64,000 bases of DNA from Bacteroidota bacterium (GTDB lineage Bacteria; Bacteroidota; Ignavibacteria; Ignavibacteriales; Ignavibacteriaceae): contig JAKIZM010000005.1 of the NCBI GenBank assembly GCA_022708025.1, positions 1 through 64,000 on the forward strand, in the 5' to 3' direction. The first letter of the stretch is position 1, and every line of letters begins with the position of its first letter. Position numbers and translations under genes: made by a program. Shown one piece after another: positions 1 through 64,000 of the stretch. The notes under the pieces were generated by a model that saw nothing but the letters and a program-made list of their open reading frames with translations, ran no database searches and was not told the DNA's origin.

Positions 1-139
1 CTTCAAAATGTTATATGAACAATCCCATTTAGCTCAATAAAGACAGTCATAAGGAAGAATTTTTAAGAAATAATTATTTGTCCGTTAAATTATCTTTGTT
101 TTTATGTCCTATATCGGATTTGAGATTCTGTTAAAACGG

Positions 140-171
140 TTTGACTTTGCATTTTTAACGGCTTATTTTTT
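140..171 (+). promoter_or_regulatory. Candidate promoter for the BMC shell genes
   Basis: TTTG at 140-143 is followed after 20 nt by TATTTTTT at 164-171. This resembles the Bacteroidota primary-sigma pattern (TTTG, 19-21 nt, TAnnTTTG) with the final G replaced by T. It would give a leader of roughly 25 nt before the TTG start at 202. Bases 1-139 hold no gene I can see. Confidence 0.4.
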
Positions 172-201
172 CCTATCAAAATTTATATCGGGAGCAAACT
201 C

Positions 202-480
202 TTGATTGAAAAGTCACTCGGCATATTTGAAACTAATAGTGTGTCTTCATCAATAAATGCATTATCGGTTATCATAAAAGAAAATTCTGTAAATGTAATT
301 AACAAGCAGGTTATCGGAGACGGAATAGTAGCTCTGATATTTACAGGCAATTTAGGAGCACTGAAGAAAGCTTTTAAAAAAGGAGCGGAGCATTTAAGTG
401 CTTCCAATGAATTCAGAGTCTTTCATATTATTCCTATGCCTCATAAAAATCTGCTTTCTTTATTTGGAATCAGAGGTTAA
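202..480 (+). CDS. BMC-domain shell protein (single-domain, hexamer type)
   Basis: This 92-residue protein is the length of a single BMC domain, the tile that forms hexamers in the facets of bacterial microcompartments. It opens with MIEKSLGIFET, a diverged form of the LGxIET strand of the family. It then has the helix region, the GDG pore-type turn near residue 40 and the GxxGALKKAFKKGAEH helix. The start is TTG at 202 with a GGGAG ribosome site at 189-193; no ATG is usable upstream. The second BMC gene follows after 4 nt, so the two are co-transcribed. The sequence is more divergent than the downstream paralogue and could be an accessory tile. No microcompartment enzyme lies inside the window; any would be to the left of position 1 or elsewhere. 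The family is clear, the metabolic role is not. Confidence 0.85.
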   Translation: MIEKSLGIFETNSVSSSINALSVIIKENSVNVINKQVIGDGIVALIFTGNLGALKKAFKKGAEHLSASNEFRVFHIIPMPHKNLLSLFGIRG

Positions 481-484
481 AATT

Positions 485-1345
485 ATGTCTACTTCTTTCG
501 GTTTAATTGAATCAAAAGGTTTAGTTGCATTAGTTGAAGCAGCTGATATAATTCTTAAAAACTCACCAGTTGAAATATTGGGCGTTCGTAAGCTGAATAA
601 TGGTTTAACAGCACTGGCTGTTAGCGGCGATCAGGATTATGTTAATGCTGCTGTAGAATCAGCAGTAGATGCCGGGAAAAGAGTTGGTGAAGTAAATGCA
701 TTCACAGTAATTAATGAACCACCCAAACAAGTGATGAAAATATTTGGTGATTTGTTTTCAGCTTCAATGGAATCTGATGAATTAATTCTTGATATTAACG
801 AAGAATCAGGCATTAGAGTGAACAGAATTACAATGCCTGAGATTGAAGGACATAAGATCAAGGATAAAAAACCTAAAACCATCAAAAAAAGAGAAATATC
901 AAAAAAATCTGTAGAAGTATCTCATCCTGATGAAGAAAATAAAAAAGTAACTTCTGATAAAGTTGTTCAGATAAAACATAAAACAAAAGATGATTTATCT
1001 TTTTCAGTAAATACTTTGAAACAAAAAGAATCAGAAGAGTCTGAATCAGAAAGCGATATCAACTTATCTACAATTGAGCGTTTAAGAAGAGAAGCTTTAG
1101 GAATTAAGACAAAAGAAATAATCAAAGAAAGAAAGATTACTGTTGCTCCTGTAAAAAAGAAAAAAGAAAAGAGTGATGCAATCAGATCAGAAAATCAAAA
1201 AGTAGATTTTGAACTTATTGATAAAATGAATGTTCATAAATTAAGAAATTATGCGAGGAAATTTTCCGGATTTCCTATTAAAGGCAGGGAAATATCCAGA
1301 GCTAACCGAGGTGAACTTATAGAATATTTTAAAAAATTACATTAG
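485..1345 (+). CDS. BMC-domain shell protein with long charged C-terminal extension
   Basis: Residues about 4-85 form a typical BMC domain (FGLIESKGLVALVEAAD, then the NNG pore turn, GDQDYVNAAVESAVDAG). A linker of about 150 residues follows that is very rich in Lys, Glu and Ser and looks disordered. The C-terminal 40 residues (NVHKLRNYARKFSGFPIKGREISRANRGELIEYFKKL) look like a small helical SAP/Rho-N-like module. The ATG at 485 is preferred over an in-frame ATG at 398, because the earlier start would place 29 non-BMC residues in front and overlap the preceding gene. Extensions of this kind are known on some BMC shell proteins and are proposed to bind nucleic acid or cargo; here that is inference. 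The gene is 4 nt from the upstream BMC gene and 9 nt from the YbbR gene. Confidence 0.85.
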   Translation: MSTSFGLIESKGLVALVEAADIILKNSPVEILGVRKLNNGLTALAVSGDQDYVNAAVESAVDAGKRVGEVNAFTVINEPPKQVMKIFGDLFSASMESDELILDINEESGIRVNRITMPEIEGHKIKDKKPKTIKKREISKKSVEVSHPDEENKKVTSDKVVQIKHKTKDDLSFSVNTLKQKESEESESESDINLSTIERLRREALGIKTKEIIKERKITVAPVKKKKEKSDAIRSENQKVDFELIDKMNVHKLRNYARKFSGFPIKGREISRANRGELIEYFKKLH

Positions 1346-1354
1346 TTGAAGTAA

Positions 1355-2269
1355 GTGAAAAACAAGATTATTATAATAATAGCATCGATATTGTTTTCGA
1401 TTCTGATATGGGGCTCGATTACGTTGTCCGATCAGTTCTTCTCTTCGATGGATATGGATATAAAAGTTGTAAATCAACCAACCGGATATTCTTGTGGATT
1501 TGTGGATCCTGAAACAGTTTCATTAAAGATTAAAGCAAAAGGGTGGCAATTACTTTCATTAAGATTAGGTGGCGAAAATCAATTTCTGATTTCTGCAGAT
1601 AATGATAGCGGATTAATGAGTAAAGATCCTTTTAACCAGCTTAATGAAAATACATGGATTAGTTCCGGAATTAATATTATTGAAATATCACCAAGAAAAA
1701 TAACTTATGATGTTGAAAAAATTAAAGTTAAGAAAGTAAAAATCATTCCAGAAGTTAAACTTGATTTTAGTAATGATTATGGATTAGCTACTCCGATAAA
1801 AGTTTTTCCTGATTCAGTTCTTGTTGCCGGACCAAAAAGTATTATGGATACTCTTTCTTTCGTAAAAACTAATCCGTTAGAATTAACTTCACTTGACAGT
1901 CCAACTAAAGTAATTGCTGAAATTAAAGAAGTCAGAGGCTTTCAATTTGAAAGAAAAAGTGTTGAGTTGAATCTGGATGTTCAGAGAATAGTTGAAAAAG
2001 TGTTTACTGATATAAAAGTAGTAATAAATGATATTCCAAAAGACCGCCATATAGTACTTATTCCAAATACTCTTGAATGCAGCCTGAGAGGCGGAATAAG
2101 CATTTTAGGAAAAATAAACAGTGATCAGATAACTGCATCGGTGTTTTACAGTCAGATTGTTTATGATACAACAGGAACTATTATGCCTAGATTAATAATT
2201 CCTGAAAACACACAGCTTGTTTTTACAAAACCTGCCAGACTTAATTACATAATCAAAAAGTTTGAATAG
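1355..2269 (+). CDS. YbbR-like domain protein
   Basis: This 304-aa protein starts at a GTG (1355). One N-terminal membrane segment (residues about 4-24) leads into an extracytoplasmic region of YbbR-like repeats, recognisable by the VKVIPEVKLDF strand and the ...VFPDSVLVAGPKSIMDTL block near residues 145-170. In Firmicutes the YbbR protein CdaR regulates the diadenylate cyclase CdaA, whose gene is normally beside it. No cyclase gene is present here, so a c-di-AMP role is not supported by context. It sits between the BMC pair and tmk, all on the same strand with short gaps, so a shared transcript is likely. Confidence 0.75.
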   Translation: MKNKIIIIIASILFSILIWGSITLSDQFFSSMDMDIKVVNQPTGYSCGFVDPETVSLKIKAKGWQLLSLRLGGENQFLISADNDSGLMSKDPFNQLNENTWISSGINIIEISPRKITYDVEKIKVKKVKIIPEVKLDFSNDYGLATPIKVFPDSVLVAGPKSIMDTLSFVKTNPLELTSLDSPTKVIAEIKEVRGFQFERKSVELNLDVQRIVEKVFTDIKVVINDIPKDRHIVLIPNTLECSLRGGISILGKINSDQITASVFYSQIVYDTTGTIMPRLIIPENTQLVFTKPARLNYIIKKFE

Positions 2270-2306
2270 CAGTAACTGAATTCAATTAAATTAAAGGCAA
2301 CTTTTT

Positions 2307-2930
2307 ATGTTTATTAGCTTTGAAGGAATAGATTTTAGTGGTAAATCAACACAGGTAAAACTATTAGAAAATTATTTAAAAGATCAGAATAAAAAAGTTA
2401 AACTAATCCGCGAACCAGGTGGTACAGAAATATCTGAGAAGATAAGAAAAATTTTACTTGACAAAGAAAATAATCATATGGTTATGGAAACAGAGATTTT
2501 TCTGTTTTCCGCAAGCCGAGCTCAATTAGTCAGAGAAGTTATCAGACCTAGTCTTGAAAAAGGATATTATGTTATTTCGGATAGATTTCATGATTCATCC
2601 ACAGCTTATCAGGGATATGGAAGAGGTTTACCTGTTGATTCAATAGTTAAAATTAATAATCTTGCAATCGGCAATACTGTGCCGGATATAACTTTTTTTA
2701 TAGATATTCCAAATGAAGTGGCAATTGCCAGAAAAGCTCAAAGATCGATGTCTGATCTTGACAGAATAGAAGTCTCTGATGAAAATTTTTTTGAAAGAGT
2801 TAGAAATGGTTATCTTAAAATTGCTGAATCTGAAAAAAGGTTCAGAGTAATAGATGGCACAAAAAGTATTGAAGAAATTAATGAAATGATAATAAATGAA
2901 ATAAATATTCTTGAAGGTGTTAATAAATGA
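2307..2930 (+). CDS. tmk: Thymidylate kinase
   Basis: dTMP kinase phosphorylates dTMP to dTDP in the cytoplasm for dTTP synthesis. The 207-aa length is normal. The Walker A loop GIDFSGKST is at residues 7-15, REPGGTEISEKIR is the next conserved block, and DRFH at residues 92-95 is the DR(Y/F)-type substrate motif. AYQGYGRG follows, as in the family. The C-terminal LID region carries the basic residues seen in other bacterial enzymes. The stop overlaps the start of the downstream S41 protease by 4 nt (ATGA), which indicates translational coupling. Confidence 0.95.
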   Translation: MFISFEGIDFSGKSTQVKLLENYLKDQNKKVKLIREPGGTEISEKIRKILLDKENNHMVMETEIFLFSASRAQLVREVIRPSLEKGYYVISDRFHDSSTAYQGYGRGLPVDSIVKINNLAIGNTVPDITFFIDIPNEVAIARKAQRSMSDLDRIEVSDENFFERVRNGYLKIAESEKRFRVIDGTKSIEEINEMIINEINILEGVNK

Positions 2931-4588
2931 AGATTCGTAAATATGTGTTGTTTTCACTGTTGATTGTAGTAACAATTAGTGCATTTGGTTTTATAATTTC
3001 AAATAAAGATATCTATTTTGAAATTACAAAAAACCTTGAACTATTTGGGAAAGTATATAAAGAAATATCTTTTAATTATGTGGATGAAGTTGATCCTAAA
3101 GAATTTATGAGAGCAGGTATAAAAGGAATGTTAAGTAAACTAGATCCTTATACTGTTTTTATTGATGAAAAAAATCAGGACGATATTGATCTGCTTACAA
3201 ACGGTAAATATGGCGGTGTGGGGATTTCTATCGGAGTAAGAAATGATAAAGTTACAATTCTCGAAATCCTTGATGGATATTCTGCTCAAAAACAGGGCTT
3301 AAGAGTTGGAGATGTAATTACTTCAGTTGGTGATAAATCAGTTTCTGTTGATAAGATTGACGAGATTTCCTCATTAGTTAAAGGTGAGCCGGGTACATCT
3401 GTTCAATTAAAGGTTTTAAGGTCAAATGAAAGTGATACCTTGATCTTTAACTTGATAAGAGAAGAAGTGATTATTAAAAATGTTGCGTTTGCTGATTTCT
3501 ATCCGGAGAATTCAGGAAATGTGTATATAAAACTTACTAACTTCAGCCGTTCTGCAGGTGATGAATTAAGAAATGCTTTGCGCGAATTAAAAAACAAAAA
3601 AGAAATCAATTCAATAGTGCTTGATTTACGTGGTAATCCGGGAGGATTGTTAGACGTTGCTGTTGATGTTTGTGATAAATTCCTTAATAAAGATGTATTG
3701 ATTGTTTCAACAAGAGGAAAAGACCTGAATAGTGAAAAAAAATACTTTGCAAAAGAAGAACCTTTAGCAGGTAATGAAAAACTTGTTGTATTAATTAATG
3801 GAAACAGTGCTTCAGCATCTGAAATTGTAGCTGGCGCAATTCAGGATCACGATAGAGGAGTGATTTTAGGAACTCAGTCTTTTGGCAAAGGATTAGTTCA
3901 AACTATTACTCCGCTTAGTTTTAACACATCTTTAAAAATTACAACGGCAAAGTATTATACACCAAGTGGCCGCTGCATTCAGAAAGTAGATTATTCAATG
4001 AACAACAAGGTAATTCCTGAACACGATTCACTTAAGAAAGATATTTTTTCAACAGATAATAAAAGAACAGTTTATAGTGCCGGTGGTATTACTCCGGATA
4101 CTGTAGTTGAATATTCAATTAAAAGTGATCTGCTGAAAGACCTTTTAGCTAAAGGTAAGATTTTTGACTTTGCAGATAAATACTATTATAAAAATGAGAA
4201 ATCAGATTTTAAGAAAATAGATGAAAAGAAATTGATAGCTGAGTTTAAACAATATCTGAAGGATTCGGATTATAAATATGAATCAGAAACAGAAAAGAAA
4301 TTCAATGAATTGACCAAAACAATTAATGAAAAGAATAAAACAAATAACATTGAAAGCTCATTGCAAAAAATTAAAGCTGATTTAAATAAAATTTATGAAA
4401 ATGAGTTTAATGATTTTACAAAAGAAATAATTTCTGAGCTTAAAATTGAAATTGCTTCAAGATATTTTGGTACAAACGGTGCCATTAAAGAGCGCTTAGT
4501 ATATGATAAACAGTTTAATGCAGCTCTTAATATTTTTTCCGATAAAAACACATATTCCAAATTGCTTAATAGCAGCAGTAAATTATAA
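2927..4588 (+). CDS. S41 carboxyl-terminal processing protease with PDZ domain
   Basis: This 553-aa CtpA/Prc-type serine protease has an N-terminal signal/anchor (residues about 6-24) and a PDZ domain (about 95-175, with GVGISIGVRNDKVTILEI). The S41 catalytic core follows. GNSASASEIVAGAIQDHDR places the catalytic Ser at residue 296, and FGKGLVQ places the general-base Lys at 321. This 25-residue spacing is the same as in the well-studied CtpA protease. A Lys/Glu-rich C-terminal region of about 150 residues follows. It would act in the periplasm, trimming or degrading C-termini of secreted proteins. The start overlaps tmk by 4 nt. Confidence 0.92.
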   Translation: MKIRKYVLFSLLIVVTISAFGFIISNKDIYFEITKNLELFGKVYKEISFNYVDEVDPKEFMRAGIKGMLSKLDPYTVFIDEKNQDDIDLLTNGKYGGVGISIGVRNDKVTILEILDGYSAQKQGLRVGDVITSVGDKSVSVDKIDEISSLVKGEPGTSVQLKVLRSNESDTLIFNLIREEVIIKNVAFADFYPENSGNVYIKLTNFSRSAGDELRNALRELKNKKEINSIVLDLRGNPGGLLDVAVDVCDKFLNKDVLIVSTRGKDLNSEKKYFAKEEPLAGNEKLVVLINGNSASASEIVAGAIQDHDRGVILGTQSFGKGLVQTITPLSFNTSLKITTAKYYTPSGRCIQKVDYSMNNKVIPEHDSLKKDIFSTDNKRTVYSAGGITPDTVVEYSIKSDLLKDLLAKGKIFDFADKYYYKNEKSDFKKIDEKKLIAEFKQYLKDSDYKYESETEKKFNELTKTINEKNKTNNIESSLQKIKADLNKIYENEFNDFTKEIISELKIEIASRYFGTNGAIKERLVYDKQFNAALNIFSDKNTYSKLLNSSSKL

Positions 4589-4593
4589 AAATT

Positions 4594-4893
4594 ATGACTA
4601 AATCTTTAATTAGAAGAGCAAGAGCGTTTTACAGGGTTAATCCGGTTTATAGTGATTGTCCATCCTGTAAATCATCAGCTTCATTACAAAGATCTCATAG
4701 CAGGAATTTCAAAGAGAAATTAGTTAGTAAACTTTTATTTCATAAATATTACAGATGTAAGGAATGCGGATGGAGGGGCGCAATTAAAACAATCAGATTT
4801 AAGGCAGCTTCTTTATTAGTTATTTTATTTTATATGTTACTTATTCTTACTGCCGGGTTTATTACCCATCAGATTTTAAAAAGACTGTTATAA
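4594..4893 (+). CDS. Small zinc-ribbon membrane protein, function unknown
   Basis: This 99-aa protein has two CxxC pairs (CPSC near residue 22 and CKEC near residue 57), which together could bind one zinc ion. A single C-terminal membrane helix of about 23 residues (SLLVILFYMLLILTAGFITH) follows. The linker between the pairs is rich in Arg, Lys and Ser. It starts 5 nt after the S41 protease and is probably in the same operon. I do not recognise a characterised family; its topology suggests a membrane-tethered cytosolic zinc ribbon. Confidence 0.7.
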   Translation: MTKSLIRRARAFYRVNPVYSDCPSCKSSASLQRSHSRNFKEKLVSKLLFHKYYRCKECGWRGAIKTIRFKAASLLVILFYMLLILTAGFITHQILKRLL

Positions 4894-5020
4894 GCAATTA
4901 TTTTTCAGGATAATATTTTTAATGATAAAAATGATTTTATAAAATAAGGTTTTCGTTTGTTTTAAAAACATAAATTTATAACTTAGAACATTTGAAATAT
5001 AAATAATTTGTATTTGACAA

Positions 5021-5048
5021 ACAGGGAAAACCTTGCTTTTTCCCCTGT
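5021..5048. repeat. Imperfect hairpin in the leader region before the respiratory cluster
   Basis: ACAGGGAAAA at 5021-5030 can pair with TTTTCCCCTGT at 5038-5048 with one bulged C, giving a stem of about 10 bp. No T-run follows on either strand, so a classic terminator is not supported. It lies in the 253-nt gap 4894-5146, which otherwise holds no gene. Confidence 0.45.
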
Positions 5049-5116
5049 GCAATCCACACTTTAATCTAAATAATTTTTAATATAGTTCCAGGCAATACCT
5101 GTGAAAGAACTTTTTG

Positions 5117-5124
5117 TAATTTTG
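5117..5124 (+). promoter_or_regulatory. -7-like element upstream of actA
   Basis: TAATTTTG matches TAnnTTTG exactly and lies 22 nt before the actA ATG at 5147. No TTTG is present at the expected -33 position, so the call is weak. It is the best candidate for the start of the long respiratory transcript. Confidence 0.35.
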
Positions 5125-5146
5125 CCTGTAAGGTAAAGGAATACTG

Positions 5147-5719
5147 ATGAAAAAATCTTTTCTGGATTACATTTTTAGAAACAGATTACCTGTTGTGCTT
5201 TTTGTTGTTATTGCTTCATTTACATTAACATATTTTGTATCAAGAGCTGAAAGAGATGGTGTTGGTTATTCGCCAGATCAACCAATAGCTTATTCACATA
5301 AGCTCCACGCAGGGGATATGAAAATTGATTGTCAATACTGCCACGTTGGTGTTGAAAAATCCAGGCATGCAATGGTTCCCGCTGTTGCTACCTGTATGAA
5401 CTGCCATACTGTGGCAAGAAAAGATAAACCTGAAATTGTTAAGCTTACAGAATATTATATTAATGGAATACCTCTAAAGTGGAAACGAATTCATAAGGTT
5501 CCGGATTATGCCTACTTTAATCATTCAGTTCATGTTAATAAGGGGATAGATTGTACAGCTTGTCATGGTGAAATTACTACTATGGAAAAAGTCGGTCAGA
5601 TGAACTCTTTCACTATGGGAAGTTGTTTAAATTGTCACCGGAATGCACACGCTAAGTTCCCTGAATTAAGAGATAAAATTAAACCTGGTCCTGAATATTG
5701 CTCAGCTTGTCACAGGTAA
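5147..5719 (+). CDS. actA: ACIII subunit A, pentaheme cytochrome c
   Basis: This 190-aa subunit has one N-terminal membrane anchor (residues about 13-31) and five CxxCH heme c sites: CQYCH, CMNCH, CTACH, CLNCH and CSACH. Five hemes, additional scattered His ligands and a single anchor are the hallmark of ActA, the periplasmic multiheme subunit of alternative complex III. That complex oxidises menaquinol and passes electrons to a cytochrome c or directly to the oxidase. It heads the Act cluster that runs to about 13.7 kb. Confidence 0.93.
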   Translation: MKKSFLDYIFRNRLPVVLFVVIASFTLTYFVSRAERDGVGYSPDQPIAYSHKLHAGDMKIDCQYCHVGVEKSRHAMVPAVATCMNCHTVARKDKPEIVKLTEYYINGIPLKWKRIHKVPDYAYFNHSVHVNKGIDCTACHGEITTMEKVGQMNSFTMGSCLNCHRNAHAKFPELRDKIKPGPEYCSACHR

Positions 5720-5745
5720 TGGATAACTAAAAATCAGAAGTAAGT

Positions 5746-5922
5746 ATGAATAGAAAAAAATTTTTTACGTCATTAACGATTGGCACATTGGGATTTACTC
5801 TTTTTAATACATATCCATTTAAATTTTTTAAAGATAAATCTAAAACACTCAATTCAAATGTGAAATTGAAGATCAATCCTATGGCTGTTAGTAGAAAAAA
5901 TAAAGGTGGTAAGAATGTCTGA
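5746..5922 (+). CDS. Small Tat-signal-like ORF between actA and actB
   Basis: An open frame of 58 codons starts with ATG at 5746 and stops at 5920-5922, overlapping the actB start by 8 nt. It reads MNRKKFFTSLTIGTLGF, a basic K/R stretch followed by FxxxLTIG and a hydrophobic segment, much like a Tat signal. A basic tail follows (KLKINPMAVSRKNKGGK). An RK pair replaces the usual RR. The tight overlap with actB and position inside a conserved operon argue for a real gene; the small size argues for caution. It could be a short accessory subunit or assembly factor of ACIII. No function is claimed. Confidence 0.6.
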   Translation: MNRKKFFTSLTIGTLGFTLFNTYPFKFFKDKSKTLNSNVKLKINPMAVSRKNKGGKNV

Positions 5923-8900
5923 ACAGAATAATGGTTTAAACACAGCTAACGAAGATAATACTCCTCATCCAAATTACTGGAGAAGTTTCGAATCATTATA
6001 TAGAGATCCAAAAGTAATTGAAGCAAAGGCTCACGAATTTAAAGAAGGCGTTACGGATGACTTTTCTCCTTCGGGTATGTCAAATATTTCAAGAAGAAAA
6101 TTCTTTGCATTATTAGGTGCATCTGCTGCATTAGCCGGTACGGCTTGTACTGATTATCGTGATAAAGGTGAGATAGTTCCGTATAATGTTAAACCGGAAG
6201 AGATTACAGTCGGGAAACCAAACTATTATGCTTCTACTTGTACAGCCTGTCCAAATGCTTGTGGAATATTAATTAAAACCCGCGAAGGTCGCCCAATAAA
6301 GATTGATGGTAATCCGGATCATCCGGTTAATAAAGGAAAGATTTGTGCAAAAGGTCAGGCAAATATTTTAAATCTATATGATCCTGAGAGAATTAAGGCA
6401 CCACAGAAAAATTCAAGCTTAACTTTTAATGAAGTAAGCTGGAAGGATGCAGATAATGAGATAATAACAGCACTTGGATTAGCAGGCAGCGATGAGATAG
6501 CACTTATTACTCATTCAATTACTTCACCGACAATGCTAAAAGTGATAGATGACTTTAAAGCGAAATATCCAACAGCCAAACTCTATAGTTATGAATTATT
6601 TAATGACTCGATTAAAAATTCTGCCTGGAGAAAAACTTACGGCTCAGGAAATTTCCCTTTATTAAAATGGGATGAAGCTAAAGTAATTCTATCACTTGAA
6701 TCTGATTTCCTTGGAACTGAAGGGCACAAAGTTGAAACCTCAAGATTGTTTTCACAAAACAGAGATGTTGATAGTAAGAAGTTTACAAGACTTTATTGCA
6801 TTGACAGCAATATAACAATAACCGGAATTAATTCTGATTACAGATTACATATTAGACCTGAAGCACAATTAGAATTTGTATTAAGTTTAGCTAATGAGAT
6901 TGCTAAAAAGGGGAACATCACTTCAGCGATAAGTGCATCAGGTTATGATCTCAATAATTTTGCAAAAAAATATAATCTCGATTCAAAAATTTTGAATTAT
7001 CTTGTTTCGGATCTTATTGCTAATAAAGGTAAATCAATTATCACTGCAGGTAATTCACTGCCGGAAAATGTACATATAGCAGTTAATCTTTTAAATGATG
7101 CTTTAGGAAATAAAAATTTATACAGAACAGACTCTTCATCAGTATCGCTGGTTGATCATTCAACAATTGAAGAATTTGAAGCATTAGTTCAGAAGATGAA
7201 TGCCGGTTCCGTTGCTGTTGTGATAAATATTGATTGCAATCCTGTGTATCATTTTGCAGATGATCTTGGTTTTGAAAAAGCACTTGCTAAAGTTCCATTA
7301 AGTATAACTCTTACAGAAAGGTTAAATGAAACTACAGCAGTTACACACTATGCACTTCCGCTCAATCATAATTTTGAAAGCTGGGGAGATGCAAAAGTAA
7401 GAACCAATGTTTTCTCATTACAGCAGCCGGTTATTGCACCTATTCATCAAACAAGACAAAAAGAATCAATACTTTTATCCTGGATATCAGGGAAATCGGA
7501 TAGTTTTACGGAATATTTATATCTTACTTATCTGAAGAATAACTGGGAAAAGAATATTTATCCAACTCTTAATTCTAAAATTAGTTTTGATAAATTTTGG
7601 CTCGGCGCTTTACACGATGGTATTGTAAAAACTACTTCTCCTGTAATTTCGTATGGAGCAGCAAACACAGGTTCTTTTGACGAATCCAAGATAGAAATAA
7701 AAAATCCCGAAGGTTTTACATTAATCATAAAAGAAAACTATTCGCTTGGTGACGGCAGATTTGCTCACAATGGCTGGCTTCAGGAATTACCGCATCCTGT
7801 TTCAAAGGCAACCTGGGATAATTATGCTGCACTTTCCGAAAAGACTTGTAAAGATTTTGGATTAAAGGATAATGATCTTATTGAGGTAAGTGTTGAAAAC
7901 AGAAAACTTAAATTACCTGTTCTTATGCAAGCAGGAACTGCTGATAATGTAATTGTTGTTGAGAGCGGATTTGGCAGAACTAATTCAGGTACAGTTGCTA
8001 CAGGTGTTGGGTTTAATGTTAATTCACTTCTTTCATCTAAATCAAATTTATCTCCTTGGATTTATAGTAATGCTAAAATTACCAAAACAGGCGATACTTA
8101 TTTAGTTGCTACAACTCAGGAGCATCATGTTTTTGATGATCCATTGGTTCAGGATTTACATATAATCAGGAAAATAATTCAGGAAGGTACTGTAGCTGAA
8201 TATTTAAAGAATCCATCATTCATAAAAGAAAACAATGAGGCACAATTGCCAAGTGTTTCTAATCCCTATCCTTATAATGGCGTTAAATGGGGAATGGCAA
8301 TTGATCTAAATAAATGTACAGGCTGCGGAGATTGTGTTGTAGCTTGTGATGTTGAAAATAATATTCCTGTTGTTGGTAAAGATCAGGTATTAAAAAGCAG
8401 AGAAATGCAATGGTTAAGGATTGACAGATATTATTCAGGCAGCCCGGATAATCCAAAAGTCAGTATACAACCAATGTTATGTCAGCATTGTGATCAGGCG
8501 CCGTGTGAAAATGTATGCCCGGTAGTTGCAACTACTCACAGTCCTGATGGATTGAATCAAATGACATACAACAGATGTGTTGGTACAAGATATTGTTCAA
8601 ATAACTGTCCTTATAAAGTAAGAAGATTTAACTTCTATAATTTCAGAGATCACTTCAGAGATAGTTATCAGGAGAATCCTATTTTAGCATTGATGCATAA
8701 TCCTGAAGTTACAGTCAGATCACGCGGAGTAATGGAAAAATGTACATTCTGTGTTCAAAGAATTTCGGAAGCAAGAGCTGATGCTACCCATCTGAAAAGA
8801 AACCTTAAAGGTTCGGATGTAACAACAGCCTGTCAGGATGCCTGCAGTTCGAATGCAATTTATTTTGGTGATATTAACGATAAAGAAGAAGAATTTTATA

Positions 8901-9007
8901 AATATAGAAATCACGAGCTTGGATATTATGTTCTTGAAGAGCTTAACGTCAAGCCGAATGTAACTTACATTGCAAAACTTAGAAATATTCATTCGGAGGA
9001 AGTTTAG
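5915..9007 (+). CDS. actB: ACIII subunit B, molybdopterin-like plus ferredoxin domains
   Basis: This protein of about 1030 aa is the iron-sulfur subunit of ACIII. An N-terminal Tat-type signal ([20 protein letters not shown], near residue 60) also contains a lipobox-like AGTAC. It is followed by a molybdopterin-oxidoreductase-like domain with CTACPNAC...GKICAKG, and then a C-terminal ferredoxin-like domain. The ferredoxin domain has four Cys groups ([41 protein letters not shown]...CQDAC), enough for several FeS clusters. In characterised ACIII the molybdopterin-like part holds no Mo cofactor. The ATG at 5915 is chosen over an in-frame GTG at 5906 because AAAGGTGG at 5902-5909 then serves as its ribosome site. 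The stop overlaps the actC GTG start. Confidence 0.93.
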
Positions 9008-10383
9008 TGAATATAGATTACTCTCAGGAAACGCCTCTTATAGCCGGAAGGTTGGACTTAGCTCAGATAGAAGAGCTGATTGCCCAGCCAATGGATACAA
9101 AACCCGATCGTAAATATTATATTGCGCTTTCGATATCTGTAACCGCGCTGCTTATCGGGGCAGTTTCTCTTGGTCTTACTTTCTATTATGGAATCGGGCT
9201 TTGGGGAAATAATCAGCCGGTTGGTTGGGCGTTTGAAATTGTTAACTTCGTTTTTTGGGTCGGTATCGGTCATGCCGGAACACTTATTTCTGCAATATTG
9301 TTTTTGTTAAGACAGAAGTGGCGTACCGGTATAGCCAGATTTGCTGAAGCGATGACGATTTTTGCTGTTATGTGTGCAGGCATTTTTCCTGCAATACATA
9401 CAGGCAGACCCTGGATGGATGGCTACTTACTGCCTTATCCGAATCAACATGGTTTATGGGTTAATTTTACATCTCCTTTGTTATGGGATGTTTTTGCTGT
9501 TACAACATATTTTACTGTATCTCTGGTTTTCTGGTATGTTGGTCTTATTCCTGATTTTGGCAGTATGAGAGATAGAACAACATCCAAGATTAAAAAAACT
9601 ATTTACTCAATATTCTCACTTGGATGGAGACACTCAAACAGACACTGGTCGCATTACGAAAAAGCTTATATGCTTTTAGCTGGATTTGCTACACCGCTGG
9701 TTTTATCAGTACATACCATTGTTAGCTTTGACTTTGCAGTTTCAATAATTCCCGGATGGCATACAACAATATTCCCTCCATACTTTGTGGCAGGTGCTAT
9801 CTTTTCAGGATTTGCAATGGTTGTTACGGTACTAATTTTTGTAAGAAAGATTTTTGATCTGCAGAATATTATTACTATTGATCATTTAGAGAAAATGAAT
9901 AAGGTAATTTTATCTACAGGTATGATGGTTGGCTATGCTTATTCAATGGAATTTTTTATTGCCTGGTACAGCGGAGTTCAGGCAGAATCATTCCTTTTCC
10001 TCAGCAGAGCATTTGGGCCGTATGCCTGGGCATATTGGATAATGGTAAGCTGTAATGTTCTAATTCCGCAGCTTTTCTGGTTCAGAAAAATCAGAAGGTC
10101 AATTCCACTTATGCTGATAATAGTAATATTCGTAAATGTTGGTATGTGGTTCGAAAGATTTGTAATTACCGTTACTTCATTAAATCGGGATTTTCTGCCA
10201 TCAAGCTGGGCTTATTTTACACCTACAATGTATGATATCGGATTACTGATCGGTAGTTTTGGTTTCTTCTTTACTCTTGTAATTTTATTTACAAAATCTT
10301 TACCGGTTGTATCAATCTCAGAAGTTAAAGCCGTAGCAGATGGCGCGCAGCCTACTCATCATGGAGGTGCTTATCATGAATAA
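9007..10383 (+). CDS. actC: ACIII subunit C, NrfD/PsrC-type quinol-binding membrane protein
   Basis: This 458-aa polytopic protein has about ten membrane helices and belongs to the NrfD/PsrC family. ActC and ActF are the two homologous membrane subunits of ACIII; ActC carries the menaquinol site. Characteristic stretches include [21 protein letters not shown] and the helix with [10 protein letters not shown]. The C-terminus is His-rich (THHGGAYHE). The start is GTG at 9007, overlapping the actB stop (TAGTG). The next gene begins 8 nt before its stop, so all Act genes are tightly coupled. Confidence 0.93.
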
Positions 10384-11542
10384 TGATAAAAATTTGTATT
10401 GTATTGCCGCAACATTTAATACTCCTGATGAAATTATCAATGCCGCAAAAAAAGTTTCAGGTGCAGGTTATACTCATTTTGATGTAAACACTCCTTATCC
10501 TGTTCACGGAATGGATGATGCAATGAAGTTGAAACCATCTAAACTTGGTTTTGTTACCCTTGTTATGGGTTTAGCTGGCGCATCCATTGCATTGCTTTTT
10601 ATGTACTGGAGTTTGTCTATTGATTATCCGTTAGTGATTGGCGGTAAACCATATTTTGCATTACCGGCTTTTATTCCGGTTACATTTGAAATGACAGTTT
10701 TGTTAGCTACAGTATCAACAGTAGTGGCAATGATTATGCTTTTCTTTCAGTTACCAAATAACAAGCATCCCTTGCATGATACTAAGTATATGAAGAGTGT
10801 ATCACACGATAAATATGGAATTCTTATTGAAACAAATGATGATAAGTTTGATGAAAAGGAAGTTGAAAATTTTCTTAAAAATCTGAAGCCACTAAATATT
10901 GAATATATATATTATCCGCCTGAAGAAACTTATTCGATATTTCAGCCGAAGTTTTTATTATTATTAGCTGGTATTGCTTTGGTTGTTTCAGGTGGTACAT
11001 ATTTTTCATTAAACAAACTGATGTTTATGACACCATTTAACTGGATGATGGATCAGGCTAAACTTATACCGCAGAAAGGCAGCGAGTTATTTGAAGATGG
11101 TTTTGGAATGAGAAAGCCTGTTACCGGAACAGTAGCAAGAGGATTTGTTCCTTATCCTTACAAAGGACAGGTTAATCCAACCGAAGTTTTAGCAAATCCT
11201 TTCCTGCCTACAAAAGAAAATATTGCTTTAGGAAAGGCAAAATATGATATCTATTGTTCACCTTGTCACGGTTACTTTGCTGATGGAGATAGCAGGTTAA
11301 GAGGACAGTTTCCAAATCCTCCAACATTGCATTCTCAGAGAGCGAGAGACTTTAGTGATGGTATGTTTTATCATATAATAACAAACGGTCAGAATATAAT
11401 GCCATCTTATGAATCTCAGATAACAAGGGATGAAAGATGGGCTATAGTTAATTATATAAGAGTATTACAACGTGCAAAAAATGCGAGTGATGCTGATTTA
11501 ACAGAAATGAATAAGGAGGCTGGTAGCAATGTCGCAAACTGA
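10376..11542 (+). CDS. actDE: ACIII ActD-ActE fusion: DUF3341 domain plus cytochrome c
   Basis: This 388-aa protein joins two subunits that are usually separate. Residues about 1-190 are ActD (DUF3341): a soluble start ([20 protein letters not shown]), two membrane helices, and a short domain. A third helix (about 195-215) then leads to a C-terminal monoheme cytochrome c with CSPCH near residue 300 and NIMPSY as the likely Met ligand, matching ActE. The ATG at 10376 is chosen because GGAGG at 10363-10367 is well placed, and the in-frame ATG at 10340 would lie deep inside actC. It overlaps actC by 8 nt and actF by 14 nt. Confidence 0.88.
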
Positions 11543-12719
11543 TTTTCATTACCAGAAAAAAGAATTACCGGCGAATCTCACAAAATTCAGTCTTGTTGTT
11601 CTGGCTATTGGAGTGGTCCTTTCTTTAATTGCATTTTTTGTTGATAGAGAAAGAGCACTGTTTAGTTATTTAGTTACCTATATGATGATAGTAAGCATTG
11701 CCGTGGGATCATTATTTATTGTTGCACTTGAATATATTGCCGGTGCTGATTGGAGTACACCAATAAGAAGAATTCCGGAATTCTTTTCCAGACTTTTACC
11801 TTTATTGTTCATACTCGTAATTCCGCTTCTTGTGTTTAACCACGATCTGTTTCATTGGGCACACAAAGAAGCAGTTGCAGAAGATAAAATACTGCAGGGC
11901 AAAGCACCTTATCTTAATATTACTTTCTTTGTAATAAGGACGTTTGTATTTATCGGTCTTTGGTCATTATTCTATTGGGTGTTGATAAGAAATTCGCGTA
12001 AACAGGATACTACAAAGGATCAGAATCTTACAACAAAAAATATCAGATTATCAGCAATCTTTATTCTTGTGTTTGCAATAAGTATTACCTTTACCGCAAT
12101 TGATTTTATGATGAGCCTTGAGCCGCATTGGTTCTCAACAATTTACGGAGTTTATTTCTTCTCAGGAATAGTAGTAGCTGCATTAGCCGCGATAACACTT
12201 GCTGTTATAATGTTAAAAGAAAGAGGTTATTTTAGTCCGTGGATGACTGATGATCATTTATTCAGTCTTGGTGCTCTGATTTTTGCTTTTATAAATTTCT
12301 GGGCTTACATAGCTTTTTCACAGTATTTACTTATCTGGTATGCAGATCTTCCTGAAGAGACTTTTTGGTTCTTAACCCGATGGAATGGTAATTGGGCTTA
12401 TCTGTCAATTCTTTTAATTATTGTTCAGTTTTTAGTCCCGTATTTTGCTTTATTAACCCAGCCTTCAAAGAAAGACCCAAAGAGATTGAAGTTTATCTCA
12501 ATATGGCTTTTATTTGCTCATTTTATTGATTTGTTCTGGTTAATAATGCCGAATATGAATTCAATGAAAGATGGATATGTTTTTAGCTGGATTGATTTTG
12601 TATTTCCGATAGCCGGTGTTGGACTTATTATTTTAGTTTTTATTATTAGTTATAAAAAAGATAATTTATTACCAATTGGTGATCCAAAACTAAAAAGAGG
12701 AATGGATTTTCATCTCTAA
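11529..12719 (+). CDS. actF: ACIII subunit F, quinol:cytochrome c oxidoreductase membrane subunit
   Basis: This 396-aa polytopic protein has about ten hydrophobic helices and is the second NrfD-like membrane subunit of ACIII. The early WSTPIRRIPEFFSRLLPLLF block and the HDLFHWAHKEAV loop near residue 115 are typical of ActF. It is reported to be paralogous to ActC and to form part of a proton path without its own quinol site; that is family knowledge. The start lies within the end of the ActDE gene, with AAGGAGG at 11514-11520 as ribosome site. Confidence 0.92.
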   Translation: MSQTDFHYQKKELPANLTKFSLVVLAIGVVLSLIAFFVDRERALFSYLVTYMMIVSIAVGSLFIVALEYIAGADWSTPIRRIPEFFSRLLPLLFILVIPLLVFNHDLFHWAHKEAVAEDKILQGKAPYLNITFFVIRTFVFIGLWSLFYWVLIRNSRKQDTTKDQNLTTKNIRLSAIFILVFAISITFTAIDFMMSLEPHWFSTIYGVYFFSGIVVAALAAITLAVIMLKERGYFSPWMTDDHLFSLGALIFAFINFWAYIAFSQYLLIWYADLPEETFWFLTRWNGNWAYLSILLIIVQFLVPYFALLTQPSKKDPKRLKFISIWLLFAHFIDLFWLIMPNMNSMKDGYVFSWIDFVFPIAGVGLIILVFIISYKKDNLLPIGDPKLKRGMDFHL

Positions 12720-12744
12720 TATTAATTGAGATTCAAGGTTTTAT

Positions 12745-13677
12745 ATGAAAGAAGTTGTAAAAGAAATGACAAAAAGAACCGAGCAGGCATTTGTTAATCC
12801 AGGTGCCCGTTTTGGTTTACTTTATATTTATGTTCTGATAATAGGACTAATAATAGGTTTGTATTATATAAGTAATCTTGAAAATATTTCAAGACAATCA
12901 GTGCCTGCGGTGTTGCCGGATACAACAGCTGCGGTAACCGATCTGACTGTAAAAAAGGCAGTTAGTGTTCCGCCTGTTGTTTTAAGTGAAATATCTAAAC
13001 CAACACCAAATCTTATAGCCGAAGGTGAAAAAGTATATAAAACAAACTGTGCATCTTGTCACGGTGATAATGGAGCAGGAGATGGACCGGCATCTGCAGG
13101 ATTGAATCCGCCGCCAAGAGATTTTCTTGTAAAAGAAAACTGGAAAAACGGTACAAAACTTTCTGAGATCTATAAAACTTTGCAGGAAGGTTTGCCACCC
13201 AGCGCTATGATTGCTTACGATTTTCTTTTACCTGAACAAAAATTTGCAGTTGCTCATTACATCAGACAAACTTTTATACCTGGCGCTGAAACCGATACAG
13301 AAGATGATTTAAAAGCTCTTGATTTAACTTATAATTTATCTGCTGGAGTTCAATTAGCTGCACAAATACCTGTTAGCAGTGCAAGTATTCTTATTGAGAA
13401 TGAAAATCAAAAAAAGATTGAGAATATTAATAAGCTGACAGAAAAAATAAACTCCCTAAGCAGTGAAGCCGGATATAGTATTTTTAATGAAGTAGTTAAG
13501 AATGAGAATACAGCCTTAACTTTTCTGACAATTAATAATGAATGGAAAAAGAGCGAAGACTCGTTTATAAATCTATTGGTAAACAATGTTAATCAGAACG
13601 GTTTTAACGGAGCGATATATAATCTGAGTTCTAATGAATGGAATGTATTGTATAATTTTTTGAATAAATTGATTTGA
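12745..13677 (+). CDS. Membrane-anchored monoheme cytochrome c of the Act/oxidase cluster
   Basis: This 310-aa protein has an N-terminal membrane anchor (residues about 23-43), a Pro/Val-rich linker, and a cytochrome c domain with CASCH near residue 97 and DGPASAGLNPPPRDF after it. The C-terminal 110 residues are a non-heme region rich in Asn, Glu and Lys, with no recognisable domain. Its place between actF and the oxidase genes suggests it carries electrons from ACIII to the CuA site, or is itself an ACIII cytochrome subunit. Sequence alone does not decide between the two. Confidence 0.85.
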   Translation: MKEVVKEMTKRTEQAFVNPGARFGLLYIYVLIIGLIIGLYYISNLENISRQSVPAVLPDTTAAVTDLTVKKAVSVPPVVLSEISKPTPNLIAEGEKVYKTNCASCHGDNGAGDGPASAGLNPPPRDFLVKENWKNGTKLSEIYKTLQEGLPPSAMIAYDFLLPEQKFAVAHYIRQTFIPGAETDTEDDLKALDLTYNLSAGVQLAAQIPVSSASILIENENQKKIENINKLTEKINSLSSEAGYSIFNEVVKNENTALTFLTINNEWKKSEDSFINLLVNNVNQNGFNGAIYNLSSNEWNVLYNFLNKLI

Positions 13678-13688
13678 TCTTTTATAAA

Positions 13689-14480
13689 ATGAAACTGTTT
13701 CTTACAATATTCTTAATGATACTCTTATCATTATCAGGTCATTCAAACAATAAGAGTATAGAAGTTGGTATAGATGAGCAATTAGGTAAGTACCTTCCCC
13801 TTGATAAAACATTTATTGATGAAGATGGAAAACCGGTTATTCTAAAAGACCTTTTTACAAAACCGACAATCCTTTCATTTGTTTATTATAATTGTCCTGG
13901 TATTTGCAGTCCCTTGTTAATGGAACTTTCAGATATTATTGGTAAATCTGATCTTGTTGCCGGAGTGGACTATAATGTTGTATCAATAAGTATGGATCAG
14001 TTGGAAACTTCAAAAGATGCTGCTGAAAGAAAAGCAACATTTTATAAAGCTATAAATAAAAATATTCCGCCTGAAAGCTGGAAATTCCTGACCGGAGATA
14101 GTGCAACAATTAAAGAGGTTACTGATGCGGCTGGATTTTATTTTAAAAGACAGGGGAAAGAATTTCTGCATACAGGTGCATTCATATTTGTAGATAATAA
14201 AGGGAAAATTTGCCGTTATTTATTTCCGAGTTTTTCTGAAAGAAGCGGTTTTGGAATATTGCCTTTTGATTTTAAAATGGCAGTAACTGAAACAGCAGAA
14301 GGTAATGTTACTCCGACAATTGCCAAAGTTTTGCAGTTCTGTTTCAGTTATAGTCCTGAAGGACAAACTTATGTTCTTAATTTTACAAGAATATTTGGTA
14401 TAGGGATTTTATTCTTAATCGGAGTATTTGTAGTATTTTTAAAATTTAAACCAAAAAAAGATGATACTAAAACGAGGTAG
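13689..14480 (+). CDS. SCO1/SenC-type copper chaperone
   Basis: This protein of about 263 aa has an N-terminal signal peptide (MKLFLTIFLMILLSLSG), a thioredoxin-fold SCO domain and a C-terminal membrane helix (about 238-257). The copper ligands are visible: CPGIC gives Cys 69 and Cys 73, and FLHTGAF gives His 161. SCO proteins deliver copper to, or reduce, the CuA centre of oxidase subunit II. The gene lies directly before subunit I, which fits. The ATG at 13689 is preferred; a TTG at 13674, overlapping the previous stop, is also possible. Neither has a strong ribosome site. Confidence 0.9.
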   Translation: MKLFLTIFLMILLSLSGHSNNKSIEVGIDEQLGKYLPLDKTFIDEDGKPVILKDLFTKPTILSFVYYNCPGICSPLLMELSDIIGKSDLVAGVDYNVVSISMDQLETSKDAAERKATFYKAINKNIPPESWKFLTGDSATIKEVTDAAGFYFKRQGKEFLHTGAFIFVDNKGKICRYLFPSFSERSGFGILPFDFKMAVTETAEGNVTPTIAKVLQFCFSYSPEGQTYVLNFTRIFGIGILFLIGVFVVFLKFKPKKDDTKTR

Positions 14481-14488
14481 TTATTTAG

Positions 14489-16150
14489 ATGAATGAAACA
14501 ATAACAGTTCCGACAAACGGTAAACATCCAAGCTATCTGGAATATAAGGGAAAGTATAAAGGTTTTCTTGGCTGGGTACTTTCCACCGACCATAAAAGAA
14601 TTGGAATATTATATTTGGTTTCTATACTTTCTTTTTTCCTTGTCGGTGCAACATTCGGGTTCCTATTAAGATTGGAATTGATTGCGCCGGGCAGAACGAT
14701 AATGGATCCGCAGACTTACAATTCTTTTTTTACTCTTCATGGAGTAATAATGGTATTCTTGTTTGTAATACCTGCGATTCCAGCAATCTTCGGTAATTTC
14801 TTTCTTCCAATACTTATTGGTGCAAGAGATGTATCTTTTCCCAGACTAAATTTGTTGTCCTGGTATCTATATATCATCGGCGGATTGCTTGCAATAATTT
14901 CTATAATTGCTCCCGGCGGTGCTGCGGATACCGGCTGGACATTTTATATTCCTTACAGTGTCAGAACTGGAACGAATGTAATATATGCATTGTTTGCAGC
15001 TTTTGTTTTGGGTTTCTCTTCCATATTAACTGGTATTAATTTCGTTACTACAGTTCATCGTTTAAGAGCGCCGGGTATGACCTGGTTTAAAACACCCTTA
15101 TCTGTCTGGTCAATATATTCAACTGCGTGGGTACAGGTATTGGTAACACCAATTATTGGAATTACATTACTTTTGGTTGTAATAGAAAGAACATTTAGTG
15201 TTGGATTATTTGATCCTGCATTGGGCGGTGATCCTGTTTTATTTCAACATCTGTTCTGGATTTACTCACATCCTGCTGTTTATATAATGATCTTACCGGC
15301 TATGGGTATTGTATCTGAAATAATTCCTGTATTTGCAAGAAGAACAATTTTTGGGTACAAGTTTATTGCATTATCAAGTGTGGCTATTGCATTCTTTGGT
15401 TCATTAGTCTGGGCACATCATATGTTTACTGCCGGAATGAGTAATACCGGACAATTTATTTTTTCTCTTTTAACGATGATAGTTTCTATCCCTAGTGCAA
15501 TAAAAGTTTTTAACTGGACTGCAACACTCTATAAAGGTTCAATTGAATTAGCTCCGCCATTACTATACGTTCTTGCGTTTATATTTCAGTTTGCAATTGG
15601 CGGATTAACAGGAGTGATGCTGGGTATTTTGTCGATTGATATAATGGTTCATGATACTTCATTTGTAGTTGCCCATTTTCATTATGTTATGTTTGGCGGA
15701 ACAGGCTTTGGAATCTTTGCAGCATTGCATTATTGGCTGCCGAAAATGTTTGGTAGAATGTATAATATTAAAGTTGCCAAAAGTACTTTCTGGCTTGTGT
15801 TTGTAGGATTTAATCTTCTTTATTTCCCGATGTTTATTATGGGATGGTTAGGAATGCCAAGAAGATATTATGATTATTTACCAGAATTCCATATCTATCA
15901 TTTGCTATCAACCATTGGCTCCTGGATACTGATATTAGGAATACTAATTATGTTTACCAATTTTATTGTTGCCTTGATACGCGGTAAAAAAATTACTGAA
16001 AAGAATATCTGGGGCGGTGAAACTTTAGAGTGGACAATTGATACTCCGCCTATTCATGAGAACTTTTTGGAAATTCCAACAGTGCATGAAGCACCTTACG
16101 AATACAAACAAAACGAAACTGATATTAGACAATTTCAGGAGGTTAAGTGA
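14489..16150 (+). CDS. ctaD: Cytochrome c oxidase subunit I, A2-type
   Basis: This 553-aa catalytic subunit of an aa3-type oxidase has about 12 helices. The CuB/heme ligands are present: HP..VY at 261-265, HH in WAHHMF, and the paired His in VVAHFHYVMFGG. The D-channel Asp and Asn are kept (ARDVSFPRLN) and the K-channel Lys is in IPSAIKVFNW. The helix VI glutamate of A1 oxidases is absent. The motif reads YSHPAVY (259-265), the signature of the A2 subfamily, in which Tyr-Ser replaces that Glu. It reduces O2 to water and pumps protons. It precedes subunit III with a 4-nt overlap. Confidence 0.96.
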   Translation: MNETITVPTNGKHPSYLEYKGKYKGFLGWVLSTDHKRIGILYLVSILSFFLVGATFGFLLRLELIAPGRTIMDPQTYNSFFTLHGVIMVFLFVIPAIPAIFGNFFLPILIGARDVSFPRLNLLSWYLYIIGGLLAIISIIAPGGAADTGWTFYIPYSVRTGTNVIYALFAAFVLGFSSILTGINFVTTVHRLRAPGMTWFKTPLSVWSIYSTAWVQVLVTPIIGITLLLVVIERTFSVGLFDPALGGDPVLFQHLFWIYSHPAVYIMILPAMGIVSEIIPVFARRTIFGYKFIALSSVAIAFFGSLVWAHHMFTAGMSNTGQFIFSLLTMIVSIPSAIKVFNWTATLYKGSIELAPPLLYVLAFIFQFAIGGLTGVMLGILSIDIMVHDTSFVVAHFHYVMFGGTGFGIFAALHYWLPKMFGRMYNIKVAKSTFWLVFVGFNLLYFPMFIMGWLGMPRRYYDYLPEFHIYHLLSTIGSWILILGILIMFTNFIVALIRGKKITEKNIWGGETLEWTIDTPPIHENFLEIPTVHEAPYEYKQNETDIRQFQEVK

Positions 16151-16767
16151 GTACTCAAGAACATACGGTAACTCACATCCATCGTGATGATATTGGTGCA
16201 CGAATGGGAATGTGGCTGTTCCTTTTTACAGAACTATTGCTGTTCGGAGGTATGTTTATTCTTTATTCCATTTACAGATATACATATCCGGATGCATTTC
16301 ATCTTGCAGCAAAAGATCTTAACACTATAATAGGAACTTTTAATACAGCAATTTTGCTTACAAGTTCACTTACTATGGCATTGTCAATTGCTGCAATTCA
16401 GAGAGATCGTAAATCTCTTTCGATCTTTTTGCAGTTTATTACTATCCTGCTTGCACTTGGATTTATGGTAAACAAATATTTTGAATGGTCAGCAAAGTTT
16501 AGTCATGGTATCTATCCCGGTTCAGAGGTATTATTAGCAAAACCTTCCGGTGAGATTGTATTTTATGGATTGTATTATGTTATGACTGGTCTGCACGGAC
16601 TTCACGTTATTATTGGAATGGTTTTGATTGCAATTATGATGAGATTTACTTATAAAGGAATAATTAAAGCTGATAGCTATGTTAAATTAGAAACGGTCGG
16701 ATTATACTGGCACCTTGTTGATATAATCTGGATTTTCTTATTCCCGTTATTTTATCTGATAACATAA
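16147..16767 (+). CDS. ctaE: Cytochrome c oxidase subunit III
   Basis: This 206-aa protein with five to six membrane helices matches the short bacterial subunit III. The GLHGLHVIIGM helix, the WHLVDIIWIFLFPLFYL C-terminal helix and the NTAILLTSSLTMA helix are all family hallmarks. The subunit stabilises the catalytic core and proton uptake. The GTG start at 16147 overlaps the ctaD stop (GTGA). Confidence 0.95.
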   Translation: MSTQEHTVTHIHRDDIGARMGMWLFLFTELLLFGGMFILYSIYRYTYPDAFHLAAKDLNTIIGTFNTAILLTSSLTMALSIAAIQRDRKSLSIFLQFITILLALGFMVNKYFEWSAKFSHGIYPGSEVLLAKPSGEIVFYGLYYVMTGLHGLHVIIGMVLIAIMMRFTYKGIIKADSYVKLETVGLYWHLVDIIWIFLFPLFYLIT

Positions 16768-16785
16768 GATCAAATAGGAAATTTT

Positions 16786-17091
16786 ATGGAAAAAAATCAA
16801 GAAAAACATTTAGATAATTCGCACAGTTATGGTAATTATATTCTGGTATGGCTTGCTTTGATGGCTTTAACCGCAGTTACGGTAGCTGTTGCAGGTATTA
16901 ACCTTGGTGGATTAACAGTAGCAACTGCATTGATTATCGCATCTGTAAAAGGTTATCTGGTATTGACAATCTTTATGCATTTAAAAAGTGAAAGCAAAAC
17001 ATTCAGAGTGTTTGTTAGTGTAGCTCTGATTTTTCTTATAGTGTCTTTTATTTTATTATTTTCTGATTATTCTTTTATCGCAAGGAATTAA
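16786..17091 (+). CDS. ctaF: Cytochrome c oxidase subunit IV (prokaryotic type)
   Basis: This 101-aa protein has three membrane helices and the short layout of the prokaryotic COX subunit IV family. Conserved parts are YILVWLALMALTAVTVAVAG, then ASVKGYLVLTIFMHLKSE, where the VKGxLVxxxFMHLK pattern is diagnostic. It is a small structural subunit. It sits between subunits III and II. Confidence 0.92.
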   Translation: MEKNQEKHLDNSHSYGNYILVWLALMALTAVTVAVAGINLGGLTVATALIIASVKGYLVLTIFMHLKSESKTFRVFVSVALIFLIVSFILLFSDYSFIARN

Positions 17092-17093
17092 AT

Positions 17094-17717
17094 ATGTTTA
17101 ATGGTGCATCCAATTTTTCTCACGATGTAGATTCTCTTTTTCTCTTTACATTAATTGTTTCGGTATTCTTTCTTGTACTTATAACAGGATTGATGATTTA
17201 TTTTGTAATAAAATACAATCGGAAAAGAAATCCAAAAGCAACTAATTTTCACGGTAGTACTAAACTTGAGATAACCTGGACACTCATTCCTACAATACTT
17301 GTATTGATAATGTTCTGGTGGGGCTGGAAAGGTTATTCAAAAATGTCTGACATTCCGGAAAATGCTATGACCATTGATGTAACAGCACAAATGTGGAGCT
17401 GGAGTTTTAAATATGCAAATGGAAAAGTTTCTGATTCATTGTATGTGCCTGTAGATAAACCGATTGTTCTGAATTTACAATCTATGGATGTTGTTCATGC
17501 ATTTTATATTCCTGCATTCAGAATTAAAAAAGATGTCTTTCCTAAACAAAACAGAGTTGTTTGGTTTGAGGCTGATGAAATTGGTGACTACGATATTGCC
17601 TGCGCTGAATACTGCGGGTTAAATCATTCGTATATGTATAACAAAATAAAAGTTGTTTCCGAAGATGACTTTAGTAATTGGCTCTATGGAAGTTTTGATA
17701 CTGAAACAACAAAATAA
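17094..17717 (+). CDS. ctaC: Cytochrome c oxidase subunit II (CuA)
   Basis: This 207-aa subunit has two N-terminal membrane helices and a periplasmic cupredoxin domain. The CuA ligands are complete: His in VVHAFYIPAFRIKKD, and CAEYCGLNHSYM supplies two Cys, Glu, His and Met. WSWSFKY is the aromatic patch for electron entry. There is no fused cytochrome c domain, so a separate cytochrome or ACIII must donate electrons; membrane cytochromes of this cluster are candidates. Subunit II being last in the oxidase gene set is unusual, since it is most often first. Confidence 0.95.
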   Translation: MFNGASNFSHDVDSLFLFTLIVSVFFLVLITGLMIYFVIKYNRKRNPKATNFHGSTKLEITWTLIPTILVLIMFWWGWKGYSKMSDIPENAMTIDVTAQMWSWSFKYANGKVSDSLYVPVDKPIVLNLQSMDVVHAFYIPAFRIKKDVFPKQNRVVWFEADEIGDYDIACAEYCGLNHSYMYNKIKVVSEDDFSNWLYGSFDTETTK

Positions 17718-17735
17718 ACCGTTATAAACTATTAA

Positions 17736-18599
17736 TTGCTTAATCAGATTAAAATAATTACCGAGCTTACTAAGCTTAGTATTACTATCTTCGTTACTGT
17801 TACAACTGCTTTCGGTTATATCGCTTATGCAGGTGTAATTAATTCGGCGATTATCCTTCCTACATTAGGTATTTTATTTTTAGCTTGTGGATCCGCTGCA
17901 ATAAATCATTATCAGGAACGAAATACAGATCGCTTGATGGATAGAACCAAATCAAGACCTATTCCTTCAGGTAAGATAAAAGCATCAACAGTGCTTTTTA
18001 TAGCTATCTTTCTTGCTGTCAGCGGATCAATTATGTTGTTTTTTGGCGGCGGTTTGCTTGCGTTGTTACTTGGGATTCTTAACTTGATTTGGTACAACGC
18101 TATTTATACACCATTAAAGAAAATTACTCCTTTTGCTATTATTCCCGGATCAATTGTTGGAGCATTACCACCAATGGTTGGATGGGTATCAGCAGGTGGA
18201 GATGTTTTTCATCCACAGATTTTATTAATTGCGATTTTTTTCTTTATCTGGCAAATACCGCATTTCTGGCTGCTTCTTTTACTTCTTGATAAAGATTATC
18301 AGAAAGCCGGTTTTCCTACTTTAACTCAGATTTTTAATCAGCAGCAATTAGGAAGGATAACTTTTGTCTGGATAATTGCCACAGCCATAACCGGTTTGCT
18401 TTTACCATTGTTTCAGATTTCTCATAATGGTTATATAAATTTAAGTTTATTACTCGCAGCAGTCTGGCTTAGTTATAAATCAATCAGTCTTACCAGAAGC
18501 ACTGTTGAAAGAACATCTTATAAATTTGCTTTTAAGAACATCAATTACTTTGCTCTATTTATTGTGTTAATGGTATCAATAGATAGACTTTTAGCTTAA
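17736..18599 (+). CDS. ctaB: Protoheme IX farnesyltransferase (heme O synthase)
   Basis: This 287-aa UbiA-family prenyltransferase converts heme B to heme O, the precursor of the oxidase heme A. The prenyl-diphosphate motif is NTDRLMDRTKSRP near residue 65, and the second motif lies in the LLLLDKDYQKAGFPTL loop. About nine membrane helices are predicted by eye. The start is TTG at 17736. Its place right after the oxidase subunits fits its role. No ctaA (heme A synthase) gene is seen in this window. Confidence 0.94.
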   Translation: MLNQIKIITELTKLSITIFVTVTTAFGYIAYAGVINSAIILPTLGILFLACGSAAINHYQERNTDRLMDRTKSRPIPSGKIKASTVLFIAIFLAVSGSIMLFFGGGLLALLLGILNLIWYNAIYTPLKKITPFAIIPGSIVGALPPMVGWVSAGGDVFHPQILLIAIFFFIWQIPHFWLLLLLLDKDYQKAGFPTLTQIFNQQQLGRITFVWIIATAITGLLLPLFQISHNGYINLSLLLAAVWLSYKSISLTRSTVERTSYKFAFKNINYFALFIVLMVSIDRLLA

Positions 18600-18617
18600 T
18601 CAAAAAAACAAATACAT

Positions 18618-19940
18618 ATGGAATTTTTAGATAAATTAGTTTTACCTCAATCAGCTGAACATATCAAACTTTTACATTATATACTTACACTTGTTCTAGC
18701 TCTTTTTGTACCATTTATAAGTGTTGTTTTCGGAGGAACATTTTCTTCTATCTATTTTCTAAAGAGATTTAAAAAAACTGAAAACCCTTTTTATATAAAA
18801 TTTTCAAAAGAGTTAATTGAAAATCTTACTGTTAATCCAGGCGTTGGAATAATACTGGGATTAATACCATTGTTAACTGCAATTTTGATTTTTGTTCAGT
18901 TGCTTCATACATCCTTAATACAGACTGTAAGTTTTCTTATACTATCATTTGTTTTTGTTTTGGCCGCTCTGGTTTTGATTTATATTTACAGATATTCGAT
19001 AACGTCTGTTAAGTTAAATGATTCAGATAATAATAAAAATGAAAACAGTCTGTCAATATCAAATTCACTTTATCTCAAATCAAATTATGGTAAAATTGGT
19101 TTAATATTACTATTTGTAGGGATCTGGTTTTATGTCGCAGCTATAACATCGGCAACAAACTTTTCGTCCTGGAGTTTTACCGGAGTTATAACATCACTAG
19201 CTGCTCCAAAAGTTTTATTGAACTTCTTAATTTTTATTGTATTCGCATTTGCTTTGAGTAATGCAGCTTTTTTATTTATCCATTTATATTGGAAACGAAG
19301 GGAAAAGACAAGCGATTCTGATTATACAAAGTTCATGAAAGATATTTGCTCAAAAGCAGGATTAAGAGCTTCTCTTCCGTTACCGGTTTTAATTGCGATT
19401 AATGTATTTTCATTTTCAGAAACAACTTTATCTGGTTCGATTTTTATTTATTCAGTAGTAAGCATTCTTTTAATATTTCTTTCTTATCATTTATTCTATA
19501 TGATATTAAACAAGAATGAATACAAATTTGGATCATTAATATTTTTTATTTTAATATTCGGCTGGGTTGCTTTAATTATTAAAGATCAAAAAGCAATGAC
19601 AAATGCTACTGAATATCACTCATTAGTATTAAGTACAGATTATGATAAGATGCTTGCTGAACTGAAAGGAGAGGGGACAATTGCTGTATTAAACGGTAAA
19701 GAGATTTATGATGTTAGATGTGCAAGTTGCCATAAGTTTGACCAGAAATTTGTGGGGCCAGCTCATTTTGATGTATTGCCAAAATATGAAGGTAAAGAAG
19801 GTCAGTTAATTGCCTATATTAAAAATCCTGTAAAAGTAGATCCTGCTTATCCCCCTATGCCAAATCCCGGTTTAACTCCACCGGAAGTAGATGCAGTAGT
19901 AAAATATCTATTGGAAGAATATAATAAACATAAAAAATAG
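18618..19940 (+). CDS. Polytopic membrane protein with C-terminal cytochrome c domain
   Basis: This 440-aa protein has about eight membrane helices (residues 1 to about 320) followed by a single cytochrome c domain. CASCH lies near residue 370 and MPNPGLTPPEVDAVVKYLLEEY is the C-terminal helix with a probable Met ligand. The membrane part is not an obvious NrfD, cytochrome b or oxidase subunit. It closes the respiratory cluster, so a role in electron transfer or complex assembly is likely. I do not recognise a characterised family. Confidence 0.75.
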   Translation: MEFLDKLVLPQSAEHIKLLHYILTLVLALFVPFISVVFGGTFSSIYFLKRFKKTENPFYIKFSKELIENLTVNPGVGIILGLIPLLTAILIFVQLLHTSLIQTVSFLILSFVFVLAALVLIYIYRYSITSVKLNDSDNNKNENSLSISNSLYLKSNYGKIGLILLFVGIWFYVAAITSATNFSSWSFTGVITSLAAPKVLLNFLIFIVFAFALSNAAFLFIHLYWKRREKTSDSDYTKFMKDICSKAGLRASLPLPVLIAINVFSFSETTLSGSIFIYSVVSILLIFLSYHLFYMILNKNEYKFGSLIFFILIFGWVALIIKDQKAMTNATEYHSLVLSTDYDKMLAELKGEGTIAVLNGKEIYDVRCASCHKFDQKFVGPAHFDVLPKYEGKEGQLIAYIKNPVKVDPAYPPMPNPGLTPPEVDAVVKYLLEEYNKHKK

Positions 19941-19986
19941 TCGTTATTATTTTTAAACGAGCTGAAATTAATTTTCTTTTTGTTTA

Positions 19987-21501
19987 TTAAAACAAGTCCG
20001 GATCCTCTTCATTTATCTGATCTTCAAAGTTATCAGTATCCTTAATCGTTAACATACTGCTTAACATATCTTTAAATTGAAATCCTGATTGAAGTCCGAA
20101 TTTACTTAGCATAGAATACTCAGATAATCCGTGAAGAATAAACTCCATAAAAAGCAGTGAAAGTGTTTCATCTGCATCTGCCTGATATTTGTTTATTACT
20201 GATTTAAGTCCGGGAATTTTTAGTAAAGTTGATTTGTATTCTTCATTAGTTGCATTAAGAAGAATATCTATGTGATTATTTTTTGAAAACCAGTTAATAA
20301 TTTCAGAGTATGGATTTTTTCCTTGTTTTTTCTTTAACAATTCAGGATTTGGAAAATACTTTTCAAAAATCGTTTTAATTGCTTTATTAATCAGGATATT
20401 AGCAACTTTAACAGGTCCTTCTTGTTCACCCTCGTAAACGAGCTCTACTTTTCCTGTTATGGTTGGTATCACTCCGGCTAAATCTGAGATTCTTGCATAA
20501 ACTGTTTTTTCTGAATTGATGATTCGTCTTCGTTCAGCATAACTGATTAAATTTTCGTACGCAGAAATTGTTAATCTTGCTGAGACACCACTTTTCTCAT
20601 CCACATATTCACTTTTTCTTGCTTCAACAGCTATTTGTTCAATTAGTTCTTTTAATAAAGGGTAAACAATAACGTGATCGCTTTGTTCATCTGCTAAATT
20701 TGCTTCCTGTTCAGTAATATTTTGTGATATAGAAATTGATTTGGGATAATGAGTAATTATTTGGCTATCAATTCTGTCTTTCAATGGTGTAACAATAGCT
20801 CCTCGGTTTGTATAATCTTCGGGATTTGCAGTAAATATAAATTCAATATCAAGCGGAAGCCGTAATTTAAATCCACGGATTTGTATATCATTTTCCTGAA
20901 GAATATTGAATAGTGAAACTTGTATTCTTGCCTGAAGATCTGGCAATTCATTAATTACAAATATTGAGCGATGTGACCTTGGGATTAATCCAAAATGTAT
21001 AACTCTTTCATCTGAATAAGGTAATTTTAAGTTTGCTGCTTTAATCGGATCAACATCACCAATAAGATCAGATACAGTAACATCAGGTGTAGCAAGTTTT
21101 TCAGTATATCTGAAAGATCTGTGGAGCCAGGTAATCGGAAGATCATCGCCCATTTCTTTAACTTTCAATTTGGACTGATAAGTTATTGGATTTAACGGAT
21201 CTTCATTCAAATCGCTTCCTTCAATAATAGGAATATATTCATCAAGAATATTAACTAATAATCTTGCAATTCTTGTTTTTGCCTGTCCTCTTAATCCAAG
21301 TAAAAGAATATTATGTCTTGATAAGATCGCAGTTTGTAATTCGGGCAGAACAGTTTCATCATAACCAAAAATTCCTTCGAAAGGATTTGAATTATTTTGA
21401 AGTGATGCAATCATATTTTTGCGCATCTCATCTTTTATTGAAACAGGTTTATAACCGCTTCTTTTTAATTCACCTAAATTTTTAATATTGTTAACATTCA
21501 T
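19987..21501 (-). CDS. MoxR/magnesium-chelatase-I-type AAA+ ATPase
   Basis: This 504-aa AAA+ protein has a Walker A loop at residues 69-76 (GLRGQAKT) and a Walker-B-like FVINELPDL with the acidic pair replaced by NE. It also has sensor-like FIFTANPEDYTNRG, as in the BchI/MoxR group. It ends with an acidic tail (DTDNFEDQINEEDPDLF). The C-terminal 150 residues have no domain I can name. It is 4 nt downstream of a VWA protein gene, an arrangement seen in MoxR-VWA chaperone systems that mature or remodel protein complexes. Bacteriochlorophyll synthesis is not suggested by any neighbour. Confidence 0.85.
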   Translation of the reverse strand: MNVNNIKNLGELKRSGYKPVSIKDEMRKNMIASLQNNSNPFEGIFGYDETVLPELQTAILSRHNILLLGLRGQAKTRIARLLVNILDEYIPIIEGSDLNEDPLNPITYQSKLKVKEMGDDLPITWLHRSFRYTEKLATPDVTVSDLIGDVDPIKAANLKLPYSDERVIHFGLIPRSHRSIFVINELPDLQARIQVSLFNILQENDIQIRGFKLRLPLDIEFIFTANPEDYTNRGAIVTPLKDRIDSQIITHYPKSISISQNITEQEANLADEQSDHVIVYPLLKELIEQIAVEARKSEYVDEKSGVSARLTISAYENLISYAERRRIINSEKTVYARISDLAGVIPTITGKVELVYEGEQEGPVKVANILINKAIKTIFEKYFPNPELLKKKQGKNPYSEIINWFSKNNHIDILLNATNEEYKSTLLKIPGLKSVINKYQADADETLSLLFMEFILHGLSEYSMLSKFGLQSGFQFKDMLSSMLTIKDTDNFEDQINEEDPDLF

Positions 21502-21505
21502 ACAA

Positions 21506-22606
21506 TCACCTTACTCTCTTTTTTCTGTTTCTTATGTAATCTTCAAAAATAAAATCACCTAATCCGGATAGACTGCTGTAAAAGGCTCTTCCATTATTTG
21601 TTTTAGTAAATTCCCTTACGAACTGCTGCAAATAAGGATCGCGGGCAATCATAAAAGTTGTAATGGTAATTCCTGCTCTTCTGAATTTTGCAGCCTGATC
21701 TAAAGTTCTGTTTAATATTTTTCTATCCAGACCAAAACTGTTTTTATAATATCTTATTCCTTCTTTCAAGCAAGTTGGTTTACCGTCTGTTATCATAAAT
21801 ATTTGTTTGTTGTTGGTCTTTCTTCGTCTTAAAATATCTCCTGCTAATTCAAGTCCGGCAACAGTATTTGTATGATAAGGTCCGACTTCAAGATAAGGAA
21901 GATCTCTGATTGAAATTTCCCAGGCATCATTTCCGAATACAATTATATCAAGAGTATCTTTTGGATATTTTGTAGTGATTAATTCGGAAAGAGCCATTGC
22001 AACTTTTTTAGCTGGTGTGATCCGGTCTTCTCCGTATAAAATCATTGAGTGAGAAATATCTATCATCAGAACGGTTGAAGTTAAAGTTTTATAATCTCTT
22101 TCTTCAACTTCCAGATCATCTTCTGTTAAACTGAATTCTTCAATACCATGATTTATCTGTGCTTTTCTGATAGAATCAGTTATATCAATTTGGTCAGGCA
22201 GATCTCCGAACATATATTGTCTTTTTTCAGATGTTTGTTCATCGCCCTGACCGGCTAGAAAAGTTTTATGATTGCCTGTTAAATTCCTTTTCAGTTTACC
22301 GAATATCTCTTCAAGAGATCGCTTTCTTATAGTTCTTTCTGATTTATTTGTTGGAATAAATTTTAATGATTCATCATCCTGTTTAATATAATTTTGATTT
22401 TTCAGATCCTCAATAAAATCAGCCATGCCATAGTTATTGTCGGTAATTTTATATTTTCTATCAATCTCATTCATCCAATTTAATGCTTCCTCTACATCAC
22501 CTGAAGAAATAGTGAGAAGCTGAAGAAAAATATTTAAAAGATTTTCAAAAGTTGATTTCGCTTTAATTTTTGAAGGATCAAATTTTGTAAATCTGTAACC
22601 ATTCAT
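21506..22606 (-). CDS. VWA domain protein, partner of the AAA+ ATPase
   Basis: This 366-aa protein has a helical N-terminal half and a von Willebrand A domain in the C-terminal half. The metal-binding MIDAS site is visible: DISHS (DxSxS), a later Thr in GPYHTNTV, and TDGKPT. It lacks a signal peptide, so it is cytoplasmic. In the BchD/MoxR-associated families such VWA proteins act as substrate adaptors for the AAA+ ring. Start ATG at 22606; the ATPase gene follows after 4 nt. Confidence 0.87.
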   Translation of the reverse strand: MNGYRFTKFDPSKIKAKSTFENLLNIFLQLLTISSGDVEEALNWMNEIDRKYKITDNNYGMADFIEDLKNQNYIKQDDESLKFIPTNKSERTIRKRSLEEIFGKLKRNLTGNHKTFLAGQGDEQTSEKRQYMFGDLPDQIDITDSIRKAQINHGIEEFSLTEDDLEVEERDYKTLTSTVLMIDISHSMILYGEDRITPAKKVAMALSELITTKYPKDTLDIIVFGNDAWEISIRDLPYLEVGPYHTNTVAGLELAGDILRRRKTNNKQIFMITDGKPTCLKEGIRYYKNSFGLDRKILNRTLDQAAKFRRAGITITTFMIARDPYLQQFVREFTKTNNGRAFYSSLSGLGDFIFEDYIRNRKKRVR

Positions 22607-22695
22607 AACTATACCTAATCAAAAACAATTAAATAGTTGAGTAATCTTAATTATTAAGTTCTAAATAATAATTTTTTATTAAATAGGAAAGGGAA

Positions 22696-24147
22696 TTATT
22701 TCTTGCTTAATTTTTTTATCAGATCGTTAATTCTTTGATCAGAATTATTTATCTGCAAAGCATTTCTATAATATCGAAGTGCCATACCTTCATTTTTATC
22801 ACTCAGATAAGCATCGCCCAAAGCACTTATAACTTTAAATGATTTGGGAAATACTTTAATAATTTCTTTAAGATAAATAATCGCATCAGGCGCTTTATTT
22901 AATTCCAATAAATTTTTAGAAAAAACAGTGGTTCCATCTTCATCGAAATTAAAAAGTTCTTTTTGATATTTATAAATATAAGTGAGTTTTGAAATTGTGG
23001 AGTCAATACCGTTTGTTTTGTAAGTTTTCATTAACTCCTGTGATATTGTTTGAGTAATTACCGGTTGAACACCTGTTGAATATAGAGCTAAAATATCTTT
23101 AGCGGGTTCTCCTAAATTAATATCTCTGATATTTGTTAAATAAACTGCTGCATTTTTTCCATTTGAAGATATCATTAACATACCGCTGAATCCTGTGCCT
23201 GCACCTGCATGACCAAAATATTTTAATGAATCATTCTCAAACTCCAGTGAAAATCCTAATCCGTAATCAACATAGCTACCGTTTTTAAGACGAGTTCTTT
23301 TTGTCATTATTTTTAATGTAGTTTCATCAACTAATTTATTATCAAGCAGGGCTTTTGCAAATAGTAACAGATCTTTTGAATTGGATAAAAACCCTCCGCC
23401 GGCAACTTTGATACTTAAATCAGCTAAAGCAGCATTTATAAAATTATACTCAACATTTTTCTCATATCCCCGAACTCTGAACGGAATAATTTCCCGCTGT
23501 TTATCAGCTCTGGTTGTTAACATTCCTGCAGGTTTAAGAATATTTTCATAAATATAATTTTCAAACGGCTTTTTAGTTACTTCTTCAATAATCGCAGCAA
23601 GTATGTTATAACCTAATGATGTGTACAAATATTTGGTTCCCGGTTCAGACATCAAGGAATCATATTCAAAAACTTTTAAAGCTTCTTTTGTAGATTGATA
23701 AAATTTTTTACTGTCAAATTCTCCTTCTTTATAATTCCTGATTCCTGCTGTATGACTTAACAATTGTCTGATAGTGAACTTATATTTCTTTTCGGGAAAG
23801 TAAGGGATATATTTTCTTATATCTATATCAAGATTTATAATTCCTTTTTCCCATAATTGCATTATTGCTACTGCAGTCATTGGCTTTGTTATAGAAGCTA
23901 TCCTGAATAATGATTTTTCAGAAACTGCAACATTATTTTCGATATCAGAATATCCGATACTGTTAAACCATTTAATTTCTTTATTAACTAACAGTCCTGC
24001 CGTTACAGAGGGGATTTGTTTAATTTTGATATAGTTTGAAATGTATTCATCTAAAATTTTGTTTATTGTTTGCTGAGCATTTGCCTGATATGAAACAAAA
24101 ACAAAAAATATTAACAAAAATGTTTTAATCTTCTTTATGTCTAACAT
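22696..24147 (-). CDS. Serine hydrolase (class C beta-lactamase-like) with C-terminal TPR
   Basis: This 483-aa secreted protein has a signal peptide (LLIFFVFVSYQANAQ). The beta-lactamase-family domain has the SxxK motif as SITK at 85-88, YTS near residue 175 in the place of the common YSN, and HAG (FGHAGAG) near 312. The last 110 residues contain TPR-like helices (ALGDAYLSDKNEGMALRYYRNAL). Such proteins are usually esterases or peptidases acting on D-amino acid or ester bonds in the periplasm; the substrate cannot be told. It stands alone on the minus strand after the clpP terminator. Confidence 0.88.
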   Translation of the reverse strand: MLDIKKIKTFLLIFFVFVSYQANAQQTINKILDEYISNYIKIKQIPSVTAGLLVNKEIKWFNSIGYSDIENNVAVSEKSLFRIASITKPMTAVAIMQLWEKGIINLDIDIRKYIPYFPEKKYKFTIRQLLSHTAGIRNYKEGEFDSKKFYQSTKEALKVFEYDSLMSEPGTKYLYTSLGYNILAAIIEEVTKKPFENYIYENILKPAGMLTTRADKQREIIPFRVRGYEKNVEYNFINAALADLSIKVAGGGFLSNSKDLLLFAKALLDNKLVDETTLKIMTKRTRLKNGSYVDYGLGFSLEFENDSLKYFGHAGAGTGFSGMLMISSNGKNAAVYLTNIRDINLGEPAKDILALYSTGVQPVITQTISQELMKTYKTNGIDSTISKLTYIYKYQKELFNFDEDGTTVFSKNLLELNKAPDAIIYLKEIIKVFPKSFKVISALGDAYLSDKNEGMALRYYRNALQINNSDQRINDLIKKLSKK

Positions 24148-24163
24148 CGTTCAATAATATTTA

Positions 24164-24192
24164 ATAAAAAAAAAGCTGTCAAAGGACAGCTT
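24164..24192 (-). terminator. Intrinsic terminator of tig-clpP
   Basis: On the minus strand an AAGCTGTC/GACAGCTT stem with a 4-nt loop (24173-24192) is followed by a run of T residues (24164-24172). It lies 8 nt beyond the clpP stop. This is a textbook factor-independent terminator. Confidence 0.9.
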
Positions 24193-24199
24193 ATAAATC

Positions 24200-24820
24200 C
24201 TATTTAACAATTACCCTTTTTTCAATTATGTTATCAATCAGGTTATATTGTTTTGCCTCTTCCGAAGTAAGAAAATAATCTCTGTCGCAATCTTTTGTAA
24301 TCTGTTCAATTGATTTGGAAGTATGTTCAGCTAATATTTTATACAAAGTATCACGGGTTTTAATCATTTCTTTTGTTTGAATTTCAACATCAGTAACCTG
24401 ACCGCCAATTCCCTGAGTCCAGGGTTGATGAATCATAATCTTTGAATGCGGGAGTGAAGACCTTTTACCGGCAGCGCCGCCAGCTAAAAGTATCGCACCC
24501 ATGCTTGCTGCCATACCAACACAGATTGTTGCAACATCAGGTTTTATATATTTCATTGTATCGTAAATTGCTAATCCGGCTGAAACACTTCCGCCGGGTG
24601 AATTAATATACATCTGGATATCTTTTTCACTGTCTTCAGCTTCAAGAAAAATTAATTGTGCAATTGTTAAACTTGCAACGTGATCATCTATTGCTGTTCC
24701 TAAAAAAACAATTCTTTCTCTGAGCAAACGGGAATAGATATCCATTCCTCTTTCACCGCGTCCGGTCTGCTCAATTACATAAGGTACCAACTGGTTATAA
24801 ATTTCAATATTATTTTTCAT
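24200..24820 (-). CDS. clpP: ATP-dependent Clp protease proteolytic subunit
   Basis: This 206-aa ClpP has the complete catalytic triad: Ser 106 in GMAASMGA, His 131 in MIHQP, and Asp 181 in DRDYFL. The spacing is that of the E. coli enzyme apart from one extra residue. [19 protein letters not shown] is the oligomerisation and substrate-channel region. It forms the proteolytic barrel driven by ClpX/ClpA-type unfoldases, neither of which is in the window. It overlaps the end of tig by 11 nt, the common tig-clpP order. Confidence 0.97.
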
Positions 24821-26126
24821 CTTTTACCTCTTGTTTTGATTTCAATTTATCAGCATCAACTTTTACAATAGTATTATTTGATTTAAGAAAATCGAATAAC
24901 TTTTTATCAAGGATACGTTCACCCTGATTTGATGATTTGTAATAGTTAATAAGTTTATCAACCGGTAAACCGGTTTTTACTGATTCAGACTCAGCTAATT
25001 CATTTAAGTCCTGATCAGTTAATAATATATTTTCTGCTTTTTGTATTTCGTTTTTTATTAAATACCATTTTACTTCATTTTCAGCCGATTTTTCTAATCT
25101 GTTCCTTGCCTCTTCTTTATTAAACGGATATTTAGATTTTTTTGCCTGTTCTTCTTCATTCTTAACATATTCATTAAGGATATTATTAACTAAAGAGCGA
25201 GGCGGAACGAAATCGTTTTTCTTAAGAATTTCGCTGATCAGTTTAATTCTGATCATCTCTTCAGTCTGGTTATCGTAATATGATTGAATATCTTTTTTTA
25301 TTTCTTCACGCAGATCAGCTTCAGTTGAAACTTTATCACGGGTTACTTTTTTAATCAGTTCTTCGTTTAACTCCGGATAAATTATTTTCTTTAATCCCAG
25401 AATCTTAACATCATAATTATATTCTTCTTTATGAACTTCTTCAGTGCCATCATCGTGTTTATGAGTATGTTCATCTTTAAAGACAAAATTAAATGATTCT
25501 CCGACTTTTTTATTTCTGGAGTTTTTAACTATTTCTTTGGAAATGCCATCAGCGGTTAAGTCTATCTGCATCTTCTCAGGAATGGTATCCGGAATTTTTT
25601 CACCATTTTTTTCAACCAGCAGAACCTCAGCATCAATTACAAATTTTTCATCAATAATTTCTTCAGCATCTTCTAATTCTTTATTTGCTTTTAAGATATA
25701 GTCTATCTCTTTCTGAATTTCATTTTCATTTACAATCAAATCAGGAATCTCGAATGTTAAATTTTTATAGTCCTTTACATTCAGCGTTGGAATAGTTTCA
25801 AATTTAACTTTGAATGAGAGATCTTTTTCAGGTTCAAATTTAAGATCAGTCATTTCAGGCTGACCAATAGGCTTTAATTGCTTTTCATCAGCAATTTTCC
25901 AAAAAAATGAATTGGCAACTTTTTCGGAAGCTTCATATTCAAAAGCATCACCGTACATTTTTTTAAGCATAGAAAGCGGTGCTTTGCCTTTTCTGAATCC
26001 AGGTATCTGAATTTTTTTAGCTTGTTTTTTTACTTCTTCTTCGATTTCTTTTTTGATTTCATCGTACTGAAGTTTTATTTCAACCTCTTTTTCTGAAGAG
26101 CTTAAATCGACAACATTAAATTCCAT
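24810..26126 (-). CDS. tig: Trigger factor
   Basis: This 438-aa ribosome-associated chaperone has the N-terminal ribosome-binding domain with [17 protein letters not shown] (the GFRxGxxP signature near residue 43). A central PPIase-like region and a long helical C-terminal arm rich in Lys and Glu follow. A His-rich loop ([10 protein letters not shown]) interrupts the middle domain. It folds nascent chains at the ribosome exit. It is co-directional with tRNA-Leu upstream and clpP downstream. Confidence 0.95.
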
Positions 26127-26171
26127 AAAAACAGTAACCTCAAAAAAATAATAAATGAATTGATGTGAAAG

Positions 26172-26254
26172 TGCGAGAACGGGGACTCGAACCCCGACAC
26201 CTCTCGGTACTAGATCCTAAGTCTAGCGCGTCTGCCAAATTCCGCCATTCTCGC
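26172..26254 (-). tRNA. tRNA-Leu (anticodon UAG)
   Basis: Read on the minus strand, the acceptor stem GCGAGAA pairs with TTCTCGC. The anticodon arm is CTAGA-CTTAGGA-TCTAG with anticodon TAG, and the long variable arm is that of a class II tRNA. The T-arm CGGGGTTCGAGTCCCCG is perfect. The discriminator is A (26172) and CCA is not encoded, which fits the CCA-adding-type enzyme gene at 31.4 kb. Confidence 0.96.
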
Positions 26255-26335
26255 GATTTTTGATTTCGGGTTAAATTTTTAACAAAATGACCACAAATCT
26301 CAATTATTATTCGTTTTTTATTGAAAAAACGCTTG

Positions 26336-26367
26336 CAAATATACTCTTACCATTTTTGCCAAACAAA
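26336..26367 (-). promoter_or_regulatory. Bacteroidota-type promoter for tRNA-Leu/tig/clpP
   Basis: On the minus strand TTTG (26364-26367) is followed after exactly 20 nt by TATATTTG (26336-26343). This is a perfect match to the Bacteroidota -33/-7 consensus. It lies about 80 nt before the tRNA-Leu 5' end. No other promoter was seen between the tRNA and tig. Confidence 0.75.
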
Positions 26368-26492
26368 TTAACTTAAAGTCGCTTATGCAATCTCTAAGCA
26401 TTTTTTACGGGACATTCAGCAGATAAGACTAATATTTCTTATTTTTATAATCTAAATGATATTTAATTACTATCTACGTGTGAGGTATCTCA

Positions 26493-27221
26493 ATGGGGTA
26501 TAGGTATGTGAAATTTACCTCTGCCGGAGCTGAGAAAAAAATTAATGAAGATTCTATAGAAGTTATAGAGATGCAGGATGGTTTACTGTGTTTACTATGC
26601 GATGGTCTGGGTGGTGAACATGGCGGAGATCTTGCAGCAAAAATCGCACTAAAATCAGCAATGTATTTTTTTTCGGCGGGTGATTCCTCCGATTACATTG
26701 AGAGAATTAGGTACACAATTGAAGAGACTAATACTTTTTTATACAACCGCTCTCTCAATACCGGATTTGAAAAAAACATGGCTACAACAATTGAGCTTAT
26801 GTTCTTTACTGAAAATTTTATTTACTGGGCTCATATCGGAGATTCAAGAATATATCACCTGAAGTCTCAGAGATTACATCTGCTGACCAAAGATCATTCA
26901 TTGGTGCAAAAACTTTTAGATGAAGGATTTATTTCCGGTAGTCAGGCTAAAAATCATCCTCAACGAAATGTAATCCTTAATGCACTTGGTGAACATCAGC
27001 ATACACAGCCTGATATAAGCAAAATAAAAATCAATGATTTTGAGATTAATAAATTCTTTTTATGTTCGGATGGGGTTTCGAATCTGATTAGTAATAAAGA
27101 ATTAGAAGAGATATTAAACTATGTAGATCTGGAACAGATGAAAACAGAGTTAATAAAATTAATTAAACAGCGAGGTGCACCTGATGATTATTCTTTCATT
27201 ATTTTAGAAAAAATCCGATGA
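26493..27221 (+). CDS. PP2C-type Ser/Thr protein phosphatase
   Basis: This 242-aa protein is a bacterial PP2C (PPM) phosphatase. The metal-binding residues are visible: KKINEDSIE (first Asp-type motif), LLCDGLGGEHGGDLAA, WAHIGDSRIYHL, LFLCSDGVSNLI-type segment, and GAPDDYSFIIL. It would dephosphorylate Ser/Thr proteins in the cytoplasm, most likely including the kinase encoded next. The two genes overlap by 4 nt (ATGA), a common kinase-phosphatase pairing. Confidence 0.94.
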   Translation: MGYRYVKFTSAGAEKKINEDSIEVIEMQDGLLCLLCDGLGGEHGGDLAAKIALKSAMYFFSAGDSSDYIERIRYTIEETNTFLYNRSLNTGFEKNMATTIELMFFTENFIYWAHIGDSRIYHLKSQRLHLLTKDHSLVQKLLDEGFISGSQAKNHPQRNVILNALGEHQHTQPDISKIKINDFEINKFFLCSDGVSNLISNKELEEILNYVDLEQMKTELIKLIKQRGAPDDYSFIILEKIR

Positions 27222-29164
27222 TTGGAAGAAAAATACAAAATTATAAAGTTGTTTCGTTGCTTGGTGTTGGCGGAATGGGATCCGTTTACAAAGTATATGA
27301 TACTATTCTTGAGCGATACGCTGCGTTAAAAATTATAAATATTAATTCAATTCCTAATCCCAGATTTATAGAAAGATTTAAAAGAGAAGCAAGAAATCAG
27401 GCTAAACTTTCTCATCCGAATATAGTTTCAGTTTATGGATTTGTTCAGGAGAGAGATATACTTGGTATTGTCATAGAATATATCCATGGAGAGACAATTG
27501 AAAGTATTATCGGAAAGAACGGACGCTTTGATTTATATTATGCAACAGAGTTATTAGAACAGATTTTAAATGGTATCGATGCTGCCCACAGTTCAGGATT
27601 TATTCATAGAGATTTAAAACCTTCCAATATCATACTTGATCACGAAGGCAATCCGAAGATAATGGATTTTGGAATATCAAAGTCAATTGAAGATATAAAA
27701 ACTGTTACACAACAGAATTCCAGACCGGGGACACTTTTATATATGAGTCCCGAACAACTTAGCGGCAATGTTGTAACAATTAAAAGTGATATTTATGCTA
27801 TAGGTATAACATACTATGAAATGTTAACCGGGTATCATCCATATCAGGTAAATACTATTTATGAAATTATTGATGCACATGTTAATCAGGTGCCTGAAAG
27901 ATTAACTAACATTTTACCGGGAATTCCGGATTTTATTGATGAAATAATTTTAAGAGCAATTGGCAAAGCCGGTGACAATTCTTTTAACAATGCTCAGGAA
28001 TTTAAAGAGGCACTAAAGCTTGTTCCCAAAATTGATTCTTTTACTTCATCAGGCATAAATCAGTATATACCCGAAGATGATTATACACCGGTGCTTACTG
28101 AAGATGAAGTGATTTCTGAAAAAACTGAATCAAAAAAATTTAATACGTTTACAAATATTTTACTTGTTCTGGTTTTTATTGTGCTTGCAGTAATTGTATA
28201 TAACGTTGTTAAAAAAACAATAGAAGAATATGAAAAAGATGATATTAACTCATTGAATTATTCGCAGGATTATACAAAAAACCCGCATTACATTTTATCA
28301 ACTGATTGGTTAAATGTAAAGATTAATACTGATGCCAATCTGAATGCAATATGTTTTACAAACGACTTCAATGGCTTTCTTGCTGGAGATTCGGGTACTT
28401 TATTCAGAACAATTAATTCAGGTTCTGATTGGGAATTGGTCAAAACCGGTTATAAAAATAATTTTCATTCGCTTACAATTTCAGATAATAAGATCTTTGT
28501 TGCGGGTTCAGATGGTTTTATAGGAATCTATAATGATAAGAATAAACAAATAAAAAAAATCAATACTGGTGTATCTGAAACAATTTTCCAAATCATATTT
28601 ATTTCGGATTACACCGGATTTGCAGTTGGTTCAAATGGTTTGATTTTAAAGACAGAAGATGGAGGATTAAGCTGGAGCAGGAGGATGAGCAATGTTTCAG
28701 AAAATCTATTCTCTGTTGCTTTTGCTGATAATCTTAACGGAACAATTGTTGGCTGGGACGGAATTATTCTTAAAACTATAAATGGCGGGGAATCCTGGAG
28801 CAAAGTCAGCTCAAAGTATCAAACTTATTTTAAGGATGTGATTTTTGTTAATGAATTTTTAGGGTTTATTGTCGGTGGTAATGGTATGATTCTGAGATCA
28901 GAAAATGGTGGTAATAGCTGGAAAGATATTAATATAAACTCTTCTTCGGGGTTGTACAAAATTATTTTTGATAACAGTGATAACGGAATAATTATTACCA
29001 ACAGAGGTGAAGTATTACATTCATCAGATGCGGGCAAAAGCTGGAAAATGAAATCTATAGGAAAACCAGTTGCTTTAAATGATATAAAGCAATTAAACTC
29101 CGGTAAGTATATGATCGTTGGAAACAACGGAAGCCTATTTAAAAGTGCTCTTCAAAAGAAATGA
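27218..29164 (+). CDS. Receptor-like Ser/Thr protein kinase with extracellular YCF48/BNR propeller
   Basis: This 648-aa protein has a PknB-like kinase domain (residues about 9-270). The Gly-rich loop is GVGGMGSVY at 16-24, the catalytic Lys is K38, HRDLKPSN lies near 130 and DFG near 150. A single membrane helix (about 310-330) follows. The outer part (about 360-648) has repeated blades with a GFxxGxxGxxxxTxxGGxSW pattern, as in YCF48/BNR propellers. The propeller would sense a periplasmic ligand, while the kinase signals inside. It is coupled to the PP2C gene upstream. Confidence 0.92.
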   Translation: MIGRKIQNYKVVSLLGVGGMGSVYKVYDTILERYAALKIININSIPNPRFIERFKREARNQAKLSHPNIVSVYGFVQERDILGIVIEYIHGETIESIIGKNGRFDLYYATELLEQILNGIDAAHSSGFIHRDLKPSNIILDHEGNPKIMDFGISKSIEDIKTVTQQNSRPGTLLYMSPEQLSGNVVTIKSDIYAIGITYYEMLTGYHPYQVNTIYEIIDAHVNQVPERLTNILPGIPDFIDEIILRAIGKAGDNSFNNAQEFKEALKLVPKIDSFTSSGINQYIPEDDYTPVLTEDEVISEKTESKKFNTFTNILLVLVFIVLAVIVYNVVKKTIEEYEKDDINSLNYSQDYTKNPHYILSTDWLNVKINTDANLNAICFTNDFNGFLAGDSGTLFRTINSGSDWELVKTGYKNNFHSLTISDNKIFVAGSDGFIGIYNDKNKQIKKINTGVSETIFQIIFISDYTGFAVGSNGLILKTEDGGLSWSRRMSNVSENLFSVAFADNLNGTIVGWDGIILKTINGGESWSKVSSKYQTYFKDVIFVNEFLGFIVGGNGMILRSENGGNSWKDININSSSGLYKIIFDNSDNGIIITNRGEVLHSSDAGKSWKMKSIGKPVALNDIKQLNSGKYMIVGNNGSLFKSALQKK

Positions 29165-29205
29165 TGAATTAAACTCTTCACTGTCTTTGCTAAACTTTTT
29201 ATTTT

Positions 29206-31422
29206 ATGAAATCCTTTTTTCATCTTAAAGCTAATATAACATTTATGGTATCAGCACTGATTCTGATTCTTGTGAACTGCTTGTTTACAGGTATTGCCCT
29301 ACTTAATACTTTTGGTTATGAGTTTGCAGCTGTTAACGGATTATTACTAGTTATAATTTCCGGATTGTTTACTATTTCTAAAATTCAGAAAACTGAATTA
29401 AATCTTATAAAAATTTTAAAGAATCTTACAGTATTATTTTTAATACCTCTTATTATCACACTGATCAATTCGCTGCTAACAATGTTCTGTTCATTTTGGG
29501 ATGGATTAGGTTTTTATTTTTTAATTACACTGCCTTCTTTATTGCTTGGATTTTCCTTAGCCCTTTTAATTGGTTTTTATTTTAAGAAATTCAAACGATC
29601 AATTTTTATTCTTGTAATTATTTTACTCGCTCTGATTCCGGTATTTGAAATATACTTTTTCCCACAGATTTATTTTTATTCGCCATTGATTGGTTTCTTT
29701 CCGGGTAATATTTATGATGAAGGTCTGAGTCCTGATTTAAAATTATTCTGGCATCAGATAATAGTCTTATCTTTTAGTATTGTAATGATTAATCTGGTTT
29801 ATAAAAAACGCAATTTGTTGGCAGCTAAAAAGAATCAATTTCTTTTTGAGGTGATTATCTTATTTATAATTTTTCAATTCCTTTCTCCATTTATAGGTTT
29901 TTCAACTTCATTTTATAAACTGGAAAATACACTATTTCAAAAAATTGAAACTGAAAATTTCATCTTATATTACGATAAGCTAACTGATGAAGAAGCTGAA
30001 TATATTTCAATAAGTCAGGAATATTATTACTCAATACTAACAGATTATTTAAAAGTTATTCCTTCAAAAAAAATAAATGTTTATGTTTTTAATAATCGCG
30101 AACAGAAGAAGCAATTATTTGGAGCCGGAAATGCTGATGTAACCAAACCATGGCAATATGCTGTTTACTTAAGTGCTGAATCCTGGGATAATACATTAAA
30201 GCATGAACTTGTGCATATCTTTTCCGCTGAGTTTGGAACTGGTATTTTTAAATTGGCAGCAGGATTCAATCCCGCACTAATAGAGGGAGTGGCAAAAGCG
30301 GTAGAAGGTGTTTCGTACGATTTTGAATTGACTGATTTCACTGCGCTGGCATATAATCATAACTATAAATTGGACATTGTCCCTTTATTTAGCGGATTAA
30401 ATTTCTTTCGTTCAAATCCTTCTTTAGGTTATACTTACAGCGGAGCTTTTATTAAATATCTTATTGATAAATACGGAATAAATAAAGTAAAAGATTTTTA
30501 TTCATCAAATGATTTTGAATTTATATTTAACAACAAATTAGAAGATGAACAGAAATTATTTGAGCAATATTTATCAGAATTACCAAGTATTGCCGGACAG
30601 GAAATGGCTGATTATTATTTCGGTCGTTTATCCATTATTCAAAAAGTTTGTCCAAGATATATTTCTGACAGATTAGCAGATGCTTATAATTATCTTGAAG
30701 AAGGTAATTTGAATAAAGCAGAAAAATTATTTACAGATGTTAATAACAAAGCGCTTAATTATTCAGCTTTGATTGGATTATCAGAAACTTATTATAGGAA
30801 AAAGGAAACAAGTAAAGCTGTTAAACTTCTGTCAGCTAATCTGAAAAAATTTTCTGATTCGCCTTATGAATATCTGTTGATGTTAAGATTAGGTGATCTT
30901 AATGCCCTTAATGATATGTATCCAATTGCTGAATTAAGTTATCAGAATATTATTGAAAGCAATGCGTCTTTTAATCTTGTTTTTTTATCAAAGCTGCGCT
31001 TAAAACTATTGGATAAGGATTTACTTAAAAATTTTCTTGAAGCCGATGATTCACTGAAATATAATATATTGATTAAGCTTAATAAAGATAGCCTTGATTA
31101 TAATACAATTCCATCTATCTTAAATTTAAGCCATAGTATAAAAACTAATTACAAACAGGTTATAAAGAATTTTAATAAGACTTTTATTATTGATAATTTA
31201 GAAAGCAGTTATGCAGTTTATAAGCTATCAGATTTTATGCTGGCAAATGGAGATTATGCTAATGCAAGAAAATACTCGGCATTGGCATTAAGGTATAAAG
31301 AACAAAATCCATTTTATTTTGCTATGAAACAAAATTATAACAAAGCGAATTGGTTCTTTAATAACGCGAATAATTTTATAAAATATATTAATCCTGATAC
31401 AACGGATGTTATCAATCAGTAA
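29206..31422 (+). CDS. Polytopic membrane protein with zincin (peptidase MA-like) and TPR-like region
   Basis: This 738-aa protein has about seven to eight N-terminal membrane helices (residues 10-240). A soluble domain follows with HELVH at 333-337, the HExxH zinc site. It lies in a context (LKHELVHIFSAEFGTG, then LIEGVAKAVEG) that resembles the peptidase MA family, where the downstream Glu is the third ligand. From about residue 470 onwards there are degenerate TPR-like helices. I read it as an intramembrane-anchored zinc protease; its substrate is unknown. It lies between the kinase gene and cca on the same strand. Confidence 0.75.
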   Translation: MKSFFHLKANITFMVSALILILVNCLFTGIALLNTFGYEFAAVNGLLLVIISGLFTISKIQKTELNLIKILKNLTVLFLIPLIITLINSLLTMFCSFWDGLGFYFLITLPSLLLGFSLALLIGFYFKKFKRSIFILVIILLALIPVFEIYFFPQIYFYSPLIGFFPGNIYDEGLSPDLKLFWHQIIVLSFSIVMINLVYKKRNLLAAKKNQFLFEVIILFIIFQFLSPFIGFSTSFYKLENTLFQKIETENFILYYDKLTDEEAEYISISQEYYYSILTDYLKVIPSKKINVYVFNNREQKKQLFGAGNADVTKPWQYAVYLSAESWDNTLKHELVHIFSAEFGTGIFKLAAGFNPALIEGVAKAVEGVSYDFELTDFTALAYNHNYKLDIVPLFSGLNFFRSNPSLGYTYSGAFIKYLIDKYGINKVKDFYSSNDFEFIFNNKLEDEQKLFEQYLSELPSIAGQEMADYYFGRLSIIQKVCPRYISDRLADAYNYLEEGNLNKAEKLFTDVNNKALNYSALIGLSETYYRKKETSKAVKLLSANLKKFSDSPYEYLLMLRLGDLNALNDMYPIAELSYQNIIESNASFNLVFLSKLRLKLLDKDLLKNFLEADDSLKYNILIKLNKDSLDYNTIPSILNLSHSIKTNYKQVIKNFNKTFIIDNLESSYAVYKLSDFMLANGDYANARKYSALALRYKEQNPFYFAMKQNYNKANWFFNNANNFIKYINPDTTDVINQ

Positions 31423-32827
31423 TAAATCAATTATTAAAAAGCTGAGTCAGAATCCTGTACTAAGTAAGATTGCTCAGATTGCACAGAGTGAAAACAAAAA
31501 TGTTTTTGTTGTTGGCGGATATGTCAGAGATCTGATATTGAAAAGGGAAAGAAGTGATATTGATATTCTCGTTATTGGAAGCGGAATTGATTTTGCTAAA
31601 ACAGTTGCCGAAAGACTTAATATCAGGAATGTAAATTATTTTAAAAATTTTGGTACAGCTCAATTCGATTTTGATGATATGAATATTGAATTTGTTGGTG
31701 CACGCAGAGAGTCTTATGACAGGAATACCCGTAAACCGATTGTAGAAGACGGTACTTTTGAAGATGATATCAGCAGACGCGATTTTACTATTAATACTTT
31801 AGCTGTTTCTCTTAACAAAGATGATTTCGGAAAGCTGATTGATGTTTACGATGGTCTGACAGATATTAAAAATCAGATTATCAGAACCCCTTTAGACCCA
31901 TTTAAAACTTTTGACGATGATCCTTTAAGGATAATGAGAGCTTTCAGATTTGCTTCGCAATTAAATTTTAAAGTAGAAAAAAATGTAATGAAGGCTGCTT
32001 ATGAAATGCGTAATCGCCTTTCAATTGTTTCTCAGGAAAGAATAACAGATGAATTCTTAAAGATTTTATCAACTCCAAAACCATCGATCGGATTAAAACT
32101 ATTATTTGATTCCCGGGTTCTTGAGATTGTGTTTCCTGAAATTGCAATAATGTCAGGTGTTGATCAGCGGAAAGATTATCATCATAAAGATGTTTTTCTA
32201 CATACACTTCAAGTGGTAGATAATATTTGTGAAGAAACTGATAGTGTCTGGTTAAGGTTTGCGGCATTAGTTCACGATATTGCAAAACCGCAGACAAAAA
32301 AGTTTGTTGAAGGAATCGGATGGACATTTCATGGTCACGAAAATCTTGGCGCTAAAATGATGAAAAAGATTTTCCACAGGATGAAATTACCTCTTAGTCA
32401 ATTGGAATATGTTCAAAAGCTTATCACATTACATCTTCGCCCGATTGCATTAGCAAAAGAAGAAGTAACAGATTCAGCTATAAGAAGATTAGTTGTGCAG
32501 GCAGGCGAGGATCTTGAAGATTTAATTACGTTGTGCCGTGCTGATATTACTAGCAAGAATCCTTATAAAGTTGAAGAATATCTTGGTAACTATGAACGCG
32601 TTATGCAAAAAGTACGTGATGTTAAGGAACGCGATAATCTTCGTGCTTTTCAGTCACCTGTAAGAGGAGATGAGATTATGCAGATTTGTAATCTTAAACC
32701 ATCAAGAAAAGTTGGTGAAATTAAAACTGCAATTGAAGAGGCTATACTTGATGGCAAGATCGGAAATAACTATGAAGAAGCTCTTAATTATCTTATGAAA
32801 ATAAAAGACAAGTTTCTATCAGAGTAA
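31406..32827 (+). CDS. cca: CCA tRNA nucleotidyltransferase / poly(A) polymerase family with HD domain
   Basis: This 473-aa protein has the class II nucleotidyltransferase head: VVGGYVRDLILKR and SDIDILVIG give the metal-binding DxD, and EDDISRRDFTINTLAVSL is the second signature. An HD phosphohydrolase domain (HHKDVFLHTLQVVDNI ... LVHDIAKP) follows. The organism's tRNA genes here lack an encoded CCA, so a CCA-adding role is expected. A poly(A) polymerase role cannot be excluded from sequence. It overlaps the end of the upstream gene by 17 nt. Confidence 0.9.
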   Translation: MLSISNKSIIKKLSQNPVLSKIAQIAQSENKNVFVVGGYVRDLILKRERSDIDILVIGSGIDFAKTVAERLNIRNVNYFKNFGTAQFDFDDMNIEFVGARRESYDRNTRKPIVEDGTFEDDISRRDFTINTLAVSLNKDDFGKLIDVYDGLTDIKNQIIRTPLDPFKTFDDDPLRIMRAFRFASQLNFKVEKNVMKAAYEMRNRLSIVSQERITDEFLKILSTPKPSIGLKLLFDSRVLEIVFPEIAIMSGVDQRKDYHHKDVFLHTLQVVDNICEETDSVWLRFAALVHDIAKPQTKKFVEGIGWTFHGHENLGAKMMKKIFHRMKLPLSQLEYVQKLITLHLRPIALAKEEVTDSAIRRLVVQAGEDLEDLITLCRADITSKNPYKVEEYLGNYERVMQKVRDVKERDNLRAFQSPVRGDEIMQICNLKPSRKVGEIKTAIEEAILDGKIGNNYEEALNYLMKIKDKFLSE

Positions 32828-32831
32828 TAAA

Positions 32832-33254
32832 TTAAAAATTATATCTTAAGCCAACGAAGTATCTTTTCTCTTCTATTCTGACCAGATTATTTTGAATTCC
32901 AATAGATAGGTTAATTGGTATTTGTGTTTGATAGCTTTGAAACTTATCGTTAAATGTAAGATACTTATTAATTAATTCTTCATTATTTAGTATTGCAGTA
33001 GTATCGGATTTGGTTTTTTCAGCGGGCTTTTTATCGCTGAGTATTGCATAGACAACTATTCCGGCAATTATTGCAACTCCGGCAACATATAAAAATGTAT
33101 TGTCTTTTGAGTCGTTTACATTACCTGTATTTCCCGAACTTCCGCCGATTTTATCAGATATTCTGTTAACTTGCTGAGCTTCTGAGATATTAGTTATACC
33201 AAATGTTATTACCAATAACATTATAAGGATAGTTTTTACTTTCAATGATTTCAT
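32832..33254 (-). CDS. Small secreted/membrane protein, function unknown
   Basis: This 140-aa protein has an N-terminal signal peptide (ILIMLLVITFGITNISEAQ), a Gly/Ser/Asn-rich linker and one internal membrane helix (TFLYVAGVAIIAGIVVYAIL, residues about 53-72). The end has alternating strands finishing in VGLRYNF, like the last strand of an outer-membrane barrel. I do not recognise a family. It is convergent with cca, 4 nt apart. Confidence 0.6.
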   Translation of the reverse strand: MKSLKVKTILIMLLVITFGITNISEAQQVNRISDKIGGSSGNTGNVNDSKDNTFLYVAGVAIIAGIVVYAILSDKKPAEKTKSDTTAILNNEELINKYLTFNDKFQSYQTQIPINLSIGIQNNLVRIEEKRYFVGLRYNF

Positions 33255-33431
33255 TTGTATAAGTTCTTTTTATTACTGAAAAAATAATACTGAAATAACA
33301 GAATAGTTTCAACTGAAAATTAAAATCGATTTTAGATAATATCATTAACTATTTATTAAAGTTATTAGTTACCGTATGTGTAATTATATAACCATTTATA
33401 ATTAAACAAACCAACTTTCAATCAATTAGAC

Positions 33432-33501
33432 TATTTTTGGGGCAATTATTATCAACGAATGATTGAAAATATTATTGTATTTTAGACCTCCAATTAGGTC
33501 T
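33432..33501 (+). promoter_or_regulatory. Candidate -7 element and leader hairpin of the export operon
   Basis: TATTTTTG at 33432-33439 matches TAnnTTTG, but no good -33 box precedes it. In the leader, AGACCT at 33485-33490 pairs with AGGTCT at 33496-33501, a 6-bp hairpin 24 nt before the ATG at 33526. The rest of the 271-nt gap 33255-33525 shows nothing I can support. Confidence 0.4.
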
Positions 33502-33525
33502 TAAATTTATCAAACGGAGAAACAA

Positions 33526-34827
33526 ATGAAATTTTTCTTTTTCTCAATATTACTTTTGTTAAATATCAATATTTATTCTCAAAGCCAGCTAACCTTAAAT
33601 GAAGCAATAAAAATTGCACTGCAAAAAAACAGCGGATTACTTTCTAATGAGAATAATCTGCTGAAAAGTGAATCTAATTTAACTGCTGCGTATGGAAACT
33701 TTTTGCCCAATTTAAATGCTTCAGGAAGCTGGAGCTGGAATAAAAATAAAGGCGAAGGATATGAAGCTGATTCCCGTAGCTGGTCAGTTGGTATAAATTC
33801 AAGTATTGTATTGTTTGATGGTCTTTCAAATTTCGCTAATCTTTCCCGCAGTCAGAATAATTACGAGGCTGTAAAATTAGCTATTGAACAGAAAAAACAG
33901 GAAGTAGTCTTTCAGACAATCAATCTTTATTATGCAATTGTTGAGTCTGAGCAGTTATTAAAAGTAAGAGAAGAAGATGTTAAGCAGCAGCAAAAAAACC
34001 TTGAAACTATTGAAGAACGAAACAGGTTAGGTTCTGTAACTAAAGCAGATGTTTATCAGCAACAGGTACAATTAGGCAATGCAGAACTGCAGCTGATTCA
34101 GCAAAAAAATGTTTTAGAAACATCTAAAAGCAATTTATTGTTTTATCTAGGACTTGATGTTTTAGAAAACTATCAATACTCAGATAATTTTTCTGAAAGA
34201 GAAATTAAAATACTGGATACGGATATCAATACAGATTATGATAGACTTTCCGAACTTGTAAAACAAGCATTAAATAATCGCAGAGATTATCTTGCACAAA
34301 AACTAACCTTGGATGCTTATTACGATAATCTGACAATTGCGCGTTCAGGGCATCTGCCGTCGTTAACAGGAAGATTAGGATATGGAACAGATGCTAATGT
34401 TCCTGAAGATCTTTTCAAGAATCATTTATTTTCGGCTGGACTTACTTTAAGTATTCCGCTTTTCTCAGGTTTTTCCACTCATAATTTAATACAAAGCGCT
34501 GAGGTTGATGCAATGAATTATGAACTTCAGGTAAGAGACAGTGAAAGAATGATTAAACAGGAAATACAGAAATCTTTCCTGGATCTTGAAGCCTCTAAAA
34601 AAGGATTGCTTGTAACTCAAAAGAATGTAAGTGCGGCTGAAGAAAATCTTAAGATAGAACAAGAAAAATATAATCTTGGTGCAGGCAAATTACTTGATGT
34701 ATTGATTGCTAATACATCTTATCAAAATGCAAAAACTAATTACATTAATTCGCAGTTTAATTATATAAAACTAAGTGAAGAACTTAAATATAATCTGGGC
34801 ACTTTGGATTATAAATCATACGAATAA
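33526..34827 (+). CDS. TolC-family outer-membrane efflux protein
   Basis: This 433-aa protein has a signal peptide (FFFSILLLLNINIYS) and two repeated coiled-coil/beta modules typical of TolC channels. LTLNEAIKIALQKNSGLL opens the first, and the second half repeats with RDYLAQKLTLDAYYDNL and NLKIEQEKYNLGAGKLLDVL. It forms the outer-membrane tunnel of a tripartite pump. It is first in an operon with a periplasmic adaptor, an ABC ATPase and two permeases. Confidence 0.93.
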   Translation: MKFFFFSILLLLNINIYSQSQLTLNEAIKIALQKNSGLLSNENNLLKSESNLTAAYGNFLPNLNASGSWSWNKNKGEGYEADSRSWSVGINSSIVLFDGLSNFANLSRSQNNYEAVKLAIEQKKQEVVFQTINLYYAIVESEQLLKVREEDVKQQQKNLETIEERNRLGSVTKADVYQQQVQLGNAELQLIQQKNVLETSKSNLLFYLGLDVLENYQYSDNFSEREIKILDTDINTDYDRLSELVKQALNNRRDYLAQKLTLDAYYDNLTIARSGHLPSLTGRLGYGTDANVPEDLFKNHLFSAGLTLSIPLFSGFSTHNLIQSAEVDAMNYELQVRDSERMIKQEIQKSFLDLEASKKGLLVTQKNVSAAEENLKIEQEKYNLGAGKLLDVLIANTSYQNAKTNYINSQFNYIKLSEELKYNLGTLDYKSYE

Positions 34828-34852
34828 ATTTTTTAACAGGAGAATGTCTCAA

Positions 34853-36145
34853 ATGGCAAAAGGAAATAAAAAATCGAAGAAGAAGCTATACATATTTGGA
34901 GGAATCGGTTTACTGATTCTCATTTTAGTGCTTATTGCTTTTATTGGCGGAAATAAAGAAGAAATTATTTCTGTTCAGACTGAAAAGGTAACAAAGAGAA
35001 CAATAACCCAAACTGTTGCAGCAACCGGCAAGATAAATCCTGAATTTAAAGTCGTTATCAATCCTGAAGTAACCGGAGAAATTGTTGAACTGCCGGTTAA
35101 AGAAGGTGACTATGTAAAGAAAGGTCAGCTTCTGATCAGAATAAAAGGAGATCAGTATCAGGCACAGAAGCAAAGATTGGAAGCTAATTTGTTAGCTGCT
35201 CAGGCAAGTTTAAAAATGAGAGAAGCTGAATTAACCAAGGTTGAACTTGATTATAAAAGAATTCAGGAATTACATAGTAAGGGTCTTGCAAGCGATTCAG
35301 AACTTGAAGCAGCAAAATCCAATTACTTAACTTCAAAAGCTTCATACGAAGCGGCTGAGGCAAATGTACTGCAAAGTAAAGCTATGCTAAGAGAAACTCT
35401 GGAGACACTTTACAAAACAACAATCTTATCACCAATGGATGGTGTTGTTACTAAATTAAATGTTGAATTAGGAGAAAGAGTATTCGGAGCAGGATTTTCT
35501 ATGGGTACAGATATTATGACTGTATCAGATCTAAGAAATATTGAAGCCGTTGTTGATGTTGATGAGAATGATGTAGTTTTAGTTTCAATTGGTGATACTG
35601 CCAGAATTCAGATTGATGCTTTTAAAGATCAGGAATTTCTTGGTTTAGTATCTGAAATCGGGAATAGTGCAAAGACAACAGGTTTGGGTTCACAGAATGA
35701 AGTAGTAAATTTTGAAGTAAAGATTAAATTAATAGATCCTAAGAACTCATTACGACCCGGTATGAGTTGCACTGCTGATATAGAAACTGAAACAATTCAG
35801 AATGTTTTAAGTGTTCCAATACAAAGTGTTACTACTAGAGAAGGCGGTCCATCAGGAGATAAAATGACTGAAAGTCAGGGACCTGGTGATTTCCAGCAGG
35901 TGAAAGAAGTTAAAAAAGAAAAAATACATAAAGTAAAAGAAGTAGTATTTCTTGTTGAAAACGGGAAATCCAAAAAAGTTGAAGTTGAAACCGGTTTAAG
36001 TGATGATAACTATATAGCTATTCTAAGCGGTTTGGAAGGCGGAGAAGAAGTGGTTTCGGGTAGTTATAAAGCAATCTCCAGAGAATTAAATGATGGTGTA
36101 AAAGTGCGTGTGGAAGAAAAAAATAAAAACTTCAACAAGAAATAA
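34853..36145 (+). CDS. Periplasmic adaptor (MacA/HlyD/RND type)
   Basis: This protein of about 430 aa starts with a Lys-rich cytoplasmic stretch and one membrane helix (IFGGIGLLILILVLIAFIGG). A lipoyl-like half-motif (GEIVELPVKEGDYVKKGQLLIRI), a coiled-coil hairpin (LEANLLAAQASLKMREAEL) and a beta-barrel part follow. It links the inner-membrane ABC transporter to TolC. The ATG at 34853 is preferred because AGGAG at 34838-34842 is then 10 nt away; an ATG at 34844 is almost on top of that site, and one at 34775 lies inside the tolC-like gene. Confidence 0.9.
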   Translation: MAKGNKKSKKKLYIFGGIGLLILILVLIAFIGGNKEEIISVQTEKVTKRTITQTVAATGKINPEFKVVINPEVTGEIVELPVKEGDYVKKGQLLIRIKGDQYQAQKQRLEANLLAAQASLKMREAELTKVELDYKRIQELHSKGLASDSELEAAKSNYLTSKASYEAAEANVLQSKAMLRETLETLYKTTILSPMDGVVTKLNVELGERVFGAGFSMGTDIMTVSDLRNIEAVVDVDENDVVLVSIGDTARIQIDAFKDQEFLGLVSEIGNSAKTTGLGSQNEVVNFEVKIKLIDPKNSLRPGMSCTADIETETIQNVLSVPIQSVTTREGGPSGDKMTESQGPGDFQQVKEVKKEKIHKVKEVVFLVENGKSKKVEVETGLSDDNYIAILSGLEGGEEVVSGSYKAISRELNDGVKVRVEEKNKNFNKK

Positions 36146-36160
36146 ACCTGGTAAACGATA

Positions 36161-36880
36161 ATGAACATAATTAACATAGAACATATTGCAAAGATTTATC
36201 AGGTTGGGATGGAGCAGGTTCATGCACTCAGAGATGTTTCTTTGAAGATCAATAAAAATGAATATGTTGCGATAATGGGTCCTTCCGGTTCTGGTAAATC
36301 AACTCTGATGAATATGCTTGGCTGTCTTGATACACCAACATCGGGAGTTTATGATTTTAAAGGTGTCAGTGTTAGTGAAATGACTGATAATGAACTTGCA
36401 AGAATCAGAAATAAGGAAATAGGATTTGTATTTCAGACTTTTAATCTGCTTGCAAGATCAGATGCAGTGCATAATGTTGAACTGCCATTAATTTATGCGG
36501 GAATTCCTTCTGCAGAAAGAAAGGAAAGAGCCAGACAAGCTTTAATTGATGTCGGACTTGGTGATCGTATGCATCATAAACCTAATGAACTATCCGGCGG
36601 GCAAAGACAAAGAGTAGCAATTGCCAGAGCTCTTGTAACCAAACCGGCAATTATTCTTGCTGATGAACCTACAGGTAATCTGGATTCAAAAACAGGCGAA
36701 GAAATTATGGCGCTTTTTAATGAGATACATCAAAAAGGTAATACAATAATTCTTGTGACTCACGAAGAATATATAGCTGAACATGCTATGAGAATATTAA
36801 GACTTAAAGATGGTTTAATAGAAAAAGATGAAGTTGTTGAGAAAAGATTTATTCCCAAATCAAAAGAAGCAGTTGAGTAA
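36161..36880 (+). CDS. ABC transporter ATPase (MacB/LolD type)
   Basis: This 239-aa ATPase has Walker [10 protein letters not shown] (near residue 40), Q-loop, signature [15 protein letters not shown] and Walker [25 protein letters not shown] is typical of the MacB/LolD/FtsE group. It powers the two permeases encoded next. The full operon resembles a MacAB-TolC exporter with ATPase and permease on separate chains. Confidence 0.94.
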
Positions 36881-36954
36881 AAAAAATCAATCTTATAATT
36901 TTTAAAAAAAAAATTACTCTGATTGAATTCTGAAATACTAAGGAAAAAGAAAAT

Positions 36955-38190
36955 ATGTCATCAATATTTTTAGAATTACGTGAAGGTTTGGCAATTGCGT
37001 GGCGTGCAATTAAGACTAATAAAATCCGTGCAACACTTACTATGCTGGGAATTTTTATCGGAGTAACAGCAGTAGTTCTTATGTCAACCGCAATTAAAGG
37101 AATTGACAATTCACTGCAGCAGGGAGTAAGTTCACTTGGTTCGGATGTTTTATACATTGATAAATGGGCGTGGTTTTCAAATGAAGAATGGTGGCGGATG
37201 CGAAATCGCAGAAACATTGAAATGGAGGATTATATAAAATTTAAAGATTTGGCGAAGCTGCCTTTAGCTGTTGCGCCGGTTTCCAACTCGGTACAAACCA
37301 TAAAATATGGTGACCGAAAAGTAGAAACGGTTTTCTTAAGTGGTTCCAATGCAGATTATGTGAAAACTACAAATTTTGATTTTGCAGCCGGTAGGTTTTA
37401 TTCTGAAATTGAAAGTGATGGATCAAGAAATGTTGCAGTAATCGGAAGTGAGATAAGTAGTAAATTATTTCCAAGAGGGGATGCTTTAGATAAAACTATT
37501 AAAATTGGTCCTGTAAATTATAAAGTGGTTGGTGTTTTGGCAGAACAGGGGAGCACTCTTTTGGGCGCATTTAATCCGGATAATCAGGTCTTTGTACCTC
37601 TCGGAACTGTTTTCAAAAATTTTGCTTCCAGGCATATGAGATCAATTACTATTAATGTGCGTGCAGCAAGCCCGGAAATGTTAGAAGCAACCAAAGATGA
37701 AGCAGAAGGAATCATGAGAAAAGTCAGAGGTTTGGCACATAATGAACCAAACGATTTTTCTATTAATCAGCAGAAAGGATTAACGAGTTTTCTTGATTCA
37801 ATTACAATTGTTATTAAAATTGCAGGGTTATTTATTACCGGACTATCTCTTTTTGTTGGTGCAGTTGGAATTATGAATATTATGTTTGTTTCTGTTAAAG
37901 AGAGAACCAGAGAAATAGGTTTAAGAAAAGCAATTGGCGCTAAACGCAGGACAATACTTGCACAGTTCTTATTGGAATCATCTGTTATTTGTCTAATCGG
38001 AGGTTTAATTGGTTTAATAGCTGCAATACTTTTAAGTCTAATGCTTAATCAGTTTTTCCCGACTTCAGTTCAATATGATGTGGTTATATTAGCAATTGTT
38101 ATTTCATTGTTAACAGGAATTATCTCAGGATTAGCTCCGGCATATACTGCTGCTAAACTGGACCCCGTTGATGCGCTAAGATATGAGTGA
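36955..38190 (+). CDS. ABC transporter permease 1 (MacB type)
   Basis: This 411-aa permease has the four-helix MacB layout: an N-terminal helix (IRATLTMLGIFIGVTAVVLM), a large periplasmic domain (about residues 50-270), and three C-terminal helices with the FtsX-type EIGLRKAIGAKRRTILAQFLLE motif near residue 320. It ends in LDPVDALRYE, the usual family end. It probably pairs with the following permease as a heterodimer. Confidence 0.92.
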   Translation: MSSIFLELREGLAIAWRAIKTNKIRATLTMLGIFIGVTAVVLMSTAIKGIDNSLQQGVSSLGSDVLYIDKWAWFSNEEWWRMRNRRNIEMEDYIKFKDLAKLPLAVAPVSNSVQTIKYGDRKVETVFLSGSNADYVKTTNFDFAAGRFYSEIESDGSRNVAVIGSEISSKLFPRGDALDKTIKIGPVNYKVVGVLAEQGSTLLGAFNPDNQVFVPLGTVFKNFASRHMRSITINVRAASPEMLEATKDEAEGIMRKVRGLAHNEPNDFSINQQKGLTSFLDSITIVIKIAGLFITGLSLFVGAVGIMNIMFVSVKERTREIGLRKAIGAKRRTILAQFLLESSVICLIGGLIGLIAAILLSLMLNQFFPTSVQYDVVILAIVISLLTGIISGLAPAYTAAKLDPVDALRYE

Positions 38191-38207
38191 TATGAAGGTT
38201 TTTTAAA

Positions 38208-39434
38208 ATGAAATTGAATCAAATATTAATAATCTCGCTTCAGTCATTAAAGAGTAATCGTTTAAGAACTGCGTTAACGATTCTTGGTGTTGTGGTTGGA
38301 ATTTTTTCAATCATTGTAATTATGACTATTCTTACTATGCTGCAAAATAGTATTGATGAAGGTCTATCGAGCCTTAGTAAAAACACTTTTCAAATACAAA
38401 AAAACGATAATGTTATTGGGGGCGGACCAAGAATGCGTGATAGAAGCAGAAAAGATATAACTGTTGAGGAAGGTGAAAGATTAAAAGATATGCTTACTCA
38501 GGCTAAGTATATTGGAGTTGAACAATGGCAATTTGGTATTGTGGTTAAATATGGCAACAAAGAAACAAATCCTAATATATCTGTTGCAGGTATAAATACA
38601 GATGCAATGAGGACTAATGATTGGAATGTGCAGGAAGGAAGAGATTTCCGTGAAAGCGATATAAATCATTCAGCTAATGTTTGTCTGATATTTCAACCAA
38701 TTGTTGAAAAGCTTTTTCCGAATAGTAATCCTATTGGTAAAGAAATCAGAGTAGATGGAAGAACAATGAGAGTAATTGGGATAATTGAACCACAAACCGC
38801 TCTGTTTGGACAAAGCCGTGATAATTATGTTATTGTTCCGATTACAACCTGGCAATCAATGTATGGTAAATATGGTCGTTCAGTGAACATTACTGTCATG
38901 TCTCAAAGTAAAGATGATTATAATCAGGTGATTGAGACAGCTACTGGTTATATGCGTACAATCAGAAAGGTTGCTCCCGGTGAGCCTAATGATTTTTACA
39001 TCTTCAGTAATGAGTCTATGATTGAACAAACAGATCAGATTACCGGACCAATAAAACTTATTGCACTGGCAATTTCTTTAATTGCATTAATTGCTGCCGG
39101 AGTTGGCATTATGAATATTATGCTGGTTTCGGTAACTGAAAGAACTCGTGAAATCGGAATTAGGAAAGCACTTGGCGCGCGTAAGTTGTGGATTTTAATT
39201 CAATTTTTATTTGAAGCAATTATACTCTGTCTTCTTGGTGGAATTTTAGGAATATTAATTGGCGTTGGTATTGGAAACTTTGCCGGCAGTTTTCTTAATG
39301 CTCAAACTGCTGTACCTTGGGATTGGGTATTAATTGGTTTAACTATATGCGTTGCTGTAGGAGTTATCTTCGGTACTTATCCAGCTTACAAAGCTTCTAA
39401 TCTTGATCCGATTGAAGCTTTAAGATATGAATAG
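38208..39434 (+). CDS. ABC transporter permease 2 (MacB type)
   Basis: This 408-aa paralogue of the previous permease has LRTALTILGVVVGIFSII as first helix, a periplasmic domain, EIGIRKALGARKLWILIQFL as the coupling motif, and the same end (LDPIEALRYE). The two permeases have diverged well beyond a recent duplication, so a heterodimer is more likely than redundancy. The substrate is not evident; MacB relatives export macrolides, peptides or lipoproteins. Confidence 0.92.
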   Translation: MKLNQILIISLQSLKSNRLRTALTILGVVVGIFSIIVIMTILTMLQNSIDEGLSSLSKNTFQIQKNDNVIGGGPRMRDRSRKDITVEEGERLKDMLTQAKYIGVEQWQFGIVVKYGNKETNPNISVAGINTDAMRTNDWNVQEGRDFRESDINHSANVCLIFQPIVEKLFPNSNPIGKEIRVDGRTMRVIGIIEPQTALFGQSRDNYVIVPITTWQSMYGKYGRSVNITVMSQSKDDYNQVIETATGYMRTIRKVAPGEPNDFYIFSNESMIEQTDQITGPIKLIALAISLIALIAAGVGIMNIMLVSVTERTREIGIRKALGARKLWILIQFLFEAIILCLLGGILGILIGVGIGNFAGSFLNAQTAVPWDWVLIGLTICVAVGVIFGTYPAYKASNLDPIEALRYE

Positions 39435-39484
39435 AGAATGATATTGGATTAAAATCTGTTTGCTCCGATACATCGCTGCACTTT

Positions 39485-41488
39485 TTAGAAATTCAGATCA
39501 AGCTGCAGACTGAATCTGTTATCAAGATTTCCATTTATTCTATTATCACCTGAACTTAAAGAGGTTTCATCCGGCTTGTAGGTCTCTGAATATTTAGCAG
39601 AAATAGTTAACAGATTAATCGGTTTATATCTTATCAGAAAATACCATCGAACACCTTTTCCGTACATTGCTAAATTTGGCATTACGCCAACCAGATCGTT
39701 TTCAAATTCGTAAACAGCAGAATTAAAAGAATCAGTATGAAAGAAAATTATCCTTCCATATACAGTTAGTTGTTTTAAAAGTAAAAGTCTTGCTTCCTGA
39801 AAAATCAAAAATCCATTTTCATTTTTATTAGCTGAACGCACTAAAAAATTATTATACTCAATCCGGGTTTTTAGTCTGATCTTATTCACTGCATCATAAA
39901 TCAATTCTGTGCGGGCAGTTTGTTTTAATCTTCTTACTATCTTGTCTTCATTATCAATTAATTCAGTGATCTCTTTATTCTCGTATTTATATCTTAATTT
40001 TATTTCAAAGCTCCGGATAAGACTTGTTAAAAAATCAATCAATAGTTCATCACCTTCACTTGAGAGTGAATTTGCAAATGTTCTGTAAGGAAATTTGAAG
40101 ATATCATAATAAAGATTCAGCACACCAATTTTAGTTCTTAATTTAAAACCAGAGTAAAATCCAATCTCGTTATTCGTTTTTCCTGAACGTTCTCCAAATC
40201 CGAAACCAAACAGGTTTTTATAATTCCTTGGATATGATCTTATCGCAGTGGTAAAAATAAAATTATTTGATACTGCAAATTGTAATCCGTTGAATGATGC
40301 AACAGAAGTCTGATCATATGAAGCTTCTCCGAATAAAGTGAATTTATAAAAATTTAAATTATAATAGAGAGATAAATAATTGAAATTATCACCGCTTAAA
40401 TCATACAACGAACCAGATGCCAGAGGTTTATCAAATTTTACTTTATAATAAGTAAACCCGATATTTAAAATATTTGCAGTTCTATAATCTAAAGACCCGC
40501 CGTAAAAAATTTGCTGTGCTGAATTTTTCTTTGCAATTTCATTTGGAGTTCTGTGAAATCCGGTTTTGCTGATTGAAATGATTTCGGTTGATTCTTCATT
40601 TAAAGATGCATCAACAAAATTATTTGAGTAAAATCCTGTCAAACGAAAGTTATCAAATTGAAAAGTTGAAGCAGCACCTCTGAAAAAGTTATACTCAGCA
40701 GCGCTTGTATATGGTCTGATAAATCTGGAATTTTTTTTAACAGGAAAAACTGCATCAGCACCTTTTGAAAAACCAAAAGGACTCCATAATGCTAATCCCT
40801 GTCCAAGTTCAATTGTATAATCGCCTATTACAACATTGTCAATAAAACCTATATCTTTAATTTGAAAATGAAAAGAAGAAAAGTCGGTGTATGATTTTTC
40901 TCCGGGATCTTTTTCAATTAATAAGCCAGCCTGATAATTTTTATCAAATTTTGTTAGCAACCTGTTATAAGTTTTAATTTTTGATCCGGCAAATCTATCA
41001 TTTATAAAACCTTGCCTTGTTTGCAGGTCGTTTGACATTCTGCTTCTGAGTGATGTTTTGAATTTTGAATAAAAGGGAATTGAATATTCATCAGCATCAG
41101 GAAATTCTTCCTGATCGAACTTAATTTCTGTTGTTAAAAAGGGAATAATCTTTTCGATCAGATCCTTATTTAAATCCCTTATAGCAAATAATTCATTTGT
41201 GGAATAAAAATAACCGAATTTTTCTCTGTGTTTAATTATTTTTTCAGCAGAAACATTATCCAATCCGGGAATTTTCGTTAAATCAAAAATATCTGCTTTG
41301 TTTAAATCTATTGGATTGGTAATTATATCTTCAACATAATCGTAAAGATCTTCAGCTTCTGATTCACTTTCTGTTTCGATTAATACATCATCAAGAATTT
41401 CTTCGGTCTTCAGAATAGTACTATCTGTTTGAGAATATACAGGGATAATGAGTATAATTAAAAAAACAATTGTTAATAAAAATCTCAA
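39485..41488 (-). CDS. Outer-membrane barrel-like protein with N-terminal helix-hairpin-helix domain
   Basis: This 667-aa protein has a signal peptide (FLLTIVFLIILIIPVYS) and an acidic linker. Residues about 55-115 are ComEA-like helix-hairpin-helix units (PIDLNKADIFDLTKIPGL, then the second hairpin). The remaining 500 residues have alternating polar/hydrophobic strands and end in FSLQLDLNF, as a beta-barrel does. HhH domains bind DNA, so a surface DNA-binding function is possible but not shown. It follows a PorV-type gene directly, separated by no bases. Confidence 0.75.
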   Translation of the reverse strand: MRFLLTIVFLIILIIPVYSQTDSTILKTEEILDDVLIETESESEAEDLYDYVEDIITNPIDLNKADIFDLTKIPGLDNVSAEKIIKHREKFGYFYSTNELFAIRDLNKDLIEKIIPFLTTEIKFDQEEFPDADEYSIPFYSKFKTSLRSRMSNDLQTRQGFINDRFAGSKIKTYNRLLTKFDKNYQAGLLIEKDPGEKSYTDFSSFHFQIKDIGFIDNVVIGDYTIELGQGLALWSPFGFSKGADAVFPVKKNSRFIRPYTSAAEYNFFRGAASTFQFDNFRLTGFYSNNFVDASLNEESTEIISISKTGFHRTPNEIAKKNSAQQIFYGGSLDYRTANILNIGFTYYKVKFDKPLASGSLYDLSGDNFNYLSLYYNLNFYKFTLFGEASYDQTSVASFNGLQFAVSNNFIFTTAIRSYPRNYKNLFGFGFGERSGKTNNEIGFYSGFKLRTKIGVLNLYYDIFKFPYRTFANSLSSEGDELLIDFLTSLIRSFEIKLRYKYENKEITELIDNEDKIVRRLKQTARTELIYDAVNKIRLKTRIEYNNFLVRSANKNENGFLIFQEARLLLLKQLTVYGRIIFFHTDSFNSAVYEFENDLVGVMPNLAMYGKGVRWYFLIRYKPINLLTISAKYSETYKPDETSLSSGDNRINGNLDNRFSLQLDLNF

Positions 41489-42343
41489 TTATTCAATCCC
41501 AAGATTTTTTCGGATAGATTTATTTCTGTTTTCTTCACGACCAAAACTTACAATAATTCCAGCCTGATGTGTAAATCCGAGATCATTATGGTTGAATATT
41601 GCATAATCAAAACTATAATTAAGATAATTGATTCCGATTCCTGCACTGAATCTTGATGGTTCATTTGAAAATCCAGTACGTAAAGAAATGTATTCAACTA
41701 TATCATAATTAATCCCGAACTGAAATGAAGCTTTATACTTAATATCTTTATCAACTGCAAAGTTCAGACTTAATTCATCAATCACATCATAAGATATTCC
41801 TGCATTAATAACCACAGGTATCTGATTTTCTGTATTGCTGTAAGATGCACGATTTATATTGTGCAGATAAAAACCTAATCTCAGATCGTTTGCAATGTAT
41901 GCCAATCCGCCAAGATTTAAATATAATACGCCGTTATTACCATAATTTTTTATCGATACAGTCTGATAATTAACTGTTGTACCAAAAAAGAATTTTTTGT
42001 TGTAATTGTATGAATATCCGAGTGCAATTTTTGTTTCACGAAAAAGATCAAATCCATAAGTCATTCCGCCAAGTGAAAAAGATCCGATGTCTGTTGGTTC
42101 GTGATAAGCAATAAAACCGTTTGAAAGTTCTGTTAAACCAAAAGGGGCAGGGGAATAATAAATACCTACTTCTCTCCAATTCATTTGAGATAATCCTGCA
42201 GGATTATTAAAAATGCTGAAAACATCGTTGCTTAGTGCAACATCTGAATTGGATAAAGATATTTGTTTAGCGCCAGGATTGTACTGAGAATATGCACTAA
42301 AAGTTAATAAGTAAATTATTATAATTGTAATGGATTGTTTCAT
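41489..42343 (-). CDS. PorV/PorQ-type outer-membrane protein
   Basis: This protein of about 284 aa has a signal peptide (SITIIIIYLLTFSAYS), the ALSNDVFSIFNNPAGLSQMN segment characteristic of the PorV/PorQ/FadL-like barrels, and a strand-rich body. PorV/PorQ proteins shuttle or assist type IX cargo at the cell surface in Bacteroidota. ATG at 42343 is chosen since GGAG precedes it closely; a TTG at 42352 is possible. Divergent from porD, 73 nt apart. Confidence 0.75.
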   Translation of the reverse strand: MKQSITIIIIYLLTFSAYSQYNPGAKQISLSNSDVALSNDVFSIFNNPAGLSQMNWREVGIYYSPAPFGLTELSNGFIAYHEPTDIGSFSLGGMTYGFDLFRETKIALGYSYNYNKKFFFGTTVNYQTVSIKNYGNNGVLYLNLGGLAYIANDLRLGFYLHNINRASYSNTENQIPVVINAGISYDVIDELSLNFAVDKDIKYKASFQFGINYDIVEYISLRTGFSNEPSRFSAGIGINYLNYSFDYAIFNHNDLGFTHQAGIIVSFGREENRNKSIRKNLGIE

Positions 42344-42416
42344 AAACTCCAAACTTTATAGTTCGAGTATATTCAAATTCATATTTTAAGTCAAATAAAA
42401 GAATTTAAGGATTGTA

Positions 42417-43295
42417 ATGAGATATTTGATTTTTATGTTATTGTTTCCTTTTACATTAACTTTTTCTCAGGAATTACATTGTACAGTAACTGTAAATTAT
42501 GAAGGCTTGGCAGTAATCAGCCGTGAGCGATTAGCTGATTTTGCTGGTATAATTGAATCATATATGAATACCACTCAGTTTACTTCGGAAAAGTGGGATG
42601 GAGAAAAGATTGATTGTTCTTTAAGTATATTTTTTACCAGCGTTGCAAACGAAACCGATTATTCAGCTCAGGTTGTTATTGTTTCAACAAGACCGGTTTA
42701 TAAATCTACACGACAATCACCTATGCTAACAATAAATGATGCAAACTGGTCATTCAGATATCTGCCTAATCAGGCTTTGTATGCCAATCAGGCAACATTC
42801 GATCCGCTTACAAGCTATTTGGATTTTTATGCAAATATTATCATTGGTTTCGATTGGGAAACCTGGGCAGAACTTGGCGGCTCGCTGTACTTTAGTAAAG
42901 CATCTGATATTATTAACTTAAGTATCAGCAGCCCGTTTAAAAAAGGCTGGGAACAAAGCAGCGCATCTTATTCAAGATGGGGATTATGTAATGATCTTTT
43001 AAATGACAAATATCGTCCTTTCAGAGAAGCTTTTTATGAGTATCATTACGGAGTGGATGAGTTTCAAATCCGTAAAAAAGATGCACAGGATAAATTAGTT
43101 CACATGATAAATGTTCTTGAGGAAATGCAGAAGAAAGTTGGAATTGCTAACAGTGTATTGATTAAGCAGTTCTTCGATACAAAATACGGTGAATTTATAG
43201 AGTTACTTCGGGATTATCCGGATTTATCGGTATTTGGGAAATTAAAAAAAATAGATCCGGGACATGCTTCCAAGTATGATGAAGCAATGAAATAA
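42417..43295 (+). CDS. porD: PorD / DUF4835 family protein
   Basis: This 292-aa secreted protein has a signal peptide (YLIFMLLFPFTLTFSQ) and the DUF4835 hallmarks: ELHCTVTVNYEGL, WDGEKIDCSLSIFF and LTSYLDFYANIIIGFD. Families of this type are linked to the type IX secretion apparatus of Bacteroidota and relatives. The protein has no membrane helix beyond the signal and would be periplasmic. It is convergent with the HEAT-cyclophilin gene (stops 1 nt apart). Confidence 0.85.
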   Translation: MRYLIFMLLFPFTLTFSQELHCTVTVNYEGLAVISRERLADFAGIIESYMNTTQFTSEKWDGEKIDCSLSIFFTSVANETDYSAQVVIVSTRPVYKSTRQSPMLTINDANWSFRYLPNQALYANQATFDPLTSYLDFYANIIIGFDWETWAELGGSLYFSKASDIINLSISSPFKKGWEQSSASYSRWGLCNDLLNDKYRPFREAFYEYHYGVDEFQIRKKDAQDKLVHMINVLEEMQKKVGIANSVLIKQFFDTKYGEFIELLRDYPDLSVFGKLKKIDPGHASKYDEAMK

Positions 43296-43296
43296 A

Positions 43297-45288
43297 TTAT
43301 TTTAATTCGATACCAAGAATATTATCATTCTCAGTTATACGATAAACTACATCCAAGCCATTTATAACTTTACCGAACAAAGTATATCTTCTGTTAAGAT
43401 GTGGATAAGAGTCCTGCATAATAAAAAATTGTGAGCTTTCAGTATCCTTACCCGCACTTGCCATTCCAACGTATCCGGTATTAAAACTATTATCAGAAAA
43501 TTCTGAAACTATATTATATCCCGGTCCGCCCCAGCCGGTTGCAGTCGGATCTCCGGCTTGAATTACAAAACTGGGGACAACGCGATGGAACATTATTCCA
43601 TTATAAAAATTTTCTTTTGCAAGCATACAAAAATTTGCAACTGAAACAAGTGCAATATCAGAATATAATTCTATTACTATATTGCCTTTAGTTGTTTTTA
43701 TTTCTGCCTGTTTATATTTAAAAGCGTTAGCCCAGATGTCATCAAATTTATCTAATTCTTTAAAACCAATATTATGTTCATTGGTCTTATTTGCTGCAAA
43801 TTTTCTGATAGAATGAAGCTTTGATGAGCTGGCATTTTTTATTATTTCAAAATAAAAACCAGAATCTATTTTTTCTGCCAGATTAACTAAAGACATTACA
43901 GCCTCAAGATAATCAGAATTATTTTTATGATTTTTTATTTGATTTAGTATTATATCCTTTAATTCATCCCTATTTTCTGAGATGAAATCCAAACCAATTT
44001 CATCAGCAGCAATTGAAATCAATGGCGGAAAAGATGATTGCAAAGCTGATGTAACAATCTGTTTTAACTCTGAGGATTCAGAAAAAGTGTCTTTAAATTC
44101 AAGTATTAAAGGAAGAATATTTATTTGGTCCAATAACTCTGATGTTGAAAAATAAGAATCATATAATATTCTAAATGCTTCATTTTCATCAGGGTTTTTA
44201 GCATAGAACTGATATTTGTATTTATTGCTTAAATGCAGCTCATTTAATAATAGCTTATGATTCTCATAGTCACCAAATAAATCAAATCTGCTTAAAAATA
44301 ATTCACCTTTTATACTATTTTGTTTTATTGTATCAAACAGAAAGTTATCAATATTTTCAATCAGAAATTCTTTTATTGAATCATTTAAAAATGGTTTTAT
44401 ATTTTTTATAGATGTCGCTGATTGTAAAAACACATTTGGATTATTATCGTTTAAAAATTTTAAGTATAGTCTGATATTTTCATTTGGGAATGAAACTGGA
44501 TTTGTTCCTAATAAATGCAGCACTTTAAGTAATTGAATTTTAGTTAAAAATGCTTCTGAATTTAAAATGTATGATAAATCCTTTTCAGTAATATCAAAGC
44601 AGTTTTTATTATTAATATTCATTAAAACAAATGTTAAAAACTGATCATCTTTCTTTGCAAAATCTGAGATCAATAATTCTTTAATTGTTTCTTTGCTTAA
44701 ACTATTATTTCTATAGCGCGCTAATGCAAATAAAGCTGACTTGATTCTGTTTTTTGTTGAGAGCGGGTTAGTTATTTCTGTTTCTAAAATTGATATAGCT
44801 TCTTCATCCATAATTCCACGAATCTGGAATTGAAGGATTGCATCTGCTATTCCTTCGTAAGGGAAAAATGTTTTGTTAAATGATTTATAAAACTGGATTA
44901 ATTTTTGAAGATCATCTTGATTCCCGATTTTCCCAATTGCAAAAAGAATATTTGGAGTTAGATCTGCTGAAACTGATAAATGTGTACTAGTCCACAAAAA
45001 ATTAAGAGATTGTTTACAACTTCCTATTTGACCAAGTGCAAAAAAAATATCTTTCCCATATTTATCTAAATCTAACTTAATTAAATCCGGAACAAAAGTA
45101 GTATCACTTTGAGCTATAGAAAGAATTGCTGCACGGACTTCTCTCTCATCATTAGAGTGTAAATATCCAGATATTATATTTTTATCAAAACTTCTTTCAT
45201 AAGTAGTTTTGATAAGATCATACATTGTGGAATCATATTGAGCGAATAAAAAATTACTCAATACAATAAATGATATGAGGACTTTCAT
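43297..45288 (-). CDS. HEAT-repeat protein fused to a cyclophilin-type peptidyl-prolyl isomerase
   Basis: This 663-aa protein has a signal peptide (ISFIVLSNFLFAQ), then some 480 residues of helical HEAT-like repeats. The C-terminal cyclophilin domain covers about 510-655. Cyclophilin hallmarks are TTKGNIVIELYSDIALVSV, FYNGIMFHRVVPSFVIQAGD, GPGYNIVSEF, and ESSQFFIMQDSYPHLNRRYTLFG. The catalytic Arg (FHRV) is present. It would help fold periplasmic or outer-membrane proteins. The long HEAT part may hold clients. Confidence 0.9.
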   Translation of the reverse strand: MKVLISFIVLSNFLFAQYDSTMYDLIKTTYERSFDKNIISGYLHSNDEREVRAAILSIAQSDTTFVPDLIKLDLDKYGKDIFFALGQIGSCKQSLNFLWTSTHLSVSADLTPNILFAIGKIGNQDDLQKLIQFYKSFNKTFFPYEGIADAILQFQIRGIMDEEAISILETEITNPLSTKNRIKSALFALARYRNNSLSKETIKELLISDFAKKDDQFLTFVLMNINNKNCFDITEKDLSYILNSEAFLTKIQLLKVLHLLGTNPVSFPNENIRLYLKFLNDNNPNVFLQSATSIKNIKPFLNDSIKEFLIENIDNFLFDTIKQNSIKGELFLSRFDLFGDYENHKLLLNELHLSNKYKYQFYAKNPDENEAFRILYDSYFSTSELLDQINILPLILEFKDTFSESSELKQIVTSALQSSFPPLISIAADEIGLDFISENRDELKDIILNQIKNHKNNSDYLEAVMSLVNLAEKIDSGFYFEIIKNASSSKLHSIRKFAANKTNEHNIGFKELDKFDDIWANAFKYKQAEIKTTKGNIVIELYSDIALVSVANFCMLAKENFYNGIMFHRVVPSFVIQAGDPTATGWGGPGYNIVSEFSDNSFNTGYVGMASAGKDTESSQFFIMQDSYPHLNRRYTLFGKVINGLDVVYRITENDNILGIELK

Positions 45289-45306
45289 TATGCCTCAAAG
45301 AAAAAA

Positions 45307-46428
45307 TTAAAGATCTGCCTGCCAGATCCGATACTTTTTATATATTTCGCCGTTTAAAATCTCTGCGCCACGGTTCATCATATCATTATCCTCTAAAATC
45401 CAGCTTGCTTCACCCAAGTCAATTCCGAGTGCATGAGCACGATTGACAATTTCCCAGTAGAAAACAGCATCAAGTCCTTTTTTCTGGTGTTCAGGTATAA
45501 TTCCAAGTGTAATGATTCTTGCCCAGGTGATTTTTTTCTTTTGGGTAAATAATTTTAAAAAGTTGAAAGGTAAAAGTCTTCCATTCATATTTTTAAATAC
45601 CTGATTATAATCAAGCATTACTAAAGAAAATCCCACTAACTGGTTATCGATTTCCCCGAATAAAATTAGAGAAGGTTCTGCCAAAGGCTTAAGATCTTTT
45701 GCCATTGCATCTATCTGTGCACCTGTCATTGGAACAAATCCCCAGTTTGGTGCCCAGGCTTTATTATAAACTATCTTAACTTTTTCCAATTCTTTTGGAA
45801 AATGTTTCATATCTAATTGTGTGATCTTCAGTTTATAGCGATCTCTTGCAAGCTGTTGAACTCTTTTCATTTTTTCTGAAGCCATTACTTTATGATTCTC
45901 TAATTTGTAAGCATAAAGATCTTTAGCTTTGGTCATTCCATAGTTTTTACATAATGTAAGATAATATTTTGGATTATAAGTCATTAATAATCTTGGTGTA
46001 TCATCAAATCCTTCTAAAAGCATTCCCCATTCATCATTACTTGAAGGATTAGCGGGACCTAACATTCTTGTTAATCCTTTTTCTTTCAGCCATTTCTTTG
46101 CAATATCAAAAAGTGCATTGGCAACCTGTTGATCATTTATTGATTCAAAAAATCCCCAGAAACCTGAATTATCATTATGAAGTTTCAGATGAGTATCATT
46201 TTTAATTGCTGCAATTCTTCCAACGATTTGGTTATCTCTGTATGCAATAAAATAATCTGCAGAAGCATCCTGAAAGAAGGGATTTTTTTCTTTATTCAGT
46301 AAAGTTTTTCTTTCCATAATTAATGGCGGCACCCAATACTGATCATTTTTATAAAAACCCCATTGGCATTTTATAAAAGTGTTTAAATCTGAGCTTGATT
46401 CAACTTTTTTGATTACAATATCCTGCAT
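45307..46428 (-). CDS. GNAT-fold N-acyltransferase, candidate bacterial ceramide synthase
   Basis: This 373-aa protein has GNAT features: YFIAYRDNQIVGRIAAI (strand with the beta bulge) and IITLGIIPEHQKKGLDAVFYWEIVNRA (acyl-CoA pyrophosphate loop region). It has no signal peptide. It lies downstream of a serine palmitoyltransferase gene on the same strand, with a putative terminator between the two. Bacterial ceramide synthases are GNAT-like proteins encoded near spt in other phyla, so this role is a reasonable inference. An unrelated acetyltransferase role cannot be excluded. Confidence 0.75.
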   Translation of the reverse strand: MQDIVIKKVESSSDLNTFIKCQWGFYKNDQYWVPPLIMERKTLLNKEKNPFFQDASADYFIAYRDNQIVGRIAAIKNDTHLKLHNDNSGFWGFFESINDQQVANALFDIAKKWLKEKGLTRMLGPANPSSNDEWGMLLEGFDDTPRLLMTYNPKYYLTLCKNYGMTKAKDLYAYKLENHKVMASEKMKRVQQLARDRYKLKITQLDMKHFPKELEKVKIVYNKAWAPNWGFVPMTGAQIDAMAKDLKPLAEPSLILFGEIDNQLVGFSLVMLDYNQVFKNMNGRLLPFNFLKLFTQKKKITWARIITLGIIPEHQKKGLDAVFYWEIVNRAHALGIDLGEASWILEDNDMMNRGAEILNGEIYKKYRIWQADL

Positions 46429-46441
46429 AAACTTCCCTTAA

Positions 46442-46475
46442 TAAAAAAAAGCATACCCGTTTATGAGTATGCTTC
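46442..46475 (-). terminator. Terminator after spt
   Basis: On the minus strand AAGCATAC/GTATGCTT form an 8-bp stem (46449-46456 with 46467-46474) with a 10-nt loop, followed by a T-run (46443-46450 on the plus strand as A). It lies after the spt stop and before the GNAT start, so the GNAT gene may be transcribed partly by readthrough. Confidence 0.85.
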
Positions 46476-46493
46476 TATTTGGTTTAACTAAGC

Positions 46494-47684
46494 TTAGATA
46501 AGACCTAATTCCTTACCTGTTATTTCAAAAATACTTATTATTTCATCAAGATGTTCCTTTTCATGAGTTGCCATATAGCTTGTTCTCATCATTTGCCTTC
46601 CGGCTGGTACTCCCGGTGAGATAAACACATTTACAAAAACTCCTCTGTCATAAAGTTTGCGCCACATCTGGAATGCAAGTGCATCATCACCAACAATAAC
46701 AGGAACAATAGCTGTTCTTCCGTCAATAACATTAAAACCTTTTTCCTTAAGATTTTTTCTCATATAATTTGCATTATCAATCAGCATATTAACACGATAT
46801 GGTTCAGCTTCCAGAATATCTAATGCAGCTAATGCGGATGCTACAGATGCAGGAGTTGGAGAAGCACTGAATATCAATGCCGGTGAAAAATGTTTTAAAT
46901 AATTAATCACTCTTTCAGCGCCGGCAACAAATCCGCCTAATGATGCAAATGTTTTACTGAATGTACCCATTGTAAGGTCTACTTCTTTTTCAAGATTAAA
47001 CTCACTGGCTGTACCTCTTCCACCTTTACCTATAACTCCGACTGAATGTGCATCATCAATCATTACTCTTGCGTTATATTTTTTAGCAATCTTTATTAAA
47101 TGCGGCAGATCAACAATTTCTCCTCCGGTGCTGAAAACTCCGTCAGATACAATTAATTTTCCAGCATCTGCAGGTAGCTTTGAAATTGTTTTTTTAAGAT
47201 CCTCCATATCATTATGCTTATAACGCGCAAGTCCGCCTAAAGCACCTTTTGCCATTAAGGTTCCGGCAACAATACAAGCATGGTTATCTTTGTCTGAGAT
47301 AACAAAATCATTTCTTTGAACTAATGTAGGAATTACTCCTTGAGCAGATTGATAACCGGTACTGAAAAGTAAAACTGCTTCGACGTTAAAAAACTTTGCC
47401 AGTCTTGATTCAAGTTCAATATGTAAATCAAGTGTGCCGGTAAGATAACGTGATCCGGAGCAGCCGGTTCCATATTTTTCAACAGCTTTGATAGCTGCTT
47501 CCTTAACATGCGGATGTCCGGTTAAACCCAAATAATTATTTGAGCCAGCCATTATTATTCTTTTACCTTCTATCTGAACTACCGGTCCTTCATTTTCTTC
47601 AATAGGTCTGAAGTATGGATAAACACCCATCGCTTTGACCTCATCAGCTCTGGTAAACTCGTAACATTTTTTAAAAAGATCCAA
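46494..47684 (-). CDS. spt: Serine palmitoyltransferase (alpha-oxoamine synthase)
   Basis: This 396-aa PLP enzyme condenses serine with a fatty acyl thioester to 3-ketosphinganine, the first step of sphingolipid synthesis. The start resembles the Bacteroidota SPT ([14 protein letters not shown]), with [34 protein letters not shown] and [15 protein letters not shown]. The PLP Lys is in [12 protein letters not shown]. 2-Amino-3-ketobutyrate CoA ligase is a close relative and the alternative, but the GVYPYFR block and the flanking reductase and acyltransferase genes favour SPT. Start ATG at 47684; GGAGG lies just upstream (minus strand). Confidence 0.85.
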
Positions 47685-47790
47685 AAATTCCTCCTGGGTT
47701 TGAAAGGATTAACTAAAAGTGATTCGACTTTTTATTAAATTGCAAAGAAAATTTATCATTAAATAGACTTAAAAACAAATAAACATCATT

Positions 47791-48783
47791 ATGCAGGATA
47801 AACAAATAGCAGTAGTTACAGGTGCAAATGGCTTTGTTGGAAGCCATCTTGTAGATAATCTTTTGAGTAAGGGATTGACAGTAAGATGTATAGTAAGAGA
47901 ATCAAGTAATCTGAGATGGCTTGAAGGAAAAAATGTTGAACTATTTAAAACAGGATTATTAGATAAGGAAGGATTAAGAAAAGCATTTAACAATGCTGAT
48001 TATATTTTTCATGTAGCTGGTGTTGTTAAATCCAAATCTAAAGAAGGCTATTTTAAAGGTAATGTGGATACAACAAGATCACTTCTGGAAGTTGCATTAG
48101 AATTCAAATCGAACTTAAAAAGGTTTTTAGTTGTCAGCAGCCAAACGGTTACAGGTCCATCAACAAAAGATAAGCCGGTTGATGAAAATACAGTTCCGGT
48201 TCCCATTACAACTTATGGAAAAAGTAAATATGAAGAAGAAAAACTCGTCTTATCTTATAAGGATAAATTACCAATAACAATTTGCAGGGCACCTGCTGTT
48301 TATGGTGAACGTGATACGGAAATATTTATTTATTTCCAGACATTCAGTAAAGGAATAACCACAACAATTGGCTTTAAAAAGAAAGAGCTGAGTCTTATTC
48401 ATGCTGCTGACTTAGTCGAAGGGTTCTATCTTGCAGCAATAAATGAAAAGGCTAAAGGAGAAATTTATTTTATCGGTTCGGAAAAATTTTATACCTGGCA
48501 GGAAATAAATTCAATAACATCAAAAGTTCTGAATAAAAAAGCGTTGGTAATAATAGTTCCTCATTTCTTGGTTTTTACAATAGCAGCTATAGCACAATTT
48601 TTTGCAATGTTCAGTAAAAATCCCGCAACATTAAATATCGAAAAAGCAAAAGATCTTACACAACAATACTGGACTTGTGATACTTCCAAAGCAGTAAGAG
48701 ATTTAGGTTACAAACAAAAAATTTCTGCTGAAGAAGGTATTAGAAGGACTATAGATTGGTATAAAAAAATGAAATGGTTTTAA
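47791..48783 (+). CDS. NAD-dependent epimerase/dehydratase-type protein, candidate ceramide reductase
   Basis: This 330-aa extended short-chain dehydrogenase has the Rossmann motif TGANGFVGSHL (residues 10-20) and the catalytic YGKSK. The C-terminal half has a hydrophobic stretch (LVIIVPHFLVFTIAAIAQFF), as in 3-beta-HSD-like enzymes acting on lipids. It is divergent from spt (106 nt apart). In bacteria with sphingolipids such a reductase (CerR) reduces the 3-keto group after N-acylation. That role is inferred from context. Confidence 0.8.
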   Translation: MQDKQIAVVTGANGFVGSHLVDNLLSKGLTVRCIVRESSNLRWLEGKNVELFKTGLLDKEGLRKAFNNADYIFHVAGVVKSKSKEGYFKGNVDTTRSLLEVALEFKSNLKRFLVVSSQTVTGPSTKDKPVDENTVPVPITTYGKSKYEEEKLVLSYKDKLPITICRAPAVYGERDTEIFIYFQTFSKGITTTIGFKKKELSLIHAADLVEGFYLAAINEKAKGEIYFIGSEKFYTWQEINSITSKVLNKKALVIIVPHFLVFTIAAIAQFFAMFSKNPATLNIEKAKDLTQQYWTCDTSKAVRDLGYKQKISAEEGIRRTIDWYKKMKWF

Positions 48784-49199
48784 TTATTCTTAGCGCCTTC
48801 TTCAATCCATTTTTTAACTCCACGGATTTGTTCAATTGTTAGTGGTTTTGCATAACCAACAGGCGGCATTGGCGGAAAAGGCGGTCTTGCTTCAATTGTC
48901 CAGACTAACTTACTCAAATCAGGCTCACGCGGAAAAACTATAGTAGGATCTGCTGTAACACCTGAATAAGTAGAAAGATCCAATCCTTTTGACGGATTAG
49001 GTTGAGCATGGCATCCTGAAAAAGCACATTTTACTTGTAAGATCGGATAAATATTTTCAGCAAAACTGATATTTGATTGGGGGATTGGTTTAGAATCAAC
49101 ATCATCAACTGTTAACGTATCATCACACGAAATAAGTATGAATGAAGAGATTAATAAAATCAAGAATCTTAAAATATTATTTATGTTCAGATTATTCAT
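48780..49199 (-). CDS. Lipoprotein with CX4CH heme-like motif
   Basis: This 139-aa protein has a lipoprotein signal (ILLISSFILISC) with the lipobox Cys near residue 25. VKCAFSGCHAQ contains CAFSGCH, a CX4CH pattern, followed by PPFPPMPP and a C-terminal helix (TIEQIRGVKKWIEEG) much like a small cytochrome c. It may be a variant heme c lipoprotein. It is convergent with the dehydrogenase gene (4-nt overlap). A TAnnTTTG match on the minus strand (49239-49246) could be its promoter, but lacks a -33 box. Confidence 0.7.
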   Translation of the reverse strand: MNNLNINNILRFLILLISSFILISCDDTLTVDDVDSKPIPQSNISFAENIYPILQVKCAFSGCHAQPNPSKGLDLSTYSGVTADPTIVFPREPDLSKLVWTIEARPPFPPMPPVGYAKPLTIEQIRGVKKWIEEGAKNN

Positions 49200-49374
49200 A
49201 AATGCTAAAATAACTTAAAAATATTTAATGAATTTGACCAAATATAAAAATGAAAAAATCAATCTCTAAAATTCTGGTATTAAGAATTGTTATTCTAATT
49301 TAACCTTTCTATCTTAATAACAAGAATTTAGGAAATTTTCATACATAAGTTTTGTATTCTGATTCATAATAAAA

Positions 49375-49440
49375 GGGGCTATAGCTCAGCTGGGAGAGCG
49401 TCCCGATTGTATCGGGAAGGTCATCGGTTCACGGATAGAC
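49375..49440 (+). pseudogene. Decayed tRNA (tRNA-Thr-like, anticodon TGT)
   Basis: The first 26 bases are identical to the 5' end of the intact tRNA-Ala at 49491 (acceptor strand and D-arm). A complete anticodon arm follows (TCCCG-ATTGTAT-CGGGA, anticodon TGT). The T-arm is broken (ATCGGTTCACGGAT has no matching stem) and the 3' acceptor strand is lost. The result cannot fold into a tRNA. An assembly error is the alternative. Confidence 0.75.
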
Positions 49441-49490
49441 TATTTAAAAGAATCAATAAGATTTTATAGTATTAAGAATTTTAAAATTAT

Positions 49491-49563
<73 letters not shown>

Positions 49564-49567
49564 CTTT

Positions 49568-49592
49568 AACCCACTAGTAGTGGGTTTTTTTA
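49568..49592 (+). terminator. Terminator after tRNA-Ala
   Basis: AACCCACT-AGT-AGTGGGTT is an 8-bp perfect stem with a 3-nt loop, directly followed by T residues. It starts 5 nt after the tRNA-Ala end. Confidence 0.9.
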
Positions 49593-49603
49593 TGGTAATA
49601 GCA

Positions 49604-49632
49604 TTGATGTTCTAAAACAATTCTTATATTTG
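49604..49632 (+). promoter_or_regulatory. Promoter for the MATE transporter gene
   Basis: TTG at 49604-49606 and TATATTTG at 49625-49632 are separated by 18 nt, close to the Bacteroidota optimum. The predicted transcript start falls within a few bases of the ATG at 49639, so the mRNA may be leaderless or nearly so. Confidence 0.55.
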
Positions 49633-49638
49633 TGTTGA

Positions 49639-51003
49639 ATGAATTTATTACCCGTTAATAATTATTATAAAAAAATACTTCGTGTTTCACTGCCTGCTAT
49701 AGCAGGACTTTCAACACAGATGGTTGTTTCTTTAGTTGATTCAGCTATGGTTGGAAGATTGGAAGAAACAACTTATGCACTTGCTGCTATGGGTATTGGG
49801 GTTCTAGCAACCTGGGCACTTGTCAGCTTTTTTTCAAGTTTGGCAACCGGAACTCACGTAATTGTTGCCCGCAGATTTGGTCAGGCAAATTATTTAGAAT
49901 GTGGAAATACTTTAAATAACTCACTTATTATCTCATTTAGTATCGGAATAGTTGTTACAATAATTGGTGATTATTTTGCTTCTACAATTGCTAACTTTTT
50001 TGCAAGCGATGATCTGGTAGCCAAGTATGCTGCTGATTATCTTTTCTTCAGATTTCTGGGAATACCTTTTTTTCTTATCTCTGTTTCTTTCCGTGGCTTT
50101 TTCTTTGGTATTGGTAAAACCAAGATATTTATGATCTCCGGAATTTTTACAAATTTCTTCAATATTATTTTTAATTATATTTTTATATACGGTGAATTTG
50201 GAATGCCAAGAATGGGGCTTGCAGGAGCCGGTTTAGGTTCTACACTTGCAACTTTCATCGATGTTATGTTTTATCTGATAATAATTCTTTTACCAGAGTA
50301 CCGAAAACGCTATCAAAATTTTAAATACTTTAAAGTTGATACTGAGATAATCAAAGGAATATTTAAAATTTCTTTACCGGTTTCTTTCCAGAATGTTTTT
50401 GTATTAATAGGGTTTTTAAGTTTTGTATCAATTACCGGAGTAATCGGAACAAAAGAACAGGCGGCAACTCAGGCAATTATTTCAACATTATTTATGTCCT
50501 TTTTACCGCTATTTGGATTCGGAGCAGCAGTTCAGACACTTGTAGGTAATAATCTTGGTGCAAAAAAATATCAACTTGCAAAGCTTTATGGATTTGAGAC
50601 CGTTAAAGTTGCTACGATTTTTACAATTATTTTAGGAATTATTTTTGTTACAATTCCACAATATGTTCTTTTAATTATTACAAATGATTGGGGAATTATT
50701 GAAATGGCAAAACCTGCTTTAAGAATAGCCGGTGTAACACAAGTATTTTATGCTACTGGTGTTGTATTAGCTAATGCATTACAAGCAGCCGGCAGAACGG
50801 TATTTGTGATGACAGCTGAGATGGTTACTAATCTTTTAATCTTTGTACCATTAGCATATTTTTTAGGTGTTGTACTGGACTTTGGATTAACGGGTGCCTG
50901 GATGGCATTGCCAGGTTATATTATTATTTATTCTGTTGCGGTATTTCTAAGATTTAATTCGAAAAACTGGAATACGACTATTCCGATAAATCTGGAGAAT
51001 TAG
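49639..51003 (+). CDS. MATE-family multidrug/toxin exporter
   Basis: This 454-aa protein has 12 hydrophobic helices in two related halves. The first opens with SLPAIAGLSTQMVVSLVDSAMVGR, the second with SLPVSFQNVFVLIGFLSF. GFGAAVQTLVGNNLGAKK is the family hallmark in the second half. It exports cationic compounds by Na+ or H+ antiport. No ribosome site is seen, which fits a leaderless mRNA. Confidence 0.93.
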   Translation: MNLLPVNNYYKKILRVSLPAIAGLSTQMVVSLVDSAMVGRLEETTYALAAMGIGVLATWALVSFFSSLATGTHVIVARRFGQANYLECGNTLNNSLIISFSIGIVVTIIGDYFASTIANFFASDDLVAKYAADYLFFRFLGIPFFLISVSFRGFFFGIGKTKIFMISGIFTNFFNIIFNYIFIYGEFGMPRMGLAGAGLGSTLATFIDVMFYLIIILLPEYRKRYQNFKYFKVDTEIIKGIFKISLPVSFQNVFVLIGFLSFVSITGVIGTKEQAATQAIISTLFMSFLPLFGFGAAVQTLVGNNLGAKKYQLAKLYGFETVKVATIFTIILGIIFVTIPQYVLLIITNDWGIIEMAKPALRIAGVTQVFYATGVVLANALQAAGRTVFVMTAEMVTNLLIFVPLAYFLGVVLDFGLTGAWMALPGYIIIYSVAVFLRFNSKNWNTTIPINLEN

Positions 51004-51114
51004 TTTTTAACTTAAAATTCGGATTGAGTCCGCTTTATTGCTCAAACGGACATATATTGATTGAGGATTATTTTTGTAAAAATACTTGACAATCTTAACT
51101 AATGGGAATATATT

Positions 51115-51519
51115 TTGACTGTGAAAACAAAATCTTCAATAATATTTGTAGTTTTACTTCTGATTGCCACTGTTTATGGCGGTGCATTTATTCAGTATTT
51201 TCAGGGTAAAAGCGAATCAGATAACATAAAACTTGAATGGCAAACCGGTGAAGAGAATAATCTTCAAAAGTTTGTTATCGAACGAAAAACTCCTCAAAGT
51301 AGTTTTGCTGAAATTGGAATAGTTACTCCCAAGGGAAGCAATTCATATTACTCATTTATTGATCAGAACACTTATAAAACAAATGACCTTATTTTTATTT
51401 ATCGTCTAAAGATTGTTGACAATAATGGTCAGGTTACATATTCCAACGAAACCACTGTCTCTCATAGCATTTCAGGTGTAAAAAGAACCTGGGGCAGTAT
51501 TAAGGCTATGTTCAGATAA
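51115..51519 (+). CDS. Small membrane-anchored protein with fibronectin-like fold, function unknown
   Basis: This 134-aa protein has an N-terminal anchor or signal (IIFVVLLLIATVYGGAFI) and about 90 residues resembling the FN3-like modules of surface proteins of Bacteroidota (LEWQTGEENNLQKFVIER, then YRLKIVDNNGQVTYS). No sorting domain follows. The TTG at 51115 has GGGA at 51104-51107; a GTG at 51121 is an alternative. It is 3 nt ahead of the SpoIID gene and may be co-transcribed. Confidence 0.65.
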   Translation: MTVKTKSSIIFVVLLLIATVYGGAFIQYFQGKSESDNIKLEWQTGEENNLQKFVIERKTPQSSFAEIGIVTPKGSNSYYSFIDQNTYKTNDLIFIYRLKIVDNNGQVTYSNETTVSHSISGVKRTWGSIKAMFR

Positions 51520-51522
51520 TTT

Positions 51523-52797
51523 GTGAAGTTTTACTCTCTGTTTTCTTTCCTGCTAAATTCAGTCTTCAATAAAAATTTCTATATCAAGCTCATTATTCAT
51601 TTCTTCTTTATTTTCTTTATTTCCTGTTCATCTACTAAAAGAATTTATGATGATAATTCATCATATAATTTTGATTCATTCCTTGTTCGTGTATTGGTAA
51701 ATGAAAATCCGGACAATTTATCGCTAGTTGTTAAAGATAAAATTTATTTGTCAGATGAATCTGGAATTATAGCGGAGGTAAAAAGCGGCAATGTATTAAA
51801 CTTTTCTTTATCTGACGAAAATATAAAACTTGTAATTGCAGGCAGGTCCTTTGTATCAAATATCTTTTTTATTGAATCAGCAACAGATAATAAAATTTTA
51901 CAAGTTGATGAGAAAAAATACCGGGGTAAACTAAAAGTATTTAATTTGAATAATGGAATTAAGATTGTTAATGAGTTGAAGATTGAAGATTATGTAAAAG
52001 GAGTTATGACCCGTGAAATGCCTGTTGGAAAGGGAAGTGATAATTATAATGCACTGAAAGCATTTTCAATTTGTATAAGAACTTATGCTTTCAATCGAAT
52101 GGCACAAAAAAGGGATTCATTCGATCTTTTTCCCGATACCAGGGATCAGGTTTATGGCGGAGTTATTTCTGAAACAGATTACACCAATCAGATTGTGGAT
52201 GAAACAGCCGGACAAATATTATCTTTTGATGATAAACCAGCTCAGATATTTTATCACTCTACTTGCGGCGGATATACAGAAGATGTGCAAAATGTATTTA
52301 ATTCCGGACCAATACCTTATCTGATAAGTATCAGTGATGGAAATGATCCATATTGCAAAATATCTCCAAGATATGAATGGTCAGAAAAATATCCAGAAGC
52401 TCTTTTTATTAACCGGCTTTTTGCTGCCGGGTTATTGGATAATTCAGATTATTCAATCAAAAATATTTCAGTTGAATCAAGATTTGAATCTGGAAGAGTA
52501 AATGAATTAAAAATAAATTTGATAAACACTGTTGGTCAGATGAAGAATATTTCTTTATTCAGTAACAATATCAGAAGTGTTATCAAGACAGCCGATGGAA
52601 ACTCAATATTAAGAAGCACTATGTTCAACATTTCTTTAGATTCAAAAAAAAATGTTTTGATAGGTGGAAAAGGTTTTGGGCATGGTGTCGGTATGTGTCA
52701 ATGGGGAGCTATTGGGCAATCGAAACAGGGAATAAGTTATAAAGAAATTTTAAACCACTATTATCCGGGAACAAAAATTATTTTAATTAATGATTAA
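51523..52797 (+). CDS. SpoIID/LytB-domain lipoprotein
   Basis: This 424-aa protein has a lipoprotein signal (FFFIFFISC, Cys near residue 36) and a SpoIID/LytB domain. Signatures are LKIEDYVKGVMTREMP, NALKAFSICIRTYA, the HSTCGGYTEDV segment, and GKGFGHGVGMCQWGA near the end. SpoIID is a peptidoglycan lytic transglycosylase acting on denuded glycan strands; relatives in non-sporulating bacteria likely bind or cut septal wall. The start is GTG at 51523. It overlaps maf by 8 nt. Confidence 0.9.
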   Translation: MKFYSLFSFLLNSVFNKNFYIKLIIHFFFIFFISCSSTKRIYDDNSSYNFDSFLVRVLVNENPDNLSLVVKDKIYLSDESGIIAEVKSGNVLNFSLSDENIKLVIAGRSFVSNIFFIESATDNKILQVDEKKYRGKLKVFNLNNGIKIVNELKIEDYVKGVMTREMPVGKGSDNYNALKAFSICIRTYAFNRMAQKRDSFDLFPDTRDQVYGGVISETDYTNQIVDETAGQILSFDDKPAQIFYHSTCGGYTEDVQNVFNSGPIPYLISISDGNDPYCKISPRYEWSEKYPEALFINRLFAAGLLDNSDYSIKNISVESRFESGRVNELKINLINTVGQMKNISLFSNNIRSVIKTADGNSILRSTMFNISLDSKKNVLIGGKGFGHGVGMCQWGAIGQSKQGISYKEILNHYYPGTKIILIND

Positions 52798-53368
52798 TTC
52801 TAAAACTCAAATTTATCTCGCTTCAAAATCTCCCAGAAGACGAAAACTATTGAAGCAATTAAATCTTAAATTCAAATCATTCGGTATTGATATAGATGAA
52901 ACTGTAAAAAGAAATGAAAACCCTTCCAATGCTGTTGTCAGGCTTTCAAGAGAAAAATTAGAAATTGCAAAACGGAAAAAACTTAATGGAATAATAATTA
53001 CCGCTGATACAATTGTTGTTTTAGGAAAGAAAATTTTAGGAAAACCCAAAAATGAAAAAGATGCATTTGATATATTAAAATTGCTGAGCGGACGCACTCA
53101 TATAGTTTATACAGGTTTCTCTGTCTATAATTCAATCAATCAAAAAACAATTTCTGAATATGAAAAAACTGAAGTTACTTTTCGTAAACTTTCTGATCAG
53201 GAAATTCTTGAATATATTGCATCAGGCAGTCCAATGGATAAAGCCGGTGCTTATGGAATACAGGATGATTTTGGCGCTGTGTTTATTAAAAAGATCAACG
53301 GATGTTATTATAATGTAGTTGGTTTACCTTTGGCAAAATTATATCATGCATTATTAAGGATCCTTTAA
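52790..53368 (+). CDS. maf: Maf-family nucleotide pyrophosphatase
   Basis: This 192-aa Maf protein has LASKSPRRRKLLKQL at the start, the catalytic Asp in ITADTIVVL, and the GKPKNEKDAFDILKLLSGRTH block. SPMDKAGAYGIQDDFGAVF is the C-terminal signature. Maf enzymes hydrolyse non-canonical or canonical nucleoside triphosphates (dTTP/UTP-type when the Gln/Lys pair is kept). It overlaps the next gene by 1 nt (TAATG). Confidence 0.94.
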   Translation: MINSKTQIYLASKSPRRRKLLKQLNLKFKSFGIDIDETVKRNENPSNAVVRLSREKLEIAKRKKLNGIIITADTIVVLGKKILGKPKNEKDAFDILKLLSGRTHIVYTGFSVYNSINQKTISEYEKTEVTFRKLSDQEILEYIASGSPMDKAGAYGIQDDFGAVFIKKINGCYYNVVGLPLAKLYHALLRIL

Positions 53369-54324
53369 TGCTTAAACTGCTGCACAAGAAAATTTTATTA
53401 TCCATTGCTCTTGCTGCAATTATCTATCTTGCTTTTATTATCTATGCTGATTATCAGAAGATTATTCAGTCTTTCAGCAGATTTAATTGGTGGTTAATGC
53501 CTGCTTTATTAGCTCTTTCACTTGGTAATTATTTTACCAGATTTTTGAAATGGCAGTATTACCTTAAACTAATTAAAGTAAGTCTGAAAATACTGGATTC
53601 ACTTGCAATATTTTTATCGGGATTAGTAATGAGTGTTACACCCGGTAAAATGGGAGAATTGTTAAAATCATATCTTGTAAAACAGGTTAATAGTACTTCT
53701 ATAAGTAAAACTGCACCAATAGTTTTTGCTGAAAGGATCACAGATTTTTTAGCTTTAACATTATTAGCAGTATTAGGTGCTTATTATTTTAATTACGGAA
53801 AAGTCATTGCTATAATAATTTTAGGGATAATAATAATTGGAATTATTATCCTGACTAATAGGAAAATATTTGAAATTATCATTCACCTTGCATCAAAGAT
53901 AAATTTTCTGAAAAAGCATGTGCAGAAAATTCAAAACATATATGATTCTTCTTCCACATTATTATCGATTTTTCCGCTTATAAGTATGACAATTCTGAGT
54001 GCATTCTCCTGGGGGCTAGAAGGTTTAGGCTACTATTTGGTTATTTCAAATTTCAATTCCGGTTTCAATTTGCTATGGTCATTATTTAGTTACAGTTTTG
54101 CAACAATTGTCGGTGCAATTTCAATGCTGCCCGGCGGATTAGGAGTAACAGAAGGTTCATTAACATTGATGTCTGTTCAACAAGGACTTTCGCAAAACGA
54201 TGCTACTGCATCAACATTTATCATCAGAGTAGTTACACTATGGTTTGCTGTTTTAATCGGGGCTATTGGATTGATGATTTATCAAAGAAAGTTTGGCAAA
54301 GAAATATCATTTGAAAATGATTGA
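53368..54324 (+). CDS. UPF0104 / LPG-synthase-TM flippase-like membrane protein
   Basis: This 318-aa protein has about eight membrane helices and the UPF0104 (AglD2-like) signatures TPGKMGELLKSYLVKQ and AISMLPGGLGVTEGSLTLM. Members are integral membrane proteins thought to move or modify lipids or glycolipids. It has no catalytic domain of the MprF kind fused to it. It overlaps maf by 1 nt. Confidence 0.85.
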   Translation: MLKLLHKKILLSIALAAIIYLAFIIYADYQKIIQSFSRFNWWLMPALLALSLGNYFTRFLKWQYYLKLIKVSLKILDSLAIFLSGLVMSVTPGKMGELLKSYLVKQVNSTSISKTAPIVFAERITDFLALTLLAVLGAYYFNYGKVIAIIILGIIIIGIIILTNRKIFEIIIHLASKINFLKKHVQKIQNIYDSSSTLLSIFPLISMTILSAFSWGLEGLGYYLVISNFNSGFNLLWSLFSYSFATIVGAISMLPGGLGVTEGSLTLMSVQQGLSQNDATASTFIIRVVTLWFAVLIGAIGLMIYQRKFGKEISFEND

Positions 54325-54348
54325 TTATTACTTGATTTATCAATCATT
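54316..54348 (+). repeat. Perfect 10-bp hairpin at the end of the flippase-like gene
   Basis: AATGATTGAT (54316-54325) is complementary to ATCAATCATT (54339-54348) with a 13-nt loop. The left arm contains the TGA stop. No T-run follows, so it may stabilise the 3' end or be a weak terminator. The rest of the gap up to 54486 contains no gene. Confidence 0.55.
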
Positions 54349-54486
54349 GGAAGAAGATACAGGGAATAAACATATAATTTTTAAAATTAACCAACGAAAT
54401 TGACACATAAACACCGCTTTTCCTTGATTTTACAAAGCCCTATTGATATATTTTGACAGGTAATTTTATAATGAAAGGAGTTTGAT

Positions 54487-54903
54487 ATGTCACGTGATAA
54501 TAATCTCGCCAAAGGTTTTTTAATTGGGTTTCTTGCTGGTGGAACTGTAGGTGCAATTGTTGCATTGCTAACAGCTCCGAAAAGCGGTAAAGAACTTAGG
54601 GCTGATATAAAATTGAAATCCGAAGAATATTTAGATGAGGCTGAAAAGTATCTTGCTGAAGCAAAAGACAAAGCAAGAGAACTGATCAATGAAGGCAAAA
54701 AGAAATCTGAAAGAATAATACTTGAGGCAAAAGCTAAATCAGAAGATATTTTGAAGGATGCAGAAAAGATTTTTAAAGATGCAAAAGTAAAAACAACAGA
54801 TGCCCTTCAAACAGGAAAAGAGAAAATTGAATCTGAAGCCGAAAGGATTAAATCTTCTGTTAAAGCAGGAATTGATGCATATAAAGAAGCAAAAAATTCG
54901 TAA
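54487..54903 (+). CDS. YtxH-domain protein
   Basis: This 138-aa protein has an N-terminal GFLAGGTVGAIVALLTAPKSGKELR, the YtxH signature with one membrane helix and the APxSGxxxR turn. A long Lys/Glu/Ala-rich coiled coil follows. YtxH proteins are general-stress related and membrane-tethered; function is poorly known. AAAGGAG at 54474-54480 is the ribosome site. The next gene follows after 9 nt. Confidence 0.88.
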   Translation: MSRDNNLAKGFLIGFLAGGTVGAIVALLTAPKSGKELRADIKLKSEEYLDEAEKYLAEAKDKARELINEGKKKSERIILEAKAKSEDILKDAEKIFKDAKVKTTDALQTGKEKIESEAERIKSSVKAGIDAYKEAKNS

Positions 54904-54912
54904 AGCACATTT

Positions 54913-55299
54913 ATGGATGTAGTACAAATCTTTACAGTAATATTAATTGCTTCTGCTTCTGCACTTTGTATTGCACTGATTTTCTATTTAAATAAAATAG
55001 TAAAATCAGTGCAGTCCGTTGATAAGAATATTAAAGAGCTTACAACCAACCTTAAGCCGCTTATTCAATCATCTCTTGAACTTTCCGAAAATTTAAGTCG
55101 CATAACATCTGATGCTAAAGAACAATTAAAAATTTCCAGATCAGTTATAAATGATGTAAGAGAGCGTGCTGATAAAATTCTGAATTTTGAAAGTAAAGTC
55201 CGAAATGGTATTGAGGATGCTGTTATGCCCTTAGTTAATAACTTAAATGCGATCGGAAAAGGAATTGATACATTTTGGAGAAGTTTTAAAAGAAAGTAA
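54913..55299 (+). CDS. DUF948-like membrane coiled-coil protein
   Basis: This 128-aa protein has one N-terminal helix (FTVILIASASALCIALIFYL) and a coiled coil (VKSVQSVDKNIKELTTNL), as in DUF948 proteins, which are often paired with YtxH proteins. The pairing supports co-function at the membrane, but no biochemical role is known to me. Confidence 0.8.
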   Translation: MDVVQIFTVILIASASALCIALIFYLNKIVKSVQSVDKNIKELTTNLKPLIQSSLELSENLSRITSDAKEQLKISRSVINDVRERADKILNFESKVRNGIEDAVMPLVNNLNAIGKGIDTFWRSFKRK

Positions 55300-55339
55300 T
55301 CGTTTTTATTCTCACCTTTAATTTATTAGGAGGAATCCC

Positions 55340-57433
55340 TTGAAAGAATATGGACCTGAATCAATACGTAATATAGCATTTATTGGACATGGTGGAAGTG
55401 GTAAAACTTCTTTATCAGAAGTATTGTTATATACTGCCGGAGAGATTAATCGTATAGGAAACGTACTGGAAGGTAATACAGTATCAGATTATACCTCAAA
55501 TGAAATTGAAAAACAGATATCTATCTCAACTTCCCTGATGCACATTGAATGGAACGGAAAGAAAATAAACATCCTTGATACACCCGGTTACTCTGATTTT
55601 ATGGGTGATGTAAAATCGGCTCTTAAAGTTTGTGATACTGCAGTTATGATAATTAAATCTGCCGAGGGAGTTGAAGTTGGCTCTGAAGTTACAGGGAAAT
55701 TTGTTAATGAATTAAAATTACCATCTGCAGTGGTTATAAATAAGGTTGATAACGAACATTCAACATTTGAAGAGACACTTGAAAAAGTAAAAGACAGATT
55801 AACTTCAGGTGCTATCGTTGTTACGTTTCCTGTTTTAGAGGGCGTTAACTTTAATGCAGTTGTTGATGTTATTAAAATGAAAGCCTTTACTTATGGTGAT
55901 GCCGGTTCAAAAAAAGTAACCGAAGGTGAAATACCTGCTAATCTTAAAGCAAAAGCTGATGAATATAGAACCCAACTGATTGAAAAAATTGCTGAAAGCA
56001 GTGAAGAGTTAATGAATAAGTATTTTGAAGAAGGATCATTATCAGATTCTGATATTGAAACCGGACTCAAAGCCTCAATAATCAGCAGAAGCTTATCTCC
56101 TGTGTTTGCAATCTCAGCTAATAAAGTAGTTGGATTAAATAATTTTCTGGATTTTGTAACACAGTATTTCCCTTCGCCATTGGATCGTGGCGGAGAAGAA
56201 GCAAAATTATCCGGTAAAGATGAGAAAGTTTTAGTAAAACCTGATCCTGCTGGTGAACCTGTGTTGTTTGTTTTTAAAACTGTGGCTGAGCAGCACGTTG
56301 GTGAGCTTTCATTGTTCAAAGTTTATTCCGGTAGCGTTAAAGCAGGTTTAGATTTGATAAATGAATCTAATGGTAAAACAGAAAGATTAAGTCAGCTATC
56401 AATATTAAATGGCAGAAACAGAAAAGATGTTACTCAATTAGTTGCCGGAGATCTTGGTGCAGTAGTTAAACTGAAAGATACACATACGAATAATACATTA
56501 GCATCAAAAAGTCTATCTGTAGTTATTGATGAGATAGAATTTCCTGAAGCTGTTATAAGAAGTGCTATCTTACCGAAAGCAAAAGGCGATGAAGACAAAA
56601 TTGCATCCGGATTACATACTCTGCACGAAGAAGATCCTTCATTCTTTGTTAAATATGATCCTGAAATTTCACAAACAGTTATTTCAGGACAAGGTGAACT
56701 TCAACTTGCTCTTGCTGCAAAAAGATTAAAAGAAAGATACAAAGTAGATGTTGATCTTGTTGAGCCAAGAATTCCGTACCGCGAAACTATTAAGGGCAGA
56801 GTGGATGATGTAGAATACAAGCATAAAAAACAATCAGGCGGAAGAGGGCAGTACGGTCACGTTCATTTTAAAATGGAACCACTGCCAAGAGGAGCAGGAT
56901 TTGAATTTGTTGATGCAATTGTTGGTGGTGTTGTTCCGGGTAGATTTATTCCCGCAGTTGAAAAGGGTATAGCTGAAGTTATGAGCAAAGGTGTTCTTTC
57001 AGGCAATAAAGTAGTGGATGTTAAAGTTACATTGCATTTTGGGTCTTATCACGATGTTGACTCTGATGAAATGTCCTTTAAGCTGGCTGCTATTCAATGT
57101 TTTAAGAAAGGTTTCCTGGAGTGTAAACCTTGTCTGCTTGAACCAATTTATGAAGTTGAAGTTATTGTTCCTGATGAATATATGGGCGATGTAATGGGCG
57201 ATATATCCAGCAAACGCGGTAAAATTCTGGGTATGGATTCTGACGGACAATTTCAGATAATTAAAGCTCTTGTTCCTTTATCTGAACTTCATAAATATTC
57301 TTCACAATTACGAAGCTTAACTCAGGGAAGAGGAGTTCACAAACGAAAATTCTCTCACTACGAAGAAGTGCCTAAAGAAGTTGAACAAAAAGTAATTGAT
57401 GAGTATAACAAATCAAGAGAAGAAGATAAATAA
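55340..57433 (+). CDS. Elongation factor G-like GTPase (EF-G2 type)
   Basis: This 697-aa protein has all EF-G domains. G1 is GHGGSGKTS near residue 15 (canonical EF-G has AHIDAGKTT), G3 DTPGYSDF, and G4 NKVD. KKQSGGRGQYGHVHFKMEP is the domain IV start, and GRFIPAVEKGI and GSYHDVDSDEMSFKLAA follow. The altered P-loop indicates the paralogous EF-G2/FusA2-like group rather than the housekeeping factor. The start is TTG at 55340 with AGGAGG directly upstream. Confidence 0.9.
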   Translation: MKEYGPESIRNIAFIGHGGSGKTSLSEVLLYTAGEINRIGNVLEGNTVSDYTSNEIEKQISISTSLMHIEWNGKKINILDTPGYSDFMGDVKSALKVCDTAVMIIKSAEGVEVGSEVTGKFVNELKLPSAVVINKVDNEHSTFEETLEKVKDRLTSGAIVVTFPVLEGVNFNAVVDVIKMKAFTYGDAGSKKVTEGEIPANLKAKADEYRTQLIEKIAESSEELMNKYFEEGSLSDSDIETGLKASIISRSLSPVFAISANKVVGLNNFLDFVTQYFPSPLDRGGEEAKLSGKDEKVLVKPDPAGEPVLFVFKTVAEQHVGELSLFKVYSGSVKAGLDLINESNGKTERLSQLSILNGRNRKDVTQLVAGDLGAVVKLKDTHTNNTLASKSLSVVIDEIEFPEAVIRSAILPKAKGDEDKIASGLHTLHEEDPSFFVKYDPEISQTVISGQGELQLALAAKRLKERYKVDVDLVEPRIPYRETIKGRVDDVEYKHKKQSGGRGQYGHVHFKMEPLPRGAGFEFVDAIVGGVVPGRFIPAVEKGIAEVMSKGVLSGNKVVDVKVTLHFGSYHDVDSDEMSFKLAAIQCFKKGFLECKPCLLEPIYEVEVIVPDEYMGDVMGDISSKRGKILGMDSDGQFQIIKALVPLSELHKYSSQLRSLTQGRGVHKRKFSHYEEVPKEVEQKVIDEYNKSREEDK

Positions 57434-57440
57434 TATTTGT

Positions 57441-57578
57441 GAGGCTGCCTTATTAAGTGTCATTCCGAATTTAATTCGGAATCTGATAATTAGATTTTGA
57501 ACTGATAATAAAATCTGAAACGATCCGGCGGAAGCGAACAGGTTAACAAAAATTGAATTTTAAGACAGCCTCTTTTTT
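57441..57578 (+). repeat. Structured intergenic element with terminator-like ends
   Basis: Outer arms GAGGCTG (57441-57447) and CAGCCTC (57566-57572) pair and are followed by a T-run. Inside lie a perfect 9-bp hairpin ATTCCGAAT-TTA-ATTCGGAAT (57462-57482) and a second stem AGATTTT/AAAATCT (57492-57498 with 57510-57516). It resembles a small non-autonomous repeat that may also terminate the EF-G transcript. Confidence 0.6.
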
Positions 57579-57591
57579 ATTAGGTAAATAA

Positions 57592-58095
57592 ATGAAAAAA
57601 CTTTGGTCTCCCTGGCGTTCAAAATATATTGAATCATTCAACTCAGATCCTGATCCATCCAAATGTATTTTTTGTCAGATAGCCGCTTTAGATCCGAATG
57701 AACCAGATAACCTGATTGTTCACAAAGATAAATATACATTTACTTTGATGAACCTTTATCCATACAATAACGGTCATCTAATGATTGTTCCATACAGACA
57801 CACAAGTGACTTTACAAGTCTGAGCAAAGAAGAATATTCCGAATTAATGAAAAATTTACAACTTGCACAGCAGGCATTGTTAAAAGTTATGAATCCGCAC
57901 GGTTTTAATATTGGCGCTAATATTGGTAGAGTTGCCGGTGCCGGGATTGAAGATCATATACATTTTCATATTGTTCCGAGATGGAATGGGGATTCCAATT
58001 TTATGCCCGTGATTGGTGAAGTTAAAGTCATCTCTCAGGACCTTCAGGAAACTAAATCCAGATTAATCCAGGCTTATTCAGAGTTATTAAAGTAA
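57592..58095 (+). CDS. HIT-family hydrolase
   Basis: This 167-aa protein has the HIT signature HIHFHIVPRW (HxHxH near residue 122) and the N-terminal CIFCQIAALDP zinc-type pair. LWSPWRSKYI at the start is typical of the AP4A phosphorylase-like HIT subgroup. It would hydrolyse or phosphorolyse dinucleoside polyphosphates or nucleoside phosphoramidates. It is cytoplasmic. Confidence 0.92.
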   Translation: MKKLWSPWRSKYIESFNSDPDPSKCIFCQIAALDPNEPDNLIVHKDKYTFTLMNLYPYNNGHLMIVPYRHTSDFTSLSKEEYSELMKNLQLAQQALLKVMNPHGFNIGANIGRVAGAGIEDHIHFHIVPRWNGDSNFMPVIGEVKVISQDLQETKSRLIQAYSELLK

Positions 58096-58139
58096 AATAA
58101 TTCGTTCATCATTTATTCAAAAAAAATTACAGAGGTAAT

Positions 58140-58685
58140 TTGAAAAACCTATTAATTCTTTTATTTGCAGCCATTGTATTTTATGGTTGTGATACAAAAA
58201 TAGCCAAACCAATTGACGGCAAAACAACTCCGCTTGTTTTACGTGATGGATTATTATATCCTGACTCAACTTCGCAGGTACCTTTTACCGGCAGGAATAA
58301 ATCAAGAGCGCTGGAGCAATTTGTTGAGTATGATGTAGTTAACGGGATTAAAGAAGGAGATTTTATTATTTATTTTCCAAACCAGCATGTTGAGATGATA
58401 GGGAAAATGTCAAATAATCTGAATGTTGGTGAGTGGAAATATTACAGACCGGACGGTTCATTAGAAACAGTTGGAAATTATGTTAATGATATTCCATCAG
58501 GAAACTGGACTTGGTATTATCCCAATGGAAAAATTGTTGAAGAAGGTGTTTACAAAGATGGTAAACGTGATGGTAAATGGATAAGTTATGATTCAACCGG
58601 CGCTCAATCAATTATCAGAACTTACAAAGAAGATAAATTGATTGATTCTATATTAGTTGCAGAAAACAAAAAATCTTCCAAATAA
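58140..58685 (+). CDS. MORN-repeat (YwqK-like) lipoprotein
   Basis: This 181-aa protein has a lipoprotein signal (LLILLFAAIVFYGC) and several MORN-type repeats: GEWKYYRPDGSLETVGNY, GNWTWYYPNGKIVEEGVY and GKWISYDSTGAQ. Such repeats occur in YwqK-type proteins annotated as antitoxins, but no toxin gene is adjacent. A surface-attached repeat protein is the safer reading. The start is TTG at 58140 with AGAGG upstream. Confidence 0.85.
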   Translation: MKNLLILLFAAIVFYGCDTKIAKPIDGKTTPLVLRDGLLYPDSTSQVPFTGRNKSRALEQFVEYDVVNGIKEGDFIIYFPNQHVEMIGKMSNNLNVGEWKYYRPDGSLETVGNYVNDIPSGNWTWYYPNGKIVEEGVYKDGKRDGKWISYDSTGAQSIIRTYKEDKLIDSILVAENKKSSK

Positions 58686-58692
58686 TACCTGC

Positions 58693-58723
58693 TTGATTTA
58701 AGAAAGATTATACACTATTTTTG
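58693..58723 (+). promoter_or_regulatory. Promoter for the CAU-anticodon tRNA
   Basis: TTG at 58693-58695, 20-nt spacer, TATTTTTG at 58716-58723. It matches the Bacteroidota consensus, and the predicted start is only a few bases before the tRNA at 58739. Confidence 0.7.
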
Positions 58724-58738
58724 TGCGCCAAAAAATTT

Positions 58739-58812
58739 GGGCCCATAGCTCAGTTGGTTAGAGCATCTGACTCATAATCAGAGGGTCGGTGGTTCAAGTC
58801 CATCTGGGCCCA
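58739..58812 (+). tRNA. tRNA with CAT anticodon (tRNA-Met elongator or tRNA-Ile2)
   Basis: Acceptor GGGCCCA pairs with TGGGCCC. D-arm, anticodon arm TCTGA-CTCATAA-TCAGA (anticodon CAT) and a T-arm with the GGTTCAAGTCC core are complete. CCA is not encoded. A CAT anticodon fits elongator Met or the lysidine-modified Ile2; the sequence alone does not settle it. It is not an initiator, because the acceptor 1-72 pair is G-C. Confidence 0.93.
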
Positions 58813-58816
58813 CAAT

Positions 58817-58852
58817 AAACCTCAGGATCTTTTGATTTTGAGGTTTTTTTTA
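58817..58852 (+). terminator. Terminator after the CAU tRNA
   Basis: AAACCTCA (58817-58824) pairs with TGAGGTTT (58839-58846) and a T-run follows. It sits 4 nt after the tRNA. The gap from here to 59021 shows nothing else. Confidence 0.9.
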
Positions 58853-59021
58853 TTGCCTGCTAAAAAACTTATTGTTAATAAATAAAAAAAATAATTACAA
58901 AATTTGCTGTGGGGAAGTAACAAGAATATAAAAGACAATTCTAATAGCCTTTTGACTGTTGTTCTTTAACCATTCTTTTAGTTTAAACGATCAGGTAAAC
59001 GAAAATAATTACGACACGAAG

Positions 59022-60563
59022 CTATTGCTCCATCATTAATTCTTTATATGTTTTTTCAATAGTTTTTATTTCGTCATTATTAAGAGATACAAATTCTTTT
59101 TCACGAGCTCTGTTGGATAAAGACCCGTTGTTTTGTTCAAGGAATCGAATCAATAATGCAACAGTTTTATCAGGCATCTGAAAATGATCATCCAGCCATA
59201 TCTTCATTCTGTCATATTTTTGTAAATAGGATACTTCATCAGGGATAATTTTACTTATTGTATATTCAACACAATCAAACAGGAATTCAGAAGGGAGTGT
59301 TGCATCAAAATAACGGTAATAATCAATAGTATCGTTTAATACTTCAACATTATTGTCTTTCGTTTTTCTCCATTCAATAAAATCCAGTAATGGATGAGAA
59401 TAATTTTGCAGTACATTTTTATAATCTTCGATCTTTTCTAAAATTGCAGCAGATACCGGAAATACCATTCCCTGCGGAGTATATTTCATTACAGATAATA
59501 AATGATGAATAAGATAACGATGAATTCTACCATTACCATCTTCGAACGGATGAATAAAAACAAAGCCAAAAGCAATTTTTGCAGCAGTTAAAACAGGATG
59601 AAAATTGTTCGTTTCCAACAGTTTTGCAGTATTAAGTAAACCATTCATCAGAGTATCCAGGTTTTGCCATCGGGCAGAAATATGTTCAAGAATAGGTTCA
59701 CCGGTCTTAAGATCATGCTCTCCAATAAAACCACCTTCAGTTCTGTAGCCTATTTTAACAAAGCGACTATCGCCTATAACGATATGCTGAAGACGCAGAA
59801 GTTCATCTTTAGTTAATTGTTTACTACCAGCCTGACCAATTGCCTGACTCCAACGTACAGCCCTGCTGTGAGAAGGACTTTCACCTTCTATAGTAAATGA
59901 AGCTTTTGAATCTTTTAACAGAAGGAAAGCAGAAGTACGGAGCAATATATCTTTATGAACTTTTTTGATCGCGGCATTTGTTTTTTCAGTCAGATTAGCT
60001 TCAATATACTTTTCCAGTTTAGGTGTTTTAAAAACAAGCGGACAAAAATCGACAGTTCCGGGCAAATTATTTTTAATACGATGTCTGCTGGAATTTATAC
60101 TGACAGGGGAAACATATTGAAGTTTTTCATCTACCAGCGGTACATAATTACCTTCTTTCAAATCATCAACTGATAATAGTTTCAGCATCAACCATTCATA
60201 TAAAAACCAAATCTTTCTGGTATAAATGCTCAGGGGTTCCTTTTTTATCCACTCTTCAATAGCAGTCTGATCTAGTTGATCAAATAATTTTTTGAAGAAT
60301 AAAAGATTTATACCCTCATATTTTAGTGCAAAGACTAAATGATTATAAAGAGTATCCTGTGGTTGATGTTTTACAGTATAAACATTCCATCCATCAACCG
60401 AATATTTCTTATGTTTTTCACTTATCAATGAAAGCTTGTTTGGTAAAGGCACCTTTAAGTTTAAGGCATCAATAAGAATCCCATATCCAACCAAATTTCC
60501 CTGTTCAGGAGCTTCTCTTTCGTGAAAAACATTTATGGATCGTGAAAAACGTTTATTATTCAT
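59022..60563 (-). CDS. Class II Fic-domain protein (predicted AMP-transferase)
   Basis: This 513-aa protein has the Fic motif HPFEDGNGRIHR at residues 338-349 (catalytic His 338) and the autoinhibitory motif SFTIEG at 222-227 (S/TxxxEG), so it is a self-inhibited class II enzyme. Fic proteins transfer AMP or other groups from nucleotides onto target proteins. The C-terminal 80 residues (from about 430) look like a winged-helix region. No antitoxin gene is adjacent. Copies of a repeat lie inside the first codons and upstream. Its own protein may act on those sites; this is inference. Confidence 0.92.
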   Translation of the reverse strand: MNNKRFSRSINVFHEREAPEQGNLVGYGILIDALNLKVPLPNKLSLISEKHKKYSVDGWNVYTVKHQPQDTLYNHLVFALKYEGINLLFFKKLFDQLDQTAIEEWIKKEPLSIYTRKIWFLYEWLMLKLLSVDDLKEGNYVPLVDEKLQYVSPVSINSSRHRIKNNLPGTVDFCPLVFKTPKLEKYIEANLTEKTNAAIKKVHKDILLRTSAFLLLKDSKASFTIEGESPSHSRAVRWSQAIGQAGSKQLTKDELLRLQHIVIGDSRFVKIGYRTEGGFIGEHDLKTGEPILEHISARWQNLDTLMNGLLNTAKLLETNNFHPVLTAAKIAFGFVFIHPFEDGNGRIHRYLIHHLLSVMKYTPQGMVFPVSAAILEKIEDYKNVLQNYSHPLLDFIEWRKTKDNNVEVLNDTIDYYRYFDATLPSEFLFDCVEYTISKIIPDEVSYLQKYDRMKIWLDDHFQMPDKTVALLIRFLEQNNGSLSNRAREKEFVSLNNDEIKTIEKTYKELMMEQ

Positions 60564-60732
60564 AGTATTTTCTGAAAAATATTTATAGCAAAAATATATG
60601 AAAAACGTTTAAAGTCAATGAAAAATATATATTAACTGTAATGTTTTATGAAAAATATTTATCAGATGTGAAAAACGGATAAATAATATGATTAGTCGGT
60701 ATGATTTAATGTAAATTATGAGAAACGGCTGT
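60523..60732. repeat. Phased 14-bp repeat array at the fic 5' end
   Basis: Seven copies of TGAAAAAYRTTTAT or a close variant start at 60523, 60543, 60573, 60599, 60619, 60649 and 60669; an eighth imperfect one starts at 60719. All point the same way, and the spacings (20, 30, 26, 20, 30, 20, 50) cluster on multiples of about 10 bp. Two copies lie within the fic coding region and the rest upstream. The arrangement is that of an operator array bound cooperatively on one face. Confidence 0.8.
60589..60618 (-). promoter_or_regulatory. Candidate fic promoter inside the repeat array
   Basis: On the minus strand TTG (60616-60618), 19-nt spacer, TATTTTTG (60589-60596) matches the Bacteroidota consensus. 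It gives a leader of about 20 nt before the ATG at 60563. The copies starting at 60573 and 60599 flank or overlap it, which would allow repression. Confidence 0.6.
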
Positions 60733-60790
60733 CAGAAAAAGAAAATTGCGTTTTCTGACCCACCCCTTCATCCCCTCCGGGAAGGGGAAA
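60731..60790. repeat. Hairpin plus GC-rich element, left copy
   Basis: GTCAGAAAA (60731-60739) pairs with TTTTCTGAC (60751-60759). It is directly followed by a GC-rich element at 60757-60790 that begins GACCCACCCCTTC. The 718-nt gap between fic and the methylase (60564-61282) contains these repeats and the fic array but no gene I can support. Confidence 0.6.
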
Positions 60791-61004
60791 ACTACGTTTT
60801 AAAAAGTTTATGAGTAATAAATTGAATGTTAAATCAAAACTAATAATTTTACTTTGAATCATCTTTTCTGAATTTGTTTAAGAAAACTTAGGAATGAGTT
60901 TATGAATTATGATGTTAAACAAAAACCTGAAAGAAAAATAAAGTTAGTTGGAATTTTTCATACAATATAATTACTTAATCAATCTTTAATAAAAAAAAGC
61001 GTAC

Positions 61005-61036
61005 AGTCCCCTCTTGGGAGGGGCGAGGGGTGGGTC
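61005..61036. repeat. GC-rich element, right inverted copy, flanked by 8-bp direct repeats
   Basis: The reverse complement of 61005-61036 starts GACCCACCCCTCG and shares its first 11 bases plus a CCCCTCC core with the element at 60757-60790. AAGCGTAC occurs on both sides (60997-61004 and 61043-61050), like a target-site duplication around an insert of 38 bp. The high GC is out of place in this AT-rich gap. Confidence 0.6.
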
Positions 61037-61282
61037 AATAGCAAGCGTACGAAATACTATTAAATCATATATCAAAAAAGCTTGCGCTGATTTATCTGCA
61101 CTTATACTCGAAGGAAATATTAGAATTAAAGTTTTACTTTAGTTAATTTTGAATTAATCCGGTTGATAGATTTTGAGAGGTTATTTAATATTGGCACAGA
61201 TCAGATTCAAAAGCGAGTTGGTGGAACTTTTATAATTAAGGATTTAAAATAAAAACATAATATAAAAATTAAGATTAACTTA

Positions 61283-64000
61283 ATGATTGACACCAAAATA
61301 AAGCTTATACAAGAATACCTGAAGAAAGTTAAATCTGCTAATAAAGAGCTTACCAAGAAGGAAGCTTTTAAAGATTTACTTAACCGCTTATATGCTGATG
61401 ATAAAGAAATAATCAGACTGATTGATAAAATTACCCTTGGCTCCGAAAGAACAATTCTAAATATTCCAAGAAAAGATAAAATTCACAGAGGCAGTGCTGA
61501 TACACTTTTTAATAACATTATAATTGAATTTGAAAATGATCTTAAGATTACTCTTGATCATTCTAAAGAACAGCTTGCCGGCTATTTGCTTGGGCAGTTA
61601 AGATCAGGTGAAGGTTACAACTTTACTTTGATTGCATCAGATTTTATTAATTGGAAAGTATTTGTGCCTGATGTTAGTCAGCTTGAAGGAATTGAAAATC
61701 TTCAGGAACACGAGCTTGTTCTAAACGAAGTTAAGAGCTCAGCTTTTGTATTAAACGAAAGAAATACTGAAGAATTTTTCTATTGGATTGATCGGTTCCT
61801 TTTCAAAGAAGAAAAACTGAAGGCCACACTAAAGAGGATTGAAGAGGCTTTTGGATATCAAAGCTATGTTTTTATTGAATCTTTCCGTGAGTTGAACAAA
61901 TGGTTTAATGAAGCGAAAAAATTTGGTGAAGTTCAGGTTTCTTATGAGCAGTGGAGTAAGTTTTTAAGTATTGCTTACGGAAGCTTTGATGCTCGTGATA
62001 ATATTTTTCTGATACATACTTACCTTAGTGTTTTTTCAAAGATGCTTGCTTATAGTGTCGTTTCGAACGATGATTATATTGACGATACTGAACTAAGGTC
62101 TATTCTTGACGGAACAATATTTTACAAATATAATATCCGAAATTTTGTTGATAATGATTTCTTCCATTGGATAAATACGGAACGGAGTTTCAATAATCTG
62201 AAGAAAGTTTTTCGCCTTATTGCTCAGGAAATTTCCAATTTTGATTTTGAAAATGTTGATGAAGATGTTCTTAAAGGTGTCTATCAGGAACTGATTGATA
62301 TTGATACAAGACATTCACTCGGTGAGTATTATACTCCGGATTGGCTTTGCGAAAGAATTGTTCAGGAGTTTAAGTTTAGTAAAACAGATAAGATATTAGA
62401 CCCTGCTTGCGGAAGCGGTTCTTTTTTAAGAGCGGCAATTCACAGAGTTAAAGAACTTAATCCTGATATAACGGTTGAAGAGATTAACGATCAGATTTAC
62501 GGAATTGATATTCATCCGTTGAGTGTTCAGATTGCTAAAACAACACTGTTGCTTGCACTTGGTAAAGAAATTATAAATGCAAAGAAACCGATTTACCTTA
62601 ACATAATTCTTGCAAACACACTGCTTGCACCTGAAGGTGTTCAGAATCTTTTTGGAAATGAGTTTCTTTTAAACATTGATAAAGAAAAATATCACTTAAC
62701 CACACAAATACTTGAAGATGTTAATTTGTTTGATGAAGCACTTGGCATTTGCGATGATCTTGCAGAACAAACAATGGGAAGGAAAGAATCCGCCTTAGGC
62801 GGAGAAGAAGTATTTGAAAATATTTTCAGAAAACATTTTGAAAAGAGCGGAAATAAATCCGGCGCAAATAAACAAGTAATAGAAAGCTTTTATAAAATTT
62901 ATCTTGGATTGAAAGCGGTTAAAGAGAAGGGTAGAGACAGCATCTGGAAATTTATTGTTCAGAACCTTTACAAACCATATTTTCTTGCAGGCAAGTTTGA
63001 TTATGTAATTGGCAATCCGCCCTGGTTTACTTATAGCTCAATAAGGAATGAAGATTATCAGAATATACTTAATGCTTTGGCTGATAAGTATGAAGTTAAG
63101 CCGGAAAAAGTTGCAAACTTTCCTCATCTTGAAATTGCTGCAATATTTTTGGCATACTGCAGCAGTTATTTTTTAAGCAAGCGAGGAAAAATTTCTTTTG
63201 TTTTACCAAGAAGTTTCTTTAGTGCTGATCACCATGATAATACGAGAAGCGGAAAAGCAATTGGATTTAAGCTTACTCAGATCTGGGATTTGAAAGATGT
63301 ATCACCTCTTTTCAGAATTCCAAGTTGTGTTTTCTTTGCTGAACCTTCCAAAGCTGGAGAAAAAAAGAAGACTCCTATCTCTGGTTTACAAGGTAATATT
63401 TTTAACGGCAAACTTACAGAACATAATTGCAATCTTTTAAATGCAAAAGAAAGTATAACCGAAGAAGCTGTTAAGTGGTATTATATAAAACAAGGGAAAG
63501 CTTCTGCTATTTCTAATAAGAGAACGAAGAGTAATACAAATGAAAATCCTTATAAGAAACATTTTAAGCAAGGCGCTACTATTGTTCCAAGATGCTTTTA
63601 TTTTGTTGAGCTGGATCAGGAAATTCCTAAAGATTTTGAGAACAGAATTATAAATATCAAAACTACCGAAGCAATTGAAGCTGATGCAAAAAAGCCCTGG
63701 AAAGGGTTGAAGTTTACTGGAAGGATTGAAAGTAAATTTATTTTCCGGACAGCATTAGCGAAAAGTATTTTACCTTTTGCTTTGTATAAACCTGATTTAA
63801 TTGTGTTGCCAATATTAGTAGAAAAGAATAATGAGGGAAGAAAAAAAATAAAACTACAATCTTCAAAAGATTTAATGCAGGAAGGTTATTTGAACGCTTC
63901 TAAATGGTTTAATAATGTTGAAAACATCTGGCAGATTCATAGAACTGAAAAGAATAAAAATATAGCCAGCAAGGATTATTTAAACTGGCAGAATAAATTA
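61283..64000 (+). CDS. Large N6-adenine DNA methylase, type IIG-like restriction-modification enzyme (partial, right edge)
   Basis: At least 906 residues are open to the window end with no stop. SAM motif I is DPACGSGSF with Asp at residue 373, and the N6 catalytic motif is NPPW at 578-581, preceded by GEYYTPDWLC, typical of Eco57I-type methylases. An N-terminal part has a possible PD-(D/E)xK nuclease pattern (Asp 73 in GSADTLFN, then IIEFENDLK with Glu 82 and 84). So cutting and methylation may be on one chain. The ATG at 61283 is the only start after an in-frame stop at 61250. A methylase without nuclease is the alternative. Confidence 0.88.
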   Translation, partial: MIDTKIKLIQEYLKKVKSANKELTKKEAFKDLLNRLYADDKEIIRLIDKITLGSERTILNIPRKDKIHRGSADTLFNNIIIEFENDLKITLDHSKEQLAGYLLGQLRSGEGYNFTLIASDFINWKVFVPDVSQLEGIENLQEHELVLNEVKSSAFVLNERNTEEFFYWIDRFLFKEEKLKATLKRIEEAFGYQSYVFIESFRELNKWFNEAKKFGEVQVSYEQWSKFLSIAYGSFDARDNIFLIHTYLSVFSKMLAYSVVSNDDYIDDTELRSILDGTIFYKYNIRNFVDNDFFHWINTERSFNNLKKVFRLIAQEISNFDFENVDEDVLKGVYQELIDIDTRHSLGEYYTPDWLCERIVQEFKFSKTDKILDPACGSGSFLRAAIHRVKELNPDITVEEINDQIYGIDIHPLSVQIAKTTLLLALGKEIINAKKPIYLNIILANTLLAPEGVQNLFGNEFLLNIDKEKYHLTTQILEDVNLFDEALGICDDLAEQTMGRKESALGGEEVFENIFRKHFEKSGNKSGANKQVIESFYKIYLGLKAVKEKGRDSIWKFIVQNLYKPYFLAGKFDYVIGNPPWFTYSSIRNEDYQNILNALADKYEVKPEKVANFPHLEIAAIFLAYCSSYFLSKRGKISFVLPRSFFSADHHDNTRSGKAIGFKLTQIWDLKDVSPLFRIPSCVFFAEPSKAGEKKKTPISGLQGNIFNGKLTEHNCNLLNAKESITEEAVKWYYIKQGKASAISNKRTKSNTNENPYKKHFKQGATIVPRCFYFVELDQEIPKDFENRIINIKTTEAIEADAKKPWKGLKFTGRIESKFIFRTALAKSILPFALYKPDLIVLPILVEKNNEGRKKIKLQSSKDLMQEGYLNASKWFNNVENIWQIHRTEKNKNIASKDYLNWQNKL

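Follow-up and report, generated by a model that had tools for sequence, protein, structure and literature searches.

The two BMC-domain genes that open the window, i.e., the whole 64,000-nucleotide stretch analysed here, are in our judgement rather probably an old FRAG-type shell pair that was kept after the rest of its compartment (a bacterial microcompartment, or BMC, is an organelle walled by protein) had been lost, and whose products may now act as a shell-independent hexamer with nucleic-acid-binding tails. Comparison with related genomes establishes three points at the level of sequence and gene order: the pair, designated P1 and P2, derives from the BMC-H pair that FRAG genomes carry at the ruvX-ybbR locus; in the clade to which the window belongs no FRAG pentamer was found, yet the pair is retained; and the C-terminal tail of P2 is far more strongly conserved than the BMC domain of the same protein.

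A BMC gene pair in a housekeeping locus

The source genome is an Ignavibacteriota MAG with a completeness of 94%, and the window begins with the first base of a contig of 81,465 bases, so that the present assembly contains no sequence further to the left. P1 (positions 202–480, forward strand; 92 aa, TTG start) and P2 (485–1345, forward strand; 286 aa) both belong to PF00936, with scores of 45.1 and 61.8 bits, respectively, where the curated cut-off is 24.5 bits. The start of P2 is best taken at the ATG at 485 and not at the mechanically called GTG at 398, which gives the length of 286 aa and a gap of 4 nt between the genes. On the same strand follow a YbbR-like gene (1355–2269; PF07949, 25.5 bits) and two housekeeping neighbours, tmk, encoding thymidylate kinase (2307–2930; PF02223), and an S41 peptidase gene (2927–4588; PF03572), so that the arrangement given in the original prediction, with a BMC pair 4 nt apart and the genes ybbR, tmk and that of an S41 protease downstream of it, is confirmed by Pfam. 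Its description as a BMC shell gene pair holds insofar as both genes encode the BMC domain, but P2 is not a plain shell protein: its BMC domain (residues 1–90; 485–754, forward strand) is followed on the same strand by a charged, fast-evolving linker (residues 91–238, about 148 variable residues; 755–1198) and a conserved tail of 46 residues (1205–1345), the latter recognised from an alignment, a predicted structure and structure matches. A chance resemblance to BMC proteins was rejected, both matches lying far over the cut-off and a search with the P2 protein giving matches in 56 of the 59 relatives' genomes.

Upstream of P1, the last six codons and the stop codon of ruvX (DSVKTV; 124–144, forward strand) were recognised by comparison with relatives. 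Homology to their ruvX stops at about position 123, and bases 1–122, which are unlike it, represent an insertion, a rearrangement or an assembly end inside the gene. The promoter-like region that had been proposed ahead of P1 does not stand out, with 5 sigma-70-like sites in positions 1–1500 against 7.1 ± 2.6 in shuffled sequences, and a promoter better than chance was rejected since this count is no higher than that in shuffled sequence. It had also been suggested that the pair is the end of an operon starting further to the left; this does not agree with the relatives, which carry ruvX, an RSH (relA/spoT-type) gene, a TPR-like gene, upp and der upstream (ruvX identified by Pfam, the others named by eye), and an upstream operon of compartment enzymes was rejected because of the same ruvX, rsh, upp and der.

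The order der-upp-rsh-ruvX-BMC gene(s)-ybbR-tmk-S41, with extra genes in places, was found at four loci of the family and in G250, which belongs to the next family. Over 56 loci, some of them cut by contig ends, ybbR is a neighbour in 53, tmk in 49, ruvX in 48 and the S41 gene in 47. At 90 of 100 loci the gene immediately after P2 is that for YbbR, whereas four loci have no room for it and six lack the adjacency, as judged with a YbbR profile drawn mainly from one order, which may miss distant YbbR. Further along the window, positions 5147–18599 contain a respiratory cluster (multihaem cytochrome c, a large molybdopterin/iron-sulphur protein and oxidase subunits, named by eye), the first genes of which come after the S41 protease in three relatives (G002, G003 and G024) too.

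The FRAG shell in relatives and the EUT operon of the window genome

Ignavibacteriae are named as hosts of the FRAG BMC type, the shell genes of which are scattered and include a BMC-P triplet, by Sutter et al. 2021 (PMC8217296), who also record C-terminal extensions of BMC-H proteins of up to 200 residues. A typical relative carries the P1/P2 pair, two more BMC matches (a tandem BMC-T where examined) and mostly three BMC-P, the counts being taken from genome tables; the FRAG set therefore consists of two BMC-H, one BMC-T and mostly three BMC-P, scattered over the genome. BMC-P (PF03319) was found in 49 of the 59 genomes, in four of which (G000, G002, G004 and G005) it is solely that of an ethanolamine (EUT) operon; subtracting these four left 45 genomes designated FRAG+, a set that includes G008 and G046, with compact BMC operons and no tail. 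The clusters of these two genomes (L070 and L090) and that of G056 (L093) combine BMC-H and BMC-P with an EutE-like aldehyde dehydrogenase and are apparently a second, different BMC type.

The tail protein occurs with no BMC-P in seven of the 59 genomes (G001, G003, G016, G023, G024, G027 and G033), and among 14 tail-bearing, BMC-P-less genomes, class members included, a search at E ≤ 10 gave no BMC-P match over the cut-off and five sub-threshold ones. G001, G003, G016 and G024 have two BMC matches each, namely the pair alone with no other shell gene detected, and G027 and G033 a single one, that of P2. G016 and G024 form with the window's genus one clade of eight genomes (support 1.00), in none of which FRAG BMC-P or the acetylating aldehyde dehydrogenase that co-occurs with it was found, and all of which keep the pair; no tandem BMC-T was found in the four EUT-less members. 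Outside this clade FRAG BMC-P has been lost further in G023, G027/G033 and G250/G301, the last two genomes having one BMC match each and no BMC-P. These loss counts come from one FastTree tree of 56 genomes, based on seven neighbouring proteins with gaps, in which G027 and G033 are poorly placed and family f12 is not represented, and some of the genomes concerned are incomplete (G001 84%, G005 85%, G027 87%, G141, G153 67%). Neither pair nor shell was found in G010 (76% complete) and G015 (81%), which may be due to incompleteness, or in G038 (99%) and G289 (98%), which have no shell at all and indicate that the pair is dispensable. In a class-wide sample of 294 genomes the tail and BMC-P over cut-off were each found in 119, with 110 genomes having both, nine the tail alone and nine BMC-P alone, a split obtained by comparing tables by eye.

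The metabolic part of the compartment seems to have gone along with the shell. A 529-residue protein of G012 matches the NCBIfam model of acetylating acetaldehyde dehydrogenase (639 bits, cut-off 620.1 bits), and a counterpart at E ≤ 1e-200 was found in 40 of the 45 FRAG+ genomes and in none of the 14 other relatives; matches between 1e-20 and 1e-200, comprising EutE-like proteins, two longer AdhE-like proteins (G042 and G044) and a contig-end fragment in G028, were not counted. Two BMC-P genes lie beside the phosphopentomutase gene deoB in G012 and G022. Candidate FRAG enzyme genes are located at L217 3895–5484 and L065 9597–10721. The association of the acetylating aldehyde dehydrogenase with FRAG and of phosphopentomutase with BMC-P in these two genomes provides a testable FRAG substrate, from which we infer that FRAG compartments may serve deoxyribose breakdown by deoB and acetaldehyde dehydrogenase.

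The window genome itself contains ten PF00936 matches, the pair and eight on contig C48 (seven of the eight over the cut-off), so that the genome-wide search for further BMC genes led to a single EUT operon. By Pfam it encodes EutB, BMC-domain proteins, a ParA-type ATPase and EutP, by NCBIfam an EutK-like protein under its cut-off, and by eye an EutC-like protein, an EutE-like aldehyde dehydrogenase, an RnfC-like protein and a tandem BMC-T; two canonical EutM-like proteins are its own. The ParA-type ATPase gene (L013 12828–13586, C48), which may position EUT compartments, lies between the EutK-like gene and a BMC-domain gene (EutS-like by eye). The only BMC-P over cut-off in the window genome sits inside this operon, placing the genome outside FRAG. 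With an EUT operon on another contig the pair is formally a satellite locus as defined by Axen et al. 2014 (PMC4207490), and to that extent the satellite shell locus proposed originally was borne out; the orthologous pairs of G001 and G003, in the window's own genus, and of the neighbouring genera G016 and G024, where no other shell gene was detected, alter this picture, and the loci of G003 and G024 fall outside the definition.

Parts of the EUT operon are related to FRAG. Its BMC-T, the only tandem BMC-T of its kind in the window genome, shares 57% identity with the FRAG BMC-T of G012 and 56% with its counterpart in G054, the two FRAG proteins being 78% identical. Tandem BMC-T adjoins an RnfC-like gene in G012 and G054, as it does in the EUT operon (L014 230–2132, C48), and the RnfC-like neighbours of EUT and FRAG BMC-T are 43–44% identical. 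The EUT BMC-P is 41–45% identical to the four FRAG BMC-P compared and close to none of them. The likeness of the BMC-T suggests that some of the FRAG components may have been transferred to the EUT operon rather than lost; the BMC-T of that operon may be a reused FRAG module or an imported one.

Divergence of P1 and conservation of the P2 tail

The original prediction called the first gene strongly diverged, and the alignment columns of its orthologues bear this out. In P1 the central glycine of the GGG pore is replaced by Asp (GDG) and the Arg of the PRPH facet edge by Met (PMPH). Among 52 orthologues (43 FRAG+ and nine without FRAG BMC-P, PduA numbering being by analogy), all 43 FRAG+ proteins retain the facet-edge Arg, Asp-22, Lys-26 and the GGG pore, whereas the nine others have all lost both the facet-edge Arg and the central pore Gly; Asp-22 is missing in seven of these nine and Lys is retained in eight. 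An acidic pore residue (D or E) is present in P1 of all six genus members, EUT-less G001 and G003 included. By eye, the edge-motif sites read KENS and PMPH in P1 and KNSP and NEPP in P2. The orthologue search did not find P1 in G027 and G033. According to PMC4139245, the PduA mutants R79A and K26A give layered sheets instead of tubes and K26D no structures; R79A thus still forms sheets, and losing the Arg alone need not end all tiling.

The contrast within P2 is pronounced. Its BMC domain has a mean identity to the FRAG+ consensus of 0.86 (minimum 0.70) in 41 FRAG+ genomes and of only 0.25–0.66 in ten orthologues without FRAG BMC-P, with erosion in G016, G024 and G033; the tail has a mean of 0.90 (minimum 0.75) in the former and 0.79–0.92 in the latter. 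No weight is given here to Fisher tests on these values, as they disregard common descent. This comparison used 41 FRAG+ and ten other rows and did not include G005, where P2 is split across two contig ends and is present in the alignment only in shortened form; the P2 alignment also omits G034 and G048, and G027 was left out of one further alignment (A3). Strong matches to the tail occur in 54 of the 59 genomes, one in each, and among the 80 of 111 matches listed, from MAGs and isolates, the labels were Ignavibacteriales, Ignavibacteriaceae, Melioribacteraceae, Bacteroidetes and alike.

Family f12 has a related protein that precedes a YbbR-type gene in G076 and G129, where ruvX and tmk neighbours were not seen. 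It aligns colinearly with P2 in profile comparison, largely through the tail, its N-terminal part staying under the Pfam BMC cut-off (best E 0.035 in G118 and 5.3e-4 in G153). A fold prediction for the G076 protein has PduA as its best Foldseek match (E 2.9e-5), which is not independent evidence of a BMC fold since the underlying alignment held true BMC proteins. A stand-alone tail ORF of 91 residues occurs in G141 (L192 34–309), an incomplete genome, with no BMC remnant found upstream. The linkers of the P2 orthologues in G250 (L194 5087–6322) and G301 (L195) have, by eye, grown acidic repeats.

The tail follows the motif NVHxLRxxARxxxxFPIKGREISRANRxEL, with FPIKGREIS[KR]ANR as a core of its own. 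That of the window matched no Pfam family up to E 10, and among 26 tails scanned against Pfam there was no SAP match and Rho_N was listed for two, with a best E of 0.0071 and none over threshold. The predicted structure (pLDDT 88.7) has four short helices, at residues 2–6, 10–19, 28–32 and 35–45. Foldseek returned no match at E ≤ 1e-3 (best E 2.9), and VIA matched seven of 21 chains at Z ≥ 2, all with Z below 6, values at which the likeness may go no further than a common arrangement. The top chain was TFIID (Z 5.4), of doubtful relevance, followed by two Rho chains over residues 2–42 (Z 5.3 and 5.2), FAN1 465–504 (4.4), 3'hExo 72–110 (3.4), CDNF (3.3) and CARP2 (2.4). The matched regions of Rho, FAN1 and 3'hExo are presumably Rho_N or SAP domains. 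Both kinds of domain have a helix-extended loop-helix layout of about 40 residues, and by its model the tail may resemble them in this fold. The tail probably grips DNA or RNA; against this stand the low structure scores, the weak Rho_N matches and a net charge that averages only +2.8 and is 0 in two of the 26. Against the NCBIfam EutK model (NF012010) P2 reaches 37.9 bits, far under the cut-off of 218 bits.

Explanations for the retained pair

Selection on the pair was estimated by the Nei-Gojobori method, with dS close to or above 1 for several genome pairs and five point estimates failing for saturated dS. Among the EUT-bearing G000, G002 and G004, dN/dS is 0.10–0.11 for P1, 0.03–0.04 for the BMC domain of P2 and 0.44–0.66 for the linker; between the EUT-less G001 and G003 it is 0.38 (0.21–0.68) for P1 and 0.17 (0.07–0.31) for the P2 BMC domain; and between the EUT-bearing G005 and these two it is 0.25–0.26 and 0.08–0.10. 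The tmk control gave 0.08–0.11 in EUT-bearing and EUT-less groups alike. The bootstrap intervals of dN/dS lie below 1 in the 15 genome pairs for each of P1 and the P2 BMC domain; on these estimates P1 and P2 are under purifying selection, and the pair is not decaying freely. A functionless relic, kept by its position in a housekeeping operon, might have been read from the lost edge motifs, the eroded BMC domains and the genomes where P2 is the sole BMC match, but was already disfavoured by these intervals, and the retention of the pair throughout the clade with a conserved tail makes it highly improbable.

A more serious alternative, although we think it unlikely, is that these satellite shell genes now serve the EUT compartment by altering its permeability or tethering it to the nucleoid. 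Its best argument is the tighter selection in G000, G002 and G004 than between G001 and G003, to which can be added the presence of the operon in the window genome, the acidic P1 pore residue in six genus members, which looks like a chosen change, and the FRAG-like BMC-T, which suggests that FRAG parts may be reused. However, the P1 values of G005 against the EUT-less genomes indicate that tight selection does not simply track EUT, the acidic residue is shared by EUT-less G001 and G003, and four genomes carry the pair with neither EUT nor another shell gene detected. P1 has moreover lost its facet-edge Arg, and the operon supplies its own EutM-like pair, EutK-like protein and ParA-like ATPase. 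Being orthologous to the FRAG pair of the relatives by locus and sequence, P1 and P2 were probably not made for the EUT compartment. Less probable again is that the tail binds a protein partner, e.g., the product of the neighbouring ybbR, instead of nucleic acid; the direct succession of P2 and YbbR, which extends to f12 (G076 and G129), would suit this, but six of the 100 loci lack the adjacency and the folds closest to the tail model are of a nucleic-acid-binding kind.

If the pair is indeed a shell remnant turned to other use, P1 and P2 would still assemble into hexameric rings, each of one protein or of both, with little or no capacity for tiling into facets, and P2 would present six flexible linkers ending in SAP/Rho_N-like domains, making it a multivalent binder of nucleic acid. 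In FRAG-bearing relatives the tails would anchor the compartment to the nucleoid or to RNA, and after the loss of the shell selection would have kept this tethering or a function of the ring on nucleic acid. The hexamers may be mixed P1/P2 ones, and the tail may instead serve in encapsulation or in the lumen. More tentatively, and with somewhat less than an even chance of being right, the shell protein may have become shell-independent repeatedly within the Ignavibacteriota, the SAP/Rho_N-like tail being the retained function and the BMC hexamer only a multivalent scaffold, eroded in one family and absent in G141.

The locus resembles known systems in part. It has in common with FRAG (PMC8217296) the Ignavibacteriae host, scattered shell genes and C-terminal BMC-H extensions, but the window genome has no BMC-P triplet, and of the FRAG set the BMC-H pair is what is left, in remodelled form, with a 57%-related BMC-T lying in the EUT operon. 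Satellite loci (PMC4207490) likewise have shell genes alone, away from enzymes, with a second BMC locus in the genome, but differ since P1/P2 orthologues are retained even in genomes without any other BMC locus found, so that shell supply cannot be their sole function. EutK, which consists of a BMC domain and a C-terminal helix-turn-helix (PMC5821096), is like P2 in joining a BMC-H domain to a C-terminal domain of the kind that binds nucleic acid, and in having no known role; the tail of P2 differs in being SAP/Rho_N-like and on a long linker, and the genome has its own EutK-like protein in the EUT operon. From Rho_N and SAP domains, the layout of which it may share, the tail differs by its own motif and by staying below Pfam thresholds in the members scanned. 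Open-licence literature on Ignavibacteria or Melioribacter microcompartments, SAP domains, orphan BMC-H and DNA-binding shell tails contained, by title or abstract start, no description of the P1/P2 pair.

The finding is real, and the pair is of more interest than a stray satellite would be, although hexamer formation and nucleic-acid binding are what we infer. If the preferred explanation of a retained, shell-independent pair is true, BMC-H matches alone do not prove a compartment, a tail that can be studied without a compartment offers a natural experiment on the unsolved role of the nucleic-acid-binding-type tails of shell proteins, those of EutK and P2, and BMC hexamers would not be merely the bricks of an organelle: the organelle could disappear from a lineage while its brick stayed on in a different role.
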